Positions 1-64,000 of a stretch of DNA of 64,000 nt are shown one piece after another. This DNA is from Streptomyces antibioticus (lineage in GTDB: Bacteria > Actinomycetota > Actinomycetes > Streptomycetales > Streptomycetaceae), in contig NZ_KQ948422.1 of NCBI RefSeq assembly GCF_001514065.1, positions 558,001 to 622,000 on the forward strand, given 5' to 3'. How positions within the stretch are numbered: the stretch's first letter is position 1; the number at the start of each line of letters is the position of its first letter. Position numbers and translations under genes: made by a program. Under the pieces are notes generated by a model. That model had not been told where the DNA came from and searched no databases. It was given only the letters and a program-made list of their open reading frames with translations.

Positions 1-1487
1 TCGTAGGGCAGGTGATCGCACTGGTTGTGGGTGATCGTCGCGTTGGTGACGTAGGTCGACAGGATTCCGGCGGTCTCCTTGTAGTCGGTGCCCACTCCGC
101 TGACCTTGTTGTTGCTGATGGTGATGTTCTGGTTGGTCATCTGCGGGTTGGCGGGGTGGTGCGCGTCCGGCTGGATCCCGCCGACCTGGATGCCGCTGCC
201 GGCGAGGTCGGTGAACGTGTTGCCGGTGATGGTGACACCGTTCGCGCCGAGTCCGGTGCCGGAGGCGGTGGCGACGCCGTCGTTGCCCACGCCCAGTCCG
301 GCCTGGCCGAGTTCGGAGAACGTGTTGCCCGAGAAGGTGATGCCGGTGGCGGCGGAGACCTGGACGGCCGCGGGCATCTGCTCCCAGTGGTTGCGGGTGG
401 CTTCGAACTGCGTGCAGCCCGACTTGCAGGTGCTCAGCCAGTTGGCGGGCATCGCGTAGGTGCCGGTGATGTGGGCGCCGCTCTGCTGGTCCGCGTACCC
501 GTCGGGTCCGCTGGGGCCGAGCCAGGAGGTCCCGGTGAACCGTATGCCGGCGAATGCGAGACCGGTCGCGGGTGAGTCGTAGCTGCCGCTGATGCCCAAC
601 AGGCTCTGCAAGCGGGGCAGTTCGACGTCGAGGCTGTTCGGGTTCTGGCCCGGCTGGGCGCGGTAGTACAGGTCGCCGGTGGACGCGTCGAGATACCACT
701 GCCCGGCCTGCTTGAGGAACGCGTAGTTGTTCTCCAGGTACATGGTCCCGCCGGCGAACGGGGCGTTGATGGTGTCGTAGCCCCACGAGTTGTTGTTCCA
801 CGCGGGCTGCTGCATGGTGATGGTCCTGCCGCTGATCGACCGGACCGGCGCGTAGCGGTCGGTGAAGGAGTTGACGCTCTCGACCTCCATGTGGCTCTGG
901 TCCGAGAGGCCGGCCAGGTAGTCGAGGGAGGAGTCGGTGACGGTCAGTCCGGTCTGGGTGAAGGTGAAGGCCGAGCGGGGCACCTGGATCGCCGCCCGCG
1001 GTGCCTGCTTGCCGTTCACGTACAACTGCCGTGTGTTGACGCCGCTGCCGACGTGGGCCGACCAGATGTTGCTGCCTTGATCATGCACCTGCCAACCAGA
1101 TATCTGCTGGGCGCCGCTCACGACCGGCTGCTGCCCGGACATGGCCTGGTAGGTGATCGTGTGGCCGTTCTGGCCGCCGTCGCCGGAGCCGAAGGTCAGC
1201 GGCTTGGACTGCCGGTAGATGCCACCGGCCAGGTGGACCACGACGTCGGAGTCGGCCGAGAGGCGGTGCGCGGGCTGCCGCGCCTGGTCGATCGTCGCGA
1301 ACGGCTGCCCGGCGGTGCCGTTCCCGCCGGGGGCCGCGTCCGGGGCCACGTACAGATCGGCGGCCGCCGCCTGGCGCCCGGCCGGTACGGCGAACGCGGC
1401 CCCGGCCAGGGGCAGGCTCCCGGCAAGTAACGCGAACAGAGCTACGGGGGCGGCCCACAGGCCGCGGAGCGCTCTGGCTCCGGACAT
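1..1487 (-). CDS. Secreted right-handed parallel beta-helix protein, C-terminus cut by window edge
   Basis: The reading frame is open from the ATG at 1487 down to base 1, giving about 495 residues with the C-terminus missing. It begins with a Sec signal peptide (MSGARALRGLWAAPVALFAL, cleavage near AFA). A DLYVAPDAAPGGNGT stretch follows, the usual entry strand of pectate-lyase-like beta-helix proteins. Later repeats such as GITFSGNTFSELG, GVTITGNTFTDLAGSGIQVG and NITISNNKVSGVG are typical beta-helix rungs. A GGAGG sits six bases before this ATG; a second ATG at 1493 directly abuts it and is less likely. Such proteins usually bind or cleave plant polysaccharides, and the neighbouring arabinosidases fit that. 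The exact substrate cannot be read from the sequence. Confidence 0.85.
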   Translation of the reverse strand, partial: MSGARALRGLWAAPVALFALLAGSLPLAGAAFAVPAGRQAAAADLYVAPDAAPGGNGTAGQPFATIDQARQPAHRLSADSDVVVHLAGGIYRQSKPLTFGSGDGGQNGHTITYQAMSGQQPVVSGAQQISGWQVHDQGSNIWSAHVGSGVNTRQLYVNGKQAPRAAIQVPRSAFTFTQTGLTVTDSSLDYLAGLSDQSHMEVESVNSFTDRYAPVRSISGRTITMQQPAWNNNSWGYDTINAPFAGGTMYLENNYAFLKQAGQWYLDASTGDLYYRAQPGQNPNSLDVELPRLQSLLGISGSYDSPATGLAFAGIRFTGTSWLGPSGPDGYADQQSGAHITGTYAMPANWLSTCKSGCTQFEATRNHWEQMPAAVQVSAATGITFSGNTFSELGQAGLGVGNDGVATASGTGLGANGVTITGNTFTDLAGSGIQVGGIQPDAHHPANPQMTNQNITISNNKVSGVGTDYKETAGILSTYVTNATITHNQCDHLPY

Positions 1488-1703
1488 CGTCATCCTCCAG
1501 TGGGGGGCGGTGGCGCCTGGTGTGGGGCGCCCGGTGTGGGTGACGGAGTGGCGCTGTTCGGCGTGGGACGCGCCGATCGGTCGGACGGTCGGAAGATCGC
1601 GGGGGGGGGTGCGGCCGGGCGCCGGCCGGCGAAGGCCCGCGTCCAGTGGCTTGTGCGGCCCGTGGCCGGGGGTGGACCCGGCCACGGGCTGGAACCGGTC
1701 CCC

Positions 1704-3296
1704 TCAGCTGAGGTTCCATCGCTGGTTGGAACCGCCGTTGCAGGTCCACAGCTCGGCCAGGGCACCGTTGGCCGTGGAGGCGCCGGTGACGTCGAGGCAG
1801 AGTCCGGACTGGGTGCCGGTGATCGTGCCGTCGGAGTTCAGCTGCCACTGCTGGTTGGCGCCGCCGTTGCAAGGCCAGGTCACCACCTTGGTACCGGCGG
1901 TGGTCTGGTTGTTGTAGGCGTCCAGGCACAGCTGGCTGCTGCCGCTGTATACGGCCAACTGGCCGGAGGATGTGCGGGTCCAGCTCTGGTTGGCGCCGCC
2001 GTTGCAGTCCCAGATCTGCAGCTGCGTGCCGGCCGTGGTGGACGAGTTCGGCACGTCCAGGCACTTGCCCGCGCCCACCGCATGCAGCGCGCCGGTGCCC
2101 GTCCCGCCGGTCGCACTGCTGTATCCGGCCGCGGTGATGTTCGCCTGGACCGCGTTCTCGGTGGCGTCCGACGGATAGCCGGAGGTCATCACGCCCTCGT
2201 AGAAAGTGCCTTGGGCGCCCTTGCTGTTGTCGCCGCCGATGCCCAGGATGATGGCGCCCTGCTTCCGCATCGGGTTGTAACCCGCGACGTTGGGCCGCAC
2301 GCCGTCGTAGAACGTGGACAGGCCGCCCGACTGCGCGTTGCCGCCACGGATCGCCCAGTGGTTCGGGCCGCCTTTGACGATGGCCGTCGTGTAGCGGTAG
2401 TTGATGGTCGGGTCGTTCGCGTTGTAGTGCTGGTTCACCCCGGAGAACAGGCCGTTCTCCAGATCGGCCATGATCCAGGGGCCGTTGCCCGAACCGTAGC
2501 CCCAGACCTTGATGTTGCCGAAGTAGATGGCCTCCATGGTGCCGTTGCCGTCGTCGTTGTTGTCCGTCTCGGCGTTGCCGTAGTCGAAGCAGCAGCCACC
2601 GTTGTAGTGCGTGCCGTCGAAGATCGCGTACATGCCCTCGGGGTTGTCCCCGGTCGCGATGCCGTTGGTGTGGTTGTTGCGGTATCCCGTCCCGGGTGCC
2701 ACGAAGACGCCGTAGGCCTTGTGGCCGCCCACCGTGGTGGGCGCGGCCGTCGCGTTCGCGAGGTTGTCGGGACCACCCGCGGCACCGCCGCCGGGCGCCT
2801 GCGTGAGGTGGTTCCCGCGACCGGACTGGTCGTAGATGATCGAGATCAGGCAGGTGGTTCCCGAGCAGAACGAGTCCTGCGCGGCGGCGTCGGCGTACCC
2901 GCCCGCGCTCAGGAGGCCGATGTCGCGGGTGGTGTTGTCCGAGGCACGCCGGACCTGGTAGAGCGGCCCGCTGTACGAGCCGTACAACGCCCGCGTCGTG
3001 CTGTGGGCCGCCACACAGGGCGTTCCGCCGGCCGCGTAGAGATCGCAGGGGCCCGACGTGGCGGCCCGGGCCGTCCCGGTCGTGGCCGTGGCACCGGCCA
3101 GCGCCCCGACGACGAGTACGGCCGCGGCGCCCGCCCGGGCGACTGTTCTCGACCGAGAGTTGCGGGAGCGCTCCCACGACGGCACAGATGCCTGGCCCAA
3201 CTCATTTCCCGGCCGTCCGCGCCGCCGTACCGCAGCGAGCAGTCGTTGGACACCACGCCCGAACAGCACATGGCGTCGCGTACCTGTCGTTCCCAT
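1704..3296 (-). CDS. GH54 alpha-L-arabinofuranosidase with C-terminal ricin-type lectin domain
   Basis: This 530-residue secreted enzyme should release terminal alpha-L-arabinofuranose from arabinan or arabinoxylan. The N-terminus is long and Arg-rich, then a hydrophobic stretch (about 55-70) ends at ARA. The GH54 domain runs from about 80 to 390. It has the vicinal disulfide pair C235-C236 (GGCCFDYGNAET), the nucleophile Glu280 (MADLENGLFSG) and the acid/base Asp356 (GIGGDNS). All three are offset by exactly 59 from Cys176/177, Glu221 and Asp297 of Aspergillus kawachii AbfB as I recall them. Residues 400-530 carry three QxW-type ricin/CBM13 repeats instead of the usual AbfB (CBM42) domain. 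The start is chosen for a GGGGAG about five bases upstream. Confidence 0.93.
   Translation of the reverse strand: MGTTGTRRHVLFGRGVQRLLAAVRRRGRPGNELGQASVPSWERSRNSRSRTVARAGAAAVLVVGALAGATATTGTARAATSGPCDLYAAGGTPCVAAHSTTRALYGSYSGPLYQVRRASDNTTRDIGLLSAGGYADAAAQDSFCSGTTCLISIIYDQSGRGNHLTQAPGGGAAGGPDNLANATAAPTTVGGHKAYGVFVAPGTGYRNNHTNGIATGDNPEGMYAIFDGTHYNGGCCFDYGNAETDNNDDGNGTMEAIYFGNIKVWGYGSGNGPWIMADLENGLFSGVNQHYNANDPTINYRYTTAIVKGGPNHWAIRGGNAQSGGLSTFYDGVRPNVAGYNPMRKQGAIILGIGGDNSKGAQGTFYEGVMTSGYPSDATENAVQANITAAGYSSATGGTGTGALHAVGAGKCLDVPNSSTTAGTQLQIWDCNGGANQSWTRTSSGQLAVYSGSSQLCLDAYNNQTTAGTKVVTWPCNGGANQQWQLNSDGTITGTQSGLCLDVTGASTANGALAELWTCNGGSNQRWNLS
3163..3176. promoter_or_regulatory. CebR-like 14-bp palindrome inside the start of the GH54 gene
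   Basis: CGGGAGCGCTCCCA differs by one base from the TGGGAGCGCTCCCA box bound by CebR-type LacI repressors of cellulose-utilisation genes in Streptomyces. It lies within codons about 40-45 of the GH54 gene, downstream of the proposed start at 3296. Streptomyces CebR boxes are sometimes intragenic, so an operator is plausible, but chance occurrence in GC-rich DNA is possible. Confidence 0.5.
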
Positions 3297-3360
3297 CCGA
3301 TCTCCCCTACCGCGCCGGCGGAACCCAGTCGGGTTCTGTGCTGGTGGCGCTGACAATGCG

Positions 3361-3369
3361 AAAGCGCTT
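3361..3369. promoter_or_regulatory. LacI-type half-palindrome AAAGCGCTT upstream of GH54 gene
   Basis: AAAGCGCTT contains the perfect palindrome AAGCGCTT and lies 65 bp upstream of the GH54 start at 3296. LacI-family sugar repressors commonly bind palindromes with a central CG flanked by A/T. A second AAGCGCTT is at 3807-3814 with no gene start next to it, so the assignment is weak. Confidence 0.3.
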
Positions 3370-3853
3370 GGAGGTGCCGATCTTTCAGTGGGATTGCAGA
3401 GAGGTTTCGGGGGGAGACGGTGCTCTCGATTCAGCAGTGCTGTCAAGGGTCCTGACACCGTCGTCCGGCCTGAAGAGCGAATCGGTTCGATCGCCGCTCT
3501 CCCTGGCTCCCCGTCGACCGGCCCGCTTGAGCAGGTCCGGCGCGACGGTGGACGAGCGGCGCGGCAGGCCCTCACGCCGACTCTGCTCGGCGAGTCGCGC
3601 GGGGAGAACCGGCGGCCGGGGCGCAATCGCTGGAACCTCATCTCCAGCGCCACTGACCTGGGAGGCGGCCGCCGAACAGGAGTTGACGAGGGGACAATGC
3701 GCAGCGCACCGGTCGGTGAGACGGACCCCCGCCCCGTCCCTGGGCGCCCTGTTCGGCGTACGGCATGCCATTGCCCCTGTCCCTCGCCGGTCGTACCATC
3801 TCGTCGAAGCGCTTGCGCGGAACCGATTCGATTCCCGCCTTCCCGCAACGCGC

Positions 3854-3885
3854 GAGACGCCGTACGCGTGAGACGCCGTACGCGT
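3854..3885. repeat. Tandem duplication of a 16-bp unit
   Basis: GAGACGCCGTACGCGT occurs twice back to back (3854-3869 and 3870-3885). Each copy contains the palindromic ACGCGT. The repeat lies in the 1-kb gap between the GH54 gene and the L,D-transpeptidase. No function is evident. Confidence 0.8.
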
Positions 3886-4075
3886 GACGGGCCCGGCAGC
3901 CCGACGCCGCCCCGGCGTACTCCTGGTGCGTCTCGGGGGTTCTGGTTCAGCGTCACTTCGTTATGGCAGTGCGGCACTTGGGTCTGAGTCAGGGTGTCCG
4001 GACCGCTCGCGGCGGCGACGATCTCCGCCGTGGCGCGGAGGAGGGCGCGGGGTGCGCAGTGGCTGAGGTCTGAAG

Positions 4076-4219
4076 TCAGTAAGGGGGGCTGATCTAGTCG
4101 GACACGGTGCTGCACAGGCCAGATCTGGCCGTCGTGGGCGTGGCCGGAGAGGTGGACGTCGGGGGCCCGCAGCTGCCACCCAGTCGGTGAACTCGGGCTG
4201 GTGCGCCAGGAGCCGTTGA
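4076..4219 (-). pseudogene. Frameshifted fragment of a calcineurin-like metallophosphoesterase
   Basis: Reading the minus strand, one frame gives RLLAHQPEFTDWVAAAG. After a one-frame slip the next frame gives PDVHLSGHAHDGQIWPV followed by RLDQP. In intact YkuE-like metallophosphoesterases the same order appears in a single frame: LAHQPE, then the metal-binding SGHTHGGQ block, then a conserved RLDQP segment. The N-terminal half, with the first metal-binding motifs, is absent. The fragment ends against the L,D-transpeptidase leader on the opposite strand. This is a degraded remnant, not an expressed enzyme. Confidence 0.72.
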
Positions 4220-4311
4220 CCGTCTTGCGGCTGGAGGAGAAGCCCAGGCCCTCCACCACCGCCCCCATCCCCACAGAGCCAGTGACTCTTGGGACACGCT
4301 TTACGCGACAC

Positions 4312-5379
4312 ATGCAACTGCATCCCGCGCCGTCGGTGTCTGAAAGCAAGACGGGCCCGACAGGGCCGAAGAGCGAGAAGACGGGGCGGTTCGTGGGACG
4401 GCGCAAGGGCAGCATATGGGTCGCATTCGTCACCGGCATGATGCTGGTGGGCGCGAGCGCCTGCGGTGGGGGCGGCAGTGACAAGGCGAGCGGCGACGAC
4501 GCAAAGGCGTCGGGAAAGCCGAGTGCGAGCGCCTCTCCGTCGCCCACGAAGCCTGCGGGCCCGCCGATGCTGCTGGAGACCATCACCCCGCAGACGGGCA
4601 CGACGGTCGGCGTGGCGATGCCCATCTCGGTGATCTTCACGGACCCTGTGGCGGCCAAGGCGCGAGCCACAGTCGAGAAGCACATGAAGGTGAGCGCCTC
4701 GCAGCCGGTGGCCGGCGCCTGGCACTGGATGGGCGACAAGCGCGCCGACTGGCGCCCGAAGAACTACTGGCCCTCCGGCACGACGGTGAAGATCGACGCC
4801 GACATGACAGGCGTCAGCAACGGCAACGGACGCTACGGCGTACACGGTTACACGCACACGTTCAAGATCGGTGACGACGTACGCGCGGACGTCTCGGTGA
4901 CCGGCCACACCATGAAGGTCACCCGCAACGGCGCTCCGGTGCGCACCCTGTCCATCAACGCGGGCAGCGCCGAGTACCCGACGTGGGACGGCACGATGGC
5001 CGTCATCGACAAGCAGGAAAAGGTCCACATGACCTCCTGCAGCGTCGGCATCAGCTGCGACAAGGGCAGCCCGAACTACTACGACCTGACACTGCCCTGG
5101 GACATCCACCTGACCCAGTCCGGCACCTACGTCCACTACTCGACCGGCGACCCCAACCCGGGCAGCGGCAGCGCCCGCGGCTCGCACGGCTGCGTGCATC
5201 TGTCCCTGTCGGACGCCAAGTGGTTCTACGATCAGGTCAAGCAGGGCGACCCCGTCACTGTCACCGGCTCGCCTCGCGGCAAAGCCGCGGCCGACAACGG
5301 CTACGCCGATTTCAACCTGGAATGGGACCAGTGGCTCGCCGGCAGCGCAAGCGGCGAGCAGACGACCACCGCCCTTTGA
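4312..5379 (+). CDS. L,D-transpeptidase lipoprotein (Ig-like domain plus YkuD domain)
   Basis: This enzyme is predicted to form 3-3 peptidoglycan cross-links outside the membrane. The product is about 355 residues. A positively charged N-region and hydrophobic stretch end at a lipobox-like GASAC with Cys51, followed by a Gly/Ser/Asp linker. An Ig-like LDT domain (about 80-190, PQTGTTVGVAMPISVIF) precedes the YkuD catalytic domain, whose active-site motif is SHGCVHL with His292 and Cys294. The C-terminal NLEWDQWLAG tail is usual in actinobacterial L,D-transpeptidases. The start is uncertain: an in-frame GTG at 4201 would run through the metallophosphoesterase scrap, and GTG 4393 is also possible. 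None has a strong ribosome-binding site. Confidence 0.9.
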   Translation: MQLHPAPSVSESKTGPTGPKSEKTGRFVGRRKGSIWVAFVTGMMLVGASACGGGGSDKASGDDAKASGKPSASASPSPTKPAGPPMLLETITPQTGTTVGVAMPISVIFTDPVAAKARATVEKHMKVSASQPVAGAWHWMGDKRADWRPKNYWPSGTTVKIDADMTGVSNGNGRYGVHGYTHTFKIGDDVRADVSVTGHTMKVTRNGAPVRTLSINAGSAEYPTWDGTMAVIDKQEKVHMTSCSVGISCDKGSPNYYDLTLPWDIHLTQSGTYVHYSTGDPNPGSGSARGSHGCVHLSLSDAKWFYDQVKQGDPVTVTGSPRGKAAADNGYADFNLEWDQWLAGSASGEQTTTAL

Positions 5380-5408
5380 GTGCGGCGGTGACCGCTGTGC
5401 GAGCAGGC

Positions 5409-5430
5409 GGTCCGCGTCGTGACGCGGACC
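5409..5430. terminator. Hairpin between convergent genes
   Basis: GGTCCGCG and CGCGGACC form a perfect 8-bp stem (10 bp if the closing pairs are counted) with a short loop. It sits 30 bases after the L,D-transpeptidase stop and before the stop of the opposing methyltransferase. There is no T-run, as is common in Streptomyces terminators. Confidence 0.55.
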
Positions 5431-5500
5431 AGGCAATCGCGCCTCGGTTACGGCGTGCAGCGCCCCTGCACAGCACGGGGCCCGCATACCCCCGAGTGGT

Positions 5501-6313
5501 TCAAGCCTTCTCGGCGCGGATCGAATAGGTGAGGGGGATCCTCGGAGCACCTTCAGGATGCCGATAGATCTCGCCGTCGCGGCTCTCAAGCGACTGGCGT
5601 TGGAGGTAGAAGGTGTGGTCGTGCTCGTGCAGGAACTGGATCCGTAGTCCAGCTCCGGCGATCGCCGAGACAACGGTCGACAAACTGTGCCGCCACTCCA
5701 CGGTCTCGTTGTGCTCGGTCATCGCTGTCTCGTCGGCGTAGGTGCCGGGGCCTCCTGAGGCTTCCGGACCTTCGTCGAAGTAGTCGTGCGTGACCCTGCT
5801 TCCGGTCTCATCATCGAGGACGTAACTGAAGGGATGGAACTCCGCGAGGTACAGGCACCCAGCGGGAGCGAGTAGTTCAGCGACCACCGACGCCCAGCGA
5901 TTGATGTCGGGAAGCCAGTTCAGCGCACCGAAGCTGGCATAGACGATGTCGAAGGTCTCCCCCTCGACCGCCGAGACCGCGTCGTAGACGTCCGCGGTCA
6001 GGAAGCGTGCCTGGATACCGAGTTCGGTCGCGAGCCGTGAAGCCGCTTTCATCGCGGGCGGAGAGAAATCAAGCCCGGTGACCTGCGCTCCTCGTGCCGC
6101 CCAGGACAGCGTGTCCCGGCCGAAGTGGCACTGCAGGTGGATGAGGCTCTTGCCCCTGACATCCCCCACCTCGGCTGTCTCGAAGTCCTTCAGCGAATCG
6201 GGCCGGGCGCGGAACCCCTCTCCGTCGTAGAAGGCAGAGCCCAGGTGAATGGGCACCCGCTCGTCCCAGTACGCCTTGTTCAACTCCCGCCAGCGCCCTG
6301 CCAGGTCACCCAT
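5501..6313 (-). CDS. Class I SAM-dependent methyltransferase
   Basis: The 270-residue product has the class I methyltransferase core. Motif I is IHLQCHFGRDTLSWAARGA with the acidic GLDFS end of strand 2, followed by FDIVYASFGALNWLPDI (motif II/III region) and LLAPAGCLYLAEFHPF. The substrate is not evident; such cytosolic enzymes methylate small molecules. The ATG at 6313 (MGDLAGRW) matches where homologues normally begin. It has no Shine-Dalgarno, but TACCGT stands eight bases before it, so a leaderless transcript is possible. The frame stays open upstream to 6382 without support. Confidence 0.85.
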   Translation of the reverse strand: MGDLAGRWRELNKAYWDERVPIHLGSAFYDGEGFRARPDSLKDFETAEVGDVRGKSLIHLQCHFGRDTLSWAARGAQVTGLDFSPPAMKAASRLATELGIQARFLTADVYDAVSAVEGETFDIVYASFGALNWLPDINRWASVVAELLAPAGCLYLAEFHPFSYVLDDETGSRVTHDYFDEGPEASGGPGTYADETAMTEHNETVEWRHSLSTVVSAIAGAGLRIQFLHEHDHTFYLQRQSLESRDGEIYRHPEGAPRIPLTYSIRAEKA

Positions 6314-6467
6314 GAACCCAGACGGTACACAACGGCGGACGGGCGCTCTACGCTGTCGGACTCGCCGACCTTTGGTGGTCACCCGCAGCTCGAGCGGCTA
6401 TTCGCTCAAGCAAGGATGACCTCCCCCGCTCGTCACGCTCCCGTTGTCCGCAAAGGAGAGGCACCGC

Positions 6468-7358
6468 GTGAAGAAGCTACTGAGTTTCGCGTCCGTACTG
6501 GCGCTCTTGACCGGAATCGCCATTGTCTCGACAACGTCCGCCTACGCCGCCACGGACCGGAGTGGGGCAGAACGGCTGAACATCCCGAACAGCAGTGCGT
6601 GCAGGGCAGGACGCACCGTGATGCAAGGCATGGTCGCGGGGCCGGGCGGCCAGCTCTACATCATTTTCACCAAGGCGGGCGGGGAGGAACCGGTCCTGTC
6701 CAGATGGTTGCGAGACGGCTCAACCTGGGACGGCGCCAGCTGGACCTGCGCCGGGGCGCCGACCTCCATACCCGCACTCGGCCACGGCAACGACCTCGCC
6801 TACCAACCGGACTACCGGGGCCAGGGTCCTGCCTTGATTGCGACCCAGGGAAGTGAATCGGCGTACCCGAGCGCCGATGTGACGATCGTTCACCTGAATT
6901 CGTCGGGATCTATCGGCGCAAGCGAGGAAGTCCATCTTCCCGTCGGCAATGTCAGCGGCCTCTGCTACAGCGCGACGGCGGCCGACGGGGCCGGCAAGTA
7001 TGCCGCCCGCCGCTCGGGTTATCTGTGGACCCATCCCGGTGCCGGTTCCCTGACGAGCGGATGGACGCTGGTGAAGAGCAACCTGACGAGTCACGACAAC
7101 CGTTCCGACCAAGGCACTGACTGCTCCGCGAACTACATCTGGAACACCAAGTCCATCAACAGCTCGACCCCTGAAACCGGGTGGAACTGGGTGTACCAGT
7201 ACAACTGGTCCGGAGGTGATGTGGAGAGCGACATCGGGATTCCGGGGAACAACCTGACCGACGAGATCGAGGATGTCACCCACATCGGGAGCGACTTCTT
7301 CATCGGCGTCAACCGAAACAGCGGGAGCCCCGACTCCGTCAAGGTCTTCGTCGAGTGA
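6468..7358 (+). CDS. Secreted protein of unknown function
   Basis: The GTG start is fixed by AAAGGAGAG about seven bases upstream. The 296-residue product has a clear Sec signal (KKLLSFASVLALLTGIAIVS, cleavage after AYA). The mature part is rich in Gly, Ser, Asn and Trp. It has spaced blocks such as GPGGQLYIIFTKAGGEEPVLSRW, LWTHPGAGSLTSGWTLVKS and DDEIEDVTHIGSDFFIGVN-like turns, which suggest an extracellular beta-propeller or lectin-like fold. No catalytic motif is recognised. It is divergent from the methyltransferase gene and convergent with the HTH gene downstream. Confidence 0.75.
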   Translation: MKKLLSFASVLALLTGIAIVSTTSAYAATDRSGAERLNIPNSSACRAGRTVMQGMVAGPGGQLYIIFTKAGGEEPVLSRWLRDGSTWDGASWTCAGAPTSIPALGHGNDLAYQPDYRGQGPALIATQGSESAYPSADVTIVHLNSSGSIGASEEVHLPVGNVSGLCYSATAADGAGKYAARRSGYLWTHPGAGSLTSGWTLVKSNLTSHDNRSDQGTDCSANYIWNTKSINSSTPETGWNWVYQYNWSGGDVESDIGIPGNNLTDEIEDVTHIGSDFFIGVNRNSGSPDSVKVFVE

Positions 7359-7505
7359 AGTGCCCCCTCTGCGCGACTGGGAACGTGGGACCGCGCGGGT
7401 GGTCCAGTGCCCGTCCGGCCGGGCCGGGTATCTCATGGGTGCCGAACCAGCGCCGTTGGGGCCCGTCTTCGGCACCAACACCGCGTCGTGGCACCGCCCT
7501 GCCCA

Positions 7506-8132
7506 CTACCGCCTCCCTCCGTCGTCGAGTCCAGCGATCACTCTGACGTCCGCCTCGGACATGGCCAGAACCCTGGCGATCTCCTCGACAAGAAGCGGCT
7601 CCGGGTTATGCCTGCCGCTGCGCACCATGTGGATCGTGGACATCGACCGTGCCGTGTCCCTGGCCATCATTTTGACCGGTATCCCTCGGAGCTCCATCAA
7701 CCCGGTGAGCACCGTTGCGAACGGATGCGGCTCCAGCTCACCCGCAGGGGCAACGGCCGGGCCGATGACCACATCGCCGATCTTGGCCTGGAACCGGATC
7801 AGCTGGTCGCCCGCGAACCCGACCTTCGCGACGAACGGCAGGCTCTCACCACCGCTGGAACCCACCGTGCCCGGCACGGACACCTCGGTGAACCGTGAAG
7901 GCCCACCCTGGTGACCGGTGTCGATCTCCATGGGAAGACCCGGCTCGACCTCACGGACCTCCCAGTCACGGTTCCACCAGGGAAGTTCCTGCAACACCCC
8001 GTTGAAGAAGGGCGGTAGAACCGTGAGGTCCACCGGATCCGGAGGGTTCTTCTGCCCACCCCAGATGACACCGGGCCAGTACCTCAGCGCGGCGATCACC
8101 TCTGCCGTCAGCGTGCGATCCGCAATCACCAT
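7506..8132 (-). CDS. Putative DNA-binding protein with C-terminal XRE-like helix-turn-helix
   Basis: The 208-residue product ends in a segment resembling an XRE-type helix-turn-helix: ELRGIPVKMMARDTARSMST then HMVRSGRHNPEPLLVEEIARVLAM. The first 140 residues (FFNGVLQELPWWNRDWEVREV, QLIRFQAKIGDVVIGPAVAP) match nothing I recognise and may be a sensor domain. ATG 8132 is chosen because GGGAGG lies seven bases before it; an in-frame GTG at 8138 is too close. The gene converges with the secreted-protein gene and follows the GH127 gene on the same strand. Confidence 0.65.
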   Translation of the reverse strand: MVIADRTLTAEVIAALRYWPGVIWGGQKNPPDPVDLTVLPPFFNGVLQELPWWNRDWEVREVEPGLPMEIDTGHQGGPSRFTEVSVPGTVGSSGGESLPFVAKVGFAGDQLIRFQAKIGDVVIGPAVAPAGELEPHPFATVLTGLMELRGIPVKMMARDTARSMSTIHMVRSGRHNPEPLLVEEIARVLAMSEADVRVIAGLDDGGRR

Positions 8133-8202
8133 GGCCACACCCTCCCACCCGTCGACACAGGCGTGCGCTGGTCTGCCGAGCCGGGACCGGCGGCGGGGGC
8201 CG

Positions 8203-10506
8203 CTAGTTCAGCACGATGCGCCAGCGGTTGTCGGCACTGGCGTCGTCCGCGTCCTGGACCGCGAAGGCGCCGACGGCGGTGGAGTTGCCCGCGATGGCGA
8301 GCAGCTTGCCGCTGTTCACGTTGCGGATCTTGTAGGTCCCGTCGCCCTGGTCGAGCAGGGTCCATTTGTGGTCGGCGGTGCCGTTGTCCGACCACTGCAG
8401 AACGGTCGCGCCGTCTGCGGTGTCCATGTTCAGGACGCCGAGCACCTTGCCGCTGTTGGCGTTGCGGAAGCGGACCGCGCTTCCGTCCGTGATCATTTCC
8501 CAGTTGTGGTCGGCGGTGCCGTTGTCCGTCCATTGCAGAGCGCGGCCGCCGTTGGCCGTGGACATGTTCTGGATGCCCAGCAGGAGACCGCTGCTCGCGT
8601 TGACGAGGCGGACGGTGTTGCCGGTGGTGTTCCAGTAGACGGCGTAGTTGAAGCCGTGCGCGTCGTAGAACGGGCCCAGGTTGACGGTGGAGCCGCCGGA
8701 GGCGGCGGTGAAGGCGAGTGAGCTGCTGCTGGTCCGTTGGATCGAGGACGTGGTCAGCGCAGGAGGGGCACTGAGCGTGGAGTCACCGTAGTTGCCGGAC
8801 AGGACCACCGGGCCGTAGGTGATCGCGGCGACGTTCACGTTGTCGTTGGCCGGTCGGATGCCGATCCGCATGGGCAGGCGGACGGTGACCGTGTCGCCGG
8901 AGGTCCATGAGCGGTTCAGGGTGGCGTAACTGCCGGGTGTGGTGGTGATGGTCTGCGCGACGCCGTTGACGCTGATGACGGCCCCGCTGGTCCAGCTCGG
9001 TATGCGGATGCGCATCGCCCACGTTCCGCTGACGCTGCCGGTGACCTGGAGGGTCGTCGTGTCGCTGACGGGGTAGGTCGTCGTCTGGGTGACGGTGATA
9101 CCGCGCTCCGCCCAGGTGAGCACCGACGGCACGAACAGGTTCACGGTCAGCGTGGTGTCGTTGTGGAAGTAGATGGAGTCCATCAGCCGGGTGTGCATCT
9201 CCAGGCCCGTGCCCTGGCAGCACCAGAAGGTGCCGTAGTCGGTGCTCCAGGTGCCGCCGCCCAACGCCGGGCCCACACCGCGTCGGCCTCCCGGTTTGAG
9301 CGGGGTGAAGTAGGTGACGTGGCCGTGGTCGTCGGCGGGGTTCTGCTGGCCGATGATCTGGTTGAGCCACGCCCGCTCGTAGTAGTCGAACAGCGCGACG
9401 CGGTTCGGGTCCAGCGTGAACAGCTCCCGGGTGAGGGTGAGCATGTTGATGGTGTTGCAGCTTTCGCACGTGTCGTTGGTCAGGTAGCCGGCGATGGCGT
9501 TCGGGGCGCGGAAGTGCTCCGCCTGGCTGTTGCCGCCGATGGCGTAGGTGTGCGCGTTGACGGTGATGTTCCAGGCGTTGGTGGCGATGTCGCGGTAGCG
9601 GGTGGTGCCGGTGGCCTTGTACTCCCGGGCGGCCCCGATCCACTTGGGTACTTGGGTGTTGGCGTGCAGTCCGTTGAACTGGTCCTGGTTGGCCGCCAGG
9701 GGGTCGAACACCGCGGCGTGGTCGAAGCGCTGGGCGGCGGTGAGCCACCGTGCGTCGCCTGTCTGTTGGTAGATATCGGTGAGTACGGCGTTCATGCCGC
9801 CGAACTCGATGCGCAGCATGGTCTGCATCTGCTGGGTGGTCAGTCGGCCGGTGCGCCAGTCGACCCATCCGGCCAGGGCGAGGAGAACGTCCCGGGCTTG
9901 TGTGCTGCCGATGTGGCGCCATACGTCCAGCAGGCCGGTGAGGGTCTTGTGGATGGTGTAGTACAGCACCTCGCCACTGGTTCCCTGCTCGAGGGCAGTG
10001 AAGTTGGACTCGGGGTAGCCGGAGAGGTACCCGGGGTTGAAGCCGGCGGCGCTGTTGTTGGCCTGGCATTTGGCCAGTTCCGCGACCATGTAGGTGGCCT
10101 TGTCCCGGCAGGTGGTGTCCCCGGTCACGGCGTATGCCTGTGCCCATGCTGTGAGGAAGTGCCCCTGGATGTGGGTGCGGAAGCCGAAGTTCGGCGCGTC
10201 CCAGCCGCCGTTGGCGGTCGCACCGTTGGTGGACAGCTTGTGGGTGGCGCGGAAGTTGTACAGCAGCCGGTCGACATCGATGAACCGTAGGTAGTTCTGG
10301 GTGCGGTTCTGGTTGTCCAGCCACCGGCTTGCGGTGAGGCGGACCTGGCCGAGTTCGAAGGGGTGTGCCAGGACCCCGATGTCGGACCTCGCGGGGGCGA
10401 CGGCCGCTTGGGCGGGAGACGCGACGAGGAAGGATCCGGTGGCGGAGGCGGCCACGGTGGCCCCGGCCAGTTGCAGGAGACGACGTCTGCTGACGGAGGA
10501 AGACAT
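8203..10506 (-). CDS. GH127 beta-L-arabinofuranosidase with C-terminal ricin-type lectin domain, Tat-exported
   Basis: This 767-residue enzyme should cleave beta-L-arabinofuranose caps, such as those on hydroxyproline-linked arabinooligosaccharides. It has a Tat signal (SRRRLLQLAG, cleavage near AQA). The (alpha/alpha)6 barrel spans about 45-400. It carries the family's zinc-thiolate site: Glu348 and Cys350 in TCESCNT, and the Cys429-Cys430 pair in FWCCQGTG, one of which is the nucleophile in characterised GH127 enzymes. Beta-sandwich segments follow, and residues about 635-767 hold three ricin-like repeats ending in QWTDNGTADHNW, QWSDNGTADHKW and DNRWRIV. AAAGG lies six bases before the ATG. 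A 1-kb intergenic region separates it from the divergent GH43 gene. Confidence 0.92.
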   Translation of the reverse strand: MSSSVSRRRLLQLAGATVAASATGSFLVASPAQAAVAPARSDIGVLAHPFELGQVRLTASRWLDNQNRTQNYLRFIDVDRLLYNFRATHKLSTNGATANGGWDAPNFGFRTHIQGHFLTAWAQAYAVTGDTTCRDKATYMVAELAKCQANNSAAGFNPGYLSGYPESNFTALEQGTSGEVLYYTIHKTLTGLLDVWRHIGSTQARDVLLALAGWVDWRTGRLTTQQMQTMLRIEFGGMNAVLTDIYQQTGDARWLTAAQRFDHAAVFDPLAANQDQFNGLHANTQVPKWIGAAREYKATGTTRYRDIATNAWNITVNAHTYAIGGNSQAEHFRAPNAIAGYLTNDTCESCNTINMLTLTRELFTLDPNRVALFDYYERAWLNQIIGQQNPADDHGHVTYFTPLKPGGRRGVGPALGGGTWSTDYGTFWCCQGTGLEMHTRLMDSIYFHNDTTLTVNLFVPSVLTWAERGITVTQTTTYPVSDTTTLQVTGSVSGTWAMRIRIPSWTSGAVISVNGVAQTITTTPGSYATLNRSWTSGDTVTVRLPMRIGIRPANDNVNVAAITYGPVVLSGNYGDSTLSAPPALTTSSIQRTSSSSLAFTAASGGSTVNLGPFYDAHGFNYAVYWNTTGNTVRLVNASSGLLLGIQNMSTANGGRALQWTDNGTADHNWEMITDGSAVRFRNANSGKVLGVLNMDTADGATVLQWSDNGTADHKWTLLDQGDGTYKIRNVNSGKLLAIAGNSTAVGAFAVQDADDASADNRWRIVLN

Positions 10507-11522
10507 CTTGAGCCTTTCGGTACGGCAGAGCGGCTGCTTGGACTGTTGATGTGCCGGCTCACACGTCCAACGGGCGGGCGTGGCGCGTCACGGGCTTGTG
10601 TGCAGCCGACGTGGCGCCCTACGGCCGACGGGCCGACAACAACCACCCCGTGCGGTTCGACTCTTCAAACGTCGTCCGAAATATGGAACGCGGATGTCCG
10701 CTGACACACTCGAAGGATTAAGGGGTAGGGACGTTGCTTGTGTCTAGCCCGTAAACGCAAGATTCTTTCCGACTGCCGGGTCATCGCGCAGCTCTGCGGC
10801 CATGTGCTGCGGGGGCACGGCCCCACGCCCCGGTACGCGATGACCTGAGGGCGGGCCGGGCAGCCCCTCTGGGCCTGCGCGTTGGCGGTCAGCTTCGCGC
10901 ACCCGGCGACGCGGGGCGCGGCACCGGCCTTCACCTCGGCGGCCATACGGGCGAGGTCGGCGAGCATGGTGCGCCGACTGGTCTGTCGTGTCACGTGCAT
11001 ACACAGGAGACGGGGGGACGGCGGGGCGATAACAGAAACTGGGCGGACGTTGCGCGGGCGCCTCTGGACGCGCGGGGAGCGGGGACAGGCGGCTCATTTG
11101 TACGTTCGGTTAATCGGATGTGTCGGATGTATTGACGCGCTCTCTTTTCCGGATTTAGCCTCTGCCCGATTTCACGAACAGCGTTCGACATATCGCCCAA
11201 CCTGCCTGATCGGAGATTGAGTTGACTCTGAAGGCTTCCGGCCGAACCACCCCCACCTGACACGCCTTCACGGGCGCCGAGAAGCACAGACACCCGAAGC
11301 GTCCCGCAACGGTCTCACCTGCGCAGACGCGCCCACTCGCGCGCCCTGACCCGCCGTCATCTAGGCGCGCCATGCGCAAAGTGGTGAACCACCGTCGACC
11401 GGATCCCCCTTCCGGCTCGCGCGGTGTCCGGGCCCTGTCCTGCCCGCTCCGAGACCAAGTTCCCCGCGCCACCCCGCTCCCCCTTCGCCCGGCGGTGGCA
11501 CCCGCACCCGACAGGAGATCCG
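10507..11522. other. Long divergent intergenic region between GH127 and GH43 genes
   Basis: About 1 kb with no supportable gene. Open frames in both directions lack ribosome-binding sites and recognisable domains. It should contain the promoters of the two divergent arabinosidase genes. Visible structure includes the inverted repeat GCGGA-TG-TCCGC at 10690-10701, about 185 bp upstream of the GH127 start. A possible sigma-70-like pair TTGACG (11132) and TAGCCT (11156) with an 18-bp spacer lies about 360 bp before the GH43 start. Both are tentative. Confidence 0.5.
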
Positions 11523-12956
11523 ATGTCTGCGCTCCGCGCCCGGCTGACGGTGATATTGCTCGCCGTCTGCCTCCTCTTCACGGGCCAAGCCCTCACCGCA
11601 CCCCAGCGGGCGGCCGCCGCCGACCCCGGCTACCTGATGGTGCACTTCACCGGCGACTCCGCGACCGGTCAGCAGCTCTACGTCGCGCACAGCGCGGACG
11701 GCCTGCACTGGAACGACCTCAACGGCGGACAGCCGGTCCTCAACTCGAAGATCGGCACGAAGGGCGTGCGCGACCCCGCACTGGTGCGCTCCCAGGACGG
11801 CAGAAAGTACTGGATCATCGCGACCGACCTGTGCATCAACTGCGGCTCGACGTACGCCAACGGGAGCCCCACCTTCGTGGTGTGGGAGTCGACCGACCTG
11901 GTGAACTGGTCGGACCCGTGGCTGCTCCCCGCCGCCTCACTGGTCCCCGGCGGAAAGAACGCGTGGGCGCCGGAGGCGATCTGGAACCCCGAGACCAATG
12001 ACTACGTCCTGTACTGGGCGACGAACGCCACGCTGAACGGCATCAACAAATACCGCATCTACGCCGCCCGCACCACGGACTTCCACGCCCTCACCACCAC
12101 CCCGCAGGTCTGGATCGACCCGCCCGGCAGCACCGCGGTCGTCGACACCCAGATGACCGAGGTACCCGCAGGTACCGGCCCCTACCGCTACCTGAGGGCC
12201 TCCGGCGACGGCAAGAACAGCATCGAGGGCAGCAACTCGATCCTCGGGACGTGGACCAACCTCGGCAACCTCTCCACCAGCCTCGGCCTCACCGGCAACG
12301 TGGTCGAAGGCCCGGTCTGGATGAAGTTCCAGAACAGCAATCAGTGGGCCCTCTACATCGACTACAACAGCCCGCAGGGCGTACGCGAATACCGGCCGAT
12401 CCTGACGAACAACCCGTTCGACCTCAGCACCTACCAGCTCCAGCCGGCCGCCAACTACGACATGGGCGGCACCGCCAAGCGCCACGGCGCGATCCTGCCC
12501 CTCACCCCCGCCGAGGAGAGCCGCGTCCTCGCACGCTGGCCCAACACCCCGGCGCAGCGGCTCCAGTCGTACAACTACCAGGACCGCTACGTGCGCCAGA
12601 CCAACTTCGACGTGCGCATCGACCCGAACGTCACCCCCGTCCAGGACTCCCAGTTCCGGCTGCGGCCCGGCCTGGTGGGCACCGGCACCGTCTCCTTCGA
12701 GTCGGTGAACTACCCCGGCTACTACCTGCGCCACCAGAACTACGACTTCCAGCTCGTCCGCAACGACGGCTCCGCCCAGTTCGCCGCCGACGCCACCTTC
12801 AACAAGGTCGCCGGACTCGCCGACCCCACCTGGTCGTCCTTCCAGTCGTACAACCACCCCGACCGCTACATCCGCCACTACGCCTACCAGCTCCGCCTCG
12901 ACCGCATCACCACCACTCTGGCCCGCAGCGACGCCACCTTCCGTGTGACGAACTGA
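11523..12956 (+). CDS. Secreted GH43 arabinan-active enzyme with C-terminal AbfB (CBM42) domain
   Basis: The 477-residue product has a Sec signal (about 1-33, ending AAAAD). A five-blade GH43 propeller (about 35-335) follows, with the family's acidic sites: KGVRDPALV (Asp84), WAPEAIW (Glu151) and VVEGPVW (Glu262, probable general acid). An AbfB arabinofuranose-binding domain (about 345-477) has the trefoil repeats YNYQDRYVRQ, VNYPGYYLRHQNY and YNHPDRYIRHYAY. AGGAG stands five bases before the ATG. It is first of three plus-strand arabinosidase genes. Exo-1,5-arabinofuranosidase or arabinanase activity is likely; the linkage preference cannot be read. Confidence 0.9.
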   Translation: MSALRARLTVILLAVCLLFTGQALTAPQRAAAADPGYLMVHFTGDSATGQQLYVAHSADGLHWNDLNGGQPVLNSKIGTKGVRDPALVRSQDGRKYWIIATDLCINCGSTYANGSPTFVVWESTDLVNWSDPWLLPAASLVPGGKNAWAPEAIWNPETNDYVLYWATNATLNGINKYRIYAARTTDFHALTTTPQVWIDPPGSTAVVDTQMTEVPAGTGPYRYLRASGDGKNSIEGSNSILGTWTNLGNLSTSLGLTGNVVEGPVWMKFQNSNQWALYIDYNSPQGVREYRPILTNNPFDLSTYQLQPAANYDMGGTAKRHGAILPLTPAEESRVLARWPNTPAQRLQSYNYQDRYVRQTNFDVRIDPNVTPVQDSQFRLRPGLVGTGTVSFESVNYPGYYLRHQNYDFQLVRNDGSAQFAADATFNKVAGLADPTWSSFQSYNHPDRYIRHYAYQLRLDRITTTLARSDATFRVTN

Positions 12957-13000
12957 CCCGGCCGCCTCACGGTGAGGCCGCACCGTGAGCGCCCTGCGGA

Positions 13001-13022
13001 GTCCGCCGCTCCGACGGCGGAC
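13001..13022. terminator. Short hairpin after GH43 gene
   Basis: GTCCGCCG and CGGCGGAC form an 8-bp perfect stem with a 6-base loop, 45 bases after the GH43 stop. A stronger hairpin follows at 13080. Confidence 0.45.
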
Positions 13023-13079
13023 CCCACAAACTCCGGCGACGGCTCCCACCACCTTGGCCGGTCCCGGAGCTACCGGACG

Positions 13080-13110
13080 CCCGGCTGCCGCCGTGACGGC
13101 GGCAGCCGGG
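13080..13110. terminator. Strong 14-bp hairpin between GH43 and GH54 genes
   Basis: CCCGGCTGCCGCCG pairs perfectly with CGGCGGCAGCCGGG across a TGA triloop. It lies 43 bases before the GH54 start. It could end the GH43 transcript or stabilise a processed message; no T-run follows. Confidence 0.6.
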
Positions 13111-13152
13111 GAGTTCCACCCACTCCCACCCCCCTCTGCGTAGGAGTTCTTC

Positions 13153-14709
13153 ATGGTCAAGAAACAGTGGCTACACCGTGCCAGACGCGCGCTGCTGGCG
13201 GCAGGTGCCACCGCCGCCCTCGCCGCCGGTCTGCTCACCGCCACGGCCACCCCCTCGCAGGCCGCCACCCAGGGGCCGTGCGACATCTACGCCGCGGGCA
13301 ACACCCCCTGCGTCGCCGCGCACAGCACCACCCGCGCCCTGTACGGGGCGTACAACGGCCCGCTCTACCAGGTCAGGCGCGCCTCCGACAACGCGACCAA
13401 GGACATCGGCCTGCTGAGCGCGGGCGGATACGCCGACGCCGCGCAGCAGGACTCCTTCTGCGCGAACACGAGCTGCGTCATCACCGTCATCTACGACCAG
13501 TCCCCCAAGGGCAACCACCTCACCCAGGCTCCCGGGGGCGGAGCCGCCGGCGGGCCCGACAACCTCGCCAACGCCGTAGAGGCGCCGGTCACCGTCGGCG
13601 GGCACAAGGCGTACGGCGTCTACATCGCCCCCGGCACCGGCTACCGCAACAACAACACCAACGGCATCGCCACCGGCGACCAGCCCGAGGGCATGTACGC
13701 GATCTTCAACGGCAAGCACTTCAACGGCGGCTGCTGCTTCGACTACGGCAACGCCGAGACCAACAACCTGGACACCGGCAACGGCCACATGGAGGCCCTC
13801 TACTTCGGCAACAACAAGGGCTGGGGATGGGGCAGCGGCAACGGCCCCTGGGTCATGGCCGACCTGGAGAACGGCCTGTTCTCCGGGGTCAACCGCGGAT
13901 TCAACGCGGGTAACCCCAGCGTCGACCACCGGTTCCTGACCGCCATGCTCAAGGGCGGCGCCAACCAGTGGGCCCTGCGCGGCGGCGACGCCCAGTCCGG
14001 CGGCCTGTCCACCTTCTACAACGGGATACGCCCCACCGCCTCCGGCTACAACCCGATGCACAAGGAGGGCGCGATCATCCTCGGCATCGGAGGTGACAAC
14101 AGCAAGTGGGCCCAGGGCACCTTCTACGAAGGCGTCATGACCCAGGGCTACCCCTCGGACGCCACCGAGAACGCCGTCCAGGCCAACATCACCGCCGCCA
14201 ACTACGACGGCGGATCGACCAGCACCGGAACCCTCACCCCCGGCTCCCGGATCTCCTTCAAGGCCACCACGTCGCCCTGCTGCACCTCGCACTACCTGCG
14301 CCACAACGACGCCGACACCAAGGTCGTCATCTCCAACATCACCTCGTCCAGCTCCGCCACCGACAAGGCGGACGCCACCTGGATCGTCCGGGCCGGACTG
14401 GCCAACACCTCCTGCCTGTCCTTCGAGTCCGTCGACAAGCCCGGCCAGTTCCTGCGCCACTACAACTACCAACTCAACCTGAACTTCGATGACGGCGGCA
14501 GCGCGTTCGCCAAGGACGCCACCTTCTGCCCCACCACGGGCAACAGCGGCGTCGGCACCTCCTTCCAGTCCGCCAACTTCCCGACGAAGTACCTCCGTCA
14601 CTACAACTACACGGTCTACATCGCGAGCAACGGCGGCTCCAACGCCTGGGACTCCACGGCGTCCTGGGCCCAGGACACCAGCTGGCTCACCGCGGCTCCC
14701 TGGAGCTGA
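13153..14709 (+). CDS. abfB: GH54 alpha-L-arabinofuranosidase with AbfB (CBM42) domain
   Basis: This 518-residue secreted AbfB-type enzyme removes alpha-1,2-, 1,3- or 1,5-linked arabinofuranose. The Sec signal covers about 1-37 (PSQAA). The GH54 domain runs from about 38 to 350. It has Cys194-Cys195 (GGCCFDYGNAET), nucleophile Glu239 (MADLENGLFSG) and acid/base Asp315 (GIGGDNS). All are offset by exactly 18 from the A. kawachii AbfB residues 176/177, 221 and 297. The CBM42 domain (about 360-518) has the repeats SHYLRHND, GQFLRHYNYQ and TKYLRHYNYT. GGAG lies seven bases before the ATG. It is a paralogue of the 1704-3296 gene with a different binding module. Confidence 0.95.
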   Translation: MVKKQWLHRARRALLAAGATAALAAGLLTATATPSQAATQGPCDIYAAGNTPCVAAHSTTRALYGAYNGPLYQVRRASDNATKDIGLLSAGGYADAAQQDSFCANTSCVITVIYDQSPKGNHLTQAPGGGAAGGPDNLANAVEAPVTVGGHKAYGVYIAPGTGYRNNNTNGIATGDQPEGMYAIFNGKHFNGGCCFDYGNAETNNLDTGNGHMEALYFGNNKGWGWGSGNGPWVMADLENGLFSGVNRGFNAGNPSVDHRFLTAMLKGGANQWALRGGDAQSGGLSTFYNGIRPTASGYNPMHKEGAIILGIGGDNSKWAQGTFYEGVMTQGYPSDATENAVQANITAANYDGGSTSTGTLTPGSRISFKATTSPCCTSHYLRHNDADTKVVISNITSSSSATDKADATWIVRAGLANTSCLSFESVDKPGQFLRHYNYQLNLNFDDGGSAFAKDATFCPTTGNSGVGTSFQSANFPTKYLRHYNYTVYIASNGGSNAWDSTASWAQDTSWLTAAPWS

Positions 14710-14719
14710 CGAGAGACCG

Positions 14720-14758
14720 AACCCGTGGGCGGCTCCGGGCCGGGGCCGCCCACGGGTT
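14720..14758. terminator. Terminator-like hairpin after GH54 gene
   Basis: AACCCGTGGGCGGC pairs over 14 bp without mismatch with GCCGCCCACGGGTT across an 11-base loop, starting 11 bases after the GH54 stop. Only CTTC follows, so it is a Streptomyces-style terminator with a poor T-tract. It suggests that the next GH43 gene has its own transcription or is read at a lower level. Confidence 0.7.
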
Positions 14759-14798
14759 CTTCATCCGCCCGCACCTTCCTACGCCCCGGAGGCACCAG

Positions 14799-16172
14799 AT
14801 GAGCGCCCCCCGCCCCTCGCGCCGGCTGTTCCTCGGCATGGCCGCGGCCGTGCCGCTGTCCACCACCGGCGTGCTGACCCTCGGCAGCCGGTCCGCGAGC
14901 GCCGCGACGGCCTCCCCGTACGTCATGGCCTACTTCACCCAGTCACCGAGAAACCTCGGTACGGACTACGGCCTGCACCTCGCCGTCAGCACCGACGCGC
15001 TGCAGTGGATGCCGCTGAACCAGAACAACCCCGTCGTGACCCCGACCGCGGGCGACCTCGGTCTGCGTGACCCCTTCATCCTGCCCAAGCAGGACGGCAC
15101 CTACGTCGTCCTGGCGACCAACCTGAAGGGCACCGACTGGACCAAGAAGACCCCGTACATCCACGTCTGGGACTCCGCCGACCTGCGCTCCTTCGACAAC
15201 TACCGCCTGCTGAAACTGCACGACATGGCCACCCACACCTGGGCGCCCGACGCCTTCTGGGACCCCTCCCGCGGCCAGTACGCCCTCACCTACTCGGCCG
15301 TCAACAGCAGCGGACACAACGTGATCATGGTGAACTACACCACGGACTTCCAGACCGTGACCGCACCGCAGGTCTTCTTCGACCCCGGCTACGACATCAT
15401 CGACGCGACCCTGACCAAGGACGTGAACGGCGTCAACTACCTGTACTACAAGGGCCACAACAGCCTCACGGGTGCGAAGTCCACCTCGCTCAGTCCGGGC
15501 AGCTTCACCCAGTTCACCTCGGGCCTGGCCCCGCAGGGAGGCATCGAGGGCCCGATCGTCGCCCAGGCCGCCGGCACCTGGTACCTGTGGGGGGACGCCA
15601 ACGCGCTCTTCTACGCCTACCAGACCAACGACCTCTCCACCGGCACCTGGACCGCCACCGACCGGCGCCTCTACACCCAGCCGCTGAACTCCAAGCACGC
15701 CGACATCAAGCCGATTCCCCAGACGGTGTACGACAACATGGTCGCCAAGTGGGGAAAGCCGGCCTGGAACCGGCTGAAGTCCTACAACTTCCCGGACAGA
15801 TACTGGCGGCAGGTCGACTCCCTGGGCCGCATCGACCCGTACCCGTTCGATCCGTACACCGACTCGCAATGGAAGCTGGTGCCAGGGCTGGCCGACTCCT
15901 CCGGCGTCTCCTTCCAGTCCGTGACCGACCCGACCCGCTACCTGCGGCACTCCTACTTCCAGCTGCGACTGGACGCCAACGACGGCACCGCGAAGTTCGC
16001 CCAGGACGCCACCTTCCACAAGACAGCCGGGCTCGCCGACCCGTCCTGGTCGTCGTTCCGCTCGCACAACTACCCGGACCGCTACATCCGGCACTACAAC
16101 TACGCGCTGCGCATCGACCCGATCTCCACCACCACCGGCAAAGCCGACGCCACGTTCTCCGTCTGGTACTGA
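14799..16172 (+). CDS. GH43 exo-arabinofuranosidase with AbfB (CBM42) domain, Tat signal
   Basis: This 457-residue enzyme resembles Streptomyces exo-1,5-alpha-L-arabinofuranosidase of the Araf43A type, recognised by the opening block YVMAYFTQSP...GLHLAVSTDALQW. A twin-arginine signal (PSRRLFLGMAA) ends near SASA. Acidic residues of the propeller are GLRDPFI (Asp91), WAPDAFW (Asp151) and IEGPIV (Glu250). The C-terminal AbfB module (about 325-457) has YNFPDRYWRQ, TDPTRYLRHSYF and HNYPDRYIRHYNY. GGAGG lies six bases upstream of the ATG. The product, free arabinose, would be imported by a transporter not in this window. Confidence 0.92.
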   Translation: MSAPRPSRRLFLGMAAAVPLSTTGVLTLGSRSASAATASPYVMAYFTQSPRNLGTDYGLHLAVSTDALQWMPLNQNNPVVTPTAGDLGLRDPFILPKQDGTYVVLATNLKGTDWTKKTPYIHVWDSADLRSFDNYRLLKLHDMATHTWAPDAFWDPSRGQYALTYSAVNSSGHNVIMVNYTTDFQTVTAPQVFFDPGYDIIDATLTKDVNGVNYLYYKGHNSLTGAKSTSLSPGSFTQFTSGLAPQGGIEGPIVAQAAGTWYLWGDANALFYAYQTNDLSTGTWTATDRRLYTQPLNSKHADIKPIPQTVYDNMVAKWGKPAWNRLKSYNFPDRYWRQVDSLGRIDPYPFDPYTDSQWKLVPGLADSSGVSFQSVTDPTRYLRHSYFQLRLDANDGTAKFAQDATFHKTAGLADPSWSSFRSHNYPDRYIRHYNYALRIDPISTTTGKADATFSVWY

Positions 16173-16502
16173 GCTGCCTGCTGACCGGCCTTCAAAACGG
16201 CCTCCAGAGATCTCTCCAGCCGTTCTCGCCCCGGACGCGCTGGGCGACGCCGGGGAGCGGATCGCTCACCTCCCGGTGAGCACCGGGGCAGCCGGGGAAG
16301 ATCACGGGCAGCACGAGTTCAGCGGATCGGCGGCGGCCCCTACGTACATGGAATACGTACTCCTACCGACGTGTTCCCGGCATCCATGGCATTTCCTTGT
16401 GTTCATGACGACACCGGGTGTGAGAGCGCAGATGCCACAGAGTGTCAGGCTCGCCGTCCTGCGGGGCTTCAGCTCGGCGGAGGCCGAGAACGGGTTCGAC
16501 CG
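16173..16502. other. Intergenic region with one small hairpin
   Basis: The only structure seen is GCTCACC-TCCC-GGTGAGC at 16264-16281, a 7-bp stem about 90 bases after the GH43 stop and a possible terminator. An open frame from 16276 to 16506 (76 codons) overlaps the next gene start by GTGA. It lacks a ribosome-binding site and has no recognisable domain, so it is not called as a gene. Confidence 0.5.
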
Positions 16503-17354
16503 GTGAGGCGCGCGGCGGGGACGAAACGTTCCGCTCTGCCTGTCGTCGCGGCGCTCACCCTGGCTGTTCTGTTCAGCGCAGGCTGCTCGGGCGGCGGCGA
16601 CGACACCGCCGCCGTCGGGGATCCGACCCCAAGCGCCACGGAGGTCACCGAGTCGCCGACCCCCTCCCCGACTCCCCCCTATCCGACCGGCGCCTCAGGC
16701 TGCCACGACAACAAGGGGTGGACGACGGCGGAATCCGTGGACTGGGTGAGGCTCGACGTCGACACTCCCAAGCAGAACTCGGGTTCGGGCAACCTGGAGT
16801 TCTCCAGCATCCCGGGATACCTCGGACCGCTCTGCCACAAGATCACCGTGCAGGTCGAGTTCTGGAAGCTGGTGTACGGCGTCGCGAACGGCGGCGGCGA
16901 GAAGCTCTCGGACGGGTCGCGGCCCGACTACTACTTCGACATCCGCCGTGTGAAGCGCGTCGAGGTCCGTGCCGACGCCGGTAGCGAGCGGAACATCGCC
17001 GTACCCAAGTCCCTCTACGCGGACGACCGCAGCCCCTGCGTGGGCGCCCTCCTCACGGTCACCGTGGGCAAGCCCCTCAAGAGCAAGGAACTGCCCAAGG
17101 AGGTCGAGGTCGGCGGCACCCAGGACGCCTGGGGAACCGAGACGGTCGAATTCCGTTCGAAGCGGGTCGCCGACTACGAACTCTCCGAACCCTCGGCACC
17201 GCAGGTGTGCAGCCCGGACGGCAGACCCACCGCGGACCCGGCCGACGTGCCCCCGCCGAGCGCCGCGCCGACGGACCTGTTCCCGACGGACCTCTACCCG
17301 TCCCCCAGCTACAGCTTCGACCTCGACGACATCCTCCGCTCCCCCACCCCCTGA
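16503..17354 (+). CDS. Lipoprotein of unknown function
   Basis: Starting at GTG 16503 the product is 283 residues. It has a basic N-terminus (RRAAGTKRS), a hydrophobic segment ([18 protein letters not shown]) and a lipobox LFSAGC, so it should be a membrane-anchored surface lipoprotein. A Thr/Pro/Ser linker precedes a domain with paired cysteines and blocks such as [20 protein letters not shown]-like strands, and the tail is Pro/Ser-rich. No family is recognised. No Shine-Dalgarno is visible for this start, and the frame is open upstream to 16371 without better candidates. Confidence 0.7.
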
Positions 17355-17460
17355 CCTGCCTTCTCGGGCATCTGAACGTGCACCGGCCTTGTCACGTACA
17401 TCAACAGGCCCTGCCAGAACACCAGTCCACCAGGACACCGATCTCACCATGGAGAACTGC

Positions 17461-18318
17461 ATGCGCATGCGCACCACGGCCACCGTCCTCACCAGCGCCG
17501 CCGTCGTCTCGGCGCTGGGCCTCCCGGGCGCCGCACAGGCGGCGGAACACCCGGGGGCGGCGGCACCGTTCGGAGCTTTCGTCTCCGGAGGCGTCAAGCC
17601 GCAGGACGCGCTGGGCAACACCAAGTTCTCGGACGGCGTCGTCAACGGCGGCAAGGACATCGTCCTCGGAGTGACGGGCAAGAAGACCTTCCCCGTCACG
17701 TTCTCCGCCTTCGACCCGAACGGCGTCGCCCTCACCCAGGCGTTCCTGTGGCAGGGCACCGACAGTTCGAGCACGGACACCATCACCGGCGCGTTCCAGT
17801 CGGACGACGACCCCGTCTGCACGGAGTCACCGGCGGAGGGCGGCTGGAACTACAGCTGCAAGACGGTCTTCACCATCGACCCCGCGGTCGCCTTCAAGGA
17901 CGACAACGGCACCGCCGGTACCTGGAAGGTCTTCCTCGGCGCCTACGACCTGTACGCCAACGCCAGTTACGACGACGACGTCACCAGGACCCACATCAAG
18001 CGGGCCGCGAAACTCACCGCCAACGCCTCCCCGGAGCCGGTGAAGAAGGGCAAGACCATCACCGTCACCGGCAAGCTGAGCCGCGCCAACTGGACGACGG
18101 GCAAGTACGCGGGCTACTCGACCCAGCCGGTCAAGCTGCAGTTCCGCAAGAAGGGCACCAGCACCTACACCACCGTGAAGACCGTCAAGACGAACTCGAC
18201 GGGGAACCTGAGCACCACCGTCAAGGCGGTCTCCGACGGTTACTACCGGTTCGCCTTCGCGGGCACATCCACCACCGGCTCCGCGACGGCCACCGGCGAC
18301 TTCATCGACGTCAGGTAA
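17461..18318 (+). CDS. Secreted protein with C-terminal Ig-like domain, unknown function
   Basis: The 285-residue product has a Sec signal ([20 protein letters not shown], cleavage after AQA). It is a beta-rich protein with blocks [19 protein letters not shown] and [19 protein letters not shown]. From about residue 180 the repeat [28 protein letters not shown], with [19 protein letters not shown] (both shown here only as landmarks), is typical of a bacterial Ig-like fold. GGAG lies seven bases before ATG 17461; the earlier in-frame ATG at 17449 contains that GGAG. An extracellular adhesive or structural role is possible but not shown. Confidence 0.75.
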
Positions 18319-18327
18319 GCGAGCAGT

Positions 18328-18359
18328 GCCAGGCCGGGTCAGCTCTGATCCGGCCTGGC
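18328..18359. terminator. Bidirectional terminator hairpin overlapping end of LuxR gene
   Basis: GCCAGGCCGG and CCGGCCTGGC form a perfect 10-bp stem with a 12-base loop. It starts 10 bases after the secreted-protein stop, and it contains the last codons and stop of the converging LuxR-type regulator. Confidence 0.7.
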
Positions 18360-21314
18360 GTCCACGAAGCGGCTCCCGATGCGACGGCGGGCCATCAACG
18401 CGGCCAGTGCGGTGCGCGAGGAGACCCCGGTCTTGCGGAAGGCCCGGGAGACATGCGTGTCGACGGTACGCCGGCTGACGTAGAGCCGGTCGGCGATGGC
18501 CTGGCTGGTGAGGCCCTGGGCGACCAGCTCGGCTATCTCCAGCTCCCGGGCGGTCAGGGTGGCGAGCCGTTCGGCGAGTTCGGCGCGGTCCGGGGAGCCG
18601 TACCCGGCCTCGGATCCCCCGTCGGCCGGGCGGGTGGCGTCGGCGAGGCCCACCAGCATGCCGCTGCCGCCCGCCTCGGCGAGCCGCCGGCCCCGCAGCC
18701 AGGCGAGTGTGCCGTCACGGCCGCGGCCCGCCGCCGCTTCGAGCGGGGCGCCGAGCAGCAGGGAGAGGGCCTCCCAGAAGACCGCCCCGCAGCGGGCACT
18801 CTCCACCGCGGCCTGGGCGAACAGATCCGCCGCCGCTGCCGGGTCCCCCTGCGCCAGCGGCAGATGGGCGGTGCTGCGCAGCGCGGAGGCCCGCTGCATC
18901 GGCAGCCCCAGCTGTTCCGCCTCCTTACGGGCCTGCTCGGCCCACTCACGGGCCTCGTCGGAGCGGCCCGTGACCAGTGCGGCCGTGACCAGGATCTCCA
19001 GGTACAGCGGCCGCATCGAGGGCTGGATCCGGTGCAGTTCGGGGCCGCCCGCCTGAAGCAGCGCGTCCCTGGCACCGACCGGATCGCCGGCCATGAGCGC
19101 CGCCCAGCCGAAGATGCACCGGGCGGTGGAGGCCCACCAGTTCACCCCGGTACCGGCCGCGGCCACCGCCTCCTCGGCGACGGCGAGGGGACGCCGATCG
19201 CCGGGCGGACACGCGGCGACGAGCGCCGAGGCCTTGCTCGCCAGCGCGAACGTGAGCAGCTGATCGCTGCCGATGCCGCGGGCGATGTCCTCCGCCTGGT
19301 CGGCCACTTCCACCACCGAGGAGACGCGGCAGGTCTGCACCCGGACATGGGACAGACACAGCAGCAGATGAGGCATGACGTAGAGCTGGCCGCTGCGGCG
19401 GGCGATGTCGAGGCCGCGCTCGGCGTGCCGCTCCGCCTCCGGGTAGTGCTCCAGGAAGGCCTCCGCCCAGCCGAGCCTGGCGAGCGGCTCGCACAGCGCG
19501 GTCAGGTCGTTGTCGGGCAGCGAGTCGACCAGAGCGGCGGCCTGCCCGGCGAGCTCGTGTGCCGCGGCCATGTTCCCCTCGTACGCCTCCCCCAGGGCGG
19601 CGACCGCGAGGACGCCCGCCTCACCGGCCTCGTCCCCCATCGACCGGGCCGCCGCGAGGGCCGCCTCGACCTCGGCCCGGACCTGGGGATACGAGATGCC
19701 GCTGCCCTGGGGCGCGGCCGAGCCGAGTTCCAGGCCGAGCCGGACGACGTCGGCCGGTGCCGGGCCGCGGGCCAGCTCGCGGCGCAGCAGCGCGACGGCC
19801 TCGTTGCTGCGCCCCAGGTGACGCTCCACCAGCGCGCACAGCACGACCGCGCGCACTCTGAGGTCCTGGTCCTCACCGGCGGGGCGGTCACCGGACGACC
19901 GGGAGGGGGTCGCTATGAGCTCCTGGAGCAAGTCGCGGCTCTCGCGCAGCCCCCCGCACGCGGCCAGGGCGTGCGCCCGCCGCAGCGTCAACTCGCGTCG
20001 CCGGGAGACGTGTTCGCCCGTGTGCGGAAGATGGCGCAGTGCCACGTCGAGCCAGTGCGCGCAGCTCGCCGGGGCCGTGCGGGCCGTCCGTGCGGCGGCC
20101 TCCTCCAGCACGGCCACCGCCGCCGGGTCCCACCCGGTCAGCGACCGCTCCACATGGTGGGCCCGCTCGGCGGCGGAGGCACCGGCGAGGGCCAGCTCCT
20201 CGGCTGCGAGCCGATGGATGTCGACGCGTCTCAGGACGGGTGTGCTCTCGTGGACGAGCGTGCGGACGACCGGATGGCGCAGGGTCAGCAGACCCTGCGG
20301 GTCGGAGCGCAGCAGATCGCGGTGGGTGAGGGCGTGGACGTCGTCGGTGAAAGCGGTGCCGGAGCGGCCGGTCACCCGGCCCAGCATCGCCGGGGTGGCG
20401 TGCTCGCCCAGCACCGCGACGGCCTCGACGATGCCGCGCTGGGAGGGAGTGAGCGCGGTGAGTTCCTCCAGCAGCAGGGCCCCGAGCTCCGGCGGCGACG
20501 AGGACTCGGGCGTCGTACCCCCGCGGTGAGCCTGCAGAAGGGTCAGGAAGTACAGCGGGTTGCCCTCGCTCGCGGCATGCAGTGCGGCGGTGTCGGCGGC
20601 TGACAGGCCGGGCCCGGCCAGTTCGGCGCAGTCGCGTGCGCTCAGCGGCCCCAGTCCGAGTCTGACGACCGTGCCGTCGTCGACTCCCCGGGTGAGCCTG
20701 GCCGCCAGCGACTCGGGGCTCTGGCGGTCCCGGCGCGTCACGGCCAGGACGACAGGGGCGTGCACGGCATGGCGTACGAGGTGATCCAGCAGTTCCAGAG
20801 ACGCGGAGTCCGCCCAGTGCAGGTCGTCGAGGGCCAGCAGCAACCCGGACGGGGCGGCGAGCCGCGCGAGCAGGGCCGCCGTGGAACGGTGCAGTCCGAA
20901 ACGGTCGGCCGCGTCGCTCTGCTGGGCGGCGCTCCGCTGCAACAGGGGTAACACCGCGTCGGTCTCCTGGAAGCCGTCCAGGGCGTGTGGGTCCAGGTCG
21001 GCGAGCGCGTCGGTGAAGACCTGGAACGGCACCTGCCGCTCGTACTCGGTGGCTCTGCCGCGCAGTACGGTCAGTCCGCGTCGGCGCGCCCGCGCGCAGA
21101 CCTCCCCGAGCAGCCTGCTCTTGCCGATGCCGGCCGCACCCGTGATGTCGACGAGCTGGGATCGGCCCGTGCCGCGGTTTTCCTCGCCCTTCGCCGTGCC
21201 ACGGGCGTCGCGGGCGGCACGGTCGAGCAGTTCGTCGAACCGGGCCAGCTCAACAGACCGGCTCAGCAACGGGGCTCTGTCCCCGGCGTCCCCAACCACC
21301 CCGTCCGCCGCCAT
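18339..21314 (-). CDS. LAL-type LuxR family ATPase regulator
   Basis: The 991-residue cytosolic transcription activator has the layout of large ATP-binding LuxR regulators. The AAA/NTPase module has Walker A GAAGIGKS (59-66) and Walker B LLLALDDLHWAD. A long alpha-helical, TPR-like middle follows. The C-terminal LuxR helix-turn-helix is TARELEIAELVAQGLTSQAI then RTVDTHVSRAFRKTG. Such proteins switch on operons for secondary metabolism or sugar use after binding an inducer such as maltotriose in MalT. Its target is unknown; the nearest genes are the converging secreted protein and the TerD pair behind it. Confidence 0.92.
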   Translation of the reverse strand: MAADGVVGDAGDRAPLLSRSVELARFDELLDRAARDARGTAKGEENRGTGRSQLVDITGAAGIGKSRLLGEVCARARRRGLTVLRGRATEYERQVPFQVFTDALADLDPHALDGFQETDAVLPLLQRSAAQQSDAADRFGLHRSTAALLARLAAPSGLLLALDDLHWADSASLELLDHLVRHAVHAPVVLAVTRRDRQSPESLAARLTRGVDDGTVVRLGLGPLSARDCAELAGPGLSAADTAALHAASEGNPLYFLTLLQAHRGGTTPESSSPPELGALLLEELTALTPSQRGIVEAVAVLGEHATPAMLGRVTGRSGTAFTDDVHALTHRDLLRSDPQGLLTLRHPVVRTLVHESTPVLRRVDIHRLAAEELALAGASAAERAHHVERSLTGWDPAAVAVLEEAAARTARTAPASCAHWLDVALRHLPHTGEHVSRRRELTLRRAHALAACGGLRESRDLLQELIATPSRSSGDRPAGEDQDLRVRAVVLCALVERHLGRSNEAVALLRRELARGPAPADVVRLGLELGSAAPQGSGISYPQVRAEVEAALAAARSMGDEAGEAGVLAVAALGEAYEGNMAAAHELAGQAAALVDSLPDNDLTALCEPLARLGWAEAFLEHYPEAERHAERGLDIARRSGQLYVMPHLLLCLSHVRVQTCRVSSVVEVADQAEDIARGIGSDQLLTFALASKASALVAACPPGDRRPLAVAEEAVAAAGTGVNWWASTARCIFGWAALMAGDPVGARDALLQAGGPELHRIQPSMRPLYLEILVTAALVTGRSDEAREWAEQARKEAEQLGLPMQRASALRSTAHLPLAQGDPAAAADLFAQAAVESARCGAVFWEALSLLLGAPLEAAAGRGRDGTLAWLRGRRLAEAGGSGMLVGLADATRPADGGSEAGYGSPDRAELAERLATLTARELEIAELVAQGLTSQAIADRLYVSRRTVDTHVSRAFRKTGVSSRTALAALMARRRIGSRFVDARPDQS

Positions 21315-21515
21315 AGTTACCCCCGTGTCTTGACATTCCCCTCACATATCATTCTCACCTGTTGATCGACATAACCGCCGCATCCCGGCCCCGGAACGGA
21401 CGGATCTCACACCTCGCGGTCCCAGCGAGGATGCCTGACGCTTCCGTCACCGGCCCGTCGACAGCGGACGCGCCGCGCAGTGCCGCCAGGTCGAAAGCGT
21501 TGCGAGCGATCACGC

Positions 21516-22565
21516 CTAATCGCCTCCGCCGTCACCGCCACCATCTCCACCGCCGTCGCCACCGTCACCGCCGTCCGAACCCCAACCGTCACCACCGCCG
21601 GAGTCGTTGTCGTCGCTCCCCCTGCCGAGGTTGCTGAACCAGGCGCGGTCCCAGCCGTCGTCGGCGGCGATCGGCTCACCACCCGACTCCCAGCGCCGCT
21701 CCGCCCGGAACCGCGCGAGCCCCGTCCCGTCCCCAAGGCCGAAGGACACGGAGAAGACCTGTGCCATGACGGCGTCCAGCGGGTCGGAGCTCTCGTACCG
21801 CACCGGGGACAGCGGCAGCAGTACCGAGTCCGGCTCGGGCGCCGGTCGTCGTGGGGGCCGCGTCAGCAGGGCGACCCGCCGTTCGTCACGCAGCAGCCAC
21901 GAACTCACCGCGTTCTCCCGCCGCAACACCCAGTGCTGCCCGGACAGCCGCACCTCCACCAGGGACTTGGACTTGCGCAACTTCTTCGTCAGCACGAGCC
22001 GGGCCGTGGTGTCGCCGACCGTCAGGCGCAGCCCCTTGGACGGATCGGGGGTATCGCGGAGGAAGCCCTGGGGCGCCCGAATCCGTACGACGGGAGCGTG
22101 CGGCCCCCACACGTCCACGCGCACCAGGCGCCGGTCCACCGCCACGGTGATCGGCCCGGCGGGGCCGGTCGCGACCCGCCGCGCGATCCACAACGGCACT
22201 CCCTCGGCCCAGGCCTGGGCCGCCAGTGCGGCCACCTGATCGGGCCCACCGCACTGCCGAACCGCCAACTCCCCCAGCGCGTGCGCGAACTCGGCCGCCT
22301 GACGTGCCCTCACCGGCGTAGTGGTGCCCGTGACACGGGTCACCGGCACCACCCCTGTCCCCGCCGGCAGTCGCTCCAGCGGACGCTCCGCCCCTCCGCC
22401 GCCGAGCCAGCACCCGCGCTGGAACGCGTCCGCCATGGCAGCGAGGTTCAGCTCGCTCAACGGTGTGCTCCTGCCCCCTCTCCGCAGCTGGTCCGGGGTC
22501 AACTCCACTGTTCGGGCCAGCGGATTCCACGACCGCTCCCCATAGAGCACCTGACTCACAACCAT
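21516..22565 (-). CDS. Uncharacterised protein with Gly/Asp repeat tail, partner of TerD
   Basis: The 349-residue product matches no family I recognise. It begins MVVSQVLYGERSWNPLART and has a moderately hydrophobic alpha/beta body, including LPLWIARRVATGP-like and VEVRLSGQHWVLRRENAVSS strands. It ends in a low-complexity acidic tail of about 28 residues made of GGD/GDGG units, encoded by CACCGCC-type repeats at about 21518-21600. It starts 21 bases after the TerD gene stop on the same strand, so the two are very probably co-transcribed. The acidic tail could bind divalent cations, in keeping with TerD's calcium binding; that is inference. GTG 22559 is an alternative start. Confidence 0.7.
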   Translation of the reverse strand: MVVSQVLYGERSWNPLARTVELTPDQLRRGGRSTPLSELNLAAMADAFQRGCWLGGGGAERPLERLPAGTGVVPVTRVTGTTTPVRARQAAEFAHALGELAVRQCGGPDQVAALAAQAWAEGVPLWIARRVATGPAGPITVAVDRRLVRVDVWGPHAPVVRIRAPQGFLRDTPDPSKGLRLTVGDTTARLVLTKKLRKSKSLVEVRLSGQHWVLRRENAVSSWLLRDERRVALLTRPPRRPAPEPDSVLLPLSPVRYESSDPLDAVMAQVFSVSFGLGDGTGLARFRAERRWESGGEPIAADDGWDRAWFSNLGRGSDDNDSGGGDGWGSDGGDGGDGGGDGGGDGGGD

Positions 22566-22586
22566 CCCCCGCGTCTGAATGACGTA

Positions 22587-23171
22587 CTACTTGCTGATGG
22601 CGAAGCGCATGAGGGCGTGCTCGTCCCCCTGCTTGATCTTGCCCGTCGTGTTGATCACTTCGAGCTTCCAACTCCCGCCGACCCGCACCGCCTTGGCCAC
22701 GGCGCAGCCGTTGTCCTGACTGAGCAGGCTCGGCCAGATGTCGGCGACCTGCTGGGAGGTGCCGCCGGTCGCGTCGTAGACCTTGAAGCTGATGTTGCGC
22801 GCCTTCTGGAAGGAGCTGCCCTTCTTGTACGCGGCGGCGACGAAAACGATCGACGTGATGTGGGGCGGGATCCGGGCGAACTCGACGGTCACCGTCTCGT
22901 CGTCACCGTCCCCGCGCCCGGTCTGGTTGTCGCCGCTGTGGACCAGCGATCCGTTGCCCATGGGGTCGAGCGAGTCGAGTCCCGCGAGGCGCACCGGGTC
23001 CCCGCCCTGGAGCGCGATGGCGATCAGGTCGAGGTCGGTACCGCTGTTGCGGCGCAGCTTGCCCAGCACACCGCCGCTGCTGCCGGCGGTGGGGTCCCAG
23101 GAGACGCCGATGGACAGGTGGGTCACTCCGTCCAGGTCTGCCGGACCGTCTTCCTTGGTGAGCGTGATCAT
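22587..23171 (-). CDS. TerD family calcium-binding stress protein
   Basis: The 194-residue product is a TerD-type protein (tellurite-resistance/cAMP-binding family). It has the hallmark start MITLTKEDGPADLDGVTHLSIGVSWDP-like strand (first residues given as landmark), the acidic calcium-site block SGTDLDLIAIAL, and SGDNQTGRGDGDDETVTVEF. In Streptomyces such proteins are cytosolic and linked to metal stress, differentiation and membrane-associated complexes. A GAGG lies about ten bases before the ATG. The downstream gene at 22565 follows after 21 bases. Confidence 0.9.
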   Translation of the reverse strand: MITLTKEDGPADLDGVTHLSIGVSWDPTAGSSGGVLGKLRRNSGTDLDLIAIALQGGDPVRLAGLDSLDPMGNGSLVHSGDNQTGRGDGDDETVTVEFARIPPHITSIVFVAAAYKKGSSFQKARNISFKVYDATGGTSQQVADIWPSLLSQDNGCAVAKAVRVGGSWKLEVINTTGKIKQGDEHALMRFAISK

Positions 23172-23462
23172 GTGTGGCGCATCCTCGTGTCGAAGTGTTG
23201 AAGAGTCGAAGGGACTACAACACGCAGAGTGTGCCTGGCACCTTTTCGGTTCCATCTGCCGGGTCCGTCCAGCACCCATGAATCCCGCGCATCCGGTGTA
23301 GGCGCCGTGATCTTCAGCAGGGTCTGGGTCCGCAACTACCCAGGCCGAGTTGAGTATCCGTGCTCACGTCCGGAGCGTCTCCCGGCGGCGAGTATCGGTG
23401 CAGCGGCGCCACCGAGAGCGCCCGCTCCGCACCACCGAGACCAGTTACTTACGGAGAACCTC

Positions 23463-23915
23463 ATGTCCCGTCGTGTCGCCCTGTCCCTTGCCGCCGGTGT
23501 CGTCGTCCTCGGCGGCGCCGGAGCTTTCGCCCTCGCCTACGCCGGGGACCAGCCCCCCGCCCTGGCCCACAGCACCGCCCGCTACACCGCCCCTGCCGGC
23601 GGTCAGGACGGCTCGCTCAGCTTCAGCACCGAAGTCACGGCGTCCCCCGGCGTCAAGAGCCTCAAGGTGCTGGCCTATCCGGCGAGTTCTTCTCTCGCCG
23701 AGAAGGAGCCGACCGCCAAGGAGATGGCCAAGGCGGAGCAAGCCCTCTGCAAGGCCGTCGACAACGACACCGTGCGCTGCGTCTACACGACCCGGGTGAC
23801 CGCCGCCGACTCGGCGTCCTCCCCGCACGGGTCCTGGCGCGTCGCCGTCCTCGCCACGGCCACCGACGGCACAACGACCCTGGACACCAAGGCGGCAGGT
23901 TTCACCGTGCGCTGA
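23463..23915 (+). CDS. Small secreted protein, DUF5707-like
   Basis: The 150-residue product has a signal peptide or N-terminal anchor (MSRRVALSLAAGVVVLGGAG, cleavage near ALA). A single small beta-sandwich-like domain follows, with two cysteines (QALCKAVDNDTVRCVY) probably forming a disulfide. The pattern resembles the Streptomyces-specific secreted proteins often labelled DUF5707; that label is from memory. ACGGAG stands seven bases before the ATG. Function unknown. Confidence 0.78.
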   Translation: MSRRVALSLAAGVVVLGGAGAFALAYAGDQPPALAHSTARYTAPAGGQDGSLSFSTEVTASPGVKSLKVLAYPASSSLAEKEPTAKEMAKAEQALCKAVDNDTVRCVYTTRVTAADSASSPHGSWRVAVLATATDGTTTLDTKAAGFTVR

Positions 23916-24054
23916 TTCTCGCCACATCGCGGCCGTGCGCCGCGGACTGCAGGACTGCACCCTCGGTCCAAGGACACCGAGTTGCTCCGATGGTCGGCAG
24001 CGTCACGCCAGCGCGAGCATGACGATCACCATGCTCGTGGTGAAGACTGGACGG

Positions 24055-24411
24055 ATGCCTTACGACCTCGGCGGACTCCTTTTCATAGTGCTCGGTCTCG
24101 TCCTTGTCGCCGCCGGCTCCGTCTGGCGGGGACGTGTCACGCGTCCCCTTTCGGCTGACCGGGCCCGGGCAGCCGCGATCCGGGACCGTTCCAGAGACCT
24201 GTTGCGTTCTGCGGACATGGCGATCGCCGAAGCACGCCGCCAGGCCGCACGGGGCGAACCAGCCATCGTCACAGTCGGAGACGTGACCAGAGTGGCGGGC
24301 CAGCACTACGGTCACTCCTCCGTGGAGCACGAGGAGGCAGCTGCCGCCCTCCGCCAGCGCTATGAGGCCGCCGACTGCCGGGTGGACTGCGTGACCGATG
24401 CCTTCACCTGA
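24055..24411 (+). CDS. Small single-pass membrane protein, unknown function
   Basis: From ATG 24055 the product is 118 residues. A hydrophobic N-terminal segment (DLGGLLFIVLGLVLVAAGSVW) is followed by a charged, Arg/Ala-rich helix (RARAAAIRDRSRDLLRSADM) and a soluble C-terminus with two cysteines. It should be an inner-membrane protein with a cytosolic helical tail. In-frame ATGs at 24019 and 24031 are alternatives; none has a good ribosome-binding site, so the start is uncertain. Confidence 0.55.
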   Translation: MPYDLGGLLFIVLGLVLVAAGSVWRGRVTRPLSADRARAAAIRDRSRDLLRSADMAIAEARRQAARGEPAIVTVGDVTRVAGQHYGHSSVEHEEAAAALRQRYEAADCRVDCVTDAFT

Positions 24412-24759
24412 GGGCTCCAGCGAGTGCTTGATGCGCGGCCCGGTATCCCACGACGGTTTCCGGGGGCAGGCAAGGAAACGTGTGCGGTGAGCCAGGCGAC
24501 ACGCGTGTCGATCGGAGTGCCGTACGGTCCCCTGGCTTCGTCGGCGTGTGGCCCGGCTGCGCCGACCCAATGGACAGGAACGCAGCCCTCGGCTGAGGAG
24601 ACGGCTCCAGCTATCCGCCCAGGAACGGAGGTGTCGGGGGCGTTCGGAGAGGGGACTTGGAGGGGCAGGCCGGGTCGGCGGCGTTCCCCAGGGGGCCGAG
24701 CCCGGCTCAGGCTCCTCCAGTTCAGCCAGGAGCTGGAGGTGCCGTCAATGACCACGGGG
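24412..24759. other. Intergenic region, no gene seen
   Basis: 348 bp between the small membrane protein and the stop of the converging GAF-ANTAR gene. Open frames on both strands have no ribosome-binding site or recognisable domain. A GCTCCTCCAG...CTGGAGGTGC inverted pair near 24710-24744 may act as a terminator for the GAF-ANTAR transcript. Confidence 0.4.
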
Positions 24760-25449
24760 TCAGGTCAGAGTGCCCTGCTCGCAGACACGGCGGGCCACGT
24801 CGCGGAGTTTGGTGTTGCTCTCCTGGGAGTAGCGGCGCAGCACGTCGAAGGCCTCTTCCTCAGTGAGGTGATGCGTGCCCATGATGATGCCCATGGCCTC
24901 GCCGATGACGTGGCGGGTGGCGACGGCCTCTTCCATCTGCGCGTGGGTGCGGGCGCTGGAGAGGGCCACCGCAGCGTGCGAGGCGAGCAGCCATCCCGCG
25001 GTCTCACTGTCAGAGGTGAAGGCGCCGGGCTTGCGGGAGTACAGGTTCAGCGCGCCGAGATCCTCGTCGTCGGTGAACAGCAGGAAGCCCATCATGCTGC
25101 CCACGCCCAGTGCGGCGGCGCGAGGGGCGTAGGCGGGCCACCGCTGGTGTTCGGTGGTGAGGTCCGCGATGCGGAAGACGCGGTCGCCCTGCGCGGTGCG
25201 GGCAGCGTCGAAGCAGGGGCCTTCGCCCATCTCCTGCTGCAGGACGTCACTGTCGGTGACGAAAGGGTCGGTGGGGGCGAGGGATTCCACCTGCGTGCCG
25301 TGCAGGATGAGGATGCCGGCCGCGTCACAGCCCTCGACCAGCTCCGTGGCCGATGCCGTGATGCGCTCCAGCGTCGCAGCCACCGAGTCCTGCGCCAGCA
25401 GGTCCCGGGCCATCGCCGCCATCTCCTGCGCGAACCGTGACCAGTCCAC
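24760..25449 (-). CDS. GAF and ANTAR domain regulator (RNA-binding antiterminator type)
   Basis: The 229-residue product starts at GTG 25449, placed six bases after GGAGG. An N-terminal GAF sensor domain (about 15-150; GCDAAGILILHGTQVESLAP, EGPCFDAARTAQGDRVF) is followed by an ANTAR domain (about 165-225; IGEAMGIIMGTHHLTEEEAF, LRRYSQESNTKLRDVAR). ANTAR proteins bind paired-hexaloop RNA motifs to prevent termination. No response-regulator receiver domain is present, so the GAF domain is probably the signal input. The RNA target is not obvious in the window. Confidence 0.9.
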   Translation of the reverse strand: MDWSRFAQEMAAMARDLLAQDSVAATLERITASATELVEGCDAAGILILHGTQVESLAPTDPFVTDSDVLQQEMGEGPCFDAARTAQGDRVFRIADLTTEHQRWPAYAPRAAALGVGSMMGFLLFTDDEDLGALNLYSRKPGAFTSDSETAGWLLASHAAVALSSARTHAQMEEAVATRHVIGEAMGIIMGTHHLTEEEAFDVLRRYSQESNTKLRDVARRVCEQGTLT

Positions 25450-25737
25450 TTTCGTCCTCCGTCGTTCGAGCGGCCTGGACAACCCTCCTACCCACCTTTC
25501 CACGCGACCTTCACTGTGGACAGGAGCCGCTCCGGACGGCGGCCGCGCCAGGGACGTCCAGTGAGCAGCCGTCGCGGAACGGCACCCCTCTTCCGCCGGC
25601 CGTTCCTGGAGGCGTCGGCGGGCGAAGTCGATGAAGGGCCCGCTCGCCATCAGCCGACAGTCGGTGCCATCGATCCCCACCAAGCCTTCCTGCTCTGCCT
25701 CCAAGCCGACGCCGGGGAAGCCAGCCCCGCAGCTCCT

Positions 25738-26607
25738 TCACTCGGACCGCTGTGCGAAGAAGCCCGCCAGGCTGGACGCAAGCGCTTCTGGAGCCTGCTC
25801 GGCGACGTGATGCCCGGCGTCGATGCCGTGGCCGCGGGCATCCGGGGCCCACTGGCGCCAGATCTTCAGCGGGTCCCCGTAGAGTTCCTCGAGGTCGTCC
25901 CGGAGCGACCAGAGGATCAGAGCCGGGCACTGGATCTGCGTCCCGACGGCCCGGTCGTCCTCCTCGTGTCGTCGGTCCACGGTGAGGCCGGCACGGTAGT
26001 CCTCCAGCATCGCCCGCACCACGTCGGGGTTTCTCATGGCCGAACGCCACTCGTCGTAATTCTCCTGCCCCATGCTCAGCGGATCGCCGTGGTACCAACT
26101 GTCGGGATCGGCGTTGATGACCCGCTCGGGGATGTTCGGCTGGGCGAAGAAGAACCAGTGCCACCACTGCGTGGCGAACTCGGGTGTGATGCGGGACAGG
26201 TGCTCGGTCAGGGGCAGACAGTCGATCAGTGCCACCCGCGAGACCGCGTCGGGGTGATCGAGCGCGAGACGCAGCGCGACAGCGCCTCCACGGTCGTGTC
26301 CGGCGAGCGCGAATCGGTCATGGCCCAGGGCGCGCATCACCTCGGTCACGTCGCCGGCGACGGCCCGCTTGGAGTGTCCCGAGTGGTCTTCGGTGGGCGC
26401 CGGACCGGTGGAGCGGCCGTAGCCTCGGAGATCGGGGCAAACAACCGTGAAGCCGCTTCGGACCAGGAGCGGAGCGACACGGTGCCAGGTCGCAGATGTT
26501 CGGGGGTGGCCGTGCAGCAGCACCACTGGCGGTCCCTGTCCGCCGTAGCGAACGAAAATCGAAGCTTGATCGACCTGAACCCGCTTGGCCTGAAAGCCCT
26601 CGAACAA
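25738..26607 (-). CDS. Alpha/beta hydrolase, fluoroacetate dehalogenase/epoxide-hydrolase-like
   Basis: The 289-residue protein has the oxyanion motif LLHGHPRTSATWH and the nucleophile elbow AGHDRGG with Asp as nucleophile. It also has a cap region (WWHWFFFAQPNIPERVI) and the late His in IDAGHHVAEQAP, the arrangement of haloacetate dehalogenases and related hydrolases. The TTG at 26607 gives MFEGFQAKRV, matching the usual M-F-x-G-F opening of these enzymes, with GGGAGG eight bases ahead. GTG 26616 overlaps that Shine-Dalgarno. Cytosolic; the true substrate is unknown. Confidence 0.88.
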   Translation of the reverse strand: MFEGFQAKRVQVDQASIFVRYGGQGPPVVLLHGHPRTSATWHRVAPLLVRSGFTVVCPDLRGYGRSTGPAPTEDHSGHSKRAVAGDVTEVMRALGHDRFALAGHDRGGAVALRLALDHPDAVSRVALIDCLPLTEHLSRITPEFATQWWHWFFFAQPNIPERVINADPDSWYHGDPLSMGQENYDEWRSAMRNPDVVRAMLEDYRAGLTVDRRHEEDDRAVGTQIQCPALILWSLRDDLEELYGDPLKIWRQWAPDARGHGIDAGHHVAEQAPEALASSLAGFFAQRSE

Positions 26608-26616
26608 GACCAGCAC

Positions 26617-27132
26617 CTCCCGCCCTCGTCGGTACGACGTCCCATTCACCCAGCGGTTGTGGGCCCCTCGTTCACCCGTGGGGGCGCCGGGCCGACGGGC
26701 TGTGGGGCCGACGGCAGTCGCCACGGCCGACACGTGAACTGCCCTTCCCCACTGCCCGCTGCGCGTCCGACTCGTCGGCGGCCGGGTGCCCTGGCGGAGG
26801 AACGTTGAACGCATCGCGCCGGCCTGTCGTGTCAGTGTGGGGTCGCAGGACGTCCTCGATGGTTTGTCGCCACGTGAGGTGAGTGGCCGGCCGCTGCAGG
26901 AGAGCCCCGAGTGCGTCGGCACCCCTCTCCCACGGCGGCACGCTCCACAGCCGCGCCTTGCGCACCGGGGCTGCACTTCACGCCTCAGCGCGGTGCGAAG
27001 CCTGCCGAACTGACGCCGACAAGCGGGAGAGGCCGCCGTCTCTGTCCGACGGAACCGAACCATCGGCTTCAGGCGTCTGACGCCTCGGCAAACCGAATCG
27101 GCCATGGATCACCGACCAAGGACGTGGCACAG
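26617..27132. other. Divergent intergenic region, no gene seen
   Basis: About 515 bp between the hydrolase start and the lipoprotein start. Several long open frames exist, but they are compositional: none has a plausible start site, signal or domain. The promoters of both divergent genes should lie here; I could not place them. Confidence 0.4.
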
Positions 27133-27948
27133 GTGTCCCTCGAGTTCGCACCGACCACGGGCGGCCGACGCACATCTGCCGCGTCCGCCGTCGCGCTGCT
27201 CCTGTTCGCCGCAGCCCTGACCGGCTGCGACAGTTCCCCAGCCGCGAAGACGTCCGCCACCTCCGACGCCCTCCAGGCCGCCGCCTCCGGCTGCCCGAAG
27301 ACTCGGGGCGACTTCTTCAACCCCTGGCCGGGCCAAATCACCTCGCCGGCCCGCCTCGGGCGGCTCTCCCGCCTCGACAAGGCTGTCACGTCCGGCCGGC
27401 GACCGGCCCGCTTCGACGTCACCGTCACCAATCCCACTCCGCAGACCACCCGTCGTGTCGCGCTCGCCTTCACCATCAGCGGCCCCGAGAGAATTCCCAC
27501 GTTCAGCGGCGGTCTCCAGATCCACTACCGCGACCGATGGTGCGAGATCCCGACCTGGATGCGGGAGGAAGCCGAGGACTCCCCGTCCGGCTCGGCTCCG
27601 ATCCCGCTCACGCTGAACCCGCGCAGCAGCACCGTCCTCCACTTCCGGCTCTCCGATGCACGGCCGACGCCCGAGGGCCGCGACGAGGATGTGGTCGGCT
27701 ACACCGTCGAGGTCAACCTGCTGGGCACCAAAGACGCCCAGGGCCACCAGCTCCACTTCGACGTCGCCCCGAACTCGACAAACGACGCGACGGCCCGCCG
27801 GAGAACTGCGTGCCAGGAGCGCGGGTTCTCAGGTGGTCGCGGACGAGGCGGATCAGGTCACATCCGGGACGTGGGTCGGCCTGTCCACATTCGCTACGGC
27901 GCCCACGCCCGCAGCGCCGCATCCGCCACCGCGTCCACCGTGTCGTGA
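27133..27948 (+). CDS. Lipoprotein of unknown function, C-terminus possibly frameshifted
   Basis: From GTG 27133 the product is 271 residues. It has a basic N-region (GGRRTS), a hydrophobic core (AVALLLFAAALTGC) and a lipobox LTGC, so a surface lipoprotein is likely. The body is a single beta-sandwich-like domain (ARFDVTVTNPTPQTTRRVAL, STVLHFRLSDARPTPEG, DVVGYTVEVNLLGTKDAQGH). After about residue 215 it becomes an Arg/Gly/Ser-rich tail that looks non-coding and runs 55 bp into the 3' end of the opposing TetR gene. A frameshift near 27790 could have replaced the native end. GTG 27124 is an alternative start. Confidence 0.6.
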   Translation: MSLEFAPTTGGRRTSAASAVALLLFAAALTGCDSSPAAKTSATSDALQAAASGCPKTRGDFFNPWPGQITSPARLGRLSRLDKAVTSGRRPARFDVTVTNPTPQTTRRVALAFTISGPERIPTFSGGLQIHYRDRWCEIPTWMREEAEDSPSGSAPIPLTLNPRSSTVLHFRLSDARPTPEGRDEDVVGYTVEVNLLGTKDAQGHQLHFDVAPNSTNDATARRRTACQERGFSGGRGRGGSGHIRDVGRPVHIRYGAHARSAASATASTVS

Positions 27949-28487
27949 CCGAGCCGGGCGCCCACGAGGAACCGCTGATGGACGAGCGGGCCGACGGTTG
28001 TCATGGCGAACGCCTCGGCCGTGACGTCGGCCCGCAGGCGTCCCCGGGCGACGGCAGCGGTGACGGCAGGACGCAGGGAGTCGACGATCTGGGTCAGCGC
28101 AGTCTGACGGAGGCGCCGCATCCCGTCGTCGTACTGCGCCCCGCACAGGACGGCGGCGAGAACGGCCCCGGCCTGGGCGTCGTCTAGCCGTTCGCCGAGC
28201 TGGCGCAGGTAATGGACCAGCTCGGCGCGCGGCTCGGCACCGGACGCCGCCCGCATGTCCTCCGGCGCCGGTGACAGGGGCGGCATGCCTGCCTCCAGCG
28301 CCGCCAGACGGAGACCAAGCAGGTCGGCCCAGTGACGGTAGACCGTGGCCCGGCCGACTCCGGCGCGGGCGGCAACCGCCTGGTGCGTGACAGCCTCCAG
28401 GCCACCCTCGGTGAGCAGCGTGGTGGCCGCGGCCACCATGGCCTCGCGGCTGCGCACCTGGCGTGGATCAGCTCGCTCCTCCGGCAT
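27894..28487 (-). CDS. TetR family transcriptional regulator
   Basis: The 197-residue protein has an N-terminal TetR helix-turn-helix (SREAMVAAATTLLTEGGLEA, VAARAGVGRATVYRHW) and a helical ligand-binding C-terminus (ELVHYLRQLGERLDDAQAGA). AAGGG lies about eight bases before the ATG. A 21-bp operator-like repeat 14 bases upstream (28501-28521) suggests autoregulation. Two similar repeats at 28823 and 28851 suggest that it also controlled a gene in between, which appears decayed. Confidence 0.92.
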   Translation of the reverse strand: MPEERADPRQVRSREAMVAAATTLLTEGGLEAVTHQAVAARAGVGRATVYRHWADLLGLRLAALEAGMPPLSPAPEDMRAASGAEPRAELVHYLRQLGERLDDAQAGAVLAAVLCGAQYDDGMRRLRQTALTQIVDSLRPAVTAAVARGRLRADVTAEAFAMTTVGPLVHQRFLVGARLGHDTVDAVADAALRAWAP

Positions 28488-28500
28488 GCGACACCCTTCG

Positions 28501-28521
28501 TGTGAGACAGATTGCCTCACA
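28501..28521. promoter_or_regulatory. TetR operator copy 1
   Basis: TGTGAG-N9-CTCACA, a 21-bp inverted repeat with 6-bp perfect arms, directly upstream of the tetR start at 28487. It matches the reverse complement of copy 3 at 18 of 21 positions and copy 2 at 16 of 21. Autorepression is inferred. Confidence 0.75.
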
Positions 28522-28524
28522 TGC

Positions 28525-28781
28525 TAGTCGCAGGGTGTCTCGGTCGATGACCGCACTGCTCGCCCCGCCGGAGCCCGGGCTGGAGGCGGCATGACGGGCC
28601 GACCCGCGGGCGCCGGCCAGGAACCGGCCACGGCTGCTGGCGACCTCGAAATCGCTGTCGCCCACCTGCGCCCGCTGTTGGGGACGAGCGGCGACCCCGA
28701 GTACCCCGTACACCCTGTACGCCCTGGTCAGGCGCGCCCGCGATGCAAGCCGGGGGACCCGCCCACGATGTCTGCGGCCAT
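28525..28781 (-). pseudogene. Decayed gene upstream of tetR (strong start site, early stop)
   Basis: A textbook ribosome-binding site GGAGGAG (28788-28794) stands six bases before ATG 28781. The frame reads MAADIVGGSPGLHRGRA and then stops after 17 codons. A neighbouring frame continues open through the rest of the interval (AYRVYGVLGVAARPQQRAQ), as expected after a frameshift. Two TetR-type operators lie just upstream and one downstream before tetR. I interpret it as the former target gene of the regulator, perhaps a small membrane protein; the family is not recognisable. A genuine 17-codon peptide cannot be excluded. Confidence 0.5.
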
Positions 28782-28822
28782 CGAGAACTCCTCCGAGTGA
28801 TGGGTGGGTCAGGTGCGCCATC

Positions 28823-28843
28823 TTTGAGACACGATGACTCACA
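28823..28843. promoter_or_regulatory. TetR operator copy 2
   Basis: TTTGAG-N9-CTCACA, with the same 21-bp architecture and internal ACA motif as copy 1. It lies about 40 bp upstream of the decayed gene start. Confidence 0.65.
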
Positions 28844-28850
28844 GAAACAC

Positions 28851-28871
28851 TGTGGGTCAATCTGTCTCAGA
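28851..28871. promoter_or_regulatory. TetR operator copy 3
   Basis: TGTGGG-N9-CTCAGA. Its reverse complement reads TCTGAGACAGATTG then ACCCACA, and it matches copy 1 at 18 of 21 positions. It lies 28 bp centre to centre from copy 2 and about 30 bp before the -35 box of the peroxidase operon, so it could affect transcription on either side. Confidence 0.65.
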
Positions 28872-28900
28872 GTGGCGTGCGACTACCTGCGAGTAGCGCG

Positions 28901-28939
28901 TTGACAAGCCGGAGCGGCGAACTGATGATGTAATCAGTT
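28901..28939 (+). promoter_or_regulatory. Promoter and operator of the peroxidase operon
   Basis: TTGACA at 28901 and GATGAT at 28924 are separated by 17 bp, a good sigma-70-type promoter. The perfect inverted repeat AACTGAT-N6-ATCAGTT (28920-28939) covers the -10 box, so a repressor could block it. Transcription would begin near 28936, about 110 bases before the first gene. Confidence 0.6.
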
Positions 28940-29048
28940 ATGCGGAGGTGGTCAGATAGCGGGTTCGCTCCCGCTGGCACGTCACCCTGCGATGGTCTAT
29001 TTGTGGCGGTATCTGGTGTATAGCCGCCCACGCCCAAGGAGAGGCGCC

Positions 29049-29657
29049 ATGAGCGAGAACGACCTGCACGCGAAGTTCCAGCAGTTCCCCGACGCAGTCC
29101 GCGAGAAGGTCGAGACCGCACTGTCGGACGCCAAGATCGCCCTCAAGCTCAAGGCCGCCCAGATCCTCGCCGACAAGGAGGAGATGGCCGAACACGCCGT
29201 CACCACCGCCGGCCGGATCGGCGCCAAGAGCGGAGAGGTGTCCGAGCTGACAGCGATCATGCCGCTGAAGCCGAACGGCGCAGAGCGGCTGCGGAAGTTC
29301 TTCGGCCTGGTCGGGGGGAACCTGGCGGGTGCCGGTGAGGTCGGCACCCTGCACAACATGCGGTTCGTGTTCCTCGAGAACGACACGAAGCTGCTGTTCG
29401 CGACCGCCTTCGACGGCGAGTGGGACCCCTACATCGACGACTTCGCCACCAAGATCCCCGAGATGATGGACTTCCTGTTCGATAACGTCGAGGGCTGGCC
29501 CGGCATCACCTCGCCGGACGTGAAGGACTTCATCGTCAAGTACCAGCTCCCGGCGGAGGCGTGGTTCGTCGCCCACCCCAACCTCACCGTCGCGGAGGGC
29601 CACCGGCTCAAGCGACAGGAAGCCGCTGTGCAGCGTTTCCTGTCCGACCTCAACTGA
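29049..29657 (+). CDS. Unknown protein of a peroxidase operon
   Basis: The 202-residue soluble product is led by AAGGAG seven bases upstream. It has an N-terminal helical part (HAKFQQFPDAVREKVETALS) and a domain with ELTAIMPLKPNGAERLR, HNMRFVFLENDTKLLFATAF and DGEWDPYIDDF. That L-L-F-x-x-x-F-D-G-x-W-x-x-Y-x-D-D-F pattern recalls the ferredoxin-like domain found in proteins encoded beside Dyp peroxidases and catalase-like proteins. It carries no haem ligand I can point to. The Dyp gene starts 13 bases after its stop, so they are co-expressed. Confidence 0.75.
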   Translation: MSENDLHAKFQQFPDAVREKVETALSDAKIALKLKAAQILADKEEMAEHAVTTAGRIGAKSGEVSELTAIMPLKPNGAERLRKFFGLVGGNLAGAGEVGTLHNMRFVFLENDTKLLFATAFDGEWDPYIDDFATKIPEMMDFLFDNVEGWPGITSPDVKDFIVKYQLPAEAWFVAHPNLTVAEGHRLKRQEAAVQRFLSDLN

Positions 29658-29670
29658 AGGCAGGCGCACC

Positions 29671-31011
29671 ATGCCTTCCCCGCTGTTCAGGCGACTGCGC
29701 CGCCCGCCCACTCTGGACCTCGACGACATCCAGGCGACCCTGCTGCGGGCCCGGCCCGAGCCCTACTTCGGCACCCACGCGATCCTGGAGATCACCGAAC
29801 CGGCCGCGGGCAGGGAACTGCTGCGCCGGCTGGCGCCGAGAGTGACCTCGGCGGCGCGCTGGGACGAACCGCAGCCGTCCTGGCTGGCCCTCGCCCTCAG
29901 CTACCAGGGTCTGGTCGCACTGGGGCTGCCGGAGAGCTCACTGGCCTCCTTCCCGGCCAACTTCCGCGCCGGGATGGCCGCCCGCGCCGAGCGGCTGCGG
30001 GACACCGGCGTGAACGCGCCGGACCGCTGGGAGTTCCCCTTCGGCACCTCGCGCGTGCATGCCGCCGTCACGGTGTATGCCGAGAGCGAGGACGACTGGC
30101 GGGCCGAAGTCGCCGCCTACGAAAAGGAACTGGGCGAGGTCCCTGGCGTACGACTGCTGTCGCACCAGGACTTCGCCGCCGACGGGTTCAACGTCTTCGG
30201 CTACCGGGACGGCTTCAGCCAGCCGGTGGTCGAGGGCAGTGGCGCCGAGCCTCTGCCCGGAGACGGACGCCCCATCAAGGCCGGCGAGTTCATCCTCGGC
30301 TACCCGAGCGAGACCGGGGTGCCGCTGCCCGTACCGGCTCCGGACGTCCTGGGCCGCAACGGCACGTACGTCGTCTTCCGCAAGTACCACTCCCACGTCG
30401 CGGCCTTCAACAAGTGGCTGCACGACAACGCCTCCACCGAGGCCGAACGCGAGCTCCTGGCCGCCAAGTTGGTCGGCCGCTGGCGCAGCGGCGCACCTCT
30501 CGCCCTCTCGCCCGACCGCGACACCCCCACCATCGGCGAGGACCCGAACCGGATCAACGACTTCGACTACTCCGCCGACCCGCGCGGACTGCGCACCCCG
30601 CTCGGCTCCCACATCCGCCGGATGAACCCGCGCGACACCAAACTCACGGTCCTCAGCGACGTCAACATCCGCCGCATCATCCGGCGCGGCACCTCCTACG
30701 GCACTCCCCTGCCCCCCGACCGCCTCAAGGACGACGGCAAGCCGCGCGGCCTGGACTTCATCGCCCTCGGCGCCCGCGCCATCGACAACGTCGAGTTCCT
30801 CCAGAGCGAATGGGTCGGCTCCGGCAACTTCATGGGCCTGGGCAAGGAGAAGGACCCGATGATCTCGCTCCAGGACAAGGGCGCCTACTTCACCGTGCCC
30901 GGGACCCCGCCGCGCCGGGTGCAGAACATCCAGTCCTTCAACACCCTCCTCGGCGGCGAGTACTTCTTCATGCCGAGCCTGTCCGCCGTCCGCTGGCTCG
31001 CCGGCAACTGA
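29671..31011 (+). CDS. Dyp-type haem peroxidase
   Basis: The 446-residue enzyme has the Dyp hallmarks. These are the GXXDG motif in FGYRDGFSQP with catalytic Asp180, the proximal haem His314 in GSHIRRMNPRD, and the distal arginine segment RRIIRRGTSYG (about 334-344). A ferredoxin-like repeat fold is expected, and the length suits the larger C/P-type Dyp enzymes. There is no signal peptide, so it should act in the cytosol or in an encapsulated form; no encapsulin gene is nearby. It lies between the 202-residue protein gene and the catalase-like gene in one operon. Confidence 0.92.
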   Translation: MPSPLFRRLRRPPTLDLDDIQATLLRARPEPYFGTHAILEITEPAAGRELLRRLAPRVTSAARWDEPQPSWLALALSYQGLVALGLPESSLASFPANFRAGMAARAERLRDTGVNAPDRWEFPFGTSRVHAAVTVYAESEDDWRAEVAAYEKELGEVPGVRLLSHQDFAADGFNVFGYRDGFSQPVVEGSGAEPLPGDGRPIKAGEFILGYPSETGVPLPVPAPDVLGRNGTYVVFRKYHSHVAAFNKWLHDNASTEAERELLAAKLVGRWRSGAPLALSPDRDTPTIGEDPNRINDFDYSADPRGLRTPLGSHIRRMNPRDTKLTVLSDVNIRRIIRRGTSYGTPLPPDRLKDDGKPRGLDFIALGARAIDNVEFLQSEWVGSGNFMGLGKEKDPMISLQDKGAYFTVPGTPPRRVQNIQSFNTLLGGEYFFMPSLSAVRWLAGN

Positions 31012-31038
31012 CCCCCACCTCGCGCGGAGACACACCCC

Positions 31039-32127
31039 ATGACCTCGTACGTCCGCTACAGCCCCGACCTCGAACAGCCCTTTCCGGACGAGGACGAACT
31101 CGTCCGCCAGGTCGTCGCGGCCATGGGCAAGGCCAACCAGCAGGTCGCCGACAAACACCGTCACGGCCTGCGCGACGCCCACGCCAAGAGCCACGGCGTC
31201 CTCGCCGGTGAGCTGCGCATCCAACCCGACCTGCCCGCCCACCTGGCCCAGGGCCTCTTCGCCGCGCCGGTCACCTACCCGGTGATCGTCCGCTTCTCCT
31301 CCGCCCCCGGCGATCTGCGCTCCGACCAGGTGCCCGTCCAGCGCGGCCTCGCGATGAAGGTGATCGGCGCGCCCGGGCCGCGGGCCCTCGACGACGGCTT
31401 CACCACCCAGGACTTCCTCCTCGTCAACCACCCCACCCTGCCCTTCGGCAACATCGCCGAATACGCCAAACTCCAGGACCTGTTGGAGAAACAGCCCGGC
31501 CAGAGCGACCAGCAGCTCCAACTCACCGGCGCGGCCGCCCGAGTTGCCGCCAAGGCCCTCACACGCGTCGGACGTCCGCTGCCGCCCGCCGTCGAGACCC
31601 TCGCCGCCGCCAACGACCACATCCTCGGCGAGACCTTCCACTCCATGGCCGCGCTGCGCTACGGCGACCACGTGGCGAAGATGTCCGCCGCGCCCCGCTC
31701 GGCGAACGTCAGGGCCCTCACCGGCAGCCACGTCGACAAGAAGGCCGGCGAGTCGGCCCTGCGTGACCTCGTCGTCGACTTCTTCGCGGACAACAGCGCC
31801 GAGTACGACATCCGCGCCCAACTGTGCACGGACATCGACCGGATGCCGGTGGAGGACGCCTCGGTCCTGTGGCCCGAGGAACTGTCACCGCACCGGACCG
31901 TGGCCGTGCTGCATCTGCCCGCCCAGGACGCCTACAGCGACGCCCGCCGCCGCTACGCCGACGACGTCCTCTCCTTCAGCCCCTGGCACGCCCTGGAGGC
32001 CCACCGCCCGCTGGGCTCGATCATGCGCTCCCGGCGCGCCGCGTACCCCGCGTCCAGCGACTTCCGGCACCGCTTCAACGGCATCGAGCCGCAGGAGCCG
32101 TCCGACATCAAGGAGCTGCCCGCCTGA
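31039..32127 (+). CDS. Catalase family protein (catalase-like haem domain)
   Basis: The 362-residue product is a minimal catalase-related protein. The distal haem histidine is His52 in KSHGVLAGELRI, followed by VIVRFSSAPGD with Arg85. The C-terminal block is SPWHALEAHRPLGSIMRSRR, the pattern of allene-oxide-synthase-like/SrpA-type catalase relatives. The canonical proximal R-x-F-x-Y motif is not seen, so peroxidase or fatty-acid hydroperoxide activity is more likely than efficient catalase activity. The gene begins 27 bases after the Dyp stop and is the last of the operon; a hairpin follows. Confidence 0.88.
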   Translation: MTSYVRYSPDLEQPFPDEDELVRQVVAAMGKANQQVADKHRHGLRDAHAKSHGVLAGELRIQPDLPAHLAQGLFAAPVTYPVIVRFSSAPGDLRSDQVPVQRGLAMKVIGAPGPRALDDGFTTQDFLLVNHPTLPFGNIAEYAKLQDLLEKQPGQSDQQLQLTGAAARVAAKALTRVGRPLPPAVETLAAANDHILGETFHSMAALRYGDHVAKMSAAPRSANVRALTGSHVDKKAGESALRDLVVDFFADNSAEYDIRAQLCTDIDRMPVEDASVLWPEELSPHRTVAVLHLPAQDAYSDARRRYADDVLSFSPWHALEAHRPLGSIMRSRRAAYPASSDFRHRFNGIEPQEPSDIKELPA

Positions 32128-32139
32128 CCAGGTCCCGAC

Positions 32140-32163
32140 CGGCCCCGGATACGTCCGGGGCCG
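32140..32163. terminator. Hairpin terminator after the peroxidase operon
   Basis: CGGCCCCGGA pairs with TCCGGGGCCG over 10 bp around a TACG tetraloop, 13 bases after the catalase-like stop. No T-run. Confidence 0.65.
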
Positions 32164-32180
32164 CTCGGGACTCGCGTGCC

Positions 32181-32200
32181 AGAATGGAGACGTCCGTTCT
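32181..32200. promoter_or_regulatory. Probable operator of the following TetR gene
   Basis: AGAATGGA-N4-TCCGTTCT is a 20-bp inverted repeat with 7 of 8 arm positions matching, 28 bp before the GTG of the tetR gene at 32228. It resembles typical TetR operators; autoregulation is inferred. Confidence 0.45.
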
Positions 32201-32227
32201 CCGCTCTCACTGCTTCGAGGTCCTTTC

Positions 32228-32854
32228 GTGTCCCAGCCCGTCGGCCGTGTGCCCCAGCGACGCAACGCCCGGTCCAATCGGGCCCGCATCCTGGCCACCG
32301 CCCGCCAGGAGCTCGGCCGGAACCCCGACATCACCCTGGAAGAACTCGCCCGCGCCGCCGGCGTCGTACGGCGCACGCTGTTCGGGCACTTCCCCGGCCG
32401 GGCAGCACTCCTGGACGCACTGGCCGAGGAGGCCGCCGAGGCGCTGCAGGCCACCGCGGCGGTCGGCGCGGGGGTGACGGAGCCGGCCGACCGGGCGTTC
32501 GCCCACTTCACGTTGGCGCTCTGGCCGGTGGGCGACCAGTACCGGATGCTCCTGTCGCTGGCCCGACGGGACCTCGGCATGGACCGTGTCGCCGGGATCC
32601 TGGAGCCCGCCCGGGTCAGGGCCACGGCCATCCTGGAGCAGGGACAACGGGACGGCGTCTTCCACACCCACCTGCCCGCCCCGGTGCTGAGCGCCGGTCT
32701 TGAGGCGATGACGGTCGCTCTCCTGGAGGAGGTCAACACCGGGGCGCTGGAGGACGACGGCACCCGCGCGGCCGTCAGCACGCTCATCGCGGCCGGAGTG
32801 CCGGAGAAGCGGGCGCGGATCGTCGTGGACGAGGTGGCCGCCGCCGCGGGGTGA
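32228..32854 (+). CDS. TetR family transcriptional regulator
   Basis: The 208-residue regulator has the helix-turn-helix RILATARQELGRNPDITLEE...AAGVVRRTLFGHFPGRAAL. Its DNA-binding part is clearly related to that of the TetR at 37692 (ARQELSRDPD, AAGVVRRTLYGHFHGRAAL), and both have ALWPVGDQYR/AVWPVGDRYR in the core. GTG 32228 is preceded by GAGG. It lies just before the PASTA kinase gene, whose promoter carries an operator of the same type as that at the other TetR's promoter. Confidence 0.9.
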   Translation: MSQPVGRVPQRRNARSNRARILATARQELGRNPDITLEELARAAGVVRRTLFGHFPGRAALLDALAEEAAEALQATAAVGAGVTEPADRAFAHFTLALWPVGDQYRMLLSLARRDLGMDRVAGILEPARVRATAILEQGQRDGVFHTHLPAPVLSAGLEAMTVALLEEVNTGALEDDGTRAAVSTLIAAGVPEKRARIVVDEVAAAAG

Positions 32855-32875
32855 GATCCCTCTGCGGTACGACGT

Positions 32876-32903
32876 GACCCCGGTGCGAAGCGCCGGGGTC
32901 TTT
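32876..32903 (+). terminator. Terminator after tetR
   Basis: GACCCCGG and CCGGGGTC form an 8-bp stem with a 9-base loop, directly followed by TTT. It separates the tetR gene from the kinase gene. Confidence 0.65.
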
Positions 32904-32924
32904 CCGTGTCCGCCCTCACTTCTT

Positions 32925-32948
32925 TAATTGCCCTCAGCTGTGCAATTA
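32925..32948. promoter_or_regulatory. TAATTGC-N10-GCAATTA operator at the kinase promoter
   Basis: Perfect 7-bp arms TAATTGC and GCAATTA separated by 10 bases, ending 8 bases before the kinase ATG. The right arm overlaps a possible -10 element AATTAT located seven bases before the ATG, so binding would block initiation. The same architecture occurs twice at 37606 and 37633. Confidence 0.75.
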
Positions 32949-32956
32949 TCTTCTGT

Positions 32957-34873
32957 ATGAACTTCGGTGGCCCAGACGATCTGGCCTTCTCCCAACCTGC
33001 GCCGGCGGCGGTCATCGGCGACAGGTACGAACTGCGGCTGCTGCTCGGCTCCGGAGGCATGGCCGAGGTGCACCTCGCGCACGATCTCCGGCTCGACCGC
33101 AGCGTCGCGGTGAAGACTCCGCGCACCGACCTCGCCCACGATCCGGCACTCCAGGAGCGGTTCCGGCGGGAGGCCATGTCCACCGCCTCGCTCAACCACC
33201 CGGCCATCGCCGCCGTCTACGACACGGGCGAACACTTCTCCTACGGGTGGCAGTTGCCGTACCTCGTAATGGAGTACGTCGACGGCACCACCCTGCGCGA
33301 GGCCCTGTCCTCCGGACCACCGCTGACCGTCGAACGCGCCATGGAGGTGACGGCGAGCGTCCTGGAGGCGCTCGCCCATTCCCACCAGCAGGGCATCGTG
33401 CACCGGGACATCAAGCCCGCCAACATCATGGTGACCTGGTCCGGTCAGGTCAAGGTGATGGACTTCGGCATCGCCCGTGACGCACGGGACGTCGGCATGA
33501 CCCAGACCTCCATGGTGATCGGCACCGCGCAGTACCTCTCCCCCGAGCAGGCCATGGGACACGCCATCGACGCCCGCTCCGACCTGTACTCGGTGGGGTG
33601 CCTCGTGTACGAACTCCTCACCCTCCGCACGCCGTTCACCGGCGACTCGCCGATGGCGGTGATGTACCAGCACATCCAGGAGGAACCACGGCCGCCGAGC
33701 CTCTACAACCCCGAGGTCGGTCCGCAGGTCGATGTGATCGTCCTGCGGGCGCTGGCGAAGGACCCTGCGTATCGCTACCAGTCCGCGCAGGAGATGCTCG
33801 CCGACGTCGAGGCCTACCTCGGGGCGCAGACCGTCCTGGACCGGACGTTCGACAGCGTCGACGAGGAGCCGGACGGCGATGACACGGCGGAGAGCGGTCG
33901 CCGCAGAGGCAATGCCGCGCTGATCGGGACGGGTGTCGCGGTCGTCGTCGCGGCGCTGGTGCTCGGCTGGTTCATGTTCGGGCGCGGTGCGGCCGGCGAC
34001 GGCAAGACGGACGTACCCGATCTCGTCGGCCAGACCCTGGAGGAGGCCCGGCGCACGGCGGACAACGTCGAACTCACGCTCACCGTCGCCAGGAACGAGC
34101 CCTGCGCGGACCAGCCCAAGGGACACATCTGCACGCAGACCCCCGTGGACGGCCGGCTCGACAAGGGCGAGGCGGTGTCGGTCACCGTCTCCACCGGCGC
34201 GCCGAAGGTGGAGGTGCCGGACGTCACGGACAAGGACGAGGACGACGCGTCCCGTGTCCTGGAGGACAAGGGCTTCAAGGTGAAGCTCCGGCACAAGGTG
34301 TCCGCCAGGGACGCCGGAACCGTTCTGGCACAGGATCCGGCCGGCGGCGAGAGCGTCGAGAAGGGCACCGAGATCACCCTCACGGTCGCCAAGGAGGCCG
34401 AGAAGGCCACGGTTCCCGACCTCACCGGCAGCACGCTGAGCGAGGCCCGCAAGCTGCTCGCCGAGCACGACCTCGAACTGGGCGACACCACCGAGGTGGA
34501 GAGCAGCGCGGCGGCCGGGACCGTCGTCGAACAGAGCGCCGTCGCGGGAGATGAGGTCGAGCCCGGTTCGTCGGTCGACGTCCAGATCGCCAAGTCGGTG
34601 CAGACCGTGCAGATCCCGGCGGACATCATCGGCAAGACCCTTGCCGAGGTCCAGAACGAACTGGGCGACCTCGGCCTCCAGGCGAGCGTCGCCTCCGGGT
34701 ACTCCCAGGCCTCCGACGCCGTGGTCACCTCCAGCACCCCGGCGGCCGGGAGCGAGGTCGAGGCGGGCAGCACGGTGGTCGTCGTCACCGAAGAGCCTCA
34801 GGACACCTCGCCGGACGACGGGACACCGGACGACGGGACGTCGACGACGGGAGCGACCACCGACGACCAGTGA
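32957..34873 (+). CDS. PASTA-domain Ser/Thr protein kinase (PknB type)
   Basis: The 638-residue membrane kinase has P-loop GSGGMAEV (31-38), catalytic Lys53, HRDIKPAN (149-156), DFG (169-171) and a Thr-rich activation segment. A transmembrane helix follows (about 320-342, ALIGTGVAVVVAALVLGWFM). Outside are four PASTA repeats (about 352-615), which in PknB bind muropeptides or lipid II. Unlike the usual PknB it is not beside pbpA/rodA/FHA genes, so it is an orphan copy. No Shine-Dalgarno precedes ATG 32957; with AATTAT seven bases ahead, a leaderless message is likely. The promoter overlaps the 24-bp operator. Confidence 0.93.
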   Translation: MNFGGPDDLAFSQPAPAAVIGDRYELRLLLGSGGMAEVHLAHDLRLDRSVAVKTPRTDLAHDPALQERFRREAMSTASLNHPAIAAVYDTGEHFSYGWQLPYLVMEYVDGTTLREALSSGPPLTVERAMEVTASVLEALAHSHQQGIVHRDIKPANIMVTWSGQVKVMDFGIARDARDVGMTQTSMVIGTAQYLSPEQAMGHAIDARSDLYSVGCLVYELLTLRTPFTGDSPMAVMYQHIQEEPRPPSLYNPEVGPQVDVIVLRALAKDPAYRYQSAQEMLADVEAYLGAQTVLDRTFDSVDEEPDGDDTAESGRRRGNAALIGTGVAVVVAALVLGWFMFGRGAAGDGKTDVPDLVGQTLEEARRTADNVELTLTVARNEPCADQPKGHICTQTPVDGRLDKGEAVSVTVSTGAPKVEVPDVTDKDEDDASRVLEDKGFKVKLRHKVSARDAGTVLAQDPAGGESVEKGTEITLTVAKEAEKATVPDLTGSTLSEARKLLAEHDLELGDTTEVESSAAAGTVVEQSAVAGDEVEPGSSVDVQIAKSVQTVQIPADIIGKTLAEVQNELGDLGLQASVASGYSQASDAVVTSSTPAAGSEVEAGSTVVVVTEEPQDTSPDDGTPDDGTSTTGATTDDQ

Positions 34874-34905
34874 GACGCCGTTCACCGCCGGCGGTATTGG
34901 CTTGC

Positions 34906-35667
34906 CTACTCCTCGGGCTCCCAGGCGATGATCTGCTCGAACACCTGCCGATCGCCCTCGATCTTCAGGTCGTCCAGCGTGAGGCGGCCCCAGACGAAGA
35001 GAAGCAGTTGCTCGGCCGTGCCCGTGGCCGATACGGAGGCAGGCGCGGCGTCGTCGGTGAGGGGTGCGGGCCAGGCGCCGGTGCCGTCCAGCACGAGGAG
35101 CCAGGAGCGGCCCTCGGTGGCGTGGTACTGAATGGTGGCGGGCTCGTGCGGCCACGCCGCGGGGGTGGAGTTGCAGGTGTCGAGGAACTCGGCCACGCCG
35201 TCGATCGCGACGTCCACCGGCATCGGTTGCACGGCGCCTGCGGCGAGTTGAGCGTCGTAGGTGTGCACCAGCAGCTCGTGCACCCGGCGCCGGGCGACGC
35301 CCCAGGCATTCGCGGGTGACACGCCCGCGCTCCACCACGTCCAGCACTCGCGCTCCGGGCCCGCCTCGCGCAGTGCGCTCAGCAGCAGCTCGTTCGACTC
35401 GGTGTACCAGGCCAGCAGCGCGTCGAGCTCGCGCGGCGCCTTCGCGGCGTCCTTGGCCGGCGGAGCCTCGGCCGGGCCCGCGGCGACGATGGTGGCCCAC
35501 CAGCGCTGGCCCGTACCCAGGTGCTGCACCAGATCGAACACCGTCCACTCGGGGCAGGACGGCACCGGCGCGTCAAGGCCGGGCGCGGCGGCAACCGCAC
35601 TCCGGAACGCGGCCGACCGCTCGTCGATCAGTCGCAGCAGGGCGGAATACTCAAGACTCTCTGTCAC
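34906..35667 (-). CDS. Maleylpyruvate-isomerase/DinB-like mycothiol-dependent enzyme
   Basis: The 253-residue protein has the four-helix DinB-like N-terminal domain of the mycothiol-dependent maleylpyruvate isomerase family. Metal-binding histidines appear in WTVFDLVQHLG and ARRRVHELLVHTYDA, and the MDMPI C-terminal segment contains AEQLLLFVWGRL. Such cytosolic proteins use mycothiol to isomerise or detoxify electrophiles; the substrate here is unknown. It converges with the kinase gene, 32 bp apart. Confidence 0.87.
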   Translation of the reverse strand: MTESLEYSALLRLIDERSAAFRSAVAAAPGLDAPVPSCPEWTVFDLVQHLGTGQRWWATIVAAGPAEAPPAKDAAKAPRELDALLAWYTESNELLLSALREAGPERECWTWWSAGVSPANAWGVARRRVHELLVHTYDAQLAAGAVQPMPVDVAIDGVAEFLDTCNSTPAAWPHEPATIQYHATEGRSWLLVLDGTGAWPAPLTDDAAPASVSATGTAEQLLLFVWGRLTLDDLKIEGDRQVFEQIIAWEPEE

Positions 35668-35723
35668 ATGACTTACCTATCAGCCCAGTTCAGCGACCGC
35701 ACTCCATTTCTTTTCCGTCATGG

Positions 35724-35749
35724 CGCGCCCTCGATGCGTCGAGGGCGCG
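35724..35749. terminator. Hairpin 1 of three between MFS gene and MDMPI gene
   Basis: CGCGCCCTCGA pairs with TCGAGGGCGCG (11 bp) around a TGCG loop. Confidence 0.5.
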
Positions 35750-35763
35750 TCTCGGTCGCGGAC

Positions 35764-35808
35764 AACAAAAAGGGGACGGTGCCAGGTGTCCCCTCCCGGC
35801 ACCGTCCC
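35764..35808 (-). terminator. Intrinsic terminator of the MFS transcript
   Basis: On the minus strand, GGGACGGTGCC (35808-35798) pairs with GGCACCGTCCC (35783-35773) over 11 bp. It is followed by CCTTTTTGT, a genuine T-tract and so a good rho-independent terminator for the MFS gene, about 85 bases after its stop. Confidence 0.75.
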
Positions 35809-35850
35809 GGGGCCGTGCGCCGCTCAGGCACAGCCCGTTCTGGGGGTGGA

Positions 35851-35877
35851 GGAGGCCGGAATCAGGTTCCGGCCTCC
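35851..35877. terminator. Hairpin 3, next to the MFS stop codon
   Basis: GGAGGCCGGAA pairs with TTCCGGCCTCC (11 bp, 5-base loop), 12 bases after the MFS stop on the minus strand. Confidence 0.5.
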
Positions 35878-35889
35878 GGTGTACGAGGC

Positions 35890-37503
35890 TCAGACGTCCA
35901 CGGTCTCGGTCTGCTCCGCGGTGGCCGCTGCCGCATCTGCCTCACCGTGCTTGGTGGTGTGCCCCCGGCCGGGCAGAACGGCGATGACGATCAGGGTTCC
36001 GGCGGCCATGATGATGCCGCCGATGAGGCTGGTGTGGGCGATGGCGTGGGCGAAGGACTCGTGCACCGCTCCCAGCAGGGTCTGGGCCTGCTCGGCGCCG
36101 CCCTGGGGGTTCTTGGAGACCTGCTCGGCGACCGCGATGCCACCGCCGACGGAGTCCTTGGCGACGTCCATGGCGTCAGCCGGGAGGTGGCCGCCGACCA
36201 TGTCGGTGAGCTTGTCCTTGTAGGACGTGGCCAGCAGCGAGCCGAGGATGGCGATGCCCAGGGCGCAACCCAGTTCCAGCGCGGTGTCGTTGGCGCCGCC
36301 GCCGACGCCCAGCTCGTCCTCGGGGAAGGAGCCCATGATGGTGTCGGTGGCCGGGGCGAGGCTCAGGCCGATGGCGAAGCCGAGCAGCAGCAGGGGCGTC
36401 AGGAAGTCGGTGTAGGTCGAGCCCGTCTCGATCTGGGTGAGCAGGAAGACGCCCGCGGTGCCGATGACCATGCCGGTGCCGACCACGATCTTCACGCCCA
36501 GCTTCGGGGCGAGCTTGCCGGTGACGGCGGAGCCGACGAACACGGCGCCGGCCAGGGGCAGCAGGCGGATACCGGTCTCCAGGGCGTCGTAGCCGAGGAC
36601 GAACTGCAGGAACTGGGTGGAGTAGTAGATCGAGCCGAAGGTGCCGAAGAAGAAGAACAGCACCGCCATCATCGAGCCGCCGAAGGGACGCTCGGTGAAC
36701 TTGCGGACGTCCAGCATGGGGTTGGGGTGCTTCAGCTCCCAGGCGACGAAGGCCAGCAGGCCCACGCCGGCGACGACGGCCGCGGTGATCGGGCCAACGC
36801 CCCACCCGAAGTGCGGGCCTTCGATGGTCGCGTAGACCAGGGAGCCGACCGAGGCGATCGACAGAAGCCCGCCGACGTAGTCGATGCGACCCATGCCCTC
36901 CGCCTTCGACGGCGGCACGAGCAGCAGCGCGCCGACGACGCCGAGGACGGCGACGGGGACGTTCATCAGGAAAGTGGAGCCCCAGGCGTGGTTCTCCAGC
37001 AGCCAGCCGGCGGCCAGTGGACCGGCGGCGATGGCGAGCCCGGAGGTCGCGGACCAGGCGGTGATCGCCTTGGCGCGCTCGGCGCGGGGGAAGATCGCGA
37101 CCAGCAGTGAGAGCGTGGCCGGCATGACGACGGCGGCACCGACGCCCATGATCGCGCGGGCTGTGATGACGAGGTTCGTCGCATCGACCAAGCCGCCCAT
37201 CACCGAACCTCCGGCGAAGATCAGCAGGCCGAGGACGAGGGCGCCGCGGCGGCTGTACTTGTCGCCGATCGCGCCCAGCACCAGCATCAGCGCGGCGTAG
37301 GGGACGGTGTAGCCGTCGATGACCCACTGCAGGTCACTGCTGCTCAGCCCCAGGTCCTTGGTCATGTCGGGGGCGGCAACGATCAGTGACGTGTTCGCCA
37401 TGACGACGATCAGCAGGCTCAGGCACAGGACCAGCAGGGCCCACCAGCGGCGGTGGTAGGGCTCCGTCATCTTCTCGACGGGCGTGTTCGGAAAGAGCGG
37501 CAT
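35890..37503 (-). CDS. MFS drug exporter, DHA2/EmrB-QacA type (14 TM)
   Basis: The 537-residue membrane protein has about 14 hydrophobic segments. It carries the DHA2 motifs: motif A-like GDKYSRRGALVLG, motif C region in WSATSGLAIAAGPLAAGWL, and the opening LLIVVMANTSLIVAAPDMTK typical of EmrB/QacA exporters. Proton-driven export of a lipophilic compound is expected. GAGGAG lies about eight bases before ATG 37503; the frame is open to 37581. It is divergent from tetR 37692 with two operators in between, the classic exporter/repressor arrangement. Confidence 0.93.
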   Translation of the reverse strand: MPLFPNTPVEKMTEPYHRRWWALLVLCLSLLIVVMANTSLIVAAPDMTKDLGLSSSDLQWVIDGYTVPYAALMLVLGAIGDKYSRRGALVLGLLIFAGGSVMGGLVDATNLVITARAIMGVGAAVVMPATLSLLVAIFPRAERAKAITAWSATSGLAIAAGPLAAGWLLENHAWGSTFLMNVPVAVLGVVGALLLVPPSKAEGMGRIDYVGGLLSIASVGSLVYATIEGPHFGWGVGPITAAVVAGVGLLAFVAWELKHPNPMLDVRKFTERPFGGSMMAVLFFFFGTFGSIYYSTQFLQFVLGYDALETGIRLLPLAGAVFVGSAVTGKLAPKLGVKIVVGTGMVIGTAGVFLLTQIETGSTYTDFLTPLLLLGFAIGLSLAPATDTIMGSFPEDELGVGGGANDTALELGCALGIAILGSLLATSYKDKLTDMVGGHLPADAMDVAKDSVGGGIAVAEQVSKNPQGGAEQAQTLLGAVHESFAHAIAHTSLIGGIIMAAGTLIVIAVLPGRGHTTKHGEADAAAATAEQTETVDV

Positions 37504-37605
37504 GGTCGGGCTCCTCGGCAGGAGGTGAAGCGGAGGCTTCGGGGGTGTGGAAAACGATGGGATCGGTGCACGCGGGGCCAAGAGGGGGCCGGCACCAGGG
37601 GCAGC

Positions 37606-37629
37606 TAATTGCCCGTTGATGTGCAGACT
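37606..37629. promoter_or_regulatory. TAATTGC-N10 operator copy, exporter/tetR intergenic region
   Basis: TAATTGC-N10-GCAGACT. The left arm is identical to the kinase-promoter operator and the right arm is degenerate after GCA. The internal segment ends in GTTGATGT, like GCTGATGT of the next copy. Centre-to-centre distance to the next copy is 27 bp. Confidence 0.6.
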
Positions 37630-37632
37630 AGT

Positions 37633-37656
37633 TTATTGCTCGCTGATGTGCAACTA
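37633..37656. promoter_or_regulatory. TTATTGC-N10-GCAACTA operator copy
   Basis: The same 24-bp layout as the sites at 32925 and 37606: arms TTATTGC and GCAACTA, with internal TCGCTGATGT. It lies 35 bp before the tetR start. Confidence 0.68.
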
Positions 37657-37691
37657 TCGAGTCGCCCTCCCCCGCCTACCGGAGGTTCGAC

Positions 37692-38330
37692 ATGATCCAC
37701 GCACACCTGACAGCCGCCCCGGAACGCAGCCGCACCCTGCTCACACGGGCCCGCATCCTGGAGGCGGCCCGGCAGGAACTCAGCCGTGACCCCGACAGCA
37801 GCCTCGGTGACATCGCCGAGGCGGCAGGGGTGGTGCGCCGTACGCTCTATGGCCACTTCCATGGCCGGGCCGCCCTGGTGGAGGGCCTGGTGGAGGAGGC
37901 CACGTGGGCCTTGCGGCAGGCGCTCGCGGCCCCGCGCGCGCCGGTGGCGGATGCCGTCACGGAGCTGGCGCGCTTCGTCCTCGCGGTGTGGCCCGTCGGA
38001 GATCGCTACCGCATCCTGCTCAGACTCGCGCCCCAGGACCTCGGAGCCGATCGGCTGACGGAAGTCCTGGCTCCCGCGCGGGACATGGCGGAGGCGATCA
38101 TCTCCCGGGGACAGCGGCAGGGCGCCTTTCAGGCCGGCATACCCCCGGTCGTCCTGACCCGGGCGCTGGAGGGGTACCTGCTGGGGCTTCTGGACTGCGC
38201 GAACAGCGCGGCCTGGAGCGACGACGGCGCCGACAGCGCGGCCGCCGCCCTGATCGCGATGGGCGTGGCCGAAGACAGTGCCGCGGTGTGCGTCCACGGA
38301 CTCGTCCGCCCCGCGGGCGACGCCGCGTAG
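37692..38330 (+). CDS. TetR family repressor of the MFS exporter
   Basis: The 212-residue protein has the helix-turn-helix ARILEAARQELSRDPDSSLG...AAGVVRRTLYGHFHGRAAL and an all-helical ligand domain (LARFVLAVWPVGDRYRILLR). GGAGG stands six bases before the ATG. It is divergent from the exporter and 35 bp from the nearest operator copy, so it probably represses both. Its recognition helix is nearly the same as that of TetR 32228, which suggests shared DNA sites. Confidence 0.92.
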   Translation: MIHAHLTAAPERSRTLLTRARILEAARQELSRDPDSSLGDIAEAAGVVRRTLYGHFHGRAALVEGLVEEATWALRQALAAPRAPVADAVTELARFVLAVWPVGDRYRILLRLAPQDLGADRLTEVLAPARDMAEAIISRGQRQGAFQAGIPPVVLTRALEGYLLGLLDCANSAAWSDDGADSAAAALIAMGVAEDSAAVCVHGLVRPAGDAA

Positions 38331-38367
38331 GCGCGCACTTCCCGAGCACCACTCGAAGAGGAGAACC

Positions 38368-39150
38368 ATGTACCAGTCCCCCCACGACGAGAAGTACGTC
38401 GGCGAGCCCTACTACGGCGACGGTTCCGTGTATGCGAGCCCTCCGACCCGGACCAGGCGGCGCATGATCATCGCCGCCGCGTCCCTGGCGGCCCTGCTGG
38501 TCGGCGGAGTCGCGGTCGACCGGATCGCCGCAGTCCGTGCGGAGAGCCGTATGGCCAAGGCGTTCCAGGACGGCATGGGAACCGCCGATCGGCCGTCGGT
38601 GCATGTCAGGGGCTTTCCCGTACTGGCCCAATTGGCTGCGGGCAGCCTGGACCATGTCGACCTGACCGCCCACGACATTCCGGCCGACGGCACCACCCGG
38701 CCGCTCCCGGTGACGAAGCTGACGGTCGGGATGGACGGGCTGAAGACCTCGGGGAGCGCCGACGAGGCTCACGCGGACAGCGTCACAGCGACCGCGTTCC
38801 TGTCGTATGCGGACGTGTCGAGCGCACTCGGCGTGCAGGTGTCACAAGGAGACGAGCCCGGCCGGGTCGACGCGACCGCGAGTCTGCCGCTCGTCGGCGA
38901 CGTGACCGTGAGCTCGGCCGTCTCGGCGGCCGACGGCAACAGCATCGCCTTCACGGACGTACGCGCGGAGCAGGGTGAACTGCTCCCGCCGCTGAAATCA
39001 CTGCTCGACAAGGCCCTGGACGAGCCCATTCCGCTGCAGAACGTGCCCGAAGGGCTCCGGCTGCGGTCGGTCACCACCACCGGGGACGGAATCGACGCCC
39101 GCTTCACAGGCCGCTCGGTCACCTTCCACCCGGACTCGTCGTCCGCGTGA
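38368..39150 (+). CDS. LmeA-like phospholipid-binding protein (DUF2993)
   Basis: The 260-residue product has a cytosolic N-terminus rich in Tyr, Ser and Pro, then a signal anchor (RRRMIIAAASLAALLVGGVA). Outside is a DUF2993 domain with the usual start FQDGMGTADRPSVHVRGFPVLAQLAAGSLDHVD (first part as landmark), FTDVRAEQGELLPPL and a terminal FTGRSVTF. Mycobacterial LmeA binds phosphoinositides and supports mannan elongation; a lipid-binding envelope role is inferred. GAGGAG lies before the ATG, 38 bases after the tetR stop, so it is probably co-transcribed. Confidence 0.85.
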   Translation: MYQSPHDEKYVGEPYYGDGSVYASPPTRTRRRMIIAAASLAALLVGGVAVDRIAAVRAESRMAKAFQDGMGTADRPSVHVRGFPVLAQLAAGSLDHVDLTAHDIPADGTTRPLPVTKLTVGMDGLKTSGSADEAHADSVTATAFLSYADVSSALGVQVSQGDEPGRVDATASLPLVGDVTVSSAVSAADGNSIAFTDVRAEQGELLPPLKSLLDKALDEPIPLQNVPEGLRLRSVTTTGDGIDARFTGRSVTFHPDSSSA

Positions 39151-39152
39151 GG

Positions 39153-39788
39153 TCAGGGGGCGTCAGGCAAGGGGCGCCGGGCGACCTCGTGCGCTTCGTC
39201 CGCGGGCAGGCCCAGCATCCGCAGGACCATCTCGGCGAGGTTGACCGCGGCCTCGTCGCCGTCCACCTCGGGGCGGGCGAATCGCAGTTCCACCAGGGAC
39301 AGCAGGGTTCCGCCCAGCGCGGACAGGGCGACCATGGGATTGACGGGCGTGAAGCGGCCGGAGTCGATGCCGACCTGGAGATCACGCAGAGCGCGTCGGG
39401 CCAGTCCCTTGCCGGAGTGGATGTGCCCGAGGCCACGGCGGCGCAGGACCTGCATCAGCTCCGGGTGGGAGTCGGCCATGCGGGCACTGAGCCGAAACCC
39501 GCCCGCGACCCGCTCCGCCGGATCGTCGATCCCCGTCAGACGCTCGTCGAATTCCTGCCCGAACTCCTCGAGGGCGTCGATCACCGCCGCCTCGAACAAC
39601 TCCGCCTTCGAGTCGAAGTGGTTGTAGAAGGAGCCGAAGCCCACGTCGGCGCGCTCGGCGATCGCCTGGATGCTCGCGCTGGTGTCGCCGCTCTCGGCAA
39701 GTATCTGCCGAGCCGCTCGCACGAGAGCCCCACGGGTCTCTGCGCGACGTCGCTCGAACCGGTTGCTGGGCGGGGCTGACGTAGACAT
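39153..39788 (-). CDS. TetR family regulator of the adjacent aromatic catabolic operon
   Basis: The 211-residue protein has the TetR helix-turn-helix ARQILAESGDTSASIQAIAE then ADVGFGSFYNHFDSKAELF and a helical C-domain. It is divergent from the VOC/FAH/hydroxylase operon (start 39925), so it likely controls it. ATG 39788 has no Shine-Dalgarno but stands exactly seven bases after TAGACT, a good actinobacterial -10 for a leaderless transcript. A TAAC-GG-GTTA repeat at 39800-39809 overlaps that -10. It ends two bases from the converging LmeA-like gene. Confidence 0.92.
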   Translation of the reverse strand: MSTSAPPSNRFERRRAETRGALVRAARQILAESGDTSASIQAIAERADVGFGSFYNHFDSKAELFEAAVIDALEEFGQEFDERLTGIDDPAERVAGGFRLSARMADSHPELMQVLRRRGLGHIHSGKGLARRALRDLQVGIDSGRFTPVNPMVALSALGGTLLSLVELRFARPEVDGDEAAVNLAEMVLRMLGLPADEAHEVARRPLPDAP

Positions 39789-39829
39789 GCGCAGAAGTCT
39801 AACGGGTTACCCCATACAGATCGCAGTCC

Positions 39830-39890
39830 TGATGAATCCATCATTTCCTGCGGCGAACGTCTTGACGACAGAACTGTCACAGTTGATGAT
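39830..39890 (+). promoter_or_regulatory. Promoter region of the aromatic catabolic operon
   Basis: TTGACG at 39862 and GATGAT at 39885 with a 17-bp spacer form a plausible promoter about 35 bases before the first ATG. TGATG-N4-CATCA (39830-39843), just upstream, may be part of an operator for the divergent TetR. Confidence 0.45.
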
Positions 39891-39924
39891 TTCCTCATTG
39901 CGGCAATGTTGCTCGGAGGGCACC

Positions 39925-41067
39925 ATGTCTGAAACACGCGTCAACGGGGACGTCCTCACGGCCCACCAGGACCTCCACAGTGAGCAGGGCGCCCTGCGCG
40001 GCGAGCACCCCGGCCGCTCCCGGAATCCCGTGATCAAGGTGGCGGACCTGGCCTGGCTGGAGTTCGAGAAGCCCGACCTGGACCGGGCGGAGGTCTTCGC
40101 CCGCGACTTCGGCTTCGGTGTCGCCGCCCGCACCGAGAGCGAGCTGTGGCTGCGGGGCACCTTCGCGGGCTCGCCCTGCATGGTGATCCGGCGTGGTCGT
40201 ACGTCCCGCTTCATCGGTCCGGCGTTCCGCGCCGCCGAACGGGCCGACCTGGACCGGCTGGCCCGCGCCACGGGCAGGGACGTGCGGGACGCCGACGTTC
40301 CCGGCGGCGGCAAGGGCGTCGACCTGCTCGACCCGTCCGGCTTCCCGGTCCGGGTCGTGCACTGCGGCGAACAGCTCCCCGCACTGCCGGAACAGCAGCC
40401 GCTGCTCCTCAACATCGGCACGGATCACCGTCGTGTCAACGCCACCCAGCGGCCGCCGCGCGAGCCGTCCCGCATCCAGCGCCTGGGCCACGTGGTCCTG
40501 GAGACCCGCGTGTTCGGGCGGGCCCTGGACTGGTACCTGGACACCCTCGGGATGATCGTGTCCGACTTCCTGTTCCTGGACGGACAGCGCGGGCGCGGTC
40601 CCACGATGGCATTCATCCGCTGCAACCTGGGCGGCGTGCCCGCCGACCACCACACCCTCGCCATGCACCTGGGGCCGGGCACGGGATACGTCCACTCCGC
40701 CTACCAGGTCACCGACCTGGACTCCATCGCCGCCGGTGGCGAATACCTCAAGGAGCGCGGATACAAGCGCAGTTGGGGCATCGGCCGGCACATCCAGGGC
40801 AGCCAGCTCTTCGACTACTGGCGCGACCCCGACCACTTCATGCTGGAGCACTTCGCCGACGGCGACCTGTTCTCCTGCGACGTCGAGCCCGGCTGGGCGC
40901 CCATGTCGACCAGCGGCCTCGCCCAGTGGGGCCCGCCCGCCACCCGCGACTTCATCGGTGCGAACCCCTCACCACAGCGGGTCCGCGATGTCATCGACGC
41001 CCTGCGCGGCGACAACGAGATGGACCCGGCACGACTGTTCGGCCTGCTCAAGGCCGCCAACTCCTGA
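39925..41067 (+). CDS. Two-domain VOC family extradiol dioxygenase-like protein
   Basis: The 380-residue protein has two glyoxalase/extradiol beta-alpha-beta modules. In the second, His in LGHVVLETRVFG, His in LAMHLGPG and Glu in HFMLEHFADG give the two-His-one-carboxylate iron site of type I extradiol dioxygenases. It probably opens a catechol made by the hydroxylase two genes downstream. GGAGGG stands six bases before the ATG. It is first gene of the operon, followed by the FAH hydrolase gene. The precise catechol is unknown. Confidence 0.88.
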   Translation: MSETRVNGDVLTAHQDLHSEQGALRGEHPGRSRNPVIKVADLAWLEFEKPDLDRAEVFARDFGFGVAARTESELWLRGTFAGSPCMVIRRGRTSRFIGPAFRAAERADLDRLARATGRDVRDADVPGGGKGVDLLDPSGFPVRVVHCGEQLPALPEQQPLLLNIGTDHRRVNATQRPPREPSRIQRLGHVVLETRVFGRALDWYLDTLGMIVSDFLFLDGQRGRGPTMAFIRCNLGGVPADHHTLAMHLGPGTGYVHSAYQVTDLDSIAAGGEYLKERGYKRSWGIGRHIQGSQLFDYWRDPDHFMLEHFADGDLFSCDVEPGWAPMSTSGLAQWGPPATRDFIGANPSPQRVRDVIDALRGDNEMDPARLFGLLKAANS

Positions 41068-41103
41068 CCCCCGCACCCGCATCCCCCTCACAAAGGCACT
41101 GAC

Positions 41104-42042
41104 ATGAGCACCAATGTCCTGCGCACCGCCGACGGCTGGTGGGTCGTCCTCGGCGACCGGGCCGTCCCGGTCGACACCAAGGCCGTGACCACCGCCGAAC
41201 TGCTCGCCGACCGCGACGCCGTACGAGAGGCCGCCGCGTCCGGCGAACCGGGCACGCCCGTCGCCGACCTGGTGGCACTCTCACCGGTCACCACGCCCTG
41301 CCGGGTGGTCGCCCAGATGGTCAACTACCGCAGCCACGCCCGCGATTCCGGCTTCAAGGGCGACGTCCCGGCCACCTTCTTCCGCAAGGCGTCCGGCTCG
41401 GTCAGCGGCCCCGGCGACACCGTCGTACGCCCCTCCCACGTGAAGTTCCTCGACTACGAGATCGAACTCGGCCTCGTCATGGGCGCGCCCCTGCCCGTCG
41501 GCACCGTCGTCGAGGAGCGGGACCTGCCGTCGTACGTCGCCGGACTGGTGATCACCAACGACGTCAGCGCCCGTGAGGTGCAGCTGACCAAGACACAGTT
41601 CTACGAGAGCAAGTCGTACCCCACCTTCACACCGACGGGCCCGTACCTGACGCTGCTGGAGCCGGAGGACTTCACCCATCTCCTCGACCTGCGGCTGAAG
41701 TTGAGCGTCAACGGCGAGCTGCGTCAGGACCGCACCCTGGCCGACATGATCGTCCGCCCGGCACAGGCGCTGACCCTGCTGGCCCGCTTCCAGACCCTGG
41801 ACGCCGGCGACCTGCTGCTCACCGGCACTCCCGGTGGCACGGCCCTGAAGGCGCCGCCGAAGGCGGTCGAGAAGATCGGCGCGCTGCTGCCGCCCGCACT
41901 GAAGTGGAAGGCGTTCTTCAAGAGCCAGGCGAAGAACCCGCACTACCTGAGTCCGGGTGACGTGATCACGGCGACGATCGCGACCCCCGACGGCCGCATC
42001 GACCTCGGCGAGCAGCGCACGCCCGTCGCGGACGCGAACTAA
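41104..42042 (+). CDS. Fumarylacetoacetate hydrolase family protein
   Basis: The 312-residue enzyme has the FAH core with metal ligands in LDYEIELGLVMGAPLP (Glu-x-Glu) and ITNDVSAREVQ (Asp). GDLLLTGTPGGTALK and LSPGDVITATI are also typical. FAH proteins hydrolyse or hydrate the linear dienoate products of ring cleavage, which suits its position between the extradiol-type enzyme and the aromatic hydroxylase. AAAGG precedes the ATG. The insert around KALKWKAFFKSQAKNPHYL-like residues near 280-300 is found in some actinobacterial members. Confidence 0.9.
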   Translation: MSTNVLRTADGWWVVLGDRAVPVDTKAVTTAELLADRDAVREAAASGEPGTPVADLVALSPVTTPCRVVAQMVNYRSHARDSGFKGDVPATFFRKASGSVSGPGDTVVRPSHVKFLDYEIELGLVMGAPLPVGTVVEERDLPSYVAGLVITNDVSAREVQLTKTQFYESKSYPTFTPTGPYLTLLEPEDFTHLLDLRLKLSVNGELRQDRTLADMIVRPAQALTLLARFQTLDAGDLLLTGTPGGTALKAPPKAVEKIGALLPPALKWKAFFKSQAKNPHYLSPGDVITATIATPDGRIDLGEQRTPVADAN

Positions 42043-42061
42043 CACCCGAGGTGAGCCGCAC

Positions 42062-43642
42062 ATGACCGTCGATGAAGCCGCACGTGTGCCCGTCGTGATC
42101 GTCGGGGCCGGGCCGGTGGGCGTGACCGCCGCCCTCCTCCTGGCCCGGCGGGGGGTCCGCAGTGTCGTCCTCGAACGCCACCGGGACCTCTACCCGCTCC
42201 CCCGCGCCGTCGCCAGCGACGACGAGATCCACCGGATCCTCCAAGCGGCAGGCGTCGGTGAGGAGTTCGCCGCGATCTCCCGACCGGCGAAGGGGCTGCG
42301 GCTGCTGGACGCCCGGCACCGGGTGATGGCCGAGTTCCGGCGCACCGAGCACGGCCACCACGGCTACCCGCAGACCACCATGTTCGACCAGCCCGAGCTG
42401 GAGCGCGTACTGCGCGACGCCCTGGCCCGGCGCCCTGAGTGCGAACTGCGCGGTGGCGTGGAGGTCACCGGCATCGGCCCGCACTTCACCGGCCCCGTAC
42501 GGGTCACCTACCGCGACGACACAGGCGATCACGAGCTGTGGGCCGACGCGGTCCTCGGCTGCGACGGCGCCAACAGCCTCACCCGCGAGGCGATCGGCGG
42601 CGTGTGGGAGGACCTGCGCTTCGAGGAGCGCTGGAAGGTCATCGACGTCGACACGACGGGGCCCGTCCGCTGCTGGGAGGGCGTCGACCAGGTCTGCGAC
42701 CGGGCCCGGCCGGCCACCTTCATGCGTGTGAGCGAGAACCGCTACCGCTGGGAGTTCCGGCTCGGGGAAGGGCAGGAGACGGTCCGTGAGCTGATCGTCC
42801 CGTGGCTGCCGCCCTCGTACGACGGGGACTTCGACGTCGTCCGTGAGACGGAGTACACCTTCCGGGCCCGCGTCGCCGACCGCTGGCGCAGCGGACGGGT
42901 CTTCCTGCTCGGCGACGCCGCCCACCTCACCCCGCCGTTCATCGGGCAGGGCCTGTGCTCCGGGCTGCGGGACGCCTACAACCTCGTTTGGAAACTCGCC
43001 CGTGTCCTCCAACAGGGCGGCGACGAAGGGCTGTTGGACACGTACGAGAGCGAACGCAAGCCGCACGCACGGCATGTGGTCCGCCTCGCGGTCGCCATGG
43101 GCTGGGCCATGACCGGCGGCCAGGACGGCGCCGCCGCGTTCCGCCGCCGCGCACTGGCCGCCGCATGCCGCATACCCGGTCTCACCGAGCTGGCTGGCCG
43201 CGACCTCAGCCCGCCGCTCACCGCCGGACCGCTCGTGCGGCGCAGGGTCCGCCGGCGTCTGGCGGGCACGCACTGTCCGCAGCCGTGGGTGAGAGTCGAC
43301 GGACGGCCCACCCGTCTCGACGAGGCGCTCGGCGACTCCTTCACGGTGCTGACCGCCTCCACCCCCGACCCTTCCCTGACCGCGCTCGCCCACGGCCTCG
43401 GCATACGCGCGCTCTGCGTGGCCGACCTCGGCGACGACGGCACCCTCGCCGCCTGGCTGCGCGACGGACGCGCGGACGCGGTCCTGCTGCGGCCCGACCG
43501 CATCGTGATGGACGTGCTCCCCTCAGGCGGTCACGCCTTCACGTCGACGGCCGCCTGGGCCTCCCTGCTGCACACCACCCGAAGCCCCGTCCCTGCCGCA
43601 CGGACGGCCCCGCAAAGCCTGTTGAGGAGTACGACGCGTTGA
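42062..43642 (+). CDS. FAD-dependent aromatic hydroxylase (MhpA-like)
   Basis: The 526-residue flavin monooxygenase has the dinucleotide motif VIVGAGPVGVTAALLLARRG near the N-terminus, the second FAD motif GDAAHLTPPFIGQGLCSGLR at about residue 284, and a C-terminal thioredoxin-like segment. It resembles 3-(3-hydroxyphenyl)propionate hydroxylases. It should use NAD(P)H and O2 to make a catechol for the extradiol-type enzyme. GAGGTGAG lies before the ATG, 20 bases after the FAH stop. Its stop codon TGA lies at the boundary of the IS element, so insertion may have changed the last residues. Confidence 0.9.
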   Translation: MTVDEAARVPVVIVGAGPVGVTAALLLARRGVRSVVLERHRDLYPLPRAVASDDEIHRILQAAGVGEEFAAISRPAKGLRLLDARHRVMAEFRRTEHGHHGYPQTTMFDQPELERVLRDALARRPECELRGGVEVTGIGPHFTGPVRVTYRDDTGDHELWADAVLGCDGANSLTREAIGGVWEDLRFEERWKVIDVDTTGPVRCWEGVDQVCDRARPATFMRVSENRYRWEFRLGEGQETVRELIVPWLPPSYDGDFDVVRETEYTFRARVADRWRSGRVFLLGDAAHLTPPFIGQGLCSGLRDAYNLVWKLARVLQQGGDEGLLDTYESERKPHARHVVRLAVAMGWAMTGGQDGAAAFRRRALAAACRIPGLTELAGRDLSPPLTAGPLVRRRVRRRLAGTHCPQPWVRVDGRPTRLDEALGDSFTVLTASTPDPSLTALAHGLGIRALCVADLGDDGTLAAWLRDGRADAVLLRPDRIVMDVLPSGGHAFTSTAAWASLLHTTRSPVPAARTAPQSLLRSTTR

Positions 43643-43648
43643 CTTCCT

Positions 43649-43668
43649 CCCCCGCCTAGAGGCGGGGG
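43649..43668. repeat. Subterminal hairpin, tnpB 3' end
   Basis: Nine-base perfect stem CCCCCGCCT/AGGCGGGGG with a 2-base loop, overlapping the tnpB stop codon. In IS200/605 elements this end also forms the 3' part of the omega (guide) RNA. Confidence 0.75.
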
Positions 43669-44864
43669 ACTCCAGCGGTCGCCCGCTGGGTTTCCTGCTT
43701 CACCGACGACCGCCCCGTCCGGGAGGACTCCCGTTGAGGTCTTACACCGTCTCCACAGGCAGACACCGCCAGCCCGGCGGCCAGGATGTTGCGTGCCGCG
43801 TTCACGTCGCGGTCATGCCACGCACCGCAGTCGCACGTCCACACGCGGACGTTCAGCGGCAGCTTCTCGCAGACCTTGCCGCACGTCCCGCACAGCTTCG
43901 AGCTGGGGAACCACCGGTCGATCACGACGAGTTCGCGCCCGTACCAGGCGCACTTGTACTCCAGTATCATGCGCAGGTCCGTCCAGGCCGCATCCGAGAT
44001 GGCGCGCGCCAAGCGCCCGTTCTTCAGCAGGTTGCGGACGGTCAGGTCCTCGATCACGACCACTTGGTTCTCGCGGACAAGTCGAGTCGACAGCTTGTGC
44101 AGGAAGTCGCGGCGCCGGTCAGCGATCCGCGCATGGACCTTGGCGACACGACGACGGGCCTTCTCCCGGTTGGCCGAGCCCTTGGCCTTGCGCGACAATT
44201 CCCGCTGCGCCTTCGCCAGGCGGGCCCGGTCACGGCGCTCATACCGGGGGTTGGCGATCTTCTCCCCAGTGGACAGGGTCACCAGGGAGGTGATCCCGGC
44301 GTCCAGGCCGATCGCCGCTGTGGCGGCGGGGGCCGGGACGATGCTGTCCTGGCACAGCAGGGACACGAACCAGCGGCCGGCCGCGTCGCGGGACACGGTC
44401 ACCGTGGTCGGCTCCGACCCTTCGGGAAGAGGGCGGGACCAGCGGATGTCCAGGGGCTGCGCCATCTTGGCCAGCGTCAGCTGCCCATCGCGCCAGGTGA
44501 AGGCACTGCGGGTGTACTCGGCCGACGCACGGGACTTCTTCCGGCTCTTGTAGCGCGGGTACTGCGTGCGCTTGGCGAAGAAGTTGGCGAACGCCGTCTG
44601 AAGATGGCGCAGCGCCTGCTGGAGCGGGACGGAGGACACCTGCGTCAGGAAGGACAGTTCCTTGGTCTTCTTCCACTCCGTCAGCGCGGCGGACGACTGC
44701 ACATACGAGACGCGGCGCTGCTCTCCGTACCAGGCCCGGGTGCGCTCCTCCAGCGCCTTGTTGTAGACGAGGCGGACGCAGCCGAACGTGCGCGACAGCT
44801 CCGCCGCCTGCTCGTCCGTGGGGTAGAAGCGGTACTTGAACGCCCGCTTGACCTGCTGCGTCAT
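43656..44864 (-). CDS. tnpB: TnpB RNA-guided endonuclease (IS605 OrfB family)
   Basis: The 402-residue protein is complete. It has an N-terminal helix-turn-helix/WED-like part (KYRFYPTDEQAAELSRTFGC) and a RuvC domain with Asp188 (GLDAGI), Glu272 (VIEDL) and Asp353 (HDRDVNAARN). A zinc finger has Cys325, Cys328, Cys344 and Cys346. All catalytic and zinc residues are present, so it should be an active omega-RNA-guided nuclease that protects the element from loss. The 3' end of the gene is expected to overlap the omega RNA. Two in-frame domains and normal length argue against decay. Confidence 0.93.
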   Translation of the reverse strand: MTQQVKRAFKYRFYPTDEQAAELSRTFGCVRLVYNKALEERTRAWYGEQRRVSYVQSSAALTEWKKTKELSFLTQVSSVPLQQALRHLQTAFANFFAKRTQYPRYKSRKKSRASAEYTRSAFTWRDGQLTLAKMAQPLDIRWSRPLPEGSEPTTVTVSRDAAGRWFVSLLCQDSIVPAPAATAAIGLDAGITSLVTLSTGEKIANPRYERRDRARLAKAQRELSRKAKGSANREKARRRVAKVHARIADRRRDFLHKLSTRLVRENQVVVIEDLTVRNLLKNGRLARAISDAAWTDLRMILEYKCAWYGRELVVIDRWFPSSKLCGTCGKVCEKLPLNVRVWTCDCGAWHDRDVNAARNILAAGLAVSACGDGVRPQRESSRTGRSSVKQETQRATAGVPRL

Positions 44865-44981
44865 GCCTCACGTTCTATCAGATCCCGTGTGAGTGGCGGT
44901 CGGTCGGTGGCTGGTGGACGCCGGTCCGCCCTGGCGGCGAACCAGCTCTCCCTGCCCTGCTTCGCAGGAGCTTCGTTTCCT

Positions 44982-45001
44982 CCCCCGGCTGAAGCCGGGG
45001 G
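44982..45001. repeat. Subterminal hairpin, tnpB 5' end
   Basis: Nine-base perfect stem CCCCCGGCT/AGCCGGGGG with a GA loop, marking the other end of the IS element. The CoA ligase ribosome-binding site AAGGAG lies just beyond it. Confidence 0.7.
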
Positions 45002-45022
45002 TATCCACGAAGGAGAAATCCG

Positions 45023-46990
45023 ATGAGCACGCCCTTCTTCACCCCCGATCCGGAGACGGCGGCCGCCAGTCGCATCGCGGACTTCGCCCGCATCCAAGGC
45101 ATGGGCCCGGAGGACTACGCCGCCCTGCATCAGTGGTCGGTCACCGATCTGGAGGGCTTCTGGGGCGCGGTGTGGGAGTACTTCGACATCGACGCCGATA
45201 CCCCCTACGAGCAGGTGCTGGCCGAAGAGCGGATGCCGGGCGCCCGCTGGTTCCCCGGCGCCACCCTCAACTACACCCACCATGCCCTGCGCAACCTCGC
45301 CGACGACGACGTGGCGATCCTCGCCCTCGACGAGACCGGTGCCGGGTACGAGGTGACCGGCGGGCGGCTGCGCGCGCTGGTGGCCTCCGTCGCCGCCACC
45401 CTGCGCGACCTCGGCGTCGGCAAGGGTGACCGGGTCGTCGGCTATCTGCCCAACACCCCGCACGCCGTCGTCGCGTTCCTCGCCGCCGCGAGCCTGGGTG
45501 CCGTCTGGTCGGTGTGCGGACAGGACTACGCCCCCAAGGCCGCCGCCGACCGCTTCGCCCAGCTCGAACCCACCGTCCTGATCGCCGCCGACGGCTATCT
45601 CTTCAACGGCGCCACCCACGACCGGCGCGAAGCCGTCCTCGAACTCGCCCACGCCCTGCCCACGTTGAAGGCGACCCTGCTGGTGGACCACATGGGCCTG
45701 CCCTGGCCGTCGCAGGCGTACCCGTCGCTGGTGGTCCCCTGGGAGGACGCCTCCACCCGTACCGAGGAACTCGCCTGCACCCCGGTGCCGTTCGACCATC
45801 CGCTGTGGGTCGTGTTCTCTTCCGGCACCACCGGCCTGCCCAAGGGCATCGTCCACGGCCACGGCGGCGTGCTCCTTGAGCACCTCAAAACCCTTTGCCT
45901 GCACTCGGACCTGGGCCCCGGCGACCGCCTCCTGTGGTACACCACCACCCACTGGATGATGTGGAACCTGGTCGTCTCCACCCTCCTGACCGGCGCCACC
46001 ACCTGCACCTACGACGGCAGCCCGGCGCCCTTCGCCAAACTCGACCGCCTCTGGGAACTCGCCGCCCGCCACCGGGTCACCGTCTTCGGCACCAGCCCCC
46101 AATACCTGCTCGGCATGGCCAAGTTCGGCATCGACCCGTCCGTGCACGACCTGTCGTCGATCCGCGTCGTCGGCTGCACGGGCTCGACGCTGCCCGCGTC
46201 CGCCTACCCCTGGGTCCGCGAGTACGTCGGCGACCACGTCCTGCTGGCCTCCATCAGCGGCGGCACCGACATCGTCTCCGGATTCGCGGGCAGCGCCCCC
46301 AACACCCCTGTCTGGGCAGGCGAGTTGTCCGCGCCGAACCTGGGCGTGGCGCTGGCCGCGTACGACGCCGAGGGCTTCCCCGTCATCGACCAGGTCGGCG
46401 AACTGGTCGTCACCCGCCCCATGCCCTCGATGCCGCTGTACTTCTGGAACGACCCCGAGGGCGCCCGCTACCACGACGCCTACTTCTCCTCCTACCCCGG
46501 AGTGTGGCGGCACGGTGACTGGATCACGGTCACGGGGCACGGCTCGGTGATCGTCCACGGCCGCTCCGACTCGACGCTCAACCGCAACGGGGTACGGCTC
46601 GGCAGCGCCGACATCCACGACGCCGTCGAACGTCTCCCCGAGATCGCCGAGGCCCTGGTCATCGGCGCGGAGGAGCCGGACGGCGGCTACTGGATGCCCC
46701 TGTTCGTGGTCCCGGCGGCAGGCGTCGAACTCGACGACACCCTCCGAGAGAGGATCAAGGACGCCATCCGCACCGACGCCTCACCCCGCCACGTCCCCGA
46801 CGAGATCCTCGAAGTGCCGGGCATCCCGCACACCCGCACCGGCAAGAAGCTGGAGGTCCCGATCAAGCGGCTGCTCCAGGGCGCCGCGGTGGCGGAGGTC
46901 GTTAATCCGGCCACGGTGGACAGCCCCGACCTCATCGACCACTACGCCCGACTGGGCGAGCAGCGCCGCAAGGGCAGGTCCGCCTCATGA
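45023..46990 (+). CDS. aacS: Acetoacetate-CoA ligase family enzyme
   Basis: The 655-residue ANL superfamily enzyme has the N-terminal ACS domain (ARWFPGATLNYTHHALRN), the P-loop VFSSGTTGLPKGIVHGHGG, and the adenylate motif YFWNDPEGARYHDAYF. The C-terminal catalytic lysine block is RTGKKLEVPIKRLLQG. Full-length similarity is to acetoacetyl-CoA synthetase, converting a short 3-oxo acid to its CoA ester. In this operon it could activate a ring-cleavage product. AAGGAG stands seven bases before the ATG, right after the IS end. It overlaps the DoxX gene by ATGA. Confidence 0.9.
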   Translation: MSTPFFTPDPETAAASRIADFARIQGMGPEDYAALHQWSVTDLEGFWGAVWEYFDIDADTPYEQVLAEERMPGARWFPGATLNYTHHALRNLADDDVAILALDETGAGYEVTGGRLRALVASVAATLRDLGVGKGDRVVGYLPNTPHAVVAFLAAASLGAVWSVCGQDYAPKAAADRFAQLEPTVLIAADGYLFNGATHDRREAVLELAHALPTLKATLLVDHMGLPWPSQAYPSLVVPWEDASTRTEELACTPVPFDHPLWVVFSSGTTGLPKGIVHGHGGVLLEHLKTLCLHSDLGPGDRLLWYTTTHWMMWNLVVSTLLTGATTCTYDGSPAPFAKLDRLWELAARHRVTVFGTSPQYLLGMAKFGIDPSVHDLSSIRVVGCTGSTLPASAYPWVREYVGDHVLLASISGGTDIVSGFAGSAPNTPVWAGELSAPNLGVALAAYDAEGFPVIDQVGELVVTRPMPSMPLYFWNDPEGARYHDAYFSSYPGVWRHGDWITVTGHGSVIVHGRSDSTLNRNGVRLGSADIHDAVERLPEIAEALVIGAEEPDGGYWMPLFVVPAAGVELDDTLRERIKDAIRTDASPRHVPDEILEVPGIPHTRTGKKLEVPIKRLLQGAAVAEVVNPATVDSPDLIDHYARLGEQRRKGRSAS

Positions 46991-47331
46991 CCACCGTGCT
47001 CGCCGTAGTCCTGTCCCTGGTCTTCCTTCCGCTGGGGCTGGCGAAGCTCGCCGCGGCGCCGTTCATGCGCCAGGCGGCGGCCCATCTCGGCATGTCGGTA
47101 CGGCTCTACCGCGTCGTCGGCGCGCTGGAGGTGGCCGGGGTCGTCGGTGTGCTGACGGGGCTGGCCTGGACGCCGCTGGGCGTGGCCGCCGCGACAGGCC
47201 TCACCCTGCTGATGGTCGCGGCGGCGGTGGCGCACCTGCGCCACGGCGACCCGCTGCCCCGGGCCGTCCCGGCAGCCGTAGTGGCGCTGATCTCCTTGAC
47301 GTACGCGGCGACGGCGATGACCGCCGGCTGA
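46987..47331 (+). CDS. DoxX family small membrane protein
   Basis: The 114-residue protein has four transmembrane helices and the DoxX-like opening LSLVFLPLGLAKLAAAPFMR. It starts in the ATGA overlap with the CoA ligase stop, so translation is coupled. DoxX-like proteins accompany oxidoreductase and aromatic-degradation operons; their job is unclear, perhaps quinone or thiol related. It is last gene of the operon. Confidence 0.82.
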   Translation: MTTVLAVVLSLVFLPLGLAKLAAAPFMRQAAAHLGMSVRLYRVVGALEVAGVVGVLTGLAWTPLGVAAATGLTLLMVAAAVAHLRHGDPLPRAVPAAVVALISLTYAATAMTAG

Positions 47332-47459
47332 CGCGTCCTGTACGGCCGGGCACGGGCAGTCTCCTGCGAGGGTGGTGGCGGCCCCTGTCCGGCTCAGCGC
47401 GGGCCGTCATCGCACACCGGCCTTCCACTCCCCCGAGAGGCCGGACGGCACGCGCCGAC

Positions 47460-47501
47460 GTCCGGGGCCTGCGAGACGGCTGGGCTCGACAGGCCCCGGA
47501 C
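47460..47501. terminator. Bidirectional terminator between DoxX and MMPL genes
   Basis: GTCCGGGGCCTG pairs perfectly over 12 bp with CAGGCCCCGGAC across an 18-base loop, between the converging genes. Confidence 0.7.
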
Positions 47502-47524
47502 GTGACACCCCGCTCCCGGGGATG

Positions 47525-49735
47525 TCAGTCGTGCTCGGAGGCAGTGGCGGGCGTCCCGCTTGGCTGGGCCGGCGGCTTGGGCAGATCACGCCCCTCGATG
47601 TCCACGTTCGGCAGGATCTTCTGCAGACGGCGCGGCAGCCACCAGCCGGCCCGGCCGACCCACATGAGCACGGCGGGCACGAACGTCATCCGGATGAGGA
47701 AGGCGTCGACCAGGACCCCGAAGGCCAGGGCGAAGGCGATCGGCTTCACGATCGCGTCCTCCATCGTGACGAACCCCGCGAAGACCGCCACCATGATCAG
47801 CGCGGCGGCGGTGACCACCCGGAACGCCAGGGGGGAGCCCGTCAGGACGGCCCGGCGGGCGTCGCCGCCATGGGCGTACTCCTCGTGGATGCTGGAGACG
47901 ACGAACACCTCGTAGTCCATGGCGAGCCCGAAGAGCACGGCCATGAGGATGATCGGCAGGAAGGACACGACCGGCCCGGTCCGGGTGACGTCGATGAGAT
48001 CCGCGGCCCAGCCCCACTGGAAGACCGCGACCACGGCGCCGAAGGAGGCCGCGACCGAGAGCAGGAACCCGACCGTCGCCTTGACCGGGACCACGAGGGA
48101 ACGGAAGACGATCATCAGGATCAGCAGGCACAGGCCCACGACCACGACGGCGAAGGTCAGCAGTGAGTCGCTGAGCTTCTGCGACACGTCGACGTTGACC
48201 GCGGTCTGGCCGGTGACCTGGAGCGAGATCCCGGTCCGGGACCTGATCGAGGACTCCTTGTCCCGCAGTGCCTTGACCAGATCCTTGGTGGCCTCGTCCC
48301 CGGAGCCGGTGGTCGGCACGACGGTCAGCAGCGCGTACTCGGGGTCGAGCTGCCGGCCCGCGGAGGCGAGGGCGACGCCCTTGGTGGCGGCCAGCTCCTT
48401 GCGCACGGTGTTCAGTTCGGCGGTCAGCTGCGCGGCGGAGGACGCCTTGGCGTCGGCGGTGTTCAGGAGGATGAGCAGCGGGCCGTTGAGGCCGGGGCCG
48501 AACTCCTCGGTGATGGTGTCGTAGGTCTCGCGCTGGGTGGTGCCCTGCGCGGCGCTGCCGTTGTCGGGCAGGGCGAGCTGCAGGTCGCGGGCGGGCCAGG
48601 CGACGACCAGGAGACCGGCGGTGACGAGGACGACGGTGAGGGCGGGGATGCGGGTCACCGTGTGCACCCACCGGGCGCCGAGCGTCTGCTGCGGTGCGGT
48701 CAGGCCGTCGGGCGCGGGCTTCTTCTTCGGCTTCGGCCTGAGGCGGTCGCCCGCGAATCCCAGCAGTGCGGGCAGCAGGGTGAGGGCGACGAGCGCGGCG
48801 ATCGCCACGCCACCCGCGCCGGCGAGCCCCATCGCGGTCAGGAAGGGGATGCCCACGACGGAGAGCCCGACCATGGCGATGATCACGGTGAGCGCGGCGA
48901 AGGCGACCGCGCTGCCGGAGGTGCCGATCGCGCGGGCCGCCGACTCGTCGGGGGCCATACCGGCCTTCAGCTGGTCCCGGTGGCGGGACAGGATGAACAG
49001 GGTGTAGTCGATGCCGACCGCGAGGCCCAGCATGACCGTGAGGGTCAGCGCCGTGGAGGAGATCGCGGTCAGGTGGCTCACCAGGAGCAGTCCGCCGGCA
49101 CCGATGACGACGCCGATGACGGCGGTGAGCACCGGCATCCCGGCCGCGAGCAGCGAGCCGAACGTGATCACCAGGATGATCAGGGCGATGACGACACCGA
49201 CGACCTCCTTGGCGCTGATGTCGACACCGGTGCTGTTGTAGGCCTGACCGCCCACCGACACGGTGAGCCCGGCCTTCTCGGCCGGGGTGATCGTGTCCTC
49301 GAGGGCATCCAGCGAACCGTCCCCCAGCTCGGCGTTGGAGACGGAGTACTGGATCTGGGCGAGGGCGGAGCGGCCGTCCTTGGACACGGCTCGGGTCTGC
49401 TCGGGCGAGACCACCGCGGTCACCTGCGGGGCGTCGGCTGCCTCCTTGAGGGTCGCGGCGATTCCCGCCTGGAACTTCCGCGCGGTGACCTTGTCCCCTT
49501 CGGGAGCCGTGAAGACGATCTGCGCGCTGGTTCCGCCGGCCGCCGGATACACCCGCCTGAGCGTGTCCAGGGCCTGCTGGGACTCCGAGCCGGGGATCGT
49601 GAACGTGTCATCGGTGTCCTCACCGGCGACGCCGAGCCCCACCACGACCGCGGCGATCACCACGGTCCACAGGGCGAGGACGGTCCTGCGGCGGCGGAAG
49701 GCGAGTCTCCCCAGGCGGTAGAGAAGGGTGGCCAT
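47525..49735 (-). CDS. MMPL family RND-type exporter
   Basis: The 736-residue membrane protein has two halves. Each has one helix, a large extracellular loop and five to six helices, with MMPL signature stretches such as LGLAVGIDYTLFILSRHRDQ and LFGLAMDYEVFVVSSIHEEY. These contain the Asp-Tyr pair of the proton relay. It should export lipids or lipophilic compounds. GGAG lies seven bases before the ATG. No neighbouring gene shows a clear link; it is divergent from the SDR/MerR pair. Confidence 0.92.
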   Translation of the reverse strand: MATLLYRLGRLAFRRRRTVLALWTVVIAAVVVGLGVAGEDTDDTFTIPGSESQQALDTLRRVYPAAGGTSAQIVFTAPEGDKVTARKFQAGIAATLKEAADAPQVTAVVSPEQTRAVSKDGRSALAQIQYSVSNAELGDGSLDALEDTITPAEKAGLTVSVGGQAYNSTGVDISAKEVVGVVIALIILVITFGSLLAAGMPVLTAVIGVVIGAGGLLLVSHLTAISSTALTLTVMLGLAVGIDYTLFILSRHRDQLKAGMAPDESAARAIGTSGSAVAFAALTVIIAMVGLSVVGIPFLTAMGLAGAGGVAIAALVALTLLPALLGFAGDRLRPKPKKKPAPDGLTAPQQTLGARWVHTVTRIPALTVVLVTAGLLVVAWPARDLQLALPDNGSAAQGTTQRETYDTITEEFGPGLNGPLLILLNTADAKASSAAQLTAELNTVRKELAATKGVALASAGRQLDPEYALLTVVPTTGSGDEATKDLVKALRDKESSIRSRTGISLQVTGQTAVNVDVSQKLSDSLLTFAVVVVGLCLLILMIVFRSLVVPVKATVGFLLSVAASFGAVVAVFQWGWAADLIDVTRTGPVVSFLPIILMAVLFGLAMDYEVFVVSSIHEEYAHGGDARRAVLTGSPLAFRVVTAAALIMVAVFAGFVTMEDAIVKPIAFALAFGVLVDAFLIRMTFVPAVLMWVGRAGWWLPRRLQKILPNVDIEGRDLPKPPAQPSGTPATASEHD

Positions 49736-49842
49736 GGCTCACTCCGGTCGTCGGATCACGGACCTGCTGATGAATACCTCAAATTAGGTGAAAGCTCTCA
49801 TATGTCGTGCGACCGCGCACCCGGTCGACGCCTGAGTGCGGC

Positions 49843-49880
49843 TTGCTTTCAAGCGCGCTCGAACCTTTAGCGTCAGCGCC
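49843..49880 (+). promoter_or_regulatory. MerR-type long-spacer leaderless promoter of the SDR gene
   Basis: TTGCTT at 49843 and TAGCGT at 49868 are separated by 19 bp. The spacer and -35 end hold the inverted repeat TTCAAGCG/CGCTCGAA (49848-49863, one mismatch). The ATG of the SDR gene comes exactly seven bases after the -10 and has no Shine-Dalgarno. Overlong spacers with a dyad are the hallmark of MerR-activated promoters, and a MerR gene follows. Confidence 0.65.
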
Positions 49881-50753
49881 ATGACCACGACGCACGAGAC
49901 GAAGACATGGATCATCACGGGCGCGAGTTCGGGCCTCGGCCTGGCGCTCGCCGAGGCGGCACTCGCGGCCGGCGAGCAGGTGATCGGGACCGCGCGACGG
50001 GCCGACCGGTTCGACGCGCTCAAGGCCCGGTACGGTGGTCGGCTCCTCGCCGTCGAGCACGATGTGCGCGACACGGCGGGAGCGGCCGTGGTCGTGCAGC
50101 GGGCGCTGGAGGTGTTCGGACGCGTCGACGTGCTCGTCAACAATGCCGGTGCCGGACAGGTCGGCGCCGCCGAAGAGGTCACGGATGCCGCGCTGCGGGC
50201 CATGCTGGAGCAGCACCTGTTCGGCCCGGCCGCCTATGTGCGTGCCGTGCTGCCTCATCTGCGGGAGCGTCGCTCGGGTGCGATCGTGCAGATGAGCAGC
50301 CAGGGCGGCCGGATGTCGTTCCCCGCCGTCGGCAGCTACTCGGCCGGCAAGTTCGCACTCGAAGGCTGGTCGGAGGCGCTCGCGGGCGAGGTCGCACCGT
50401 TCGGCATCCGCGTCCTGATCGTCGAGCCCAGTCGCTTCCGCACCGCGTTCAACGCCGCCGACGTGCTCAAGACCGCGCAGCAGAGCTCGGTCTACGACGA
50501 GGCCATCGGTGCCGTGCGCGCGAACATGGCCGAGGCCGACGGCGTCCAGGAGGGCGACCCGGCACGCGCCGCCCGCGTGATCCGCGACGTGCTCGACACC
50601 CCCGACGCGCCGCTGCGGCTCCCGCTCGGTGCCGAGGCCGTTCGCAATCTCACCCGCGTCTACCGCGCTGCTCTGGAAGACGTCGAGAAATGGGCTTCGG
50701 TGAGCGAGTCGGCGGACTTCCCGGGTATGCCGCCCGCGGCCCGCGCGTTCTGA
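49881..50753 (+). CDS. Short-chain dehydrogenase/reductase
   Basis: The 290-residue classical SDR has the cofactor motif TGASSGLG near the N-terminus and TARRADRF after strand 2, pointing to NADP. It has VNNAGAG, the catalytic Ser in IVQMSSQGGRM, and YSAGK (Tyr-x-x-x-Lys). A cytosolic oxidoreductase of unknown substrate. There is no ribosome-binding site; the ATG is placed seven bases after a TAGCGT -10, so it is probably translated from a leaderless message. The MerR gene follows 19 bases later and likely regulates it. Confidence 0.9.
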   Translation: MTTTHETKTWIITGASSGLGLALAEAALAAGEQVIGTARRADRFDALKARYGGRLLAVEHDVRDTAGAAVVVQRALEVFGRVDVLVNNAGAGQVGAAEEVTDAALRAMLEQHLFGPAAYVRAVLPHLRERRSGAIVQMSSQGGRMSFPAVGSYSAGKFALEGWSEALAGEVAPFGIRVLIVEPSRFRTAFNAADVLKTAQQSSVYDEAIGAVRANMAEADGVQEGDPARAARVIRDVLDTPDAPLRLPLGAEAVRNLTRVYRAALEDVEKWASVSESADFPGMPPAARAF

Positions 50754-50772
50754 TCGCCGTACGCTGTCCGCC

Positions 50773-51246
50773 ATGGCCACCGAAGCGCTGATCGAACGCA
50801 TCCTCGCTGCCGGCGACGGGCCGTCCGAGTCGGCGATCGACGCGCTGCACGAGCTGCTCGACGACTCCACGATCGAGGCCTCGGAGACACCCAAGAGCGT
50901 CGCCGAGGCCGCCCGGCTCGTCGGCCTGTCGACACACACCCTCCGCTACTACGAGCAGGAGGGACTCGTGCGGCCCGCTCGCAACGCCTCCGGGTACCGC
51001 GAGTACACCGCGCTCGACCTGCGCCGCCTCGTCTTCCTCACCCGGATGCGCCTGTCCGGGATGACCATGACCGACCTCAAGCGCTACATCCAACTCGTCG
51101 AGCAGGGCCCGAGCACCATCGCCGAACGCCGCCGCATCATGCTCGACCAGAGAGACCGCATCACGCGGCAGATCCGTGAACTCGGCCTGGCGCTGGAGGC
51201 CACCGAGTACAAGATCCGCGTCTACGACGGCCACCCGGAAGGCTGA
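50773..51246 (+). CDS. MerR family transcriptional regulator
   Basis: The 157-residue regulator has a MerR helix-turn-helix (KSVAEAARLVGLSTHTLRYY, EQEGLVRPARNASGYREY) and a coiled-coil dimerisation helix (STIAERRRIMLDQRDRITRQ). About 38 residues precede the usual MerR start, including an acidic helix (AIDALHELLDD), which is longer than typical. No metal-binding cysteines are seen, so it probably senses an organic effector. It is co-directional with the SDR gene and probably acts on its promoter. Confidence 0.9.
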   Translation: MATEALIERILAAGDGPSESAIDALHELLDDSTIEASETPKSVAEAARLVGLSTHTLRYYEQEGLVRPARNASGYREYTALDLRRLVFLTRMRLSGMTMTDLKRYIQLVEQGPSTIAERRRIMLDQRDRITRQIRELGLALEATEYKIRVYDGHPEG

Positions 51247-51330
51247 CGCCCGGGGCCTCAGCTCACTCGGGGCGCCTCGTTGATCTCTGCGGCGTGTCAG
51301 ACTCGCTCGGGCCGCCGCGGCCCGTGCCCC

Positions 51331-51729
51331 TCATGGCTGGTCGTACCAGGAGAACGCGGCGATCCGCCAGCCCTCCGGGGTGCGGACGAACTGGATGGTC
51401 TTGGTCCCGCCGCCCTCGAACGGCTCGCCGTCCAAAATTCCGGCCTTGCGGTACTCGCCGAAGCGCGACGCGATGTCACCCGCGATCTCGGTTCGCTCGG
51501 ACGTCTCCCACTCCGAGAACTCGACCAACCGGCCCTCAGTGAGCAGGCGTTCGCGCGGTTCGATGAACTCGTCCACGGTGTAGACCGTGTAATTCGGACC
51601 GGTCAGCACGATCACACCACCCGGAATGACCAGCCGGCGGATCCGGGCCACGTCCGCGGCCTTGCCGCCCCGGTTGTCGAAGGCTCCGAAGAACTCGGCG
51701 GCTATCGCGTCAATCTCGATCTTGGACAT
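51331..51729 (-). CDS. NTF2-like (SnoaL/DUF4440-type) protein
   Basis: The 132-residue product is a single alpha+beta cone domain: IDAIAAEFFGAFDNRGG helix, IVLTGPNYTVYTVDEFIEPR and a closing strand TKTIQFVRTPEGWRIAAFSW typical of NTF2-like proteins. It could be an enzyme or binding protein for a small hydrophobic ligand; not identifiable further. TACCGT stands six bases before ATG 51729 and no Shine-Dalgarno is visible, so it may be leaderless. Confidence 0.75.
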   Translation of the reverse strand: MSKIEIDAIAAEFFGAFDNRGGKAADVARIRRLVIPGGVIVLTGPNYTVYTVDEFIEPRERLLTEGRLVEFSEWETSERTEIAGDIASRFGEYRKAGILDGEPFEGGGTKTIQFVRTPEGWRIAAFSWYDQP

Positions 51730-51809
51730 GGCGCGACGGTAACACCGCCAGGGGCAACGGACGTGACATCGAGGTAACTCCGGCCCAGGGCAACCGGCAT
51801 GACGCACCG

Positions 51810-52448
51810 TCAGGAGCTGCCGCGCTCCAATTCGGCCCGGCCGTCGGTCGCGCGGATGAAGCGGGTCATACCCAGCTTGCTCGCGCCAGGCTGCTCGGCG
51901 GGTGCGGGTGTCGACGGCTCGTGCGACGGCGCGTCGGAGGGCAGGACGTACGGGCGTCGGAACACCTCGTCGAGGATGAAGACGGTCTCGGTGGCCCGCA
52001 CCGCGGGGACGTTCGCCAGCCGTTCGGTGACCAGCCGGTGCACCGCCGCCACGCTGGGCACCCGGATCTGGATCATGGCGTCGTGCTGGCCCGTGGTGAC
52101 CGCGCAGTATTCGACCTCGGGCATGGTCGCGAGCGTCGCACGGAACTGCTTCCACATGTCCTGCCGGACCGTGACGAAGACCAGGGCGCAGATGTCGAGG
52201 CCGACCCGGGCGGGATCGACGCGTGCGGTGAAGCCCTCGATCACCCCGTCGTCGACCATGGCCTCAAGGCGGGTGTAGGCGCTGGCCCGGGAGATCCCGA
52301 TGCGCTGTGCGAGGGCTGCGACGGAGATCCGGCCCTGGGTCCGCAGGACGTCGAGGATCTTCAGGTGGACGGCGTCGAGGCTGAGGCCGATGCCTATTCG
52401 TCCAGTCCGGTCGCTGGATGAGGAGTCACCTCTGGACACATCTCCCAC
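51810..52448 (-). CDS. Lrp/AsnC family regulator
   Basis: From GTG 52448 the product is 212 residues. The AsnC helix-turn-helix is LDAVHLKILDVLRTQGRISV then ALAQRIGISRASAYTRLEAM. The RAM ligand domain follows (DICALVFVTVRQDMWKQFRA, VEYCAVTTGQHDAMIQIRVP), with a Pro/Ser-rich tail. AAAGG lies seven bases before this GTG; ATG 52478 is the longer option. It is divergent from the peptide ABC transporter operon and is probably its amino-acid- or peptide-responsive regulator. Confidence 0.9.
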   Translation of the reverse strand: MGDVSRGDSSSSDRTGRIGIGLSLDAVHLKILDVLRTQGRISVAALAQRIGISRASAYTRLEAMVDDGVIEGFTARVDPARVGLDICALVFVTVRQDMWKQFRATLATMPEVEYCAVTTGQHDAMIQIRVPSVAAVHRLVTERLANVPAVRATETVFILDEVFRRPYVLPSDAPSHEPSTPAPAEQPGASKLGMTRFIRATDGRAELERGSS

Positions 52449-52628
52449 GCTGATGCCTTTCTCAAGACTTCCATCCAAGAGGTTCCCATTTCACTGGAAC
52501 TTCTGTGTAGCTTCACCCCACCCCAGCGAGGAATCGTCCAGGACTCCTTCGCTTCCGCCGTGGGCAACGACGCCCGGCGCCACTCCTCCCCGCTCTGCCT
52601 CAGCTCTGTCCCAAGCACGGAGACGCGC

Positions 52629-54215
52629 ATGTCGAGACTACGCGCCGGGTCCTCCCCGGCCACCGCCCTGTCCCTGCTCGCGGTCGCGGCGCTCACCCTA
52701 AGTGCCTGCTCCGGCGGGTCCACGTCGGGTTCCGCCGGTGGCGGCAAGACCCTGGTGATCGACACGTCGTTCAACCTCAAGACCGCCGACCCCGGGCGCG
52801 AGTTCGAGCCGACCGGGCAGATCGTCGACAAGGCGCTCTACCAGACCCTGCTGACCTTCAAGGGCGGCGACGTCACCAAGCCCGTACCCGAACTGGCAAC
52901 GTACGAGCAGTCCACGGACGGGAAGACGCTCACCCTGAAGCTGAAGGCCGGAGCGAAGTTCTCCGACGGCAGTGCGGTCACCGCCGACGACGTGGTGTTC
53001 TCCCTGAACCGGGTGATCGGCCTCAAGGGCAACCCGTCCTTCCTGCTGGACGGCGTGAGCGTGACGAAGACCGACGCCACCACCATCACCCTGACCTCGA
53101 AGAAGGCCAACCCGGCGCTGCCGTTCATCCTGCCCAACCCGGCGCTCGGGATCCTCAACAGCAAGACGGTCAAGGCCAACGGCGGCGCCGCCACCGCCGC
53201 CGACAAGGCGGAGACCTACCTCAACGCCCACTCTGCGGGCTCCGGCCCCTACACACTGACCTCGTTCAACACCAACACCCAGGTCGTGCTGGAGAAGAAC
53301 CCCAAGTACACGGGCTCGACGAAGGCCACGTACGACAAGATCGTGATCCGCAACGTCCAGGCGCCGACGCAGAAGCTGAACGTGCAGCGCGGCGACAGCC
53401 AGATCGCCCTCGACCTCACCGGCGACCAGGTCCAGGGACTCACCGGCGGCCTGAAGGTACTCAGCGGCACTTCCTCCGACGTGGTCTTCCTGCTCCTCAA
53501 CCAGGACAAGAAGATCAGCACCACGACCTCGAACGCGAAGTTCGCCGAGGCCGTCCGCAAGGGCGTCGACTACGCCGGCCTGCTGACCCTCACCGGCAAG
53601 GGCTCGGCCCAGGCCGCCGGAGTCATCCCCTCCACGTTCCTCGGCGCGCTGCCGGCCTCGCAGGCGACCTCCAGGGACCTGGCCGGCGCCAAGGCGGCGC
53701 TCGCCGCGAGCGGCATCAAGAACCCGTCGGTCACGCTCGGATACCCCAGCGACCTGACTGTGGACGGCCTCTCCCTCCAGACGATCGCCGAGCGCCTCCA
53801 GGCCCAGCTGAAGGAGGTCGGCATCACGGTGAACCTGGCCCCGGCGCCGACCACGACCGAGCTGGACAAGTACCGCAACGGCAAGGAGGAGGCGGGCCTT
53901 TGGTACTGGGGGCCCGACTACCCGGACCCCAGCGACTACCTGGTCTTCCTGCCCGGCAACCTGGTCGGCCTGCGGGCCGGCTGGAAGGCGGGGGCCGACC
54001 CCGAGCTGACCGCCCAGGGCGACAAGGCGGCCACGACCATCGGCGACGACGCCCGCAAGGCGCTGTACGAGCAGATCCAGACGAAGCTCAACGCCTCCGG
54101 CCCCTTCGTGCCGCTGTTCCAGCCCAGCCACTACACGGTGACCGCCGCCTCGGTCACCGGTGTCACCTACAACCCCGTCTGGACCCTCGATGTCGCAGCC
54201 GTCGGCACCAAGTAG
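52629..54215 (+). CDS. Peptide ABC transporter substrate-binding lipoprotein (family 5)
   Basis: The 528-residue lipoprotein has a lipobox LTLSAC with Cys27, then a family 5 solute-binding fold (LYQTLLTFKGGDVTKPVPEL, LKAGAKFSDGSAVTADDVVF, GLWYWGPDYPDPSDYLVF). It captures oligopeptides outside the membrane for the two permeases and two ATPases that follow. GGAG stands seven bases before the ATG. The permease gene starts 26 bp before its stop, indicating coupled translation. The Xaa-Pro peptidase in the same operon suggests proline-containing peptides. Confidence 0.93.
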   Translation: MSRLRAGSSPATALSLLAVAALTLSACSGGSTSGSAGGGKTLVIDTSFNLKTADPGREFEPTGQIVDKALYQTLLTFKGGDVTKPVPELATYEQSTDGKTLTLKLKAGAKFSDGSAVTADDVVFSLNRVIGLKGNPSFLLDGVSVTKTDATTITLTSKKANPALPFILPNPALGILNSKTVKANGGAATAADKAETYLNAHSAGSGPYTLTSFNTNTQVVLEKNPKYTGSTKATYDKIVIRNVQAPTQKLNVQRGDSQIALDLTGDQVQGLTGGLKVLSGTSSDVVFLLLNQDKKISTTTSNAKFAEAVRKGVDYAGLLTLTGKGSAQAAGVIPSTFLGALPASQATSRDLAGAKAALAASGIKNPSVTLGYPSDLTVDGLSLQTIAERLQAQLKEVGITVNLAPAPTTTELDKYRNGKEEAGLWYWGPDYPDPSDYLVFLPGNLVGLRAGWKAGADPELTAQGDKAATTIGDDARKALYEQIQTKLNASGPFVPLFQPSHYTVTAASVTGVTYNPVWTLDVAAVGTK

Positions 54216-55293
54216 GGCGAACAAAGGGGGTGCCGGGCGGCTGCGGGAGCGAGTCGCCGCCGCCCGGCAGCGCCATCCGTTCGCGTCCTTCCTGACCCGC
54301 CGCGCCGGCACCGCCGTCCTGCTGATGCTGGGCGTCACACTGGTGACCTTCGTCCTCACCAACCTGGTGCCGGGCGATCCGGCCGCCGCGGCGCTCGGTC
54401 AGCGGGCGGTCGAAGACCCGGCGATCGTCGCGCAGTTCCGCCAGCACTACGGCCTCGACAAGCCGCTGCCCCTCCAGTACGTCACCTACCTGGGCAACCT
54501 CCTCCAGGGCGACCTCGGCGAGTCCCAGCAGAGTCACCAGGCCGTCCTCACCGACCTGCGGGCAGCGGTGCCGGCCACCATCGAGCTCGCGGGCACGGCG
54601 ATCGTGCTGTCCCTCGTCATCGGCGTGGCCTTCGGGGTCGTCGCGGCCCTGCGCCAAGACCGGCTCACCGACCAGGTGCTGCGGGTGCTGAGCCTGCTCG
54701 GGGTGTCGGTGCCCACGTTCTGGCTCGCCCTGCTCGCCTTCTACGTCTTCTTCTACCGCCTGGGCATCGCCCCCGGCAGCGGCCGCCTCGACCCGGGCAT
54801 GACCGCACCGCCGGACGTGACCGGCCTGTACACGGTCGACGCGGCGCTGGCCGGCCAGTGGCCCGTCTTCTGGAACGCGGTACGCCATCTGATGCTGCCC
54901 GCCCTGGTGCTGACCGCCTACACGGTCGGCCTGCTCACCCGCTTCACCCGGTCCGCGGTCCTCGAAGTGCTGGGCCAGGACTACGTCCGGGCCGCCCGCG
55001 CCAAGGGATTGCCCGGCCGGACGGTGCTCACGCAGTACGTGCTGCGCGCGGCCCTGGTCCCGGTCATCACGGTCGCGGGCCTGGCCTTCGGGGCGCTGCT
55101 GTCCGGAACGGTCCTGGTGGAGTCGATCTTCGCCTGGCCCGGCCTCGGCGCGTACGCCTACCGCAGCGCGACCACCCTCGACCTGCCCGCCGTGATGGGC
55201 GTCGGACTGGTGGTCGGCGTCATCTACCTGCTGGTCAACCTCGCCGTGGACGTCCTGTACGGCGTGATCGACCCGAGAGTGAGGGTCAGTTGA
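54190..55293 (+). CDS. Peptide ABC transporter permease (DppB-like)
   Basis: The 367-residue membrane protein has a cytosolic Arg-rich N-terminus and six helices. It has the DppB-type VLLMLGVTLVTFVLTNLVPGDP opening (landmark) and the EAA loop YVRAARAKGLPGRTVLTQYV that docks the ATPases. The proposed ATG overlaps the end of the binding-protein gene by 26 bp. GTG 54160 is another possible start; neither has a good ribosome-binding site. Confidence 0.9.
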   Translation: MSQPSAPSRANKGGAGRLRERVAAARQRHPFASFLTRRAGTAVLLMLGVTLVTFVLTNLVPGDPAAAALGQRAVEDPAIVAQFRQHYGLDKPLPLQYVTYLGNLLQGDLGESQQSHQAVLTDLRAAVPATIELAGTAIVLSLVIGVAFGVVAALRQDRLTDQVLRVLSLLGVSVPTFWLALLAFYVFFYRLGIAPGSGRLDPGMTAPPDVTGLYTVDAALAGQWPVFWNAVRHLMLPALVLTAYTVGLLTRFTRSAVLEVLGQDYVRAARAKGLPGRTVLTQYVLRAALVPVITVAGLAFGALLSGTVLVESIFAWPGLGAYAYRSATTLDLPAVMGVGLVVGVIYLLVNLAVDVLYGVIDPRVRVS

Positions 55294-56156
55294 GGTTCAG
55301 CGTCCTCAAACGGCTGCCGAGCGCCTGGCGCCGGCCCCTCGCGGTCACCGGAGCCCTGGTCACCGTCTTCTGGCTGGTCGTCGTCCTCGCGGCACCGCTG
55401 CTCGCCCCGCACGACCCGCTCGCCCAGGACCTGCCCCGGCTGGCCTCGCCCGGCGCGGGCCACTGGCTCGGCACCGACGAACTGGGCCGGGACGTCCTGA
55501 GCCGGGTGCTCTACGGCGCCCGGATCTCCATCCCGCTCGCTCTGCTGCTGGTGGCCCTGTCCCTGCTCGTCGGCGGCGCGCTCGGCGCCTGCGCCGGGTT
55601 CTTCGGGCGGTGGGTCGACGAGACCGTGATGCGCGTCGCCGACCTGGTCTTCGCCTTCCCCACGGTCATCCTCGCGATGGTGGTCGCGGCGGCGCTCGGC
55701 GCCAACCTCCAGAACGCCGTACTGGCCGTCCTGGTCGTCTCCTGGCCGTCGTACGCACGCGTCACCCGCGGCCTGGTGATGGGCATCCGCAACCGTGAAT
55801 TCGTGCTCAGCGGACGGCTGTTGGGCTTCTCGCCCTGGCGGTCGCTGCGCGTCGACGTGCTGCCGAACGTCCTCGGTCCGCTGCTGGTGCTGGCCACCTT
55901 GGACATCGGCACCGCGACCCTGCTGCTGTCCGGGCTGTCCTTCCTGGGCCTCGGCGCGAAGCCTCCCGCCCCCGAGTGGGGGTCGATGGTCGCCGCGGGC
56001 ACCCAGCAGTTCGACAAGTGGTGGATCGGTGTCTACCCGGGCCTGGCCATCCTCACGGTGGTCCTGGCCTTCAACTTCCTCGGTGACACGCTGCGGGACG
56101 CCCTCGACCCCACCGCCGCACGCACGATCGGCGCGGAGAAGGAGCGGGTGGCATGA
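55290..56156 (+). CDS. Peptide ABC transporter permease (DppC-like), TTG start
   Basis: The 288-residue permease has the N-terminal anchor of the DppC group, HDPLAQDLPRLASPG, HWLGTDELGRDVLSRVLYGA and the EAA loop MGIRNREFVLSGRLLGFSPW. The only sensible start is TTG 55290, which forms a TTGA overlap with the stop of the first permease and follows GAGGG. It ends in an ATGA overlap with the first ATPase gene. Confidence 0.92.
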   Translation: MRFSVLKRLPSAWRRPLAVTGALVTVFWLVVVLAAPLLAPHDPLAQDLPRLASPGAGHWLGTDELGRDVLSRVLYGARISIPLALLLVALSLLVGGALGACAGFFGRWVDETVMRVADLVFAFPTVILAMVVAAALGANLQNAVLAVLVVSWPSYARVTRGLVMGIRNREFVLSGRLLGFSPWRSLRVDVLPNVLGPLLVLATLDIGTATLLLSGLSFLGLGAKPPAPEWGSMVAAGTQQFDKWWIGVYPGLAILTVVLAFNFLGDTLRDALDPTAARTIGAEKERVA

Positions 56157-56964
56157 GCGCACTGGAGATCACCGGCCTGACCGTGGACCTGCCCTCGGGC
56201 GGACAGATCCTGCACGGCGTGGACCTCGTGGTGGAGGCCGGACAGATCCACGGCCTGGCCGGCGAGTCCGGCTCGGGCAAGACGATGACCGGCCTCGCCG
56301 CCCTCGGCCTGCTGCCGAGAGGCGCGCGCACAGGCGGCCGGATCATGCTGGAGGACGCGCCCGCCGACCTGCTCGCCCTCTCCCCCAAGGAGCTCAACTC
56401 CCTGCGCGGGAAAGCGATCAGCATGGTCTTCCAGGACCCTTCGACCAGCCTTCACCCCATGCTGAGCATCGGCCGCCAGCTCACCGACCACCTCCGCCAC
56501 CACCTTCGGCTGGACCGGAAAACCGCCCGCGCGCGGGCCGTCGAGCTGCTGACCCAGGTCCGCATCCCCAACCCCGAAGCGGCGCTGGGGCGTTACCCGC
56601 ACCAGTTCTCCGGCGGCATGCGCCAGCGCATCGCCATCGCCGTGGCCCTCGCCTGCGACCCGAAGGTCCTGATCGCCGACGAGCCCACCACCGCCCTCGA
56701 CGTCACCGTCCAGGCGGGAGTGCTGCGGCTGCTGCGCCGCCTCTGCGACGAACTGGGCCTCGCCGTCCTGCTGGTCACCCACGACCTGGGGGTGATGTCC
56801 GCGCTCGCGGACACGGTCAGCGTGATGCGCCACGGCCGGGTCGTGGAGACGGGACCACGCACCCGGGTGCTCACCGCGCCGGAACACGAGTACACCCGCG
56901 CTCTGCTCGACGCGCTGCCGGACCACACACCCACGGGCCCGGTCGATTCCCCCAGGAGTACGTC

Positions 56965-56968
<4 letters not shown>
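56153..56968 (+). CDS. Peptide ABC transporter ATPase (DppD-like)
   Basis: The 271-residue ATPase has Walker A GESGSGKT (37-44), Q-loop [10 protein letters not shown], signature FSGGMRQR, Walker [13 protein letters not shown] and the His switch LLVTHDLGV. The C-terminal oligopeptide/dipeptide extension is short and lacks the Cys-rich segment present in the next gene. ATGA overlaps on both sides show tight coupling with permease and second ATPase. Confidence 0.93.
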
Positions 56969-57903
<935 letters not shown>

Positions 57904-57964
57904 GGCCACGGACTCCTCAGCCCCCGACCGAATCCGCACCCTATTCCGTACGGAGAACGCCCGA

Positions 57965-59080
57965 GTGAGCACCACCGCCCTGCATCTCGCCGACCGGCTG
58001 GAGCGTGCCCAACAAGCCACTGCGGCCGCGGGCCTCGACGCCCTGCTCATCAGCCCCAGCGCCGACCTGCGCTACCTCACCGGCTACGACGCGAAGCCGC
58101 TCGAACGGCTCACCTGTCTGGTCGTGCCCGCGGACGGTGAAGCCTTCCTCGTCGTACCGGAGTTGGAGCGGGCCGCCGCACACGCCTCGCCGGCCGGGAG
58201 CCTCGGCATCGACATCACGGGCTGGGACGAGACCGAGGACCCCTACGCCGTGATCGCCGCGCGGCTGCCCCGCCGGGTCGCCCGGGTCGCCGTGGACAAC
58301 CACATGTGGGCCGAGAAGACCACCGCGTTCCGCACCGCGCTTCCCCACACCCACCAGGGCCTCGCCGGAGCCGTCCTGAACGATCTGCGGATCCGCAAGG
58401 CGCCGGACGAGGCCGAAGCACTGCGCCGGGCCGGCGCCGCCATCGACCGGGTGCACTCCCGCATGGGCGAGTGGCTGCGGGCCGGGCGCACCGAGCGCGA
58501 GGTGGGCCGGGACATCGCCGACGCGATCGTCGCCGAGGGGCATGTCCGGGCCGACTTCGTCATCGTCGCCGCGGGCCCCAACAGCGCCAGCCCGCACCAC
58601 GAGGTCTCCGACCGAGTCATCCGGCCCGGCGATCCGGTCGTGGTCGACATCGGGGGCACGACCGAGGACGGGTACTGCTCCGACTGCACCCGCACCTACG
58701 TGGTCGGGGAGCCGCCCGCCGACTTTCTACGGCTGCACGAGGTGCTCCTGGTCGCGCAGCGCCTGCAGACCGACGCCGTGCGCCCCGGCATCACCGCCGG
58801 TGAACTCGACGCGATCGGCCGGGACTTCATCGCCGACGCGGGCTACGGCTCGTACTTCATCCACCGCACCGGGCACGGCATCGGCCTGGAGGGCCACGAG
58901 GAGCCGTACATCGTCACCGGCTCGGACCTGGTGCTGGAGCCCGGCATGGCGTTCTCCGTCGAGCCCGGCATCTACCTTCCCGGCCGGTTCGGGGCCCGTA
59001 TCGAGGACATTGTGATCTGCACCGAGGACGGCGGTGAGCGGCTCAACCTCACCAGCCGCGAGCTCGTCGTCCTGCCCTGA
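57965..59080 (+). CDS. M24 family Xaa-Pro aminopeptidase
   Basis: The 371-residue cytosolic metallopeptidase has a creatinase-like N-domain ([18 protein letters not shown]) and a pita-bread catalytic domain. Metal ligands are Asp in VVVDIGGT, Asp in CSDCTRTY, His in [13 protein letters not shown], Glu in SVEPGIYLP and Glu in ARIEDIV. It releases N-terminal residues preceding proline. GTG 57965 follows GGAG at ten bases, 61 bases after the ATPase stop. Its place in the peptide-uptake operon indicates use of imported proline-rich peptides. Confidence 0.93.
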
Positions 59081-59131
59081 CCCGACCAGCCCCCCAACGT
59101 CTCTCCCCTCTCTGTACAGGAGCCAGCGCAC

Positions 59132-59593
59132 ATGCCCGTTGCCGTCCCGTCCCCGACCGGTGGCGCGCGCCCCGGCGGATCCCCCGACGACCTCGCGGCA
59201 GTGTGGGCGGTGATCACCGGGATGTACCTCGCCTACACCGCGGGGGACCGCCCGCGGATCGACTCCTTCCTGGACCCCGACGCCACGGTCTTCGACTCGG
59301 AGACCCCGGGCCTCATCCGGGGGAAGGCGGAGCTGGACGACGTGCGCGACCAGCGTCCTTCCACCGAAGCGGGTCCGCGGGAAACCGGTCTCGAAGCCCA
59401 CGGTGAGACCATCGACGTCTTCGGGCACCTCGCCCTGGCCCGGTACTGGCTGCGGATCGACTACGCGGCGCTGCCCACCCGGATGGTCCGCAACACCGCG
59501 GTCCTGCGACGCGTCGACGACTCGTGGCAGATCATCCACCTGCACGAGGATCTCCAGCAGGACCTCGTGAGCGGAATCCCTCGGCATCCGTGA
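59132..59593 (+). CDS. NTF2-like DUF4440/SnoaL-type protein in peptide-uptake operon
   Basis: The 153-residue protein has a flexible Pro/Gly-rich N-terminus. An NTF2-like domain follows: helix AVWAVITGMYLAYTAGDRPR, FLDPDATVFDSETPGL, a central strand LALARYWLRIDY and closing NTAVLRRVDDSWQIIHLHED. This pattern is common in ketosteroid-isomerase-like proteins of unknown activity. AGGAG stands before the ATG and it follows the peptidase by 51 bases, so it is probably the last gene of the operon. Confidence 0.82.
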   Translation: MPVAVPSPTGGARPGGSPDDLAAVWAVITGMYLAYTAGDRPRIDSFLDPDATVFDSETPGLIRGKAELDDVRDQRPSTEAGPRETGLEAHGETIDVFGHLALARYWLRIDYAALPTRMVRNTAVLRRVDDSWQIIHLHEDLQQDLVSGIPRHP

Positions 59594-59615
59594 TCTCGGG
59601 TGGCAGGATCGGCTG

Positions 59616-60362
59616 ATGGCTGTTGATCCGCTGCTCAAGCAGGCTCAGGGCGTGTGGGAGACGTTGGCTGCTGCGCCGGTGTCGTTTCCCGAGGCGGTGG
59701 GCTTGAGCGTGGTCACCTCGCCCGCCTCGCAGATCGCTCCGCCGTCGTGGGCTGGGATCGTGCTGCTGGGCGAGTCCGCGATCGTCACAGCGCCGACGGA
59801 CAGGGAGGCGCAGGTTCTACGTCGGATCCTGGCCGGGATGGCGACCAGCTCACTGACGTCCTCGGAAGCGGTTCGGGCCGTATTGCCTCTGGATGAGGTG
59901 CTGGGGCCGGCGGTCTTGGGTTACGTGTCTCGTGGCGGCTTCCGCCCGGCACCCGCGAGCCGGTCCGTTGAACGGCTCGCCCCCGGCCATCGGGACTTGA
60001 TGGCGTTGGTCCAGTCGGTGCCGTCCGAGGACGCCGGTGAGAGCGGGATGGACGAGATCACCTCCGCTGCGTTCGTCGTACGCAGGGGCGCGGACGTGGT
60101 GGCTGCGGCGGGGTTTCAAGTCTGGCCCGCGGCAGCCGCCCATCTGTGCGTGCTCACCGCGCCGGGGGAAAGAGGCCGCGGGCTGGCGCGGCAGGTCGCT
60201 TCCGCGGCGGTGGCGCAGGCACTCGCCGACGGTCTGCTCCCGCAGTGGCGTGCCCGACCGATGGCTTCCCGAAACGTGGCGCGGGCGCTGGGGTTTCGCG
60301 AGCTGGGAAGCCAGCTCAGCATCCGCTTGGACCCGGAGAAGCTTCTCCGCCTGGAAAGCTGA
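59616..60362 (+). CDS. GNAT family N-acetyltransferase
   Basis: The 248-residue protein has a C-terminal GNAT fold. The acetyl-CoA pyrophosphate loop is in APGERGRGLARQVASAAVAQ, followed by ALADGLLPQWRARPMASRNV and ARALGFRELGSQLSIRL. The N-terminal half is less conserved and may form a second, degenerate GNAT repeat. The acceptor is unknown. It begins 22 bases after the NTF2-like gene, so it may be an operon extension, and it converges with the MerR gene. Confidence 0.85.
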   Translation: MAVDPLLKQAQGVWETLAAAPVSFPEAVGLSVVTSPASQIAPPSWAGIVLLGESAIVTAPTDREAQVLRRILAGMATSSLTSSEAVRAVLPLDEVLGPAVLGYVSRGGFRPAPASRSVERLAPGHRDLMALVQSVPSEDAGESGMDEITSAAFVVRRGADVVAAAGFQVWPAAAAHLCVLTAPGERGRGLARQVASAAVAQALADGLLPQWRARPMASRNVARALGFRELGSQLSIRLDPEKLLRLES

Positions 60363-60407
60363 CCGGAACGTGTCACCCAGGGGCTTCGTTCTCCTGGGCG
60401 GGCTGGT

Positions 60408-60800
60408 TCAGGCGGCTCCTTTCTGCGGCATGTCCCCGGGCGTCGCCAACCAGGGCATCCGGTGGACGAGGGTGTCGCGCAGCCGAGTCAGGGCTGCGAT
60501 CTTCTCCTCCAGTTCCGCCACCCGTTGTGCGCCGACGCCGTAGCCGTCGGCGCACAACGGCGAGTAATCGAAGACGTCCGGCAGATCGGTGTCGAGGTAG
60601 CGCACGAAGGACTTGACGTTCTCCACGGTGAACCCGGAGGCGAGCAGGTCGCGGACGTTTCGGACCCTGGTCACCGCATGCGGGCCGTAGACGCGGTAGC
60701 CCGCCGGCGTCCGGTCGGACTCCAGTAGCCCCTGCTCCTCGTAGTAGCGCAGGGCACGGGTCGTGGTCCCTGTCTGTACGGCGAGTTCACCGATCAACAC
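60408..60800 (-). CDS. MerR family transcriptional regulator
   Basis: The 130-residue regulator has an N-terminal winged helix (IGELAVQTGTTTRALRYYEE, RTPAGYRVYGPHAVTRV) and a dimerisation coiled coil (RVAELEEKIAALTRLRDTL). A single pair of spaced cysteines is not apparent, so it is not an obvious metal sensor. The GTG start at 60800 follows GGAGG by seven bases. It lies 46 bp downstream of, and in line with, the quinone-oxidoreductase-like gene, whose promoter has a MerR-type dyad. Confidence 0.9.
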   Translation of the reverse strand: MLIGELAVQTGTTTRALRYYEEQGLLESDRTPAGYRVYGPHAVTRVRNVRDLLASGFTVENVKSFVRYLDTDLPDVFDYSPLCADGYGVGAQRVAELEEKIAALTRLRDTLVHRMPWLATPGDMPQKGAA

Positions 60801-60846
60801 GCGGCCACCTCCGGGGTGATTGTCAGGCGTGACGTATGCATTGCGG

Positions 60847-61896
60847 TCAACTCCCGAGCCGGACCACGGTCTTCCCGATGTGCCGGCCGCGGACGAGGTC
60901 GAGGAGTGCCTCGGGTGCGCTCTCCAGCCCCCTGATCACTGTCTCGTCGTAGACGATGGACCCCTCGCGCAGCCAGCCGCGGAACTGTTCGCCGAACTCC
61001 GCGGCCCGGTCCAGGTGGTCCCACAGGGTGAAGCCGCGGATGGTCAGGCGTTTGCCCAGGACGCTCAGCAGGTCACCGGGGCCCTCGTCGGGGCGAGCGG
61101 TGCTCTGCCGGTTGAGGGCTCCGCAGACGGCGATCCGGCCGTGCACGTTCATGACCTCGATGGCGGCGCGCAGTTGCTCGCCGCCCACGTTGTCGAAGTA
61201 GACGTCGATGCCGTCCGGGGCCGCTTCGCGCAACCGGTCGGCTACCGGGCCGTCGTGGTAGTCGAAGGCCGCATCGAATCCGAGCTTCCCGGTCAGGTGG
61301 GCCACCTTCGCCGCCGAGCCGGCGCTTCCGATCACCCGGCGGGCTCCCTTGAGCCGAGCGATCTGACCCGCCATGCTCCCCGTCGCTCCAGCCGCGCTGG
61401 AGACGAAAACGGTGTCGCCGGGTTGCAGCCTTGCCGCGTCCATGAGCCCTGTGTAGGCGACCAGCCCGAACCCCAGGTGCATGGACGGGCTGGGGTAGGC
61501 GGCCTTGTCCACGCGGCGGAACGCACGGGCCTCGGCGACGGCGTACTCCCGCCAGCCGAACCGGTGCACCACCAGCTCTCCTTCGCTCAGGGACGGGTCT
61601 GCCGAGGCGACCACCTCGCCGAGCGCGTCCCCGTACATCACCTCGCCCACCTCATAGCTCGGCATCGGCAGCGAGGACCGGCCCGCGATCAGCAGGAGCA
61701 TGCCGGGGTCGAGTGACATGAACAGGTTTCGAACCAGAACCTGGCCCGGCGCGGGGGCCGGGACGTCGACCTCGACGATGTGGAAGTGGTCGAGGGTCGG
61801 GAGCCCGACGGGCCGTGCAGCGAGGCGCACCTCCAAACCCGTGCCGGGAGAGGTGGGCAAGGCAGGCAACGAAGCGTTCTTCGCAGGGGACTTCAT
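60847..61896 (-). CDS. Zinc-independent medium-chain oxidoreductase (NADP-dependent, curA/LTB4DH-like)
   Basis: The 349-residue MDR enzyme has a GroES-like N-domain (PGQVLVRNLFMSLDPGMLLL) and a Rossmann domain with AAGATGSMAGQIARLKGARR-like AxxGxxG motif. VIGSAGSAAKVAHL and FDNVGGEQL follow. No zinc-ligand cysteines are present. Such enzymes reduce C=C bonds of enones or quinones with NADPH. ATG 61896 has no Shine-Dalgarno and stands seven bases after TAGCGT, so a leaderless message is likely. It is followed by a MerR gene that probably regulates it. Confidence 0.92.
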   Translation of the reverse strand: MKSPAKNASLPALPTSPGTGLEVRLAARPVGLPTLDHFHIVEVDVPAPAPGQVLVRNLFMSLDPGMLLLIAGRSSLPMPSYEVGEVMYGDALGEVVASADPSLSEGELVVHRFGWREYAVAEARAFRRVDKAAYPSPSMHLGFGLVAYTGLMDAARLQPGDTVFVSSAAGATGSMAGQIARLKGARRVIGSAGSAAKVAHLTGKLGFDAAFDYHDGPVADRLREAAPDGIDVYFDNVGGEQLRAAIEVMNVHGRIAVCGALNRQSTARPDEGPGDLLSVLGKRLTIRGFTLWDHLDRAAEFGEQFRGWLREGSIVYDETVIRGLESAPEALLDLVRGRHIGKTVVRLGS

Positions 61897-61935
61897 GCCG
61901 CCGACGCTAGGCATTGACCCATGCGTGAAGGTCAA
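61897..61935 (-). promoter_or_regulatory. MerR-type long-spacer leaderless promoter of the oxidoreductase gene
   Basis: On the minus strand TTGACC (61935-61930) and TAGCGT (61909-61904) are 20 bp apart. The perfect inverted repeat TTGACC-N10-GGTCAA (61935-61914) covers the -35 and the spacer. The ATG follows the -10 by seven bases. The dyad overlaps the last codon of the upstream hydrolase gene (stop at 61932). Confidence 0.72.
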
Positions 61936-62783
61936 GCCGCTCGCGCGTCTTCGCCGGCCAGGAACGGGCGCAGCAGTGTGAGCAGGGCATGCGGCCGGTG
62001 CAGCGGGATGATGTGGCCGCAGTCCTCGATGACGCGCCCGGTGAGATCGTCGGTGACCGGGCGGAGCTGGCGTTCCAGTGCCGTGCCGACGGGCCGGGCG
62101 CCCAGCGCCATGGTCGGCACCGTCAGGCGGGCGGTGGCGACCGCCCGCTCGATCTGCACCGCGCTCTCGGGCAGAGCCCGGTAGTACGAGAACGAGCTGC
62201 TCAACGCCTGGCGGCCGGTGTACGCGCGGACGAAGGCGTCGCGGACAGCGGGGCGCACCCCCTCGCCGAGCGTGCCGGCATGCAGGAACCAGTCGACGTA
62301 AGCGGCCTCGTGTCCCTCCAACACGGTCTCGGCGAGGCCGGGTTGGGCGGAGTGGAAGCCGAACCACCACGGCGGCCCGTCGGCGAGGAAGTCCTCGGCC
62401 CCGGGCAGCCCGCCCAGCACGGCTTCCATGACCACCAGCCGCCGGACGAGACCGGGGCGGCGCAGGGCGAGGAGGAAGGCCGGCGGTGTGCCGGCGTCGA
62501 TGCCCACCACCGCGGCCGAGGAGATGCCGAGTGCGGCGAGCAGCTCCGCGGCATCCTCGGCCAGGGTGCCCGCGTCGTACCCGGAGGCGGCCCGACCGCT
62601 GGCGCCGAATCCGCGCAGGTCCGGTGCGATGACCCGGTGGCGGGCGGCCAGATCGGCCATGACGTCCGTCCACAGCTCCCAGGTGTGCGGGAAGCCGTGC
62701 AGCAACAGGACAGCCGGGCCGGACCCGGCGAGGGCGACGTTCAGTTCGACACCGTTGACCGGGATACGTCGCAGCTCAGGCAT
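61932..62783 (-). CDS. Alpha/beta hydrolase (epoxide hydrolase/dehalogenase-like)
   Basis: The 283-residue protein has LLLHGFPHTWELW (oxyanion hole) and DLRGFGAS. The nucleophile elbow VGIDAGTPPAF has Asp where serine hydrolases have Ser, but lacks the usual His before Asp. The late His is in VIEDCGHIIPLHRP. Cytosolic; it could hydrolyse epoxides or halides. GGAGAG stands eight bases before ATG 62783. It is divergent from the HxlR gene, and the oxidoreductase gene follows on the same strand with its own promoter. Confidence 0.87.
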   Translation of the reverse strand: MPELRRIPVNGVELNVALAGSGPAVLLLHGFPHTWELWTDVMADLAARHRVIAPDLRGFGASGRAASGYDAGTLAEDAAELLAALGISSAAVVGIDAGTPPAFLLALRRPGLVRRLVVMEAVLGGLPGAEDFLADGPPWWFGFHSAQPGLAETVLEGHEAAYVDWFLHAGTLGEGVRPAVRDAFVRAYTGRQALSSSFSYYRALPESAVQIERAVATARLTVPTMALGARPVGTALERQLRPVTDDLTGRVIEDCGHIIPLHRPHALLTLLRPFLAGEDARAA

Positions 62784-62815
62784 GGCGGGGCTCTCCAGAG
62801 GGGTGGTGTGGATCG

Positions 62816-62828
62816 GTGACAAGGTCAC
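62816..62828. promoter_or_regulatory. Inverted repeat in hydrolase/HxlR divergent region
   Basis: GTGAC-AAG-GTCAC, a perfect 5-bp-arm palindrome, lies 33 bp before the hydrolase start and 61 bp before the HxlR start. It is a candidate operator for HxlR. Confidence 0.4.
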
Positions 62829-62888
62829 GTTAGGGAACTAGCCTGATCCACCCAAGACGGCACTTTCCCTTCAGGTGGTGAGCCCCAG

Positions 62889-63290
62889 GTGACCAGGTCG
62901 AGGCCCAGTGAGCGCGGTGAGCGCGGTGACCTGATGGATCCACAGTGCCCAACGCGCCGGCTGCTGGACCGCATCGGCACCAAGTGGACGTCGATGGCGG
63001 TCAAGATGCTGGCCGAGGAGGCTCCGGGCGAGCTGCGTTTCGCGGAACTGCGGCGCCGGATCCCGGACATCTCGCAGAAGATGCTCTCCGTCACCCTGCA
63101 GAGCCTGGTTCGCGACGGTCTGGTCGCCCGTCGCGTGGAGCCCACCGTGCCGCCCGCCGTCCACTACCGGCTCACGGCACTCGGCCTGTCCCTCGAAGAC
63201 CCGCTCTCCGCACTGCGGGACTGGGCCGAAACCCACATGGCGGAGATCGACCGCAACAATCAACTCGCCGACGAGTTGCCCCTCGACTAG
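62889..63290 (+). CDS. HxlR family transcriptional regulator
   Basis: The 133-residue winged-helix protein shows the HxlR pattern CPTRRLLDRIGTKWTSMAVK, LRFAELRRRIPDISQKMLSV, LVRDGLVARRVEPTVPPAVH and YRLTALGLSL. Cys at the usual N-terminal position (CPTRR) could sense oxidants or electrophiles, as in related regulators. GTG 62889 is used; ATG 62934, just before the Cys, is an alternative. It is divergent from the alpha/beta hydrolase and probably controls it. Confidence 0.9.
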   Translation: MTRSRPSERGERGDLMDPQCPTRRLLDRIGTKWTSMAVKMLAEEAPGELRFAELRRRIPDISQKMLSVTLQSLVRDGLVARRVEPTVPPAVHYRLTALGLSLEDPLSALRDWAETHMAEIDRNNQLADELPLD

Positions 63291-63401
63291 GGCATCCCTC
63301 GCATGCGCGTCGCCCTGGCCGCCCTCGTGCTGCCGCTCGGCGCGATCGGCGACGAGCAGAGGGCGGCAGGTCATTGGTCCGCTCTTCTGCTTGTGGCGGC
63401 G

Positions 63402-64000
63402 TCAGAAGCCCACGGCGCCCCAGGAGTGGGCGGTGTAGTCACCCGGCCCGAATTCCCAGCCGGCCATGACGCTGTTGAGGTAGTGGTCGCCGGTGTAGAA
63501 ACCCCTGTTCAGGCCGTAGTTGAAGAACGGGGTGAGGCTGCCGGACCACCAGCCGGACTTGCCCCTGTCCAGGAAGCTGAGCGTGTGGCCGCCGTTGCTC
63601 CAGGTGTACTCGTAGATGTCCCAACTGCGGCCGCCCAGGCTGATGTTGGTGGCGGCCGGGACGGCGTTGCCGTTCGCGTCGTAGCGGTCGGCCAGCGGTT
63701 TGGTGTTGTACCAGTTGAGCCAGATCATGATCTCGGTCTTGGAGTTGCGGTCGGTCGGCGCCGGGTAGGGGTCGATGAAGATGTCGTACGCGGCGTCGTA
63801 GTACGAGCCGGACTTCGGGTATGCCGACTGGCTGAACCACGAGGTGTTGTTGGGGCTGACGTCGCGGATCTTCTTGGGGAGCGTGGTCACCGGGGACGAC
63901 CAGCCCCAGTCCTTGCCGTTGACCATGGCGACGAAGCCGGTGCCGGTCGAGGAGTTCACACCCCAGTTGTTGTCGTCGCTGTACCACGTCGAGGCGTTGC
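63402..64000 (-). CDS. GH12 endoglucanase/xyloglucanase, N-terminus cut by window edge
   Basis: The frame stays open to base 64000, beyond the ATG at 63959, so this is the C-terminal 198 residues of a longer gene. GH12 features are the nucleophile Glu in KTEIMIWLNW, the acid/base Glu in MAGWEFGPG, WDIYEYTWSNGG, and SWFSQSAYPKSGSYYDAAYD. It ends right after TAHSWGAVGF with no binding module. The family hydrolyses beta-1,4-glucans or xyloglucan outside the cell, a good match with the arabinosidases at the other end of the window. Confidence 0.92.
   Translation of the reverse strand, partial: NASTWYSDDNNWGVNSSTGTGFVAMVNGKDWGWSSPVTTLPKKIRDVSPNNTSWFSQSAYPKSGSYYDAAYDIFIDPYPAPTDRNSKTEIMIWLNWYNTKPLADRYDANGNAVPAATNISLGGRSWDIYEYTWSNGGHTLSFLDRGKSGWWSGSLTPFFNYGLNRGFYTGDHYLNSVMAGWEFGPGDYTAHSWGAVGF

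Follow-up and report, generated by a model that had tools for sequence, protein, structure and literature searches.

In the Streptomyces pair SCO3367/SCO3366, according to the accessible part of its description (PMC3511530), a TetR-family gene is divergent from an MFS exporter gene across a gap of less than 200 bp, and this gap holds two palindromic sites. The locus analysed here, which lies in a stretch of 64,000 nucleotides from Streptomyces antibioticus (the window), shares this arrangement, with 188 bp from start codon to start codon. However, the operator sequence is a different one, and the available text on SCO3367/SCO3366 reports no kinase promoter with a site. A second pair from the same source, SGR5269/SGR5270 of S. 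griseus, shares TTGC/GCAA half-sites at the TetR/MFS gap with our locus, but has a middle of 7 bp (TTGC-N7-GCAA) instead of 10 bp. In the portion of the paper available to us, the S. griseus TetR bound its sites in vitro, whereas the neighbouring MFS gene was not regulated in a reporter test. This case counts against reading the sites described below as those of a shared regulon.

A TetR repressor has also been tied to a Ser/Thr kinase, in the EthR/PknF system of Mycobacterium tuberculosis (PMC4601284); as the accessible text has it, the kinase phosphorylates the repressor in vitro in that system, whereas here a repressor-type site lies at the kinase promoter. The kinase considered here resembles PknB/Stk1-type PASTA kinases (NF033483) in having a kinase domain, one hydrophobic segment and four PASTA stretches, and differs from them in being an extra copy, present in at least 6 of 392 sampled genus genomes, with an efflux-type operator. 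In searches of an open-access library we recognised no precedent for a TetR-controlled PASTA kinase. The mechanism that we propose is of a known kind; what is unusual is the kinase as its target.

Our main reading, which draws on sequence comparison and to which we give a probability of roughly 0.8, is that the window carries a small TetR regulon, in which one shared TetR specificity would govern an accessory PASTA kinase, a DHA2-like exporter, and the exporter's repressor together with an LmeA-like envelope protein.

Candidate operators and the accessory kinase

The kinase-side candidate operator, TAATTGCCCTCAGCTGTGCAATTA (32925-32948; TAATTGC-N10-GCAATTA), was found by a palindrome search and is kept at orthologues of the kinase. 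The TetR2-side candidate, TTATTGCTCGCTGATGTGCAACTA (37633-37656; TTATTGC-N10-GCAACTA), came from the same search, and the exporter-side candidate, TAATTGCCCGTTGATGTGCAGACT (37606-37629; TAATTGC-N10-GCAGACT), whose right arm is non-palindromic, was picked up by a looser 24-bp pattern. With up to three mismatches allowed, the full palindrome matched the window twice (at 32925 and 37633) against 0.08 matches expected, and none of 100 shuffles reached two. In the whole 10.1-Mb genome, the three sites fitted the looser pattern with 0, 0 and 2 mismatches; it also matched two further places poorly, with 3, and its reversed control gave no match. An earlier note on this DNA had pointed out three 24-bp sites of the same layout at 32925, 37606 and 37633; they lie at exactly those positions, and no other good match occurs genome-wide. 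Among the 392 genus genomes, a near-exact site pattern was present in 10, and its reversed control was absent from all 392.

From the exporter gaps of 11 genomes lacking the kinase we took 13 exact-core sites and derived a symmetric matrix (the exporter-only matrix). Its three best places in the window are the reported sites (31.7, 24.7 and 23.6), with the next scoring 9.6. Applied to the upstream regions of 12 kinase orthologues, it gave 23.0-42.0 bits, and for each region none of 300 shuffles reached the score; the highest score among 73 paralogous kinase genes was 2.9 bits. A chance origin of the sites is ruled out by their rarity in window and genome, by the 392-genome control and by the exporter-only matrix scores. 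Judged by these comparisons, the three sites are real and conserved, and they belong to a small candidate TetR regulon.

The accessory PASTA Ser/Thr kinase gene (32957..34873, + strand) encodes a protein of 638 aa that scores 639.4 bits with NF033483 (cut-off 450). The protein has VAVK at 50, HRD at 149 and DFG at 169, one hydrophobic segment at about 321-341, and four PASTA stretches, from which we infer a catalytic domain, a membrane segment and extracellular PASTA repeats. Since two other proteins of the genome have four PASTA matches each, this kinase is an extra copy. The genus genomes with an orthologue (≥71% identical), at least six in number, include the window's own; three candidates were scored per genome in this 392-genome survey, and its presence counts are lower bounds. 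At least seven named records also hold an orthologue, and because one of these, L141, is the contig of G014, the matches listed comprise 12 distinct kinase loci. A 49% relative in G198, without the site, was left out of the orthologues.

Paired TetR regulators and the exporter gap

Both TetR genes lie on the + strand, TetR1 (32228..32854) upstream of the kinase and TetR2 (37692..38330) divergent from the exporter. Each encodes an N-terminal TetR_N helix-turn-helix domain (PF00440, 33.3 bits, cut-off 24), and neither protein matched a C-terminal Pfam family at E ≤ 0.001. The recognition helices (helix 3) read VVRRTLFGHF in TetR1 and VVRRTLYGHF in TetR2, which bears out the near identity that the earlier note had seen in the genes at 32228 and 37692; it had, however, understated the extent of the likeness, since the two proteins are full-length paralogues, 51% identical over 201 aa. 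A tree of 78 sequences, full-length and partial ones together, places TetR1 and TetR2 in putative sister groups. A sequence search of TetR2 against solved structures returned weak TetR matches alone, the best being TtgR (E 3.9e-6). A TetR matching at E ≤ 1e-20 occurs in at least 50 of 121 genus genomes and one at least 60% identical to TetR1 in at least 19 of the 121, both counts being lower bounds, with 25 candidates scored per genome. Two ORFs precede TetR1 (29671-32127), one resembling a Dyp-type peroxidase and the other unclassified, with no Pfam or NCBIfam match; this order is kept in several close relatives.

The MFS exporter (35890..37503, - strand; PF07690, 161.7 bits) is termed DHA2-like because its score with the DHA2/EmrB model TIGR00711 is just under the cut-off (229.2 against 230.2 bits); with the LfrA exporter model NF033896 it reaches 231.9 bits against a cut-off of 825. 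Behind TetR2 lies a gene for an LmeA-like envelope protein (38368..39150, + strand; PF11209, 97.2 bits, cut-off 27.3), which falls below the cut-off of the narrower model NF038021 (28.5 against 325). This gene is probably co-transcribed with TetR2. In 19 of 21 TetR2 loci it adjoins TetR2 or what remains of TetR2; L084 has it beside the operator with TetR2 absent.

We compared the exporter side in 20 close-group regions and 20 more distant ones. An exact TTGC-N10-GCAA lies in the exporter/TetR gap in 13 of the 20 close and 14 of the 20 distant regions; counting only regions with an exporter match, the figures are 13 of 14 and 14 of 14. The single close-group miss, L090 (G110), has a 5′-truncated exporter match with no site nearby, and was kept in the counts. 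Two sites (≤1 core mismatch) exactly 27 bp apart are found in 21 of 27 close-group loci. Relatives share the non-palindromic GCAGACT arm of the 37606 site; this arm might be conserved through a minus-strand promoter (TTGCAC, 17 bp, TAGTCT) that was spotted by eye and not reported by the promoter scan. Distant TetR/MFS pairs (L098-L112, 14 loci with an exporter match) have one to three regularly spaced TTGCACA-type sites, mostly at steps of 18 or 27 bp (45 in L100 and 28 in L111).

Alike sites could also reflect duplicate repressors that run two parallel circuits, with TetR1 acting on the kinase only, TetR2 on the exporter only, and no shared control. Gene order agrees with this: a full-length TetR1 lies directly upstream of the kinase at 8 of the 12 orthologue loci (L140 has only part of it there), and TetR2 and the exporter form a divergent pair. 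However, TetR1 is the only one of the two near exporter and sites in L074, L079, L083, L084 and L091, and TetR2 is broken in G222 and apparently also in G309, both of which retain the exporter sites and an intact TetR1. Beside the exporter, TetR1 and TetR2 appear to replace each other in relatives. Broken TetR2 genes with kept exporter sites, together with the TetR1-only exporter loci, favour cross-use of one operator by both TetRs, although they do not prove it. Two parallel circuits would also leave the nearly identical recognition helices and the detection of kinase sites by a matrix made from exporter gaps to be accounted for, and we consider them unlikely. Shared TetR specificity remains our preferred reading. 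Every one of the 12 kinase genomes has a TetR1 (≥72% identity); in three of them (G159, L142 and L144) it is not adjacent to the kinase and its site, and lies elsewhere in the genome. A point against our reading is that 6 of the 20 close-group regions have TetR1 but lack an exact site and have no exporter or kinase in the vicinity.

The kinase promoter across relatives

The kinase ATG is at 32957, separated from the operator by 8 bp. A GC-rich, terminator-like hairpin with a poor T run stands 3′ of TetR1 (32876..32900, + strand; 32870-32915 folds at -23.6 kcal/mol). It was not reported by the terminator scan, and it suggests that the kinase has a separate promoter. A possible -10 element, TATCTT (32947..32952, + strand), would overlap the operator end; the same hexamer is found in 10 of the 12 orthologues, the exceptions after the kinase site being TATTTT in G236 and TATCCG in L142. 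Sigma-70 and terminator scans reported nothing at either the kinase or the exporter promoter. Some TetR proteins are activators, going by the available part of PMC3511530, and the TetRs could act on one or both promoters as activators and not as repressors. However, the sites lie on or right beside what we take to be the core promoters, an arrangement that repression fits better, and activation is very unlikely.

Among the matches listed, all 12 orthologues have the site upstream of the kinase. Its core is free of mismatches in six (the window, G236, G014, G159, L142 and L144), has one mismatch in five (G049, G222, L138, L139 and L140) and has two in L143, which was kept in the counts. None of 73 paralogous kinase genes has the site at ≤1 core mismatch (-400 to +60, 33,580 bases). 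With one origin of the 12 kinase sites, the count of 12 in 12 represents conservation and not 12 independent events. The flanks align along with the site in five close species, so that among those five the site alone says little. Between the five and the other seven loci, and within the seven, the flanks are mostly unalignable, and the site is kept. It starts 32-33 bp before an ATG in the five close species, and 62-111 bp before a GTG in the seven other relatives, which have a leader with GGAGAAG ahead of the GTG. The kinase seems to have lost this leader in the five close species, where the ATG comes straight after the site and TATCTT (32925-32957), and sequence comparison suggests that their kinase message is leaderless.

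It is conceivable that the kinase site is a functionless relic that hitch-hikes with the TetR1 neighbourhood. In G302 (L135 5440-6280) the site remains, with one core mismatch, beside a kinase remnant next to TetR1; the kinase can evidently be lost, and the persistence of the site fits a relic, as does the weakening of the left half-site to TTAC in G049, G222, L138 and L139, all but one of the five closest kinase loci. Yet the site is found upstream of every one of the 12 intact kinase genes while the surrounding DNA has diverged. Hitch-hiking with TetR1 is disfavoured because the site persists where TetR1 is not adjacent (G159, L142 and L144), and a relic is highly improbable. That the palindrome is an RNA hairpin or terminator instead of an operator is scarcely credible, and was rejected as the main reading: 32915-32957 can fold (-6.1 kcal/mol), but the site is rare genome-wide, it agrees with the exporter-gap sites at fixed base positions, and the hairpin at 32876-32900 is separate and much stronger.

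Proposed regulon and its extent

Taking the sites as operators, we propose that a group of Streptomyces probably switches on kinase and exporter together. The three sites would be operators of one TetR specificity, which TetR1 and TetR2, as paralogous repressors, would have in common. Dimers bound to the tandem sites at 37606 and 37633 would hold down the divergent exporter and the TetR2/LmeA-like genes, and one bound to the lone site at 32925 would cover the promoter of the accessory PASTA kinase and hold that gene down. Release of the repressors by a small molecule, which may be a toxic natural product, would then allow exporter, envelope protein and kinase to be made together.

PASTA kinases are usually studied through their activation by cell-wall ligands, while here it is the repressor of an export pump that seems to govern how much of the kinase is made. 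If this is true, a streptomycete would not add a wall-type sensor unless a toxic compound were present. The shared operator offers a direct handle for finding the inducer and for testing co-control. A bolder version is a self-adjusting envelope-defence circuit, in which a toxic compound would free TetR1 and TetR2 and thereby induce exporter, LmeA-like protein and kinase, and the kinase would sense envelope damage outside the cell and phosphorylate the same TetRs, as PknF does with EthR in vitro. This circuit, drawn by analogy, is a long shot; if it were true, chemical sensing and damage sensing would converge on one operator.

The extent of the regulon was examined by scanning the 12 kinase genomes and G302 with a pattern allowing up to 3 mismatches. 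Because the reversed control gave up to 3 matches per genome at 3 mismatches, we set the threshold to ≤2. At this threshold, the kinase site matched in all 12 kinase genomes and the relic matched in G302, while all 13 genomes had matches in the exporter/TetR2 gap. Sites were confined to the kinase and exporter/TetR2 promoters in 12 of the 13 genomes, and apart from one extra place in G049 no larger regulon was found in this set. Shared control of kinase and exporter, which the earlier note had put forward, gains strong comparative support from the 12 of 12 orthologues, the 0 of 73 paralogues, the exporter-only matrix and the 12 of 13 genomes; the LmeA-like gene and the paralogy and apparent replacement of the TetRs had escaped that note, whose interpretation we regard as supported in part.

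The draft genomes of S. fulvoviolaceus and S. hokutonensis carry the kinase site on one contig and the TetR2-gap site on another, and in S. fulvoviolaceus there was no exporter match within the 1.5 kb examined beside the TetR2 site. The extra place in G049 (L136 5955-6008) is a tandem pair of the same sites, 27 bp apart, flanked by a Peripla_BP_6 gene on one side and a carrier/hexapeptide ORF on the other. Relatives of the latter ORF occur in 5 of the 12 other genomes, and the loci examined have no site at ≤1 core mismatch. In G049, the carrier/hexapeptide ORF is followed by an AMP-binding (NRPS-type) ORF, giving a natural-product-like gene set, which may have joined the regulon in this one genome.
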